From: Phycisphaeraceae bacterium | Lineage (GTDB): Bacteria; Planctomycetota; Phycisphaerae; Phycisphaerales; SM1A02 | Direction: 5' to 3' | Assembly (NCBI GenBank): GCA_003562195.1 | Contig: PWVT01000087.1 | Location: 1-33,740, forward strand | DNA length: 33,740 nucleotides | Shown: piece after piece, positions 1 through 33,740 of the stretch | Layout of the letters: the number at the start of each line of letters is the position of its first letter | Numbering within the stretch: the stretch's first letter is position 1 | Notes under the pieces: model-generated | What the model saw: the letters and a program-made list of their open reading frames with translations, nothing else | Told to the model about the DNA's origin: nothing | Databases searched by the model: none | Program-made: the position numbers and the translations under genes

Positions 1-1348
1 CCGGCAACTGCTCGATCATTAGCAGCGTCGGCGCGATTTGCGGATTCTCCGCACACGCCTGAACAAGTTTGCGATAGCCCTCGGCCTTGGCTTCCAGGAC
101 CTTCTGCGTGCCTTCGGCCTCGGCCATGTACTTGGCAAGAATGGCATCCGCTTCACCACGTGCTTCGCGACGCCGCTTCTCGGCCTCGGCCTCGGCGGCG
201 ATTTCGATGCGCTTCTTCTCGATTTCCTGTGGCGCGAGTTCTTCCTTGGACAGCCGTGCCAGTTCCTGTTCGCGCTCCGCGATGAGAATGGCTTCTTTCG
301 CCTTCGCAGTGGCAACATCGGATCGACGCTTGGCTTCAGCAGCAATTTCCGCCAGCTTCGCGTTCGACTCAGCGATATGTGCTGAGGAAGTGTTTTCACC
401 GGTAACCGCCGTTGCCTCTGCCTCGGCCACCTTGATGCGCTGCTCCTGCTCGGCGCGTTTTTGTGCAGCGATCGTTTCCGCCTGGCGTTCAGCCGTGGCA
501 ATCTCGTAATCGCGCTTGGACTCAACTTCGCCCGTGATGGCTTGGGATTCAAGCTGCGCAACGGCGACGCGCTGTTTGCGCTCGGCTTCCTTTTCCCCTT
601 CCACCGCTTGTGCCTGTTCACGCGCGACGTTAATCGTCTTCTCCCGAACGGCAATGGCCTCGCCTGTTGCACCATCGCGGACCTGTTCTGCGACCTCGAC
701 CTTCGCACGTTCGATGGCCTCTGCTGCGGCACGTTGGCCAATGGCGACGATATATCCGCTCTCATCCGTGATGTCGCGGATATTTACGTTAATCAGCTCC
801 AAGCCGATCTTGTTCACTTCGTGCGCGACGTTTTCATTGATGAGGTTCATGAACTTCTCTCGATCGCGATTGATCTCCTCAATCGAGAGTGTTGCAATTA
901 CCAGACGCAATTGTCCGAGGATGATGTCCTGAGCTTGATCCCGCACCTTGCGATCATCGAGCATGAGCAGGCGTTCAGCTGCGTTCTGCATCAGTACCGG
1001 CTCAGTTGCAATACCGACCGTAAACGTTGCAGGCACATTGACTCGAATATTGTTGTATGAAAGCGCACCCTCAAGCGGAATGTCGATGACCATTGGCTCC
1101 AACGATAGATACTCAAAGTCCTGAATCAGAGGGATGACAAACGTACCGCCGCCGTGCAGGCAACGTGCCGCTTTGTTCGTGCCTACCCGGCCGTAGATCA
1201 CAAGGATTCGGTTGGACGGGCACCGTTTGTACTGCTTGATCACAAAGATGAGAAAAAACAGCAACAGGAGAAGCCCGGCACCGATCGCTGGAAGGACGAA
1301 ACGGACGTCAGTTGTTGTTTCGGCAGCAAGCAAATTGAACATGTTCAT
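1..1348 (-). CDS. yqiK: Flotillin / SPFH (band 7) protein, YqiK-like; truncated by the left window edge
   Basis: My reading of the minus strand from 1348: MNMFNLLAAETTTDVRFVLPAIGAGLLLLLFFLIFVIKQYKRCPSNRILVIYGRVG...GGGTFVIPLIQDFEYLSLEPMVIDIP...INRDREKFMNLINENVAHEVNKIGLELINVNIRDITDESGYIVAIGQRAAAEAIERAKVEVAEQ..., then a long Ala/Glu/Lys/Arg coiled coil. Typical flotillin SPFH plus EA-rich C-terminus. Open to the window edge, so absent from the ORF track. Confidence 0.93.
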   Translation of the reverse strand, partial: MNMFNLLAAETTTDVRFVLPAIGAGLLLLLFFLIFVIKQYKRCPSNRILVIYGRVGTNKAARCLHGGGTFVIPLIQDFEYLSLEPMVIDIPLEGALSYNNIRVNVPATFTVGIATEPVLMQNAAERLLMLDDRKVRDQAQDIILGQLRLVIATLSIEEINRDREKFMNLINENVAHEVNKIGLELINVNIRDITDESGYIVAIGQRAAAEAIERAKVEVAEQVRDGATGEAIAVREKTINVAREQAQAVEGEKEAERKQRVAVAQLESQAITGEVESKRDYEIATAERQAETIAAQKRAEQEQRIKVAEAEATAVTGENTSSAHIAESNAKLAEIAAEAKRRSDVATAKAKEAILIAEREQELARLSKEELAPQEIEKKRIEIAAEAEAEKRRREARGEADAILAKYMAEAEGTQKVLEAKAEGYRKLVQACAENPQIAPTLLMIEQLP

Positions 1349-1389
1349 GAGTTCTTCTTCCGAATGTGTGTCCGTCAATCAGTCAACGG

Positions 1390-2019
1390 CTAGTGCGGGC
1401 CTACGGTGAGTGTGCGGTCTTCATTGACTCGCATGACGCGGATGCGCGTGCTGGTTGCAATCGCTTCGCCTTCTGAAATGGCGTTATAGGTGCGTTGCCG
1501 ACCATTGACGACGATTTGTACTTGTCCGCGGCCGGTACCGTTGGCGGGAATGTTCGCATAGACTTGGCCCTCAGTCCCCACAGCACTTTCCAGGCGGACA
1601 TTGCCATCGCTCTGCAAATCGTGCATTCCCTTGAGCAGGAGCGCAAGGAGCCAGACCATGGTCAGACCGATGGCAATGGCGAAAAGCAAACTGTGCGACC
1701 ATTCCCATCCAAACGCACGCAGCCCGGCGATTCCACCCCAGCCAAATCCCATCATAAACGCAGCGATGCTCTGGATCGAGAGGACTTGGAATGCATCGCT
1801 TGGGTCCCCATCAACACCATCAATTTCAACGTCCAACCCGCCGTCGCCGATGAAGATCATCAACAACAATCGTAGGGAAAAGAACACCGTTCCCACAACT
1901 GCAGGGACAGTGAACCACGCTGCTCCGTCTGAGACAAGTACTTCAGGCATGGCAATGCTCCAGAATGCTGCATCAGTCATTATGACTGAAAACTGACTGC
2001 CGTGCTTGTCCCTAATCAA
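1390..2019 (-). CDS. yqiJ: YqiJ-like / NfeD-like OB-fold membrane protein
   Basis: Several TM segments (WFTVPAVVGTVFFSLRLLLMIFIGDGG; IAAFMMGFGWGGIAGLRAFGW; LLFAIAIGLTMVWLLALLLKGM) followed by an OB-fold-like tail (GTEGQVYANIPANGTGRGQVQIVVNGRQRTYNAISEGEAIATSTRIRVMRVNEDRTLTV). Directly upstream of flotillin on the same strand, the canonical YqiJ-YqiK arrangement. True start may be an internal Met. Confidence 0.85.
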   Translation of the reverse strand: MIRDKHGSQFSVIMTDAAFWSIAMPEVLVSDGAAWFTVPAVVGTVFFSLRLLLMIFIGDGGLDVEIDGVDGDPSDAFQVLSIQSIAAFMMGFGWGGIAGLRAFGWEWSHSLLFAIAIGLTMVWLLALLLKGMHDLQSDGNVRLESAVGTEGQVYANIPANGTGRGQVQIVVNGRQRTYNAISEGEAIATSTRIRVMRVNEDRTLTVGPH

Positions 2020-2085
2020 TATTTAAGAGACGCACAGATGGGAATCACAGCCACAAATCTGTCACCATTGCCTTGAGCACGAAAC

Positions 2086-2874
2086 TCAATGACCCGGCAG
2101 GTGTTGCTGCAGGAACGCGAGTTGTCGGTTCTTGGCCTCTGCTGCCTTTTTCCCGAAGCCAATGTGCTCATACGGGGCACCCGTCTGGTCGTACACAATG
2201 AATTCGATCTGGTCGGGATGCCCATACCGCTGCCGCAGCGCATCGACAAACGCCGTCTGACCATCAATGCTCATCCACTCATCCAGTTTCGAATGGATCG
2301 CCTGAAAGGGAATCTCCCGCCAGTGGCGTAAACGCTGTAACGGGTCAAGGGTTGCGATCTGAGCGTCATCCAGATTGCGGAACATGTCTCGTTGCCGCTG
2401 GTGCATCCAGGAACCGCTGGTGGCCTCGACACTGGCGCAGGCAAATCCGTGTGGTCGGCACAGTCGCAGGAGCGTTGCCATGCCGCCAGCTGAGATGCCG
2501 CCGATCGCGAGGCGCCGCGTATCGAACGGACCATGGGTGGGCAAGGCATTCACGATGTCGTCGATCTCCTCGGACATTTGGGTGACAACTTCGAGTGTAC
2601 GTGTCGGGTCCTGCAGCGCTTCATCCAGCCGTTCGCCGTGGCCGGGCAAGTCAACCGTGCATACCGCAAATCCCGCTCTCATCCAGCGAAGGTACCTCCC
2701 GGAATCAAGTTCCTTGTTAGCGGTGCGGCCGTGCATCCAGATCAGTGTCGGATGGGCGGCATCGGCTTGCCAATCCGGCTGCACCAGCAGAGCCGGGACA
2801 TCGGTCGGGCCGATTCGCTCCCAACGAGATTGTGATTTTAACGAAGAGGGCAGTTGGCCTGTAAGATTTACCAT
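2086..2874 (-). CDS. Alpha/beta hydrolase (dienelactone hydrolase / prolyl oligopeptidase-like fold)
   Basis: HPTLIWMHGRTANKE, FAVCTVDLPGHGERLDE, nucleophile elbow RLAIGGISAGGMATLL (GxSxG). Confidence 0.85.
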   Translation of the reverse strand: MVNLTGQLPSSLKSQSRWERIGPTDVPALLVQPDWQADAAHPTLIWMHGRTANKELDSGRYLRWMRAGFAVCTVDLPGHGERLDEALQDPTRTLEVVTQMSEEIDDIVNALPTHGPFDTRRLAIGGISAGGMATLLRLCRPHGFACASVEATSGSWMHQRQRDMFRNLDDAQIATLDPLQRLRHWREIPFQAIHSKLDEWMSIDGQTAFVDALRQRYGHPDQIEFIVYDQTGAPYEHIGFGKKAAEAKNRQLAFLQQHLPGH

Positions 2875-2918
2875 GGCCGGAATGATAGGACCATTGGTAT
2901 TTCGGAGTTGTGCGTTCC

Positions 2919-4295
2919 ATGACCGTTACAACAGCCACAGTGTTTGCGTTACTGGGTCTGGGAATGATCGTACTGGGCTTGCGCGGCCGCAAGGTTGATA
3001 CGCATCCAATCTGTCGGGCGTGCGGGTTCGACCTGTTCAATCTCAAACCAAATGCCAGCACATGCCCGGAATGCGGGAGTGACATCACAATTCCCCGCGC
3101 GACTCGATGCGGAAACCGCCGCAGAAACACTCGTGCAGTGCAACTGGGTGGACTGCTTGTGTTGTTTTCATCCGGCGTCATTTCAATCGCGCTATGGGCA
3201 CGCTCCGCGCAATTCGATTGGAACACCGTGAAACCGGCCTGGATGCTTCTTCGAGATACAAGGAGCAACGATGCAAAGCGAAGTGACGCGGCACTCGGAG
3301 AACTCACAGCGCGCTTCCAGAATGATGCGCTCTCACTGGCGATGCTGAATACGCTGGCTGAACGAACATTGAGCGTTCATGGTGATGACGAGGCGCGATG
3401 GTCTGATGGGTGGGAATTGTTGCTTCGCCGTCTGTTGATGCGTGGCGCGCTGAATGACGAGCAGGTTGTCAGGTATGCACGGCAAACGCTTCTGACATCA
3501 CTGGTCATGCGGCCGCGCGTTCGGCAAGGTCACACCGCGCTCGTCGTAATTGACGTGGACCGACGCCGCCACGCACGGGAGTGTCCGCTGCATCTTGAGG
3601 TCTACGGCAAGACGTTCACCGTCGGTGGTGAGGAAACGCTACGCGGGCGAGGTGGGGGATCGACATCACTATGCGCCCTGCATGGCAGCTTCGGCACGCA
3701 CGTACATATTGATCTCGAACGTGGGAGTTATCCAGTTGTCGCTGCGTGGGACGTTTCACTGATCAATGCGGAGACCGGCCACCAGTATGCACAATGGGTT
3801 GAACGCTTTGAATCGAAACTATTGGTTGTCGGTCCGGATGAGGATGACATTCGACACGTCAGTACTCCGAAACTTGATGAACAGATGGAAAGGCGTATTC
3901 GCTCTCGTGATGTTGCGATCGCAATGCAGGATGGTCGTTTCTCAACCGGCGTGGTGGACTTCAGACCGCTGCCAATTGATGTCGCGTTCGATGTGTATTG
4001 GCGCATCGGTGAGGCCGAGCATCGCGTAGCTGAGGTCGCTCAAGCAGCCAAACCATCAAATGAAGGACGTGGTTACAGCGTGGATCCGTCACTTGACTTT
4101 GGGATCCCACCAGAAGAAATCGAGACCATCACCGTGATCCTTCGAGCGAGCAGCGATGTGGCGCGGGGTACGGCAGGGACGACGAGCATTTGGGGTGGCA
4201 CGCTCGTGTTCAACGATGTGCCGGTGCGTGAGGTTGGCCAGCCGCATAGTACTGATCTGGAAGAGGCGCTATGGTGGCAGGCGGATTTGGATTGA
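2919..4295 (+). CDS. Zinc-ribbon membrane protein of unknown function
   Basis: N-terminal TM (TTATVFALLGLGMIVLGL), Cys4 zinc ribbon CRACGFDLFNLKPNASTCPECG, second TM (GGLLVLFSSGVISIALWA), then a large soluble domain. ORF begins at GTG 2910; ATG at 2919 preferred. Confidence 0.75.
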   Translation: MTVTTATVFALLGLGMIVLGLRGRKVDTHPICRACGFDLFNLKPNASTCPECGSDITIPRATRCGNRRRNTRAVQLGGLLVLFSSGVISIALWARSAQFDWNTVKPAWMLLRDTRSNDAKRSDAALGELTARFQNDALSLAMLNTLAERTLSVHGDDEARWSDGWELLLRRLLMRGALNDEQVVRYARQTLLTSLVMRPRVRQGHTALVVIDVDRRRHARECPLHLEVYGKTFTVGGEETLRGRGGGSTSLCALHGSFGTHVHIDLERGSYPVVAAWDVSLINAETGHQYAQWVERFESKLLVVGPDEDDIRHVSTPKLDEQMERRIRSRDVAIAMQDGRFSTGVVDFRPLPIDVAFDVYWRIGEAEHRVAEVAQAAKPSNEGRGYSVDPSLDFGIPPEEIETITVILRASSDVARGTAGTTSIWGGTLVFNDVPVREVGQPHSTDLEEALWWQADLD

Positions 4296-4334
4296 TCAAT
4301 TGACGCGAGGCGCAGCTTGGCTCATGCTTTGCGT

Positions 4335-4910
4335 ATGCTCAAGATCATCAGCGGGGAGTATCGCTCGCGTCAACTGGCCACGCCGCCGGATGAGGCCATC
4401 ACTCGTCCATACTCAAGACGCGTCAAAGAATCGATTTTCAACCTCTTGCGAGGATGGTTTGAGGATGCCAATGTGTTGGACCTCTTCGCCGGAGTTGGAA
4501 CAATGGGGCTGGAAGCAGTCAGCCGTGGTGCCAAACAGGTGTTGTTGGTCGAACAGGATCGACACATCTTCAAGCTGCTTGAGCAGAATATCGCAACGCT
4601 CGGCTGCGGCGATCGCGCGATCGGGATGATGGGTGACGCGTTGGGTCAGACGAGTCTGCTCCGTGCACCCCAGCCGGTGGATATCGCGTTTGTTGACCCG
4701 CCATACGCACTGATGCTGCGACCTGAATCGCGCCAACGTGTCATCGAGCAAATTCGACGGCTACGGGAGATCATGAACGGTCGTGGCTTTGTTGTGCTTC
4801 GCAGCCCGATCGAGCCGGATGGTCAGGAGTGGGTCATTGAAGGTTTTGATGGCCCTGAAACACACCGGTATACCAAAGAAATGTGGGTTCTTCTTTACGC
4901 CCCCAGTTAA
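4335..4910 (+). CDS. rsmD: 16S rRNA (guanine(966)-N2)-methyltransferase RsmD
   Basis: MLKIISGEYRSRQLATPPDEAITRPYSRRVKESIFNLLRGWFEDANVLDLFAGVGTMGLEAVSRGAKQVLLVEQD...VDIAFVDPPYAL: RsmD N-terminal signature and DPPY motif. Confidence 0.93.
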   Translation: MLKIISGEYRSRQLATPPDEAITRPYSRRVKESIFNLLRGWFEDANVLDLFAGVGTMGLEAVSRGAKQVLLVEQDRHIFKLLEQNIATLGCGDRAIGMMGDALGQTSLLRAPQPVDIAFVDPPYALMLRPESRQRVIEQIRRLREIMNGRGFVVLRSPIEPDGQEWVIEGFDGPETHRYTKEMWVLLYAPS

Positions 4911-4970
4911 GGGCGATTCAGGATCGCGTAATGCATCCTCTCTGACGGGGAATTCGCTACGCTTCTCAAT

Positions 4971-6230
4971 ATGTCCGATGCGCGCGACAGTGCCTCAATT
5001 CAATCTGCGGACGCCCGCCGCAATGCAACGGCGATCGTCCGCAAACTCGTCAATGCGGGATACACGGCTTATTTTGCAGGCGGGTGTGTGCGTGATCATC
5101 TTATGGGCCATGACCCGCTCGATTACGATATCGCCACCAATGCGAGGCCAAAGCAGATCCTTGAGTTGTTCCCGCGCGCCCAGGCAGTCGGGGAATCGTT
5201 CGGCGTGATGCTTGTGCAGCATCGTGGTTACTGTGTAGAGATTGCGACGTTTCGGACGGAGGGTGTGTACTCTGACGGGCGGCATCCTGACTCGGTTTCC
5301 TTTTCCGATGCGGAACATGATGCCCAACGTCGGGACTTTACGATCAACGGCATGTTCGAAGATCCGCTCAACGATGAAGTCATCGACTACGTTGGCGGAC
5401 GGGCTGATCTTGAGAAGAGGGTCATCCGCGGAATCGGGGATCCCCATGCACGGCTGCGTGAAGATCGTCTGCGGATGCTTCGCGCGGTGCGATTTGCGGC
5501 GCGCTTTGAGTTTTCTATTGACGCTGACACCGCTGACGCTATTCGCACCGGCGCCGAGCAGCTTCAGGGGGTGAGTCGCGAGCGCATTGGCCAAGAGGTA
5601 CGAAGGATGCTCACGAACACCAACCGTGCAGTTGCTGCTTGGGAGATGCAGTATCTCGGTCTGGACCGCGTTGTATTGGAGGAAGAAAACATGACTGTCG
5701 CGCCGACACGCGTCGGACGGCTCCCGGATCGTACCCCTTATGCCGCGGTACTTGTGGCGTGGCTGTTGGATCGACATGAGTTGAAACATCCCGAGCTGGA
5801 AGCATTGCGTGTGGTTTTGGCTCAATGGAGTGGTTCGTTGGTATTTTCGAATGCGGACTATGCCGAATCGACCCGGTGTTTGGAGGTGTACATCGTCTTA
5901 CGAGATTCCTGGAACACAATCGGTGTTGCCAGCCAGAAGCGCCTGGCGGCCTCAGAGCATTTCCCGCACGCCTTGGCGGTCTATCAGACGCTTGATCGCC
6001 CCGGCTTTATCGATGTCAAACGCCGCGTGCAGGAACTGGCTGAAACGGAACTTGCCCCAACGCCGTTGATTACCGGTGAGGACCTCATCCGCATCGGCCT
6101 GACACCGGGCCCGGAGTTTCGTCGAATACTTGATGCGGTGTACGACACACAGTTGGAAGGAGGCATCAACGATCGGGACGAGGCCCTGGCCTTGGCCCAG
6201 GCCCTTACGAATGGTGGGTTGGAATCTTGA
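4971..6230 (+). CDS. cca: CCA tRNA nucleotidyltransferase / poly(A) polymerase family
   Basis: AYFAGGCVRDHLMGHDPLDYDIATNARPKQILELFP (class II nucleotidyltransferase GG...DxD), DAQRRDFTINGMFEDP, DPHARLREDRLRMLRAVRFAARFEF. CCA-adding versus PAP activity cannot be decided from sequence alone. Confidence 0.9.
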   Translation: MSDARDSASIQSADARRNATAIVRKLVNAGYTAYFAGGCVRDHLMGHDPLDYDIATNARPKQILELFPRAQAVGESFGVMLVQHRGYCVEIATFRTEGVYSDGRHPDSVSFSDAEHDAQRRDFTINGMFEDPLNDEVIDYVGGRADLEKRVIRGIGDPHARLREDRLRMLRAVRFAARFEFSIDADTADAIRTGAEQLQGVSRERIGQEVRRMLTNTNRAVAAWEMQYLGLDRVVLEEENMTVAPTRVGRLPDRTPYAAVLVAWLLDRHELKHPELEALRVVLAQWSGSLVFSNADYAESTRCLEVYIVLRDSWNTIGVASQKRLAASEHFPHALAVYQTLDRPGFIDVKRRVQELAETELAPTPLITGEDLIRIGLTPGPEFRRILDAVYDTQLEGGINDRDEALALAQALTNGGLES

Positions 6231-6368
6231 TTCCCACCGGCAGCGAAGTCGCCGATGAATGGAACTTTGCGTCTGGTACTGCGTCGTATACCATAGAGGG
6301 GCCAAAAAAGAGGTCTTTTCGTGCATCGCGCTGCGAATGCACACAATGGAAAGGTAGAGGGTCAACGC

Positions 6369-7838
6369 ATGTCAAATCGCGCTATTCGTCGTTCACACAG
6401 GTTTGTCTTGATGGCTATAGCCGCAATGGCGGCCTTTGTGTTGCCCACCCCTGGAACCGCCAACCCCTATGCTGTCGCCGCGTTAGCGGTGTTCACCGCT
6501 GAGGTAAACACCGTGGACATTGTGCATATGCGTGATGGTCGCGAGTTGACCGGCAAGATCCTGAATGAAGACTCGGCACAGATTGTCTTTCGGTATATCG
6601 ATCCCAATCTGAATTTAGAGACCACGCTCACGCTTCAGAAGCGAGACATCCTTGAAATCGAGCGCGATGTCGCCATTGGTTCTGATTCCCCGCTCGTCGA
6701 TGAATATGCCGACGATGACGATGATCGTGATGTTGAGCGTTCGCGGCCGTCAGGCATTGAACAAGGCCTGGCTGAGGGTGATGCGGACGATGAAAGTCTT
6801 CCGGCGTTTTACGTCATTCCGATGCGCGGCCAGATGGGTACGGACATCCGCTCGGATGCCTATCAGCGCATCGTTGAAGAGATTCGCCGCGAGCAACCGG
6901 AGTTGGTCATCTGGCTTCTTGACTGCGCTGATCGAGATGAACTGATGATCTCAATGTCGGACCCGGCTGAAGGTGGTCTCACCCAACTCATTGAGGACTA
7001 CCGTACGCTCGTTCGCATGCTGCATGACGAGCTTCGAGGAATTCGTCAGGTTATGTGGGTTCACGACTCGTTCGGAATCAGCTCGTTGATGGCGCTTGCA
7101 TGGGAAGAAATGTACATGGCGCCCGGTGCCCGCCTGACCGGATTCCGTGCGATCTATGAAGGCGCATCTCGCATGGGCGATGCAGACGTGGCTGCGAAAA
7201 TGGTGGCAGCGTGGATCGGCATTATCAACGGATTCCTTGAACGTGGTGGCCGCCCCATCGAATTGGGTGAAGCCATGTCACGCCCGCATCATCGGCTGAG
7301 TGCAACATGGCGCGGCCGACAAGTTGAATGGCGTTTGGATACTTCGGGTGAGTACATCGTCAATGGCAGTGATGAAAGCACCGCTGCATTCCGCGCGAAA
7401 ACAGCAGAGGACTTTGGGATCAGCAAGGGGACGGCAGAAACGCTGGACGAACTCGCTTTGCTGCTTGGCTACCGCGAGTATCGGGTGATTGAGGGCGGTG
7501 CAGAGCAGATCATTGAACGGTACGTCGAGAACTGGCGACGCGCGTTTGAGAACAGCAAGACACTCTGGATGGACTTCAACCAACACATGGGGTGGGCGAC
7601 AGGTGATCAAACGCGGCAATGGCTGGGGCGGGCTTTGAACGACCTTCGCCGCATCATTTCCGCAGTTCGTCGCTACCCCGCTGTGGAGATCCGATTCTCT
7701 ATGGAGTACGGACTCGATTTGTTTGCGCTTGAAATGATTGAAGAGGAGTTGCGTGAACGCATGCGTGCACTGAATCAGCGTGATCGCAACCGTGGCCGAG
7801 GTGGTGGTGGCGGACGTCCTGGTCGGGGCGGCATGTGA
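6369..7838 (+). CDS. Secreted ClpP/NfeD-fold protein, paralog A (Lys retained, canonical Ser position is Gly)
   Basis: Signal peptide (HRFVLMAIAAMAAFVLPTPGTANP), small beta domain (VDIVHMRDGRELTGKILNEDSAQIVFRY...TLQKRDILEIE), ClpP-like core (AFYVIPMRGQMGTDIRS...VMWVHDSFGISSLMALAWEEMYMAPGARLTG...AAKMVAAWIGIINGFLERGGRP), helical C-terminus and Gly/Arg-rich tail. Start at ATG 6369 preferred over GTG 6321. Confidence 0.82.
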   Translation: MSNRAIRRSHRFVLMAIAAMAAFVLPTPGTANPYAVAALAVFTAEVNTVDIVHMRDGRELTGKILNEDSAQIVFRYIDPNLNLETTLTLQKRDILEIERDVAIGSDSPLVDEYADDDDDRDVERSRPSGIEQGLAEGDADDESLPAFYVIPMRGQMGTDIRSDAYQRIVEEIRREQPELVIWLLDCADRDELMISMSDPAEGGLTQLIEDYRTLVRMLHDELRGIRQVMWVHDSFGISSLMALAWEEMYMAPGARLTGFRAIYEGASRMGDADVAAKMVAAWIGIINGFLERGGRPIELGEAMSRPHHRLSATWRGRQVEWRLDTSGEYIVNGSDESTAAFRAKTAEDFGISKGTAETLDELALLLGYREYRVIEGGAEQIIERYVENWRRAFENSKTLWMDFNQHMGWATGDQTRQWLGRALNDLRRIISAVRRYPAVEIRFSMEYGLDLFALEMIEEELRERMRALNQRDRNRGRGGGGGRPGRGGM

Positions 7839-7906
7839 CGCGTCACGACTTTCTGTAGAGCAGATTCGCTAGGCAATCAACTTTCTAGCTAGTTAGTGAG
7901 ATTCTT

Positions 7907-9223
7907 ATGATTCGTACGATTCACAGTATGTTCGCCCTTTTTCTGGTTCTGGCGATCCTGACGCCCGTTGCAGCAGCGCAAAGCATTGATATGCGGCTCG
8001 CTGATGGCAGTCGCTGGCGCGGCGAAGTCGGAGATCGCGTTGAAGTAAAGCACGTCCAGCAGGGCACAGAAATCACCATCGTTGGCAAAATCGTCAATGC
8101 GGGCAGTGATTTTCTCATGGTGAAGCATGAATCTGCAGGAAGCGAGCGTCAAAGTACGCTCTTCCGAGGCGATATTCGTTCCATTCGTTCGGTGACGGAA
8201 TCGGAGGGGCAGAGCACGCGCACGCCTACGCGTCGCGGTCAGGATACTCCCTCTCAAAGACAGCCGGACTCAAGGTCACAAAGTGACGCCGCCAAGGGGC
8301 CCGGCGTGTTTGTGCTCCCGTTGACCGGCATGGTTGGCCCGCGCATCAATCACCATTTGATCGAAAAGATGGTTGAAGAAGCGGACAAGCATGGCCCGGG
8401 CCAGATCATCATTCTGGAACTCACCACCGGCGGTGGGGCTGTCGTCGAAATGGAACAGATCGCTCGCGTGTTGCTGGATGTCAAGCAGCGTCACCGCGTG
8501 GTTGCATGGGTGCATGAAGCCATTTCAGCTGGCTGCGCAACGGCCATGCTGTGCAACGAAATCTACTTCAGTACGATGGGGACTGCTGGCTCCATGACGA
8601 TGTACTCCGGCTCTACGTCGGTCAGTGGTCAGGAGCTGCAGAATTGGTTGCAACGTGGGGGTGAGTGGGCCGAGGCAGGTGGTAATCACCGCTATATCGC
8701 TCATGCGATGATTCACGCGCCACTGATGCTCTCGTATGACAAAGATCCCGAGACCGGCGAGATCACCTACTACAACGATCTCTCCGGGGAGTACATTCTT
8801 TCCCGGCCCGGAGACAACTTGACCCTCAATGCCAGCAATGCCGTGCACAGCGGATTCGCCGATGGCATTGCTGACACCACTGACGATCTCGCTGAACTGC
8901 TCGATTTGCCTGAATGGCGAGAAGTCAACGACTACGGTCGTCGTTTGCACGATGACTGGAACGCACTGGTAGACCGTGCTGAACGTGAACTTCCGCGGTT
9001 GATGGCCCGCTACCAGCGTGGTACGTCCGGCGATGCCATGGAAAACCTTCGCCTTCGCATTCGCATCATCGAAGATCTGCTTCGCTGGTGGGACCGTGCC
9101 CCAGCTGCGATGATGTACATGCTCGGACCAGACTCCAAAACGGCGTTCGAACGCGAACTTGCAGAATTGCGCAAGCGACTTGCAGATATGACGCGACAAC
9201 AACGCGGTGCCGGTCGGCGGTGA
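7907..9223 (+). CDS. Secreted ClpP/NfeD-fold protein, paralog B (Ser retained, canonical Lys position is Gln)
   Basis: Signal peptide (TIHSMFALFLVLAILTPVAAAQS), same small beta domain (SIDMRLADGSRWRGEV...GKIVNAGSDFLMVKHE...LFRGDIRSIRS), ClpP-like core (GVFVLPLTGMVGPRINHHLIEKMVEEADKHGPGQIIILELTTGGGAVVEMEQIARVLLDVKQRHRVVAWVHEAISAGCATAMLCNEIYFSTMGTAGS), helical C-terminus. Confidence 0.85.
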   Translation: MIRTIHSMFALFLVLAILTPVAAAQSIDMRLADGSRWRGEVGDRVEVKHVQQGTEITIVGKIVNAGSDFLMVKHESAGSERQSTLFRGDIRSIRSVTESEGQSTRTPTRRGQDTPSQRQPDSRSQSDAAKGPGVFVLPLTGMVGPRINHHLIEKMVEEADKHGPGQIIILELTTGGGAVVEMEQIARVLLDVKQRHRVVAWVHEAISAGCATAMLCNEIYFSTMGTAGSMTMYSGSTSVSGQELQNWLQRGGEWAEAGGNHRYIAHAMIHAPLMLSYDKDPETGEITYYNDLSGEYILSRPGDNLTLNASNAVHSGFADGIADTTDDLAELLDLPEWREVNDYGRRLHDDWNALVDRAERELPRLMARYQRGTSGDAMENLRLRIRIIEDLLRWWDRAPAAMMYMLGPDSKTAFERELAELRKRLADMTRQQRGAGRR

Positions 9224-9239
9224 TCTTGGCCAAGATGTG

Positions 9240-10283
9240 ATGGCCCAACGCGACGCACAGTCATCTCCGGCACAGCCGGCAAGGTTCATTGTCGGCATGC
9301 CACGTGCGGCGACGACTTGGTTGTGCAAGTGTTTCAATGAACGACCTGACACTGCAGCGTTCGGTGAGAGCATGTTCTTTGGTAGACGCTACGTTGAGCC
9401 GCAAGCTGGAGGCGGATACAGCGATCAACAGGTGCAAATGCTTCTGACACGTTACTCCGAAGGCGCGTGCCTGCAATCGGTTCGTGGCGACGGGCCGGGT
9501 GCACTCAAACGGGTATCTCGAGACAACCTCGCCCAGGTTCTTGAGCGGGCATTCACAAACCTGCCCGACACTCCAACGCCTGCGCAGGCGTATCAATGCA
9601 TAGCCGACGCCATTGCCCATGCTGAAGGCAAATCCGTGGCTGTTGAAAAGACGCCGCATCATCTGAATTGGCTCGACCGTATTTTCGAGGCGTTTCCGGA
9701 AGCCCGCATCGTTGTGCTTCTCCGTGAGCCGTACGCGTTCATGCTGTCCTACAAGCACCAGGGCGATCGAAAGGCCACAGACCATCGCAAACGGCTGGAG
9801 CGACTGTATCACCCGATGGCGTGCGCACTGATTTGGCGTGCCTCAATGCGCTCAGCGCTTGCGGCACAGGCACATCATGGTGAGCAGATCTTGTTCGTCG
9901 AACACGAGCGGATCAAATCAGATGCAAATGCAGTTCTGGATGAAGTGCAGCGGTTCTTCCAATTCGAGCCGATGGATCTTGCATCGCGCGTTCCACCTGA
10001 TAACACCAGCTTTCCGAATCAGAAGCGACCGGAGCTCAAACCGGCCGATGTGTTTTGGATGAATCTTATCTGCGGCCGAGTAATGGCTCGTGCAGGTTAC
10101 GTCCGCCGTCGTGTGCCGTTTGATCCACTGGGGATTGCCTGGTCGATTCTTCGTTTACCACTGTGGGGCATCGGATGCCTGCTCACGCTCCGCCGCATTG
10201 TGGATGGTTCCCTGACGACATACATCATGCGTTGGTTTCGTCCACAACCTCCGCGTGCGTCTCAAGCGTCGACCACCAAGTGA
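9240..10283 (+). CDS. Sulfotransferase family protein
   Basis: PAPS-binding 5'-PSB-like loop RFIVGMPRAATTWLCKCFNERPDTAAFGESMFFGRRY; 3'-PB-like ARIVVLLREPYAFMLSYKH. The GTG at 9207 would overlap the upstream gene; ATG 9240 preferred. Confidence 0.85.
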   Translation: MAQRDAQSSPAQPARFIVGMPRAATTWLCKCFNERPDTAAFGESMFFGRRYVEPQAGGGYSDQQVQMLLTRYSEGACLQSVRGDGPGALKRVSRDNLAQVLERAFTNLPDTPTPAQAYQCIADAIAHAEGKSVAVEKTPHHLNWLDRIFEAFPEARIVVLLREPYAFMLSYKHQGDRKATDHRKRLERLYHPMACALIWRASMRSALAAQAHHGEQILFVEHERIKSDANAVLDEVQRFFQFEPMDLASRVPPDNTSFPNQKRPELKPADVFWMNLICGRVMARAGYVRRRVPFDPLGIAWSILRLPLWGIGCLLTLRRIVDGSLTTYIMRWFRPQPPRASQASTTK

Positions 10284-10302
10284 CATGGAGATTCAGCGCC
10301 GT

Positions 10303-10761
10303 TCAGGGCTGAATCGGGGGTTGCTTCGGTCCAGCATCCTGCGACTGCCCAACGCCGGCCCCGGAAGCTTGCTGCTGCGTGATCATCTGGGAAATCTGCA
10401 CGAATCGATTTTGAAGCTCAGCAATAAGCTGCTTCATGTCCGACGCTTCCTGCTCAGAAAGGTTGCCTTTGGTCTTTTCTTCCAGCACTTCCAGCAGGTC
10501 AATGCTGAACTTCGCGCCTTCGAGATCGATCACCGGCCGGTTTGTCTTGGGATCCGCATACGCTCCAAGCCCCATGATGGCCTGCGATGCGAGAATGCTC
10601 ATCAAGGCCTGAAAATTCGGTTCTGGCAACCCTCGTTCACCCTCACTGCTCTGGCCTTGGGCCTTCTGTTCCTTCTCGGACAGACGCTCTTTCTCCGCCT
10701 GGGCCTCCGCTTTCCAGTCGCTGTCGATATGCAGTTTCGGCTTCGAGTCGTCTTGAGACAT
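10303..10761 (-). CDS. DUF1844 domain-containing protein
   Basis: LPEPNFQALMSILASQAIMGLGAYADPKTNRPVIDLEGAKFSIDLLEVLEEKTKGNLSEQEASDMKQLIAELQNRFVQIS matches the DUF1844 pattern from memory. Confidence 0.85.
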   Translation of the reverse strand: MSQDDSKPKLHIDSDWKAEAQAEKERLSEKEQKAQGQSSEGERGLPEPNFQALMSILASQAIMGLGAYADPKTNRPVIDLEGAKFSIDLLEVLEEKTKGNLSEQEASDMKQLIAELQNRFVQISQMITQQQASGAGVGQSQDAGPKQPPIQP

Positions 10762-10882
10762 GAATCATCCTTACTGAAAAAAGTGAGCAATTGTGCTTCG
10801 AATCAATGCGTTGGACATGGCAGTATAGGGGATAATTTGCGGTACAATCAGTTTTTACTGAATCTCTTGAGGGTCTCTCGGC

Positions 10883-12133
10883 ATGCATACCGCCTCGCGT
10901 TTGAATCTCGTTGCAGCAGTGATGGTGCCAGCTGTTGTCTGCATTGCCACCGGTTGTAATAGCGCTTCATCTTCCGGTGCGCGAGAAGTCAGTTTGGCGG
11001 AGTTTGCAGATCGTAATGGGCCGGCCCGGCCAGCACGAACACCTGCGCTCGCCGATGAAGATGTATTCGATGACAACGGCCATCAGCGGCAAACCCCTAT
11101 CCAACTTCAGGCCAGTACACCTCTTCGTGAGCAAACCGCGATGCCGCCTCGTCAACCGACATCGACATCCGACGACCAACGGCGAATGGTTGTGGATGGG
11201 CTTGTCGGACAGATCAACGGCAGGCCGGTGTATGCCAATGACTTCTTTGTGCCGATCGAAGATCAGCTTCGTGCACTCAGTCGGCGCGGCTCTCAGCGTG
11301 ACTTCCGTGCGCAGGCCACCGTGGTGATTGACGATCACCTTCACCAGATTGTCCTCAACGAACTGTTCCTTGCAGAAGCCGAATCACAGTTGACCCGTGA
11401 GCAGCAGCAGGGGCTGTTTGCCTGGATGCGGCACCTACGCGAAGTGACCATTGCCGAAGCCGGCGGTACGCGAACCGGCACCGGTCAGCGGCTTCGCGAA
11501 ACCGAGGGCCTCACGATTGACGAGTACATTCAGCGTCGTCGTGATTTGGGTTTGATCCAGCAACTTCGTGAAGACAAAATCGAGCCACGTGTGATTGTCA
11601 CATGGCGCGATGTGCAGCGCGAGTACCAGCGACGTTGGGATGATTTCAATCCTCCAGCAACACTGCGCCTTGGACGAATACGGCTGACGACCGACACGCA
11701 AGCCGAGGAAATCGAACACGTCAAGCAACAGCTTGATGCTGGCGTGCCCTTTGCGGATATTGCCGCTTCGGTCGGACAGGCCGATGACGGCCAACAATGG
11801 CAGCAGTTTCAGATGGGCGGTGGCGGGATTGCCGATATCTCATTGGCCGATCCAATCAAGCAGCGGCTCATTCACCTCGAAGTCGGCGACACCACCGAAG
11901 CCATTGAGATTGGCTCGGCAACATGGTGGCTGCATATCGCTGGAATTGATCAGCCACGCGGCCGGGACTTATACGAAGTGCAGCGGCAGATCTATGATTC
12001 ACTTCATAACCGCCGCTTCCAGGAAGAATTCAATCGTTATATCGATTCGCTGCTGGCCGAGGGCATCTACGACGAGTTCGACAGCATGCTCCAACGCCTT
12101 GTGGATATCGCGGTCGTTCGCTACAGGCCATGA
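10883..12133 (+). CDS. Putative lipoprotein, SurA/PrsA-like peptidyl-prolyl isomerase (parvulin-like)
   Basis: Signal peptide with lipobox-like CIATGC; NGRPVYANDFFVPIEDQLRAL...; VTWRDVQREYQRRWDDFNPPATLRLGRIRLTTDTQAEEIEHVKQQLDAGVPFADIAASVGQADDGQQWQQFQMGGGGIADISLADPIKQRLIHLEVGDTTEAIEIGSATWWLHIAG. Confidence 0.75.
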   Translation: MHTASRLNLVAAVMVPAVVCIATGCNSASSSGAREVSLAEFADRNGPARPARTPALADEDVFDDNGHQRQTPIQLQASTPLREQTAMPPRQPTSTSDDQRRMVVDGLVGQINGRPVYANDFFVPIEDQLRALSRRGSQRDFRAQATVVIDDHLHQIVLNELFLAEAESQLTREQQQGLFAWMRHLREVTIAEAGGTRTGTGQRLRETEGLTIDEYIQRRRDLGLIQQLREDKIEPRVIVTWRDVQREYQRRWDDFNPPATLRLGRIRLTTDTQAEEIEHVKQQLDAGVPFADIAASVGQADDGQQWQQFQMGGGGIADISLADPIKQRLIHLEVGDTTEAIEIGSATWWLHIAGIDQPRGRDLYEVQRQIYDSLHNRRFQEEFNRYIDSLLAEGIYDEFDSMLQRLVDIAVVRYRP

Positions 12134-12534
12134 TGTCACTGTTACGACGACTGCTCGGGATCAGCGATGACGATCAATCGCTGGGCGCTCGTGGCGAACG
12201 ACATGCATCCAAATGGCTGGCAGCACGTGGCTATCGCGTACTTGACCGCAATGTTTCTTGTGGTGATGACGAAGTGGATATTCTTGCGGTCGATCCGGAC
12301 GGTCGCACGATTGTTGTCGTCGAAGTGAAGACCCGCCAGTGTGCCCAGCCACCACCGGAGGCCAGCGTCAATCGCACGACGCAATCTCGGCTGGCGCGTT
12401 GTGCCGCACGGTTACAGCGAAAGACGCGATATCGCGATCGTCCGTTCCGCTTCGATGTCGTTGCGATTATCTGGCCCGTCGGGTGTGAACCATCCGTGCA
12501 ACATTGGCCGGGAGCATTTGAATCGCCATTCTAG
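12130..12534 (+). CDS. yraN: YraN family (UPF0102) endonuclease-like protein
   Basis: LGARGERHASKWLAARGYRVLDRNVSCGDDEVDILAVDPDGRTIVVVEVKTRQ: YraN pattern with D...EVK nuclease core. Overlaps the upstream gene by 4 bp (ATGA). Confidence 0.9.
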   Translation: MMSLLRRLLGISDDDQSLGARGERHASKWLAARGYRVLDRNVSCGDDEVDILAVDPDGRTIVVVEVKTRQCAQPPPEASVNRTTQSRLARCAARLQRKTRYRDRPFRFDVVAIIWPVGCEPSVQHWPGAFESPF

Positions 12535-12542
12535 ATCAGTCT

Positions 12543-14258
12543 CTATGAGATGATGGATCGGCGGTTATTGACATAATCCCATATCACAAACCGATCGAGA
12601 TCGCGCCCACCGCTGAAAAACACGCGGCCATGGGTGCGCTCAACCATGCGATGCGCAAACTGCACATCATCTTCCGTCTGCCCCCAGTTCGGCAGCAAGA
12701 ACACATTGATAGTGATCTGCTCACGCGCGCAACGCGCCGCTTCGCGCATGGTGCATTCCTCGGTATGCGCATTGGGCGGGTAAAGCAGGAACAAATGTTG
12801 ATCTTCGAGGTGCGCTGTGGGCAGTCCGTCAGTGATCAGAATGATCTGCCGATTCGGGGTGTCCTGCGCTGCCAGGAACTGGCGGGCGAGCTGCAGGCCG
12901 TGCTGGATATTCGTGAAGTGCGGCGGGATGTCCATCTCGCTGATCTTCGGATCACTCAAATCCGCGCGCAACTGCACCACCGGGTCATAGATCGTCACGG
13001 GCCGTGGCATCAATCCGGGAATCTCGGAAATGTGCCGCGGCTTGGCAAACGTCGCCATTTCAATGAACTGAAGATAATCACCGGGATACTCCGAGCGAAT
13101 CAGCCCGTCCAGTGCAATTGCCATGCGTTTGACGTTGATGTACTGACCACCGTGACGCATCGAGCCGCTCATGTCCATCACCACTGCTGTGGCACACTTG
13201 GGCGTATTCCGTGTGTGATGAATTTCGATATCACCCGGCTGCATGCGCACCGGATCGCCGGATAAACGTGAGTATCGTTGGCGAAGCATGGCATTGATCA
13301 TGGATTGTGGAATATCCATGTGCGTGGCTGAATCGCCGAACTCATATGGCTTGGTCTTGGGAATCTCCACTGCGCCTTCGCCGGTGATCGGACCACTATG
13401 GCGGCCGCGACGTGCTGCTTCCAGATGGCTGAAGATTTCCTCAAGCAAACGAGATTGAAAGAGACGAAACGCTTTGGGCGTCAACTGGTACCCGTCACGG
13501 GTGAACTCAATGCCCTGGCGCTCGGCAGCTTCACGAATGTAATCCTGAATCTGCTGCTGTAGGGCGCTGAGTTGCTGCATGTCTCCTGGCTCGGCAAATT
13601 CCGCAAGGGTATCCATGTCGATCACGCCGACCTGTGCTGTTTCGCGGGCCTCTCGCAATTGTTCGAGCAGGCGGTCAATCGTTTCGAGTTCTTCCTTGAC
13701 CTCAAGTGCCTTGGGAACATCCATCGATTGGTTGCCAATGAACTCGTACCTCGAAGCGAGGTCATCCACCTGGTACTTTTCACCAAGCCGTTCGATCAGG
13801 TGCAACAATCGGCGGTTAAAGAGAGAATGTTCGTCCTCTGCGTGATACCAAAGCCGCTCTAGTCCGTGCAGTTGTTCTGCTGCAACCTCGCGGCGAAACC
13901 GATCAGCCCAACGAGCCGGCGGCTGCATCTGGCCAGCGAGAGAGATGTAACTGTCGCGCGCAGTCGCGCGAACCGTGTTGGTCTCGTACGTTGCCAGGAT
14001 CTTCCGCTTACGCTCTTCGAGCATGGCGATGAGCGCATCAATACTGGGGCCAAGACCAGCGATCTGGCTTGGATCGATCTCGACGGCACGAGCGATCTCT
14101 TCCTCGGTAAGCTGTCGTGTCCCGCCAAACATCATCAGGTGCTCAAACGCGCCGGACACCATATCCGGAGGTGGGGCGGTTGGATCGGGAAACTTCACAG
14201 GGTTGTACCCCTGGTATGTATGGATGATCCCGCCAAGTTTGTCATGCTGATCGGTCAT
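12543..14258 (-). CDS. VWA domain-containing protein (partner of a MoxR/chelatase-like AAA ATPase)
   Basis: MIDAS-like CATAVVMDMSGSMRHGGQYINVKRMAIALDGLI; RQIILITDGLPT. Start at MTDQHDKLGGIIHTYQGYNPVKFPDP (ATG at 14258), not 14483. Confidence 0.88.
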   Translation of the reverse strand: MTDQHDKLGGIIHTYQGYNPVKFPDPTAPPPDMVSGAFEHLMMFGGTRQLTEEEIARAVEIDPSQIAGLGPSIDALIAMLEERKRKILATYETNTVRATARDSYISLAGQMQPPARWADRFRREVAAEQLHGLERLWYHAEDEHSLFNRRLLHLIERLGEKYQVDDLASRYEFIGNQSMDVPKALEVKEELETIDRLLEQLREARETAQVGVIDMDTLAEFAEPGDMQQLSALQQQIQDYIREAAERQGIEFTRDGYQLTPKAFRLFQSRLLEEIFSHLEAARRGRHSGPITGEGAVEIPKTKPYEFGDSATHMDIPQSMINAMLRQRYSRLSGDPVRMQPGDIEIHHTRNTPKCATAVVMDMSGSMRHGGQYINVKRMAIALDGLIRSEYPGDYLQFIEMATFAKPRHISEIPGLMPRPVTIYDPVVQLRADLSDPKISEMDIPPHFTNIQHGLQLARQFLAAQDTPNRQIILITDGLPTAHLEDQHLFLLYPPNAHTEECTMREAARCAREQITINVFLLPNWGQTEDDVQFAHRMVERTHGRVFFSGGRDLDRFVIWDYVNNRRSIIS

Positions 14259-14274
14259 GGGAGCGTCGCGGCGA

Positions 14275-15684
14275 TTAGGTGATTTCGTAGGTGATGCGGC
14301 CGTGGCGCTGAGCGCGAGAAATGCGATTCGTGACATACAGCCCGGCCAGGACGAACTCGACACACGAAGCGCGAACCCCATGATCTTTTGCGGGGTTGAC
14401 CTCGAAGGCCTTCTCCCATGCGGGTGGCACACGATTAAGTAGTTTGGCGTACTGCGATGATGGCAACATGTCACCAACTTCAATCTTTACACCCTTGCCG
14501 AAGATATCTGAGATTTCATCCAGACCGTGCTCATCCACGTACTCTTCAAAAACCACTCGAATGGCCTCAGCGAGTATGGCGTCAATCACCTGCCGCTCGG
14601 ACATCTGGCTGGTACCCATCATGTCCAGTTCAAGCTTGCCCATGCACGATGCGTAAAGGTGGCCAAGATCGCTGATACGCGGCACAGCAGGGCGTTCCTT
14701 AAGACGAATGGCACGTTGACGCGCGTTGGCGATCAATGTGCGATAGTTAGCGATACTCAGCCGCGCACTGACGCCTGACTGATGATCCACGTACTTACTC
14801 TGCCGAGCACAGATGCTCACTTGCTCGATAATCTCGTCCATAAACGGCGGAACCACTACGGGATACTCTCCATCAAGATCAATACCGGCCTCCAGCCGCG
14901 TGATGTTGACCCCCATCTCGCGTTGCTGTGGGTAATGGGTTTGAATTGTCGTACCGATTCGATCCTTGAGTTGTGGAATCACCTTTCCCGAGCGGTTGTA
15001 GGTTGTCGGGTTCGCGGAAAACAGGACAAGGACATCGATGTCAAAGCTGATCGGATAGCCGCGAATTTGCACATCGCGCTCTTCGAGAATATTGAACAGG
15101 CCGACTTGAACAAGATCGTCAAGATCTGGCAATTCATTCATGGCAAACACGCCCCGGTGCATTCGTGGAATCAGGCCGAAATGCAGCGCGTCTTCAGTTG
15201 ACATGCTCACGCCACCGGCAAGTTTTGCGGGATCAATCTCGCCAATGACATCTGCGAACTTGGTACCGGGGGAGAGCCGTTCTGCATAGCGGTCCTCCCG
15301 ACGCCACCAGGCAATGGGAATATCTCGCTCGTCTCGACTGTTAAGGAACTCATGTGCAATACGCGTGATCGGTTGTTGTGGGTCTTCGTGGACTGGACAA
15401 CCGGGAATGTCGATATAGGGAATCTCCGGATCGAGAAAACGCGTCAGCATTCGCATGAGGCGACTTTTCGCCTGCCCCTTCTCACCAAGAAAGAGCATGT
15501 CGTGGCCAGCGATGATGGCATTGGTGATCTCAGGAATCACAGTGTCGTCGTAGCCCAGAATTCCGGGGAACAACTCATCACCACGCGCCAGCGCCCGTGT
15601 GTAATTGTCGTGCAACTCTCGCTTCACCGACTTGGAAGTCCAACCGGTTTCGCGAAGTTCATGCAGATTCGTTGGCTTGGACAT
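14275..15684 (-). CDS. MoxR / Mg-chelatase-like AAA+ ATPase
   Basis: Walker A GEKGQAKS; Walker B-like [46 protein letters not shown]. Start [15 protein letters not shown] at 15684 (ORF from 15699). Immediately upstream of the VWA gene. Confidence 0.9.
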
Positions 15685-15828
15685 CGTATCGGTTGGCATG
15701 CATGATGCTATGCGCTCCCCGTGGGGTGGTGCGAACTGGCCAACGGTTCTATTGTGGTGAGTTCATACCCGAACTGAATTAGAATCATGGTCGGCCGACT
15801 GGCCCCTTGCATACGGAGAAAAACAACA

Positions 15829-16290
15829 ATGGCGATTCGAAAAGGCGACAAAGCAGCATCATTTGCACTGCCAGCGAAGCCCGGTGAAGTGGTGGATCTC
15901 AATCAATCGATCGGGTCCGACAAGGTCGTGCTGCTGTTCTTCCCGCTGGCGTTCAGTCCGGTCTGCACGACCGAGATGTGCATGATGCGAGACTCATGGA
16001 AAGAGTGGGAGGCACTGAACGCAAAAGTGTATGGAATCAGTGTGGACAGCCCGTTTGTGACGGACAAGTTCCGCGATGCAGAACGGCTGCCATTTCCCGT
16101 ACTCTCCGACTTCAACAAGGACGTCTCGCGAACCTATGGCGTGCTGCACGAAGACCTCATGGGCCTCAAAGGGGTCTCCAAACGCTCAGCATTCGTCATC
16201 GGTTCCGATGGGACGGTGCTGTACGATTGGGTGAGTGATGACCCTGGCCAGCAGGTGAAGTTCGAAGAGATCAAGTCCGCATTGGCGTGA
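15829..16290 (+). CDS. Peroxiredoxin (AhpC/TSA, AhpE/Bcp-like)
   Basis: MAIRKGDKAASFALPAKPGEVVDLNQSIGSDKVVLLFFPLAFSPVCTTEMCMMRDSWKEWEALNAKVYGISVDSPFVTDKFRDAERLPFPVLSDFNKDVSRTYGV; peroxidatic Cys in SPVCTTE. ATG at 15829. Confidence 0.93.
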   Translation: MAIRKGDKAASFALPAKPGEVVDLNQSIGSDKVVLLFFPLAFSPVCTTEMCMMRDSWKEWEALNAKVYGISVDSPFVTDKFRDAERLPFPVLSDFNKDVSRTYGVLHEDLMGLKGVSKRSAFVIGSDGTVLYDWVSDDPGQQVKFEEIKSALA

Positions 16291-16320
16291 ACGACGTGCA
16301 CGCCACGGTGATCAATCAAA

Positions 16321-16355
16321 ACAAGCGGTCGGCCTCACTCGGGCCGACCGCTTGT
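16321..16355 (-). terminator. Perfect 14-bp hairpin between convergent genes; likely terminator for the minus-strand tricorn gene
   Basis: acaagcggtcggcc - tcactcg - ggccgaccgcttgt: exact 14-bp inverted repeat with a 7-nt loop. On the minus strand it is followed by a short T run (...cttgttttgatt). Lies between stops at 16290 and 16385. Confidence 0.75.
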
Positions 16356-16384
16356 CATGGTGAACGCTGAGTACTTGCGGCAGG

Positions 16385-19300
16385 TCAATCCAGCCGTTCG
16401 AGCAGGTCCTCAAGTGCAGTGCGCAACTGGGCATCATCGCCAATCGTTTCCGCTTCAGGCGTCTGATCCACAATGATGTCAGGGATCGCGCCGCGATCCT
16501 CCATATCCGTGCCGTCGGGAAGATACCATCCTCGGAAGGGCATGCGGACGAATGTGCCGTCAATCAACGAAAACCCGCCGGTGGAAATCACACCGCCATA
16601 GGTTTCCTGACCGACCAGTGTGCCGCGATTCAGCGTCTGGAAGGCATGAGAAACAATCTCAGCGTTCGAGAAGCTCTTCTCGTTACACAACATGTTGATC
16701 GGCAGCGTGTAACGCTGGATAAACAGGCGATCTTGCGGGTAATGACCGACCGCATCCAGCGGTGCTCCGCGCGGGATTGTGTATGCATGCTCCTGCACCA
16801 TGATCGACGCAAGCAAGCGATCTGCGGTCCATCCACCGCCATTGTTGCGCACGTCGATAAGCAGGCCGTCCTTATCGCCTGCTGCGGCGTAAAGATCGCG
16901 TTCATAGACATCGAGCGAAGGTTGGTTCATACCCTGGATGTGAATGTACCCGACCCGGCCATCAGACCATTCCTCGACAAGACTGCGGTTGTGCTCAACC
17001 CATGCGCGGTACTTCAGCGATGATTCCGCGCCGTAGGAGATAGGCGTGATGAGCGCATCAAGGCGGATCGAATCACCGTTATTACGTTGGCGCAAAATCG
17101 TGACGATGGTTTCATCGCCCACCTTGCCTCGAAGCGCTGATTCAAGCGTGTCCGTTGGGCCAAAGGGTTCCATGTCCACAGCAGTAATGATGTCACCTCG
17201 CTTGAGTTGCATGGGACCGGTTTCTGCAGGACCATCGGGAACGATATGCGTTACACGGAAGCCATCGTTGCCATCATCAAGTGCAACGCGAGTGTGCATC
17301 GTGCCAATGCGGCCGCGTGCCTCTCGATTCGGTGAACCCGGTGCACTGGCACGAATGCCCAGGTGAGACCCATCCAACTCACCGAGAAATCGATTGCCAA
17401 CGTGATTGAACTCATTTGCGGTGCGGGTCTGACGAGCCAGCGCGTGATAGTCTTCGGTAACCTGCCCCCAGTCGAGTCCTTTCATGTCGTGGTGATAGAA
17501 CATTTCGCCAAGTGTCCGAGCCGCTTCACGAAACTTCTGACTATTCTGCTCTTGCAGATCAATCCGAATGCGATCACTGAGATCTGCATAGTCTCGCCCG
17601 CCCCGGCCGCTGGTATTGATCATGCCGGGCCGCCCGCTGGTGACAAACACAATCTTCTCGCCATCGAGGGTCAGATGCTGCACGTTGACATTGCCGGTAA
17701 TCTGGTTGCGGTCACTGCCATCCCACTTCAGCGAGAACAGTGAGCGGCTGCCATCGACGGTCGCTGCGAAAACAAACCGATCACCACCGGGCGTCAGTTC
17801 AAGATTGCTTGCTGAACCCGGAATGCTTGTCATGCGTTGCAATCGCAGATAGGCATCATCCAGATGCCACTGCACCGGTTCGACCTCTTCATCTTTCTTC
17901 TCGTCGTCCTTCGGCTTCGTGGAGAGTGGGCGGCGTCGCTTTGCGCTGCGCACGGCGTCTTCGTAATATTTGTCCAGTTCGCGCGGCGTGAGACTTTCAA
18001 GTTCGCGATCCAGATACACACGCCACACGTCGTACTCGCTGTTCACTCGATTCGACCGGAACGCCAGAATACGGCCGTCTGCCGACCAGCGAGGATCAAC
18101 ATCGTTGTTCGGATGCCGAGTGATGTTTACAGCATCCTCAGAACCGTCTGCGGCGATGATATGAATGTCCGAGGAAAAGTTGAGGTTGTTCACCGCATAG
18201 GCAATGTGCCGGCTGTCGGGGCTCCATCGCCAATGCAGACGGTGGTCCCAACTCTCCACCAGAGCATGCTTCTCGCCAGATTCCAGGTCGAGAATCATCA
18301 AATCACCCCGTCCGCGGCGAAAGGCAAGTGACGATCCATCCGGCGAGGGACTTGCCTGACGGTCGTTGTGCTCGGTTTGCACGACCGGTTCGATGTAGAA
18401 CGCCATGGCATCGTGCCAACGCTTCGGGTCAAGCTCCTTTGGCAGGTCTTCATCGTCTACTTCCTTCTCGGCATCTTCCTCACTGACGTCGTCGCCGTTG
18501 TCATCGTCATAATCCACACGAGGTCCGCCGAATGCCTGCATATCCGCATCGGCATCATCAAGGTCATCACGGATTGCCACGGCGTCATCTTCATCAGATT
18601 CTTGCAACGCCAACTCGAACTGCTCGCGAATCTCACCACGTGTTGTCGCAACGGTTGCAGCGTAGATTGAGTCCGTGCCGTCTTCATCACTCGTGAAATA
18701 CAATTTCAAGCCGTCGGGCGACCACACGATGTCAGAATGACGGGCATGTGAGTTGGTGATGCGGCGAGTAGGGCTTTTGTCATCAATGTTCCGAATGTAC
18801 ACCCGGCCGTAGGCAATTGCCGCCATGACCTGTCCATCCGGACTCAATGCTGCTTCGGTGGTTTCACGGCTGATCTGTTTGAGTTCATAATTGTCACGGT
18901 CGTCCTCCACCGCCGTGATAGACAACGGCTTCGGCTCGGCCTCCAGGTCATTCATGTCCACTCGATACAGCGTATCCCACACCATAAGGACGACGGTCTC
19001 GCCATCAGCGGACACATCGAAATCCTGTACATCACGTCCGTCAAAAGATGTGATCCTTGCCTGCGTCACCTCACCTTCCGTGGCACTCATTCGGTAGAGG
19101 TTGACGGTGTTCATTTCACGATCGCTCATATACAGCAGTGTGCGCCCTTCCGGCCCGCCCCAGCGTGCCTTGCCATCGTTGCCTGCCCATTCGGTCAGTT
19201 GCGTGAAGGAATCGTCTGAGCGGTCATACACCCAGACGTTCTGCGACTCACTGCCACGATAATGTCGGCGATCCCATCCGTAGTAGAATCCGCCTCGAGT

Positions 19301-19849
19301 AAACGCCACACGCGAGCCATCCGGGCTGATGACAGGGTGCGATCCGAACGCATCGTGCACTCGCAAGAGGTCGCCTCCATTTGGGCTGACCATGTACGGT
19401 CGCATCGAGCGATACACATCTGCTTCGAGCAGGGCGTCGAATGTAATCACTGCATTGCCCTCATCATCCACGCCGAATCCGGTGATCGTGCAGGTGCGAT
19501 CGATATCCGTCACACGGCGAATGTCGGTACCGTCTGAGTTCATCATCCAGATGTTCCCGTATCCATCGCGCGTCGACGTGAAGGCAATGTGCCGACCATC
19601 AGAACTCCACGCAGATTGCAGATCGTCAGCAGGGTGATTCGTCAGGCGCATGGCCTGGCCGCCTTGGATTGACACTTTCCACAATGCACCGCGCCATGAA
19701 AACACAACTCGTGATCCATCAGGACTGATTGATGGGAGCCGTGGCAGGTCCACGTTGCTTTGCTCGTTCACCGCGGCAGCCGGGGCCGCGCTCAAGAGCA
19801 ATGTAGAGATGACGAAGGCCAGTACGAGGGGAAGTGATTTGGTCAACAT
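16385..19849 (-). CDS. Tricorn protease homolog (beta-propellers, PDZ, S41-type peptidase)
   Basis: Signal peptide MLTKSLPLVLAFVISTLLLSAAPAAA; TolB/WD-like repeats (LPSISPDGSRVVFSW, SAWSSDGRHIAFTSTRDGYGNIWMMNSDG, ALSPDGQVMAAIA); tricorn-core GELDGSHLGIRA; PDZ; S41 GLLIDVRNNGGGWTADRLLASI...CNEKSFSNAEIVSHAFQTLNRGTLVGQETYGG. Met at 19849 preferred over 19897. Confidence 0.92.
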   Translation of the reverse strand: MLTKSLPLVLAFVISTLLLSAAPAAAVNEQSNVDLPRLPSISPDGSRVVFSWRGALWKVSIQGGQAMRLTNHPADDLQSAWSSDGRHIAFTSTRDGYGNIWMMNSDGTDIRRVTDIDRTCTITGFGVDDEGNAVITFDALLEADVYRSMRPYMVSPNGGDLLRVHDAFGSHPVISPDGSRVAFTRGGFYYGWDRRHYRGSESQNVWVYDRSDDSFTQLTEWAGNDGKARWGGPEGRTLLYMSDREMNTVNLYRMSATEGEVTQARITSFDGRDVQDFDVSADGETVVLMVWDTLYRVDMNDLEAEPKPLSITAVEDDRDNYELKQISRETTEAALSPDGQVMAAIAYGRVYIRNIDDKSPTRRITNSHARHSDIVWSPDGLKLYFTSDEDGTDSIYAATVATTRGEIREQFELALQESDEDDAVAIRDDLDDADADMQAFGGPRVDYDDDNGDDVSEEDAEKEVDDEDLPKELDPKRWHDAMAFYIEPVVQTEHNDRQASPSPDGSSLAFRRGRGDLMILDLESGEKHALVESWDHRLHWRWSPDSRHIAYAVNNLNFSSDIHIIAADGSEDAVNITRHPNNDVDPRWSADGRILAFRSNRVNSEYDVWRVYLDRELESLTPRELDKYYEDAVRSAKRRRPLSTKPKDDEKKDEEVEPVQWHLDDAYLRLQRMTSIPGSASNLELTPGGDRFVFAATVDGSRSLFSLKWDGSDRNQITGNVNVQHLTLDGEKIVFVTSGRPGMINTSGRGGRDYADLSDRIRIDLQEQNSQKFREAARTLGEMFYHHDMKGLDWGQVTEDYHALARQTRTANEFNHVGNRFLGELDGSHLGIRASAPGSPNREARGRIGTMHTRVALDDGNDGFRVTHIVPDGPAETGPMQLKRGDIITAVDMEPFGPTDTLESALRGKVGDETIVTILRQRNNGDSIRLDALITPISYGAESSLKYRAWVEHNRSLVEEWSDGRVGYIHIQGMNQPSLDVYERDLYAAAGDKDGLLIDVRNNGGGWTADRLLASIMVQEHAYTIPRGAPLDAVGHYPQDRLFIQRYTLPINMLCNEKSFSNAEIVSHAFQTLNRGTLVGQETYGGVISTGGFSLIDGTFVRMPFRGWYLPDGTDMEDRGAIPDIIVDQTPEAETIGDDAQLRTALEDLLERLD

Positions 19850-19919
19850 GGGCTTTCCTGTAGCTTCGTTGTGGTTATTCCAGTGACTTGGAGTCAAGCC
19901 GATGCGTGTTTTGCGTCAA

Positions 19920-19949
19920 GGCCTAGGCGACCAGTGTATCGCATAGGCC
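19920..19949. other. Hairpin in the upstream region of the tricorn gene
   Basis: ggcctaggcga - ccagtgta - tcgcataggcc: 11-bp inverted repeat with one mismatch and an 8-nt loop, about 70 bp upstream of the tricorn start. Confidence 0.45.
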
Positions 19950-20141
19950 CTACCGATGAGTCGCCAGGGCGTTGCGTGAACCGGCCACAGCAATTTTTAT
20001 TGACCGTGGCACTAGATGCGCAACAACCAGTGCGGATTATGCAGGCATTGAACCTGTGAAATACATCCAAAATCGCGTACATGAGGCAACTTGGGCAGCT
20101 TCACAGCCGATATGAACCCCTGCTACAGGAGTGCCAACGTC

Positions 20142-20429
20142 ATGGAAAAGCAAAGACCCGTTTCCGACCGAATCCGTCCGATCCTTGAAGCCATGGAGCG
20201 ATCCATTGACTCGGCACGTCGCAGGCGATGCCAAGGGACTGACAACGCTGACGATCGCACTCCAACGCACACCGGCAAGGTCGATTCAGGCGGGACGCAC
20301 TCCCCCAACAGGCACGAGAAAAGCGATCTGCCGCGCCCCTCCAGTGGCGATGACAGCCCGCCACGCCTCAAAGCCCGGCCGAAAAGACCGATGAATCTCA
20401 AGGACAATTCATGGCGCTCGGCAAGCTGA
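20142..20429 (+). CDS. Small basic hypothetical protein
   Basis: MEKQRPVSDRIRPILEAMERSIDSARRRRCQGTDNADD...PKRPMNLKDNSWRSAS; possible RBS aggag about 10 nt upstream; protein-like helical N-terminus. No recognised family. Confidence 0.4.
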   Translation: MEKQRPVSDRIRPILEAMERSIDSARRRRCQGTDNADDRTPTHTGKVDSGGTHSPNRHEKSDLPRPSSGDDSPPRLKARPKRPMNLKDNSWRSAS

Positions 20430-20590
20430 ACGATTGAATCATTTTGCCCTTTTGATCCAACCCCACTTTAGATGAAGCGTGCCACCGCTCGGCAGTGAAT
20501 TCTGCCGCGTTTCTCGTCGATGCTTCTCGATGCACTGCCCCAGGCGCGGCAGTGCGTCAAGCAGTGAGGCGTCAGCAGTGGAGCATCACC

Positions 20591-21046
20591 ATGTGGAAGC
20601 CGTTTGGCAACTCGAATCATCAGGCAGCAGCGCTGCAGGCCGGCCCCGGACGCGCTGCCCTGCATGCAGGCGATACACGAAAGTACGACATCGCCGAGGT
20701 AGAAATGATCGGCGATATCGCCGTGGCCACCATTACTGTCGAGGAACTCTCGCTTGAACACGGCGTGGTCCTGCTTGCTGATGTTCTCGATGACCTGGTT
20801 GAATCAGGCGTGCAGCACATGGTGCTTGACATACAAAATGTTCGGCACATGGATTCCGCATGCGTGGGTTGCATGGTGGAGACGCTCAACAAGCTCGCCC
20901 GTTCGGGTGGCCGAATCGCGCTGGCCAACCCCGGATCAAGCGTCGCCTACCTCTTTCGACTTACGCGCCTCGATCGCGTGTTCCCGATCTGTAGCGATGT
21001 GATGGCCGCCGTCAACACCATCGAGCGTGGCATGCAAGAACGTTGA
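20591..21046 (+). CDS. STAS domain protein (anti-sigma factor antagonist-like)
   Basis: YDIAEVEMIGDIAVATITVEELSLEHGVVLLADVLDDLVESGVQHMVLDIQNVRHMDSACVGCMVETLNKLARSGGRIALANPGSSVAYLFRLTRLDRVFPICSDVMAAVNTI: STAS fold with the phospho-acceptor region (MDSACVGCM). Start MWKPFG at 20591 inferred. Confidence 0.85.
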   Translation: MWKPFGNSNHQAAALQAGPGRAALHAGDTRKYDIAEVEMIGDIAVATITVEELSLEHGVVLLADVLDDLVESGVQHMVLDIQNVRHMDSACVGCMVETLNKLARSGGRIALANPGSSVAYLFRLTRLDRVFPICSDVMAAVNTIERGMQER

Positions 21047-21090
21047 GCATTCAGCCATGACTCGCGCCAAGGGTTTCCTCAGGCACTGAA

Positions 21091-21124
21091 ATGGTTGCAT
21101 CGCTGTTCAGAGCGATGCAACCAT
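21091..21124. terminator. Perfect 14-bp hairpin between convergent genes (putative bidirectional terminator)
   Basis: atggttgcatcgct - gttcag - agcgatgcaaccat: exact inverted repeat with a 6-nt loop, between the convergent STAS (stop 21046) and propeller (stop 21153) genes. No clear T tract on either strand. Confidence 0.6.
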
Positions 21125-21152
21125 AGTGGACATTGTCTGAGTGCATGCGTTC

Positions 21153-22418
21153 TCAGCTCCATTCACTGAGAAGAATCAGCAGGTCGCTCACATCAACCAT
21201 ACCATCGCCATTGAGATCGCCTTCGCACGATTCATCGCGCGGACATGGCCCCCAATTGCCGAGAAGAATCAACAGATCGCTTACATCAACAGCGCCATCG
21301 CAGTTGAGATCAGCCGGTGGGCAAGGCGTTGGGTCAGAACAAGGGTTCCACTGGGCAATGCGTGAAGTATCGACCTCGCCGATTGATGTGAACAGACCGC
21401 CGATGATCACGGTCGAGTCGTGTTCACCCAGGGCGTACACGGTGCTACTGGCCGCTCCGCCGAGCGAGAGCCATTGCTCGCCATCCCATCGCGCAACACG
21501 CGGGATCGATTGACCGCCTGCGGTCGTGAAGGTGCCGCCTGCATAGACATGCTCGTCAAATTCCTCGATTGCGAACACTGTGTTGTTACTCATCCCCACG
21601 CCAAGGGGATGGAACGCTTCACCATCCCACAGCGCGATACGGTTCGCTGCCACGCCACCAGCTTGGGTGAACGCACCACCGACGTACAGACCTTCATCAG
21701 CGGAGGCCATTGAGTTCACCTGGTTGTTCATTCCGCTGCCAACAGCACTCCAAGTGGTGCCATCCCAGCGTGCCAAACGATTGACCGTCACACCGTCGAC
21801 GACCTGGAAGTTGCCACCGATGTAAAGGTTGCCATCGTGTACTGTCATTGCAACGACGGGGTTGTCCACGCCAGAAGCGATCGCCTGCCATGACGATGAT
21901 GCTGGGTTCCAACGGGCAAGACGCTGCATGGTGACACCGCCTGAGTTCGTGAAGACCCCGCCCGCAATGAGATCGCCGTTGAACACCTCGAGTTGGGTGG
22001 CGGTAAAGTTGAATCCATCGCCCATGGCCGACCAATTTGCGCCATCAAAGCGCGCGACGCGATTAGCAGCAACCCCGCCAGCAGAAGTGAAGTTACCCGC
22101 AGCGATGAGATCACCTTCGAACACGATCAGGTCGCGTACTGACCCGGAGACGCCATCGTCTGGCGCTTCGCCAAGCGGATGCCATGTCTGTCCATCCCAG
22201 CGGGCGATTCGGTTGATCTCGTTCCCGCCGGCAGATGTAAAGTTGCCAGCGGCGATGAGATCGCCGTTCCATGTCGTGACGGCACGGACTTCTCCACTCA
22301 TGCCGGGAGTACCCATTGCCGGATCGATCACGTCACAAGGTTCAGCCGAAGCGGTTGCGGCCAGACACACGCCTGCCGGCAACCAGCAGAGTCCACGCGT
22401 GATGAATGTTCGAGCCAT
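21153..22418 (-). CDS. Secreted beta-propeller-like repeat protein with C-terminal dockerin-like / EF-hand module
   Basis: Signal peptide (MARTFITRGLCWLPAGVCLAATASA); seven repeats of the type GDLIAAGNFTSAGGVAANRVARFDGANWSAMG; C-terminal ADLNCDGAVDVSDLLILLGNWG and GDLNGDGMVDVSDLLILLSEWS. Confidence 0.85.
   Translation of the reverse strand: MARTFITRGLCWLPAGVCLAATASAEPCDVIDPAMGTPGMSGEVRAVTTWNGDLIAAGNFTSAGGNEINRIARWDGQTWHPLGEAPDDGVSGSVRDLIVFEGDLIAAGNFTSAGGVAANRVARFDGANWSAMGDGFNFTATQLEVFNGDLIAGGVFTNSGGVTMQRLARWNPASSSWQAIASGVDNPVVAMTVHDGNLYIGGNFQVVDGVTVNRLARWDGTTWSAVGSGMNNQVNSMASADEGLYVGGAFTQAGGVAANRIALWDGEAFHPLGVGMSNNTVFAIEEFDEHVYAGGTFTTAGGQSIPRVARWDGEQWLSLGGAASSTVYALGEHDSTVIIGGLFTSIGEVDTSRIAQWNPCSDPTPCPPADLNCDGAVDVSDLLILLGNWGPCPRDESCEGDLNGDGMVDVSDLLILLSEWS
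21166..21314 (-). repeat. Two diverged DNA copies encoding the dockerin-like Ca-binding repeats
   Basis: ctgagaagaatcagcaggtcgctcacatcaaccataccatcgccattgagatcgcc (21166-21221) versus ccgagaagaatcaacagatcgcttacatcaacagcgccatcgcagttgagatcagc (about 21259-21314). Confidence 0.85.
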
Positions 22419-22533
22419 GTGATACCTCCTCTTTCCTTTGGGTCAAGGGCCATGCGCACCTGCGTGCACGATGCACAATTGCAAGCCACATCGCCACAAT
22501 CGAGCTTGTTTACACAGCAGGATACAGGACCTG

Positions 22534-23733
22534 TCAAGACTGTTGTCGTGGAAAGCTCATCCCATACGGGGCCGGATTTCCGTTGGTATCACGTTCCTGC
22601 ACCACCTGTGCCTTTTGACAGGGTGCAGGGGGGTTAACGGAATCTGATGCTCTGGAGGTTGAGGTACTATGGGTTCGCAGTGATGACTGGCCGGAGCACT
22701 GTTTTAAATTTTTTCTGCGAAGATCTGCGTTGCCCAGCTGTCCACAGGCAGCCATGAGGGTGCGGCCGAGGGTTTGGCGTCGCTTGACCAGTTGTCCGTT
22801 GGCCATGATTCGGGCGATGAATCGCTGAACGTGTGCCTCATCCGGCGCAGGCCATGGTGAATTTCGTATTGGGTTGTACGGAATGACATTCACGGTGCAT
22901 GAAAGCGGTTTGAGATACCTGCACAGTTCGTCAGCATGGGACATCTGGTCATTCACGCCGGGGATCAGCACATATTCGATGAGTATTCGAAGAGCATCGC
23001 GGCCGGGCCAGGCAAGCATTGCATCCATCAACTCGGCCATTGGCGTCGATTTGTTGACCGGCATGATTTGTGATCGAATTGCATCGTTTGGCGCATTTAC
23101 TGAAACAGCCAGACGCAGTTTGTGAAAGCCGGGCTCGCTCACGAGCTGCGCAAGTTTGCGGATGCCCGCAGCTCGGCCGACTGTGGAGACGGAGATGCGT
23201 CCCGGCGCAATCGCAGGGCCGTTGGCGTCGGTGAGGACTCGAATGGCCTGGACGACCGCCTCCGGATTGTGCATCGGCTCGCCCATGCCCATAAAGACGA
23301 TGTTGCTGATCGGGGCGTCAAATTGAAATCTGGCAGCTCGCCACTGGCTGATGATCTGTGAAACTGTTAAGTTCCTGAGCAGACCCATTGTCGCAGTTTC
23401 ACAAAAACTGCAGCCCATCGCGCAACCAACCTGCGATGACACGCACAACGAAACTCGCGGCCGGCCGGTGCGACTCGTTTGGGGCAGGATAACGGATTCA
23501 GTTTCCAGTCCACCGTCCACCTGCTGCGTGAATTTTGTCGTTTCTCCCTCGCGACGCGTCGTCAACACTTGCTGGCTGGGAAGAGTGATCCAATGCTGTT
23601 CAGGAGTGATGTTGTTTCGAAACACGTCACGGTAGATCGAAAGCGCCATCGGCCTCGCCACGCCATGCGCCGCCGCAGATATTGCGAACTGGTCGCTCGT
23701 CAGTGCAAGGATGTCAATGGGCGAGTCGGTCAT
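22534..23733 (-). CDS. rlmN: 23S rRNA (adenine(2503)-C2)-methyltransferase RlmN/Cfr family radical SAM enzyme
   Basis: Radical SAM CAMGCSFCETATMGLLRNLTVSQIISQW; NIVFMGMGEPMHNPEAVV; RISVSTVGRAAGIRKLA; VLIPGVND; catalytic Cys near the C-terminus in LMAACGQLG. Confidence 0.92.
   Translation of the reverse strand: MTDSPIDILALTSDQFAISAAAHGVARPMALSIYRDVFRNNITPEQHWITLPSQQVLTTRREGETTKFTQQVDGGLETESVILPQTSRTGRPRVSLCVSSQVGCAMGCSFCETATMGLLRNLTVSQIISQWRAARFQFDAPISNIVFMGMGEPMHNPEAVVQAIRVLTDANGPAIAPGRISVSTVGRAAGIRKLAQLVSEPGFHKLRLAVSVNAPNDAIRSQIMPVNKSTPMAELMDAMLAWPGRDALRILIEYVLIPGVNDQMSHADELCRYLKPLSCTVNVIPYNPIRNSPWPAPDEAHVQRFIARIMANGQLVKRRQTLGRTLMAACGQLGNADLRRKNLKQCSGQSSLRTHSTSTSRASDSVNPPAPCQKAQVVQERDTNGNPAPYGMSFPRQQS
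22596..22629. other. Terminator-like hairpin lying inside the C-terminal tail of the RlmN ORF
   Basis: cctgcaccacctgt - gccttttg - acagggtgcagg: about 12 bp stem with a 2-nt bulge, inside the predicted RlmN coding tail. Confidence 0.5.
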
Positions 23734-23766
23734 GACGGTGCCCGTATTGGAATACGGTCGGGGCGA

Positions 23767-24513
23767 TTAGTGGTGCAAGTCCTTCACCAGACCACGATAG
23801 CGCCGATCCACTGGCATCAACAGTAGCGCGATATTTTCAAACAGCCGATTCGTTAGCCGCTCGAATGCTGGGTAATGCGCATCAGTCTCTTGACGAAGTT
23901 GCTCGCGCGCAATCCCGGTCTTGCTCAGCAATTCCGGATCGTCCTCAGCGACGCTGTCCATCGTCTCGAAATCGATCTCGGGGTGATACTGAAATGCGTA
24001 GGTTCGCAGTCCAGCAGTCCACGCCTGCACTTTGCAACAGTCGGAACTGGCCAGCAGTTTCGCCCCTGGGGGAAGCTCAGTCACGCAATCGTAATGAAAA
24101 TGGGCCTGAATCGATCGCCACGGAATGCCTGCGTGTATCGGGTCCTCTCGGCCGACCGGGGTCAGGGCTACTTCGTGCCAACCAACTTCAGGCCCATCAC
24201 TCATGGTGTCGACTTCCCCACCGAGGGCTCGTGCGAGAATTTGGGAGCCAAGGCACAAGCCAACAACAGGCATCTCTCGTTCATGTGCCTGTCGCATCAA
24301 CGCCATCTCCGGCTCGAGCCATGGAAGAGAATCATCGTTGGCAGATTGAGGCCCGCCGCAGGATACGATCCCATCAATGTCATCAAGGTCAGCAGGGATG
24401 GGATCATTCAGGTGCCGGCGGACAAGTCGCAACCGATGGCCATAATGGCTTAGCGTGCGGCCGAGGCGTTGAATGCCAGTGCGGGTCGTATGTTCGAAGA
24501 CGAGAATGGCCAT
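23767..24513 (-). CDS. Class I glutamine amidotransferase (GMP synthase-type GATase domain)
   Basis: MAILVFEHTTRTGIQRLGRTLSHYG...IDGIVSCGGPQSANDD...MPVVGLCLGSQILARALGGEV (nucleophile Cys)...YAFQYHPEIDFETMD (catalytic His/Glu). Start MAILVF at 24513. Confidence 0.9.
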   Translation of the reverse strand: MAILVFEHTTRTGIQRLGRTLSHYGHRLRLVRRHLNDPIPADLDDIDGIVSCGGPQSANDDSLPWLEPEMALMRQAHEREMPVVGLCLGSQILARALGGEVDTMSDGPEVGWHEVALTPVGREDPIHAGIPWRSIQAHFHYDCVTELPPGAKLLASSDCCKVQAWTAGLRTYAFQYHPEIDFETMDSVAEDDPELLSKTGIAREQLRQETDAHYPAFERLTNRLFENIALLLMPVDRRYRGLVKDLHH

Positions 24514-24575
24514 GGGTGCAAAGCGTAGAGCAGTGGGAAGAACCCGGCAAGTGCATGCGGCCAATCCAGTGAAAG

Positions 24576-25208
24576 TCAATGACGGATCAGAATTGTCGCA
24601 TCGTGGCCAGCCAGATAATCCTGGGTAAAGTGCACTCGTGGGCTACGGCTAAGTGCCCAGTCGAGCCAACCGATGGTGGAGAAGCGCCGTGCTGGGCCGA
24701 GCTCACGTTCAAGCCACTTCGGGTCAGGTCGATCCGAGAGAAAATTGAATATGACTCCTTGAGCTGACGCTTCAAACGCAGACTCAACCAACCGGTAGGC
24801 ATCGGGATCGCTCATCGTGTTGAGCGTGCCAGACAAAACAGCGAAGTCCGCATGGTGTTTCTGCAAGGTATCCAACTCCTCCAGGACATTGCTCTTGTGG
24901 AACGTGCAACCCGGCAGTTCCCGGCTCCGGGCCGTGTGAATAACTTGTTCCACCGCATCGATGCCGATGAACTGTTTGAATGGAATCTCGCGTTCGATCA
25001 ATTGCTGCGCGAAATCGCCGGTGCCGCAGCCGATGTCCAGCACAGTGCTTCCCGACAGATCCACCATGTTGAGAATGATGTCAAATCGCAGCACCTGGGT
25101 CTCTCGGCTTCCCCACAGCGCAGCTTTAAACCCTGGTTCACCGGGTCCGTAATGTTGAGCGGCTTCCCGGTAGGGCTGAAGATGCATCTCATCGGATTCA
25201 CTCATCAT
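24576..25208 (-). CDS. Class I SAM-dependent methyltransferase
   Basis: STVLDIGCGTGDFAQQLIEREIPFKQFIGIDAVEQVIHTA...DFAVLSGTLNTMSDPDAY. Start MMSESDEMHLQPYREAAQHYGPGEPGFKAALWGSRETQ at 25208. Confidence 0.85.
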   Translation of the reverse strand: MMSESDEMHLQPYREAAQHYGPGEPGFKAALWGSRETQVLRFDIILNMVDLSGSTVLDIGCGTGDFAQQLIEREIPFKQFIGIDAVEQVIHTARSRELPGCTFHKSNVLEELDTLQKHHADFAVLSGTLNTMSDPDAYRLVESAFEASAQGVIFNFLSDRPDPKWLERELGPARRFSTIGWLDWALSRSPRVHFTQDYLAGHDATILIRH

Positions 25209-25308
25209 GCCGAGTGTAGCGGCGCAAAGCAGCGACGGGTGGTACGATGTAAAACTGATGGGGTACATCCCCGATCAGACGGTTGATCCCTTTTGCTTGG
25301 AGGTCATC

Positions 25309-26355
25309 ATGGACAGTGAACAAACACCATCCTCTCCCCAGCCGCAACCGGTCCCACAGGTGGTGCATATACGCTCACGCCCGGGCGGACTTTGGACTGC
25401 ACTTGGCCTGGTGGTTGGCTTGTGTGTCTTTGGGTTCATTTTCGTGTTGGGGATTGCACTCGGCATAATCGGGACGATCGCTAGCTCCAGCGCAGAGACT
25501 GTAATTCTTGAGCAGACGTATCGCGACGGACGACAGGGCAAAATCATGATCCTGCCAATTCAAGGAATCATTGATGACCGCCAAGCCCGCTTCGCCCGAG
25601 CTGCGGTCGATCACATTCTTGACGATCGCGCCGTCAGTGGCGTGGTTCTCCGAGTGAACTCGCCCGGTGGGGGGGTGACTGCCTCTGATGAAATCTGGTA
25701 CGAGGTCAATCGACTCCGGCAACGCAATGTTCCGGTCGTTGCAAGCTACGGCGGTCTGGCTGCTTCTGGTGGGTACTACATTTCCTGTGCGACAGATTAC
25801 ATCATTGCTCAGGAAACCAGCATCACTGGAAGCATCGGCGTGATTGCGCAGATCTTCACCATGGAAGGTCTAATGGACAAAGTCGGTATTGAGCCGGTGA
25901 CGCTGGTTGCGACCGGCTCACCTGAAAAAGCGGTCGGCAACTACATCTTCCGCCAGTGGGATGAACACGATCAACAGCGAATTCTCACAATGCTGGATGC
26001 AGCATACGACATCTTTAATCGGCGCGTGCGCGATGGGCGTGGCCACGTTATCACCGAAGATACGACGTTCGACCGCATGGCCGATGGCTCGATTTACACC
26101 GCGCAACAAGCACTGGAAGGCGGGTTGATTGATGGCATCGGGTACCTCGATGATGCCATCGCCCATATTGAGCAGATGGCCAGTCTCACCGCCGGGCGCG
26201 CGGAAGTCGTTCGGTTGTCAGAACCACCACGACTCTTTGGGGGCATGATGCGCGGCAGCGCTGCAACTCAGCGGCCTGACCTTTTCGATGCAGATGCAAT
26301 TCGTGGCCTGGTCAATGATTTCAGCGCTCCGCGCGTAATGTTCCTGATGAAATGA
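25309..26355 (+). CDS. sppA: Signal peptide peptidase SppA-like (S49) membrane protease, single-domain form
   Basis: TM helix (LWTALGLVVGLCVFGFIFVLGIALGIIGTIA); MILPIQGIID...GVVLRVNSPGGGVTASDEIW...VASYGGLAASGGYYISCATDYIIAQETSITGSIGVI...VATGSPEKAVGN...ALEGGLIDGIGYLDDAI. Start MDSEQT at 25309. Confidence 0.92.
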   Translation: MDSEQTPSSPQPQPVPQVVHIRSRPGGLWTALGLVVGLCVFGFIFVLGIALGIIGTIASSSAETVILEQTYRDGRQGKIMILPIQGIIDDRQARFARAAVDHILDDRAVSGVVLRVNSPGGGVTASDEIWYEVNRLRQRNVPVVASYGGLAASGGYYISCATDYIIAQETSITGSIGVIAQIFTMEGLMDKVGIEPVTLVATGSPEKAVGNYIFRQWDEHDQQRILTMLDAAYDIFNRRVRDGRGHVITEDTTFDRMADGSIYTAQQALEGGLIDGIGYLDDAIAHIEQMASLTAGRAEVVRLSEPPRLFGGMMRGSAATQRPDLFDADAIRGLVNDFSAPRVMFLMK

Positions 26356-28694
26356 TCTCCCTGCTTCCGCGATGTCACGGCGTGTGGCTGACGCTGGTGG
26401 TCGTAACAGCGTTGCTGTTGTTCTCGCCAGTCTTCGCGGACGACGAGGCATTCATCACCGCAGACAACCTCACAGATGAGCACGTCCTCGCTGCGATCGA
26501 CGCCATCGTGGAAGGGCTGTACGACCGGCAGCATCCTGAGCACTTTTGGGAGCGGGGTGCCGGGCGTGGCGCCGGTGGTGAACATCAGGGTGGCGGATAC
26601 ACAGCACTCGTGGCCCTGGCCTTGTTGCACGCTGGTGAGTCGTACCAGAGTCCGCGACTGCGCGAAGCAATCGAGTACCTTCAGCGTATTGAATTGCAGG
26701 GAACTTACGCTGTCTCAGTTCGTTTGAGTCTTTGGGCCAACCTGCCTCCACGATTTGAACCGAATCTTCGAGCAGATGCTCAGTGGTTGATGGACGGATT
26801 CTCAGAGCAGGTTGGGTCATGGACGTACTACCAGCACCCGGACACAACCCGCCGCGACAACTCGCTTCGGCAGTTCGGGGCATTGGGTCTGTGGGATGCC
26901 GGCAAACGTGGGGTACGGGTACCGAGTGCCATCTGGCACGCCATCGAAGGTGAACTGCTGGAAATGCAGACGCTTGAAGGGGGTTGGAACTATACCGGCT
27001 CCGGCCCGGCTACTGGTTCGATGACAGTAGCAGGATTGGCGACGTTACTTATCACGCAGGATCTGCTGCATACAGACGCCTATCGATCTTTGCGAACCAC
27101 CACTCCGACGGCACAACAGAAGGGGCTTGAGGCAGCGTGGCAATGGCTCGATGAACACTTCTCCGCAACAGAAAATCCTAATCGCAGCGAGTATTTCTAC
27201 TACTACCTCTATGGTCTGGAGCGCGTAGGTCTGGCCGGAGGCCGAAAGTATTTCGGAGGAGAAGACTGGTATCGACTTGGTGCGGCAGAACTCTTGCGGC
27301 GGTTTTGCAGATGGGATGTGCAGACGCGAACAATGCACTTGCATTCGCAGGTGGGGGGTGATGGTGCACGGATCCGCAACGACGATCTTGCGTTCGGCCT
27401 GATGTTCCTCAGCCGTGGTCGATTGCCGGTTGTGATCAACAAGCTTCGCGATCCATCAATTCGCTGGAACAATCGGCCACGCGATGCAGCGAATCTGGCG
27501 ATATGGATCGCTGGTGAAACAGCGCGTCACGTCCTATGGCAGGTCACTGACATCAATGCCCCTTCGGAGCAATGGCTTGATGCACCACTGCAATACTTTT
27601 CGTCCAATGAAGCAATTTCGTGGGCGGAGGATGAAGACGATGAACGATGGCGCAATCTGAAAGAGTATCTTGATCTCGGCGGCCTGCTCTTTGCGGTCAA
27701 TGAAGGTAGCACTCGTGCGTTTGCCAATTCCATTGAAGCTACGGGACGAGCGATGTATCCGGACTATGAATGGCGTACGCTGTCTCCGGAGCATTGGGCT
27801 TATGACATTCACCAGCCGGTCAATCGTCATCGACCGCGATTGCGAGCACTATCAAACGGCGTGCGTGACCTGATCATTCTGGCTGTAGAGGGTGATCTGT
27901 CAGCGACCTTGCATACACGCAACTTGAGAAACACCACACACTATCACACCGCGAGCAACGTGTACTTCTATGCTTCGGAGTTAGACAGACCACGTCCCCG
28001 ATTGTCCGTACTTCGTAGTAATGCACCACGATCCGATGAACACTGGCCTCGCGCCACAGCGATCAGCGGCACGATCGTGCAAGCTCAATATGAGGGCAAC
28101 TGGAACCCTGAACCACGTGCACTGGAGGCCTTCGTGCGCTGGATGAACGCCAGGGACGAAGTTGAAGTCACGCTCAAAACGCACCCGCTTGCTGAGATTG
28201 ATACCATTGAACCGAAGCCGATGCTCGTTCAAGTTCGAGGTGTGCACTCAAAGCAGTGGACCGAGCGCGAGCAGCACGCTATTGAACGGTACTTGGAGAA
28301 TAGAGGGATCATTCTCTTTGAAACAGTTGGTGGAATGGGGGATTTCGCAGAGAAGGCGGAGTTCACTGTCCAGCAAATGCTGGGAACAGAAGCCCGTCCG
28401 GCGTCTCGCAGCCGCATCGTGACAGGCGATGGCCTTCGCTATGGCCTCGATCTCTCGAGAATCGATTATCGTCCGTACACCATGAATGCCCTTGGTTCGC
28501 TGGAAACAACCTCACGACTTCGCGGAATTACAATCGATGGAGAATTTCGTGCCATGTTCAGCCGTGATGACCTTTCACACGCCATGCTTGATCAACCATG
28601 CTGGGGGATCAATGGATACTCGACCGATTCGGCTCGGCGGCTGTACCGGAATATCGTCTTGTATGCAGAAGCACATGCCAACTCAGATGGATGA
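26352..28694 (+). CDS. DUF4159 domain-containing protein with N-terminal terpenoid cyclase / prenyltransferase-like alpha-toroid
   Basis: Signal peptide; GGGYTALVALALLHAGESYQSPRLREAIEYL...LEGGWNYTGSGPATGSMTVAGLATLLITQDLL (squalene cyclase-like repeats); LKEYLDLGGLLFAVNEGSTRAFANSIEATGRAMYPDYEWRTLSPEHWAYDIHQPV (DUF4159-like). ATGA overlap with sppA. Confidence 0.8.
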   Translation: MISLLPRCHGVWLTLVVVTALLLFSPVFADDEAFITADNLTDEHVLAAIDAIVEGLYDRQHPEHFWERGAGRGAGGEHQGGGYTALVALALLHAGESYQSPRLREAIEYLQRIELQGTYAVSVRLSLWANLPPRFEPNLRADAQWLMDGFSEQVGSWTYYQHPDTTRRDNSLRQFGALGLWDAGKRGVRVPSAIWHAIEGELLEMQTLEGGWNYTGSGPATGSMTVAGLATLLITQDLLHTDAYRSLRTTTPTAQQKGLEAAWQWLDEHFSATENPNRSEYFYYYLYGLERVGLAGGRKYFGGEDWYRLGAAELLRRFCRWDVQTRTMHLHSQVGGDGARIRNDDLAFGLMFLSRGRLPVVINKLRDPSIRWNNRPRDAANLAIWIAGETARHVLWQVTDINAPSEQWLDAPLQYFSSNEAISWAEDEDDERWRNLKEYLDLGGLLFAVNEGSTRAFANSIEATGRAMYPDYEWRTLSPEHWAYDIHQPVNRHRPRLRALSNGVRDLIILAVEGDLSATLHTRNLRNTTHYHTASNVYFYASELDRPRPRLSVLRSNAPRSDEHWPRATAISGTIVQAQYEGNWNPEPRALEAFVRWMNARDEVEVTLKTHPLAEIDTIEPKPMLVQVRGVHSKQWTEREQHAIERYLENRGIILFETVGGMGDFAEKAEFTVQQMLGTEARPASRSRIVTGDGLRYGLDLSRIDYRPYTMNALGSLETTSRLRGITIDGEFRAMFSRDDLSHAMLDQPCWGINGYSTDSARRLYRNIVLYAEAHANSDG

Positions 28695-28700
28695 AACACG

Positions 28701-29954
28701 ATGAAGCCACGATGTTCAATCTGCTCACTTGTGATCGCTCTTGGGTTGGGTATGGCTATGACATTGCTTGTGGCAAGCCGTGCCGACGATTCGCGTGCGT
28801 TAGATCAGATCATGGCCGAGCAAGCTCAGGATCGTCAATCCGGCTGGCGCTGGCTCATGAAGAAGGATGCTGAGAGCGGCGCTCCACGTGCCGCAGTGCA
28901 TCTTGATCTCATTCGCGAGAAGCTCGAATCTGCACCCGATGAGGTGTTGTTCGATGCAAGCGACGCGCTTCGGCGTGGTGACCTGTGGGACTGGGATGTA
29001 CTGCCGAGTGAACTCGTGCTTCGCGAAGCCGCGTTGCGAGCAGCAGGTGATGATGCTGATCGCGAACTAGTGATACGACAGATGGCAACATGCCCGCTGG
29101 ATGCCGATGAGCAACTTGTTCTCCCCGTGCTGAAAGACTTGGTTCGAGTTGAAGATGAGCATCTGCAAAGGCGCGCTATTGAAGTGGCGTTCGGCTGGAT
29201 CGGACCGGAAAGAAACGAGCGCCTGATGATGTTGCCGCTTCGTGTCGAGGAAGATACCCGTCGCCTTGTTCGCGTGGCTGTGTATTGGAGCCAACGATAT
29301 GACACGCGCGCGGCTTCCCCACGTTCATGGGCGAGAATTGACGCCGAGGCAGCACGGTCACAGTTACAGCACAGTGTGACAGACCACGAAGGGATGGCCT
29401 ACGTCGCCGCGCTGCTAGCCGAGCATAGTTTGCCACGAGACGAGGCAGTAGAACTGGCGAGGAAATGGATCGTAGATCTTAATAATGACCGCAAACGTGC
29501 GGGAGCGTTGCTGGCGGCTTTACTTGGAGAACACGCAGAGCTCTTAGTAGAGGCGTATGAAGCTGCCTCTGACGGCGATGTTCGAACAACGCAGCGTGCA
29601 GCGTTGATGGCGCTGGGCCGCGAAGTCGGTGACGGTGATCCGCTGGAGTTTACCCATCGTGCAGCACATCTCCCGGGTGGGCATATCAACCCGGACATCG
29701 TACTGTGCCTGCTCGCTGCAGGTTACGAGAACGCGCCGAGATATCTGGCGAAGACTCCAGATGATTTGGCAGGCGAGGCCATCCGCGCGCGTACGCTGCT
29801 TGCGGAGCGTTTCCTGCCATATTGGAACATTGATGATGCGGTCAAACACAGTTGGACCGAACCGATCAAGGCATACTTCGAATCGTTGTGGATCGTCTGG
29901 GCATTGATGCACCGCTGGCAGGAGTTCGATCCTGAAACTCGTACATGGCAGTGA
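28701..29954 (+). CDS. Secreted alpha-helical (possibly HEAT-like) repeat protein of unknown function
   Basis: Signal peptide (ICSLVIALGLGMAMTLLVASRA); helical repeats such as DEQLVLPVLKDLVRVEDEHLQRRAIEVAFGWIG. 6-bp gap to the upstream gene. Confidence 0.6.
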   Translation: MKPRCSICSLVIALGLGMAMTLLVASRADDSRALDQIMAEQAQDRQSGWRWLMKKDAESGAPRAAVHLDLIREKLESAPDEVLFDASDALRRGDLWDWDVLPSELVLREAALRAAGDDADRELVIRQMATCPLDADEQLVLPVLKDLVRVEDEHLQRRAIEVAFGWIGPERNERLMMLPLRVEEDTRRLVRVAVYWSQRYDTRAASPRSWARIDAEAARSQLQHSVTDHEGMAYVAALLAEHSLPRDEAVELARKWIVDLNNDRKRAGALLAALLGEHAELLVEAYEAASDGDVRTTQRAALMALGREVGDGDPLEFTHRAAHLPGGHINPDIVLCLLAAGYENAPRYLAKTPDDLAGEAIRARTLLAERFLPYWNIDDAVKHSWTEPIKAYFESLWIVWALMHRWQEFDPETRTWQ

Positions 29955-29993
29955 CTGTGATGCTTGCCTGATCGGTGCCACTAAGGAGAACGA

Positions 29994-30428
29994 TTGACGA
30001 CTGAACTTAGGAAGACGACTGATCAATTCCACATGGCGCTGCGGGTCGTCATGATGCCGCGTGATGCAAATCAATATGGAACGATCTTCGGCGGAGTGAT
30101 TCTGTCGTACATTGATCAGGCAGGGTTTATCGAAGCGCGACGTCACGGCACACATCGCTGGGTCACCGTATCTGTGGATCGTGTCGAGTTTCGTGCACCG
30201 GTACAGATCGGCGATGTAGTGAGCTTTCTGACTATAACCGAGCGGACTGGGACGAGTTCTGTCAAGGTGCGAATTCGCGTCGAGGCGGAGCGCGACCTGA
30301 CCGGTGAAAAAGTCCATGTCACAGAGGCCTCACTGACAATGGTGTCAGTCGATGCGTCGTGTAAGCCAATCCCGTTTTCTTCGCCACCAACTGTAGCGGC
30401 TTCAATTCCTGGGCCACCTACACCATGA
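29994..30428 (+). CDS. Acyl-CoA thioesterase, hotdog fold (YciA-like), TTG start
   Basis: VVMMPRDANQYGTIFGGVILSYIDQAGFIEARRHGTHRWVTVSVDRVEFRAPVQIGDVVSFLTITERTGTSSVKVRIRVEAE; RBS aaggag upstream of TTG 29994. Confidence 0.9.
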   Translation: MTTELRKTTDQFHMALRVVMMPRDANQYGTIFGGVILSYIDQAGFIEARRHGTHRWVTVSVDRVEFRAPVQIGDVVSFLTITERTGTSSVKVRIRVEAERDLTGEKVHVTEASLTMVSVDASCKPIPFSSPPTVAASIPGPPTP

Positions 30429-31057
30429 ATGAATCCTCACTGCCAATTCGCTTAGCTGGGTTGATCAGCGGTGGTGGGCGAACGCTGATGAACCTGGCAG
30501 AGTGCATTGAACGCTGTGAACTTGATGCAAGCATCGAACTTGTCATTGCTTCTCGCGCTAGCGTAGCCGGAGTTGATTTGGCGCGGCAACGTGGATTCGA
30601 CGTCAGAATCGCAGCGGAGAAAGAATTTCCCAGCACCACTGCCATGCATGATGCCATCACGGCCTGGCTACTAGAAAAGCGCATTGAACTCGTATGCATG
30701 TGCGGCTATTTACGCTGGTTTCGTGTGGATCCGCCGTTTCAAGGACGGGTGATCAACATTCATCCATCGCTGCTGCCCAAGTACGGGGGGAAAGGGATGC
30801 ATGGCATGCATGTTCATCGCGCGGTACTTGCCGCTGGCGATCACGAATCGGGCTGCACCGTGCACTATGTTGATGACCAATACGATCAAGGTCCGATCAT
30901 TCTGCAGCGGAGATGTCCAGTGCGGCCTGATGATGATGAAATGAAACTCGCAGCCCGCGTGTTCGAAGAGGAGTGCCATGCCTATCCGGAGGCAATCCGC
31001 ATGATTCGTGAGTCGATCCGCTCGAGTGAGACACTGGGACAGCAAAAAAAATGCTAG
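30425..31057 (+). CDS. purN: Phosphoribosylglycinamide formyltransferase PurN
   Basis: IRLAGLISGGGRTLMNLAECI...CMCGYLRWFRVDPPFQGRVINIHPSLLPKYGGKGMHGMHVHRAVLAAGDHESGCTVHYVDDQYDQGPIILQRRCPV. 4-bp overlap with the upstream gene. Confidence 0.95.
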   Translation: MNESSLPIRLAGLISGGGRTLMNLAECIERCELDASIELVIASRASVAGVDLARQRGFDVRIAAEKEFPSTTAMHDAITAWLLEKRIELVCMCGYLRWFRVDPPFQGRVINIHPSLLPKYGGKGMHGMHVHRAVLAAGDHESGCTVHYVDDQYDQGPIILQRRCPVRPDDDEMKLAARVFEEECHAYPEAIRMIRESIRSSETLGQQKKC

Positions 31058-31089
31058 ATTCAAATGGTGTGATTCAATACGATTGAGTC

Positions 31090-32511
31090 ATGCGGGAGTT
31101 AGAGAAGTTCATACTGGCCATTCTTGCGGCGGTCATGTTCAGCGCCAGCGCCGCTGTCGCGTCATCGCGCAATATCGAGCACCGGATCCAACGAGGCCTT
31201 GAAGTTGGTGCCTTCGAGCGCGTGGTCAAACTGAGTCGAGAACTACTCGACGCATCGCCTGATGAGCCGCAGGTGCTCTATGCGAAGGCCAGTGCGCTGG
31301 CAATGCTGGGGGAGCGCGACGACGCAGCCGCAACCTTAGAGCGTGCCATTCATGCTGGTTTTCGGGACTTCACGCGGATGCGACAGGATGGAAACCTGGC
31401 TTCCATCCGCGACCACGACACGTTCCTTGCAATCGTCGCCGCATCACAGGAAGCGAGCCGCAAGCTCGCGCATCAAGCACTTGAGCAGTGGCTAGAGCAG
31501 TTCGGCGAAGATAACTACTACGTGGAACACGACGAACATCGCGGGCTGATCTTCGCTACCGCGCTGCGTGGCGGGGCGCACCAACAGGTGCGGCGTATGT
31601 TGGAGAAGCAGCAGGATCACCTGTCAGACACGCTGTTTGGGGCTCCACCAGATTACGATGTGCTCATCGCCATTCCGACATCGCGCGATGCTCGCCGACT
31701 CTTTCAGCAGCGAAACATCGGAGGTAGTTACGAGCATCGCTCACGCCGACTTGTTTCCCGTGATATCGGCGGCTCGCTACGACACGAGTTCTTTCACGTG
31801 ATGCACTATGGTCACATGGAGCGGCTCGGACAGGCCCATCGCCTCTGGGTCCAAGAAGGGCTGGCTTCGCTTTACGAGGATTACGAACTGACCGACAATG
31901 GCGTGCAGTTCTTACCCAACGAGCGTGATGAAATCACGCGCAACCGTGCTCGCGTCAATCGACTTGTACCGTGGCACAATGTGTTTGAACTACCCGCGGA
32001 TCGATTTATGGCACGTGCGACTGTGCTGTATCCACAGACGCGCTCGATGTTCCAGTTTGTCGCGGCCGAAGGCAAACTTGAAGCATGGTACGAGGCGTAT
32101 GTCGAACATTTCGATGATGATCCTTCAGGCAAACGTGCGTTCGAGGTGGCTTTCGGTCAATCCATTGATCGAACGGAGCAGCAATGGCGGCAGTGGATCG
32201 AGGACCAGCCCGTGGTTCGTTCCACTCGCATTGAACAAGGCCGGGCTTCACTCGGCATTGGCACAGTACCGCAAGGTGCTCTCGACGGTGTGCTCATCAC
32301 GCAGATTCTTCCCGGATCGTCCGCAAGCACCAGCGATTTGCTCGTCGGCGACGTGCTGGTCGCCGTCGATGGTCAATCCATAACCACCCTCGGCGACATT
32401 CGCCGCGTCATGAACAGCCGAGTTGTGGGGGACAATGTGGAAATTCGCGTCCGGCGGGGCGAGATGTACGACACGTTCACCATGCGGTTGCAGCCCCTGT
32501 CGCACAACTGA
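31090..32511 (+). CDS. Gluzincin-type metallopeptidase (peptidase MA-like) with N-terminal TPR-like region and C-terminal PDZ domain
   Basis: Signal peptide; FERVVKLSRELLDASPDEPQVLYAKASALAMLGERDDAAATLERAI (TPR-like); HExxH in LRHEFFHVMHYGHMERLGQAHRLWVQEGLASLYEDYEL; PDZ QGALDGVLITQILPGSSASTSDLLVGDVLVAVDGQSITTLGDIRRVMNSRVVGDNVEIRVRRGE. Confidence 0.85.
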   Translation: MRELEKFILAILAAVMFSASAAVASSRNIEHRIQRGLEVGAFERVVKLSRELLDASPDEPQVLYAKASALAMLGERDDAAATLERAIHAGFRDFTRMRQDGNLASIRDHDTFLAIVAASQEASRKLAHQALEQWLEQFGEDNYYVEHDEHRGLIFATALRGGAHQQVRRMLEKQQDHLSDTLFGAPPDYDVLIAIPTSRDARRLFQQRNIGGSYEHRSRRLVSRDIGGSLRHEFFHVMHYGHMERLGQAHRLWVQEGLASLYEDYELTDNGVQFLPNERDEITRNRARVNRLVPWHNVFELPADRFMARATVLYPQTRSMFQFVAAEGKLEAWYEAYVEHFDDDPSGKRAFEVAFGQSIDRTEQQWRQWIEDQPVVRSTRIEQGRASLGIGTVPQGALDGVLITQILPGSSASTSDLLVGDVLVAVDGQSITTLGDIRRVMNSRVVGDNVEIRVRRGEMYDTFTMRLQPLSHN

Positions 32512-32642
32512 TGCTCCCCTTGTTCTCAGAGCCATGGGTGGCGGTCCATTGAAGCGGCGGGATTGAATCCCTACACTACCGCCGGGCAGATACCGACCGC
32601 AGCGATGGAGCGCCATGTCCCGATAGGGGACCGGACCAATTC

Positions 32643-33683
32643 ATGAGTGACCAGTCAGAACGCACCTTTTCAGCAGATTTCAAACGGTTCTTCCTGCGCG
32701 GCCTTGTCATTCTCTTGCCGTCAGTATTGACGCTTTGGATTGTCGTCAAGGCCTACCAGTTCGTGGATACTGCGATCGCTGAACCGATTAATCGCGGGGT
32801 CCGCGTGGCCATGAATCAAAGCTCGCCGTATTGGTCAGTGTTGCGCAATGAGTTCGAGCCATCTCACGGCCAATTGAATGCTGCCATTGCCGATCGGGCA
32901 GTCGAACGGCGATTGATCGACCGCGAGCGAGAACGCCGCAGTTTGCGACAGCAAATGCGTAGCGACTCAGAGGATCCAACTGTCGCACCAACCGAGGACG
33001 AACTCAACGCGCACATTGCCCTGCTGCCCGAAGCAGCCGCGGTGAATGTCGGAGCGATTCGCGCAGAGTTACGACAGCGATCTATCAACGAGTGGTGGGC
33101 CTCGCGTTGGTACATGAACTTTATTGGTCTCATTATCGCCATCATTGTGGTCTACATCGCCGGGCGTGTTCTGGGTGGTTTCTTCGGCCGGCAGATCTAT
33201 CGGAAGCTCGAAGGGGTGTTGACCTCGGTGCCTGTCTTCAAACAGGTGTATCCATACGTGAAACAGATCGTTGATTTCCTGTTCAGCGATGAACAACCGA
33301 TCAAGTTTAATCGTGTGGTCGTCGTTGAGTATCCGCGCCGGGGCATCTGGTCAGTCGGATTCCTGACCGGTCCGACGCTCAAGTCGGTTGCTGATCGTGC
33401 AGGCAACTCGGTAACGATTTTCATTCCCAGTTCCCCGACGCCATTCACGGGCTATACGATCACCGTGCCACGAGATGAAGTGATCGAAGTACCGATTTCA
33501 GTCGAGGAAGCAATACGGTTTGCCGTGAGTGGTGGCGTGTTGATCCCTGACCATCAGCAGATGAACATGCTGGAGCAGATCCGCAAGGGCGGACAAGAAG
33601 CCGCGGCAGGGCGCAGCAAGCCCGAGCCTACGGTCGCAGCATCGACGGCCGCCGGCTCGTCGCCGGAGAAAGAAAAAGAATAA
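32643..33683 (+). CDS. DUF502 family membrane protein with a large insertion between the two TM segments
   Basis: FKRFFLRGLVILLPSVLTLWIVVKAYQFVDTAIAEPI (TM1), NFIGLIIAIIVVYIAGRVLGGFFGRQIYRKLEGVLTSVPVFKQVYPYVKQIVDFLF (TM2 and motif), FNRVVVVEYPRRGIWSVGFLTG (DUF502 signature). Confidence 0.9.
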   Translation: MSDQSERTFSADFKRFFLRGLVILLPSVLTLWIVVKAYQFVDTAIAEPINRGVRVAMNQSSPYWSVLRNEFEPSHGQLNAAIADRAVERRLIDRERERRSLRQQMRSDSEDPTVAPTEDELNAHIALLPEAAAVNVGAIRAELRQRSINEWWASRWYMNFIGLIIAIIVVYIAGRVLGGFFGRQIYRKLEGVLTSVPVFKQVYPYVKQIVDFLFSDEQPIKFNRVVVVEYPRRGIWSVGFLTGPTLKSVADRAGNSVTIFIPSSPTPFTGYTITVPRDEVIEVPISVEEAIRFAVSGGVLIPDHQQMNMLEQIRKGGQEAAAGRSKPEPTVAASTAAGSSPEKEKE

Positions 33684-33717
33684 CGACAACGCTTCCAACA
33701 CATCGAAGGAGCAATGC

Positions 33718-33740
33718 ATGAATATCCAGATCAGCAGTAA
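33718..33740 (+). CDS. Start of a truncated downstream gene (MNIQISS...; possibly a ribosome hibernation/RaiA-like factor)
   Basis: RBS gaagga followed by ATG at 33718; only 7 full codons visible. The RaiA/HPF suggestion rests only on the MNIQI start and is weak. Confidence 0.35.

Follow-up and report, generated by a model that had tools for sequence, protein, structure and literature searches.

A conserved tandem pair of NfeD1b/1510-N-family paralogues in Phycisphaerales divides the Ser and Lys of a protease dyad between two genes

The closest described system to the gene pair analysed here is the NfeD protease 1510-N, in which both members of a Ser/Lys dyad are indispensable, the S97A and K138A variants each being dead (PMC3795559). 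One 1510-N dimer binds one peptide and has a single cut point, and the two residues at position 138 (Lys in the wild-type protein) come very near each other at the dimer axis (PMC3795559). That study does not state whether Lys138 acts on the Ser of its own chain or on that of its partner (PMC3795559). In SppA of Bacillus subtilis, the active sites are built from residues of two adjacent monomers (PMC7568657).

The window (the whole stretch of DNA analysed, 33,740 nucleotides from a Phycisphaeraceae bacterium) comes from a fragmented draft genome, and carries two related genes on the + strand, separated by 68 bases. Gene A, which we call the Lys half (6369..7838, + strand), encodes 489 aa, and gene B, the Ser half (7907..9223, + strand), encodes 438 aa. 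The two products are paralogues (BLASTP E=7e-14, 25% identity across 330 columns), and their AlphaFold2 models (pLDDT of 89 for B and 83 for A) predict a shared build consisting of a hydrophobic N-terminal helix, a small beta domain, a ClpP/NfeD-like core and a long helical tail, which in A is followed by a Gly-rich end. According to the secondary structure of the model, the core of A spans residues 146-373 (6804..7487, + strand). The fold search with the A model also returned weak, short matches to Hfq chains (Sm-like barrel), which probably correspond to the N-terminal beta domain (residues 48-102, window 6510-6674).

Both proteins belong to the NfeD1b/1510-N family of ClpP-fold, Ser/Lys-dyad proteins, with the fold itself resting on prediction. 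B matched the Pfam family NfeD1b_N (PF25145) with E=3e-16 and 59.8 bits, over the curated cut-off of 40 bits, whereas A fell under it (E=0.007, 16.4 bits). The top solved structure in Foldseek searches was 1510-N for both models (E=6e-9 for B and E=2e-7 for A; TM normalised to the target of 0.72 and 0.67, respectively), and both are therefore predicted to adopt the 1510-N fold. B. subtilis SppA came next for each. The SppA family model TIGR00706 gave only 27 bits for B against a cut-off of 155 and no match for A, and phmmer searches of the PDB with A alone or B alone found no homologue; the link to solved structures needed profiles for B, and for A it was made only through the fold search and hhalign. 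The NfeD1b criterion of a Ser97/Lys138-type dyad within a single chain is unmet by either protein, as A is without the Ser and B is without the Lys.

The register of the catalytic positions was established by three alignment routes. MAFFT, applied jointly to 243 homologues, placed Gly236 of A (codon 7074..7076, + strand) under Ser207 of B (codon 8525..8527, + strand), and Lys277 of A (codon 7197..7199, + strand) over Gln242 of B (codon 8630..8632, + strand). Profile-profile alignment with hhalign of A and B, each separately, against homologues that carry both Ser and Lys recovered identical columns, with Gly236 paired with the Ser of these homologues. When the Ser+Lys homologues were aligned to PH1510-N, its proven Ser97 and Lys138 occupied the same two columns. 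Ser207 of B also aligned with the Ser column of B. subtilis SppA. The three routes agree on the register. In the AlphaFold2 models, Ser207 of B and Gly236 of A both stand at one strand-helix elbow. On this basis Ser207 is the presumed nucleophile of B and Lys277 the presumed general base, given in trans, of A; the Ser has been lost at Gly236 and the Lys at Gln242. Ser238 and Ser239 of A were considered as alternative nucleophiles and rejected, since they vary among orthologues and the alignments place Gly236 at the Ser position. A search for an alternative base in B was also unsuccessful, with no Lys or His conserved; the only conserved acid that is absent from other homologues is the B-specific Glu181 (conservation 0.94).

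To follow these positions across the order, about 100 homologous regions were fetched, yielding 95 orthologous A-B pairs; the related loci with named records were nearly all from metagenome assemblies of Phycisphaerales, Phycisphaerae or other Planctomycetota. The complementary Ser and Lys states hold across the 95 pairs. Lys was present at the Lys277 column in every one of the 95 A orthologues, and no A orthologue had Ser at the nucleophile column, which was occupied by Gly in 89, Ala in three, and Gln, Val and Phe in one each. Conversely, Ser was found at the Ser207 column in 95 of 96 B orthologues, the sole exception being a third, extra copy in locus L140. At the Lys column of B the residues included Glu (28 of 96), Ala and Arg (17 each), Gln (9) and Lys (4); in the four proteins with Lys (from L063, L075, L077 and L105), this residue occupies a position that varies freely. 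When columns are ranked from least to most variable, that of the Lys takes first place among 307 in A and place 294 of 347 in B. This residue pattern is far beyond chance. The extra copy in L140 belongs to a three-gene array (L140:3527-4720 and 4656-5984; genome G092, family f3), in which the additional B-like protein has neither the Ser nor the Lys.

The division extends beyond the two dyad residues. Columns fixed in the Ser+Lys homologues comprise the oxyanion-hole Gly-Gly, the Ser, a Gly at alignment column 717 and the Lys; B keeps the Gly-Gly, the Ser and the Gly at column 717, and A fully keeps only the Lys. The Gly-Gly motif of B (Gly176-Gly177, codons 8432..8437, + strand) is invariant in B, as it is in Ser+Lys homologues, and in A an insertion stands in its place. 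In a set of 25 diverse A proteins, three positions (K277, L310 and G316) never varied, and the invariant columns among 24 B proteins include G176, G177 and S207. A diverse alignment of B proteins diverged too strongly to be scanned for patterns. One further Ser, at Lys+3 (column 758 of the joint alignment), is invariant in the Ser+Lys homologues and is lost in A. In the pair, the catalytic machinery is thus cleanly divided, with the oxyanion hole and Ser in B and the Lys in A.

These results bear on the initial annotation of the locus, made from sequence alone, which had proposed that A and B are tandem paralogues with complementary loss of the catalytic Ser and Lys. The paralogy, the open reading frames and the four codons (Gly and Lys in A, Ser and Gln in B) all held, with correct coordinates. 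The complementary loss held across the 95 pairs, with the amendment that four of 96 B proteins carry Lys at the column. Two findings that would have refuted the proposal, placement of the Ser-Ser of A at the nucleophile position and a lack of conservation in orthologues, were not made: the alignments do not put the Ser-Ser there, Lys is kept in A and Ser is kept in B. The accompanying comparison with SppA held only in part, as the nearest solved fold is that of 1510-N.

To place the pair in its wider family, 33 homologues outside it were considered, some belonging to other families within the order and class and some being additional paralogues carried by the same genomes. Both Ser and Lys were present in 32 of these, the exception (in L155) having Arg for Lys, and because of this the ancestor was most simply an ordinary dyad enzyme. 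The A clade (support 100/99), the B clade (100/99) and the two together (98/93) were recovered in the tree, and each clade first splits families f2+f3 from f1+f4. These matching family splits within supported clades indicate that A and B are sisters from one old duplication. The direction of change is thus shown, in its simplest form, to be complementary loss from a Ser+Lys ancestor.

A second adjacent split pair was found in genus g60 (family f6), in four species (L293-L296). The first gene of this pair has Thr-Gly-Gly-Gly and Ser, and its Lys column is occupied by Asp, Gly or Pro; the second keeps the Lys, is without the Gly-Gly and has Phe or Ala at the Ser column. The order is therefore Ser then Lys, the reverse of A-B. 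The two g60 genes are sister to one another (100/100) and cluster with Ser+Lys paralogues (100/99), apart from A and B. Approximately unbiased (AU) tests rejected trees in which the Lys-only genes were held together (p=8e-55), the Ser-only genes were held together (p=3e-6) or A, B and the g60 genes formed one group (p=2e-4), with log-likelihood gaps of 133, 127 and 48, respectively; a single common origin of all Lys-only genes is accordingly rejected. It should be noted that the groups were named after the first tree had been seen, making the p-values somewhat optimistic, but the likelihood gaps are large. It is thus very likely that the identical partition of the dyad evolved twice, independently, an outcome that is hard to explain unless Ser and Lys can work in trans. 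The Lys gene of g60, too, has lost the Ser at Lys+3.

A and B are also linked in the genome. In all 95 pairs the genes are adjacent and on one strand, with A upstream of B. Co-occurrence was counted by hand in 162 genomes sampled from families f1-f4 of the order (all ≥90% complete except the window's own), with thresholds of E<1e-20 for A and E<1e-30 for B: both genes were found in 152, neither in seven, A only in two and B only in one (Fisher p=6e-10, a guide only, as kinship among the genomes is ignored). A CCA/poly(A) tRNA nucleotidyltransferase gene is the conserved upstream neighbour in the window (4971..6230, + strand; Pfam PolyA_pol 2e-36), and it precedes A in the same orientation in 76 of the 95 pairs; we regard it as a syntenic marker and not as a functional clue. 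No stomatin or NfeD-type gene was seen among the Pfam-annotated flanking genes of the window, other neighbour clusters having been left unannotated, and no natural A-B fusion was noticed in the search tables, without a dedicated search. In family f20, L308 has adjacent superfamily paralogues (L308:2804-4090 and 4127-5779), of which one has Ser and Lys and the other has Ser replaced by Ala and, by eye, no Lys at the base position, possibly representing a pair of an enzyme and a dead partner.

Exceptions to this linkage occur in genera g35 and g37, where A and B lie on different contigs. In g35, A remains beside the tRNA nucleotidyltransferase gene, and B is elsewhere or was not found. Two g35 A proteins (L298:3313-5022 and L302:2958-4382) combine a Ser at the nucleophile position with the Lys but have no oxyanion Gly-Gly, and in one of the two genomes concerned (G062) no B was found. 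The g35 exception is unexplained; drift to a different use or a gap in a draft assembly are both possible.

The best explanation of these observations is, in our judgement, likely to be an obligate A:B hetero-oligomer with a composite active site. In this model, A and B would be the subunits of a single NfeD/1510-N-type protease that is secreted or periplasmic, with proteolytic activity and export both being inferred. B would give the oxyanion hole and the nucleophile Ser207, and A would give the general base Lys277 across the subunit interface, such that a complete site would exist only at A:B contacts, never at A:A or B:B, amounting to about one site per heterodimer. Such an enzyme would have originated when an ordinary homomeric Ser+Lys enzyme, whose Lys already acted on the Ser of the partner or close to it, was duplicated and the two copies then underwent complementary loss. 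With a single Ser and a single Lys, the heterodimer would retain the one working site used by the substrate. The precedents of SppA and 1510-N make a meeting of Ser207 and Lys277 between A and B plausible. Physical contact between A and B and the action of Lys in trans are likewise inferences, as no complex model, pull-down or activity data are available. The initial annotation had also suggested a hetero-oligomer with a shared active site, and this reading is supported by the Ser+Lys ancestry, the second split and the near-perfect co-occurrence, with interface and catalysis remaining inferred. It had further taken the order of a Lys gene followed by a Ser gene as a mirror of SppA; this failed as evidence and was dropped, because the g60 pair has the opposite order.

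Several points stand against a composite site, namely the Ser in two g35 A proteins (one without a B), the separate contigs in g35 and g37, the Lys in four B proteins and the loss from A of the Ser at Lys+3. A bolder reading is that the pair represents a two-paralogue Ser/Lys protease, necessarily heterodimeric and having only one, asymmetric site, that evolved at least two times from a homodimeric NfeD-type enzyme, with catalysis across the dimer axis being the ancestral mode of the family. We lean towards this reading by a narrow margin only.

Of the rival explanations, the one with most in its favour is that B is an enzyme that uses another base or Ser-only chemistry, and that A is a dead activator or scaffold whose Lys is kept for structure or assembly. 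A has neither the oxyanion motif nor the Ser, dead paralogue activators are known (PMC5201418), with ClpR to ClpP and prozyme to AdoMetDC as models, and E181 offers a B-specific conserved acid. However, few columns of A are near-fixed and the sole catalytic one among them is the position that B has lost, B has no conserved Lys or His in place of the base, and the same outcome arose twice independently; we therefore consider this rival unlikely.

It is less probable still that neither protein is a protease, both being non-catalytic scaffolds or peptide binders in which the conserved residues are remnants of a binding site. No activity is known for A or B, the nucleophile position of some A proteins holds Gln, Val or Phe, and the extra B-like copy in L140 has lost its Ser. 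Yet full conservation of Ser, Gly-Gly and Lys over 20-50% identity is unexpected for decaying sites, and the same holds for losses that, on two occasions, left each pair with exactly one full dyad; this possibility appears very unlikely. Finally, A and B could act in separate complexes, with adjacency and co-occurrence reflecting only a shared ancestral locus by the tRNA nucleotidyltransferase gene. The synteny of the locus with this gene (76 of the 95 pairs), and the location of B away from A in g35 and g37, would be consistent with this. However, A alone would be without Ser and oxyanion hole and B alone without a base, leaving no complete dyad, and neither the joint absence in seven genomes nor the two independent origins fit separate roles, so that this explanation is all but excluded.

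If the composite enzyme is real, it would represent a serine-protease dyad split between two genes that arose on two occasions and became fixed in several families of one bacterial order, and would provide a natural test of Lys working in trans in NfeD/1510-N-type proteases. It would also be an enzyme controllable by subunit pairing. A further caution would be that A-type genes, which fall short of the Pfam threshold, could be necessary halves that have been overlooked, and not dead paralogues. The open-access literature searched gave no precedent for a Ser/Lys protease divided over two genes.

Among known systems, PH1510-N (PF25145; PDB 2DEO, 3BPP, 3VIV, 6M4B) shares with A and B their predicted fold and the Ser97/Lys138 columns, but has both residues in one chain, is a homodimer and is encoded beside a stomatin gene; in A and B, the dyad is divided, and there is an extra N-terminal beta domain and helical tail. 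B. subtilis SppA (MEROPS S49; PDB 3RST, 4KWB) also combines a Ser/Lys dyad with the ClpP fold, and its site drawn from two adjacent monomers matches the site proposed here; unlike A and B, it is a homo-octamer with both residues in every chain, and is more distant by fold search. SppA of Escherichia coli (protease IV; PDB 3BF0, 3BEZ) arose by internal duplication, with the Lys in the N-half and the Ser in the C-half. It is the fused, single-polypeptide counterpart of A plus B, which are two genes, and the g60 pair has the opposite order. The deoxyhypusine synthase pair of trypanosomatids (PMC3663545) resembles A and B in consisting of an impaired enzyme and a dead paralogue encoded by two genes, but it is an unrelated enzyme, described as a case of allosteric activation and not of a protease dyad divided between subunits. 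ClpP/ClpR and other ClpP hetero-oligomers belong to the same fold superfamily and are built from paralogous subunits with loss of catalytic residues. In these, complete triads remain in one subunit and the loss is one-sided, whereas in A and B it is complementary.
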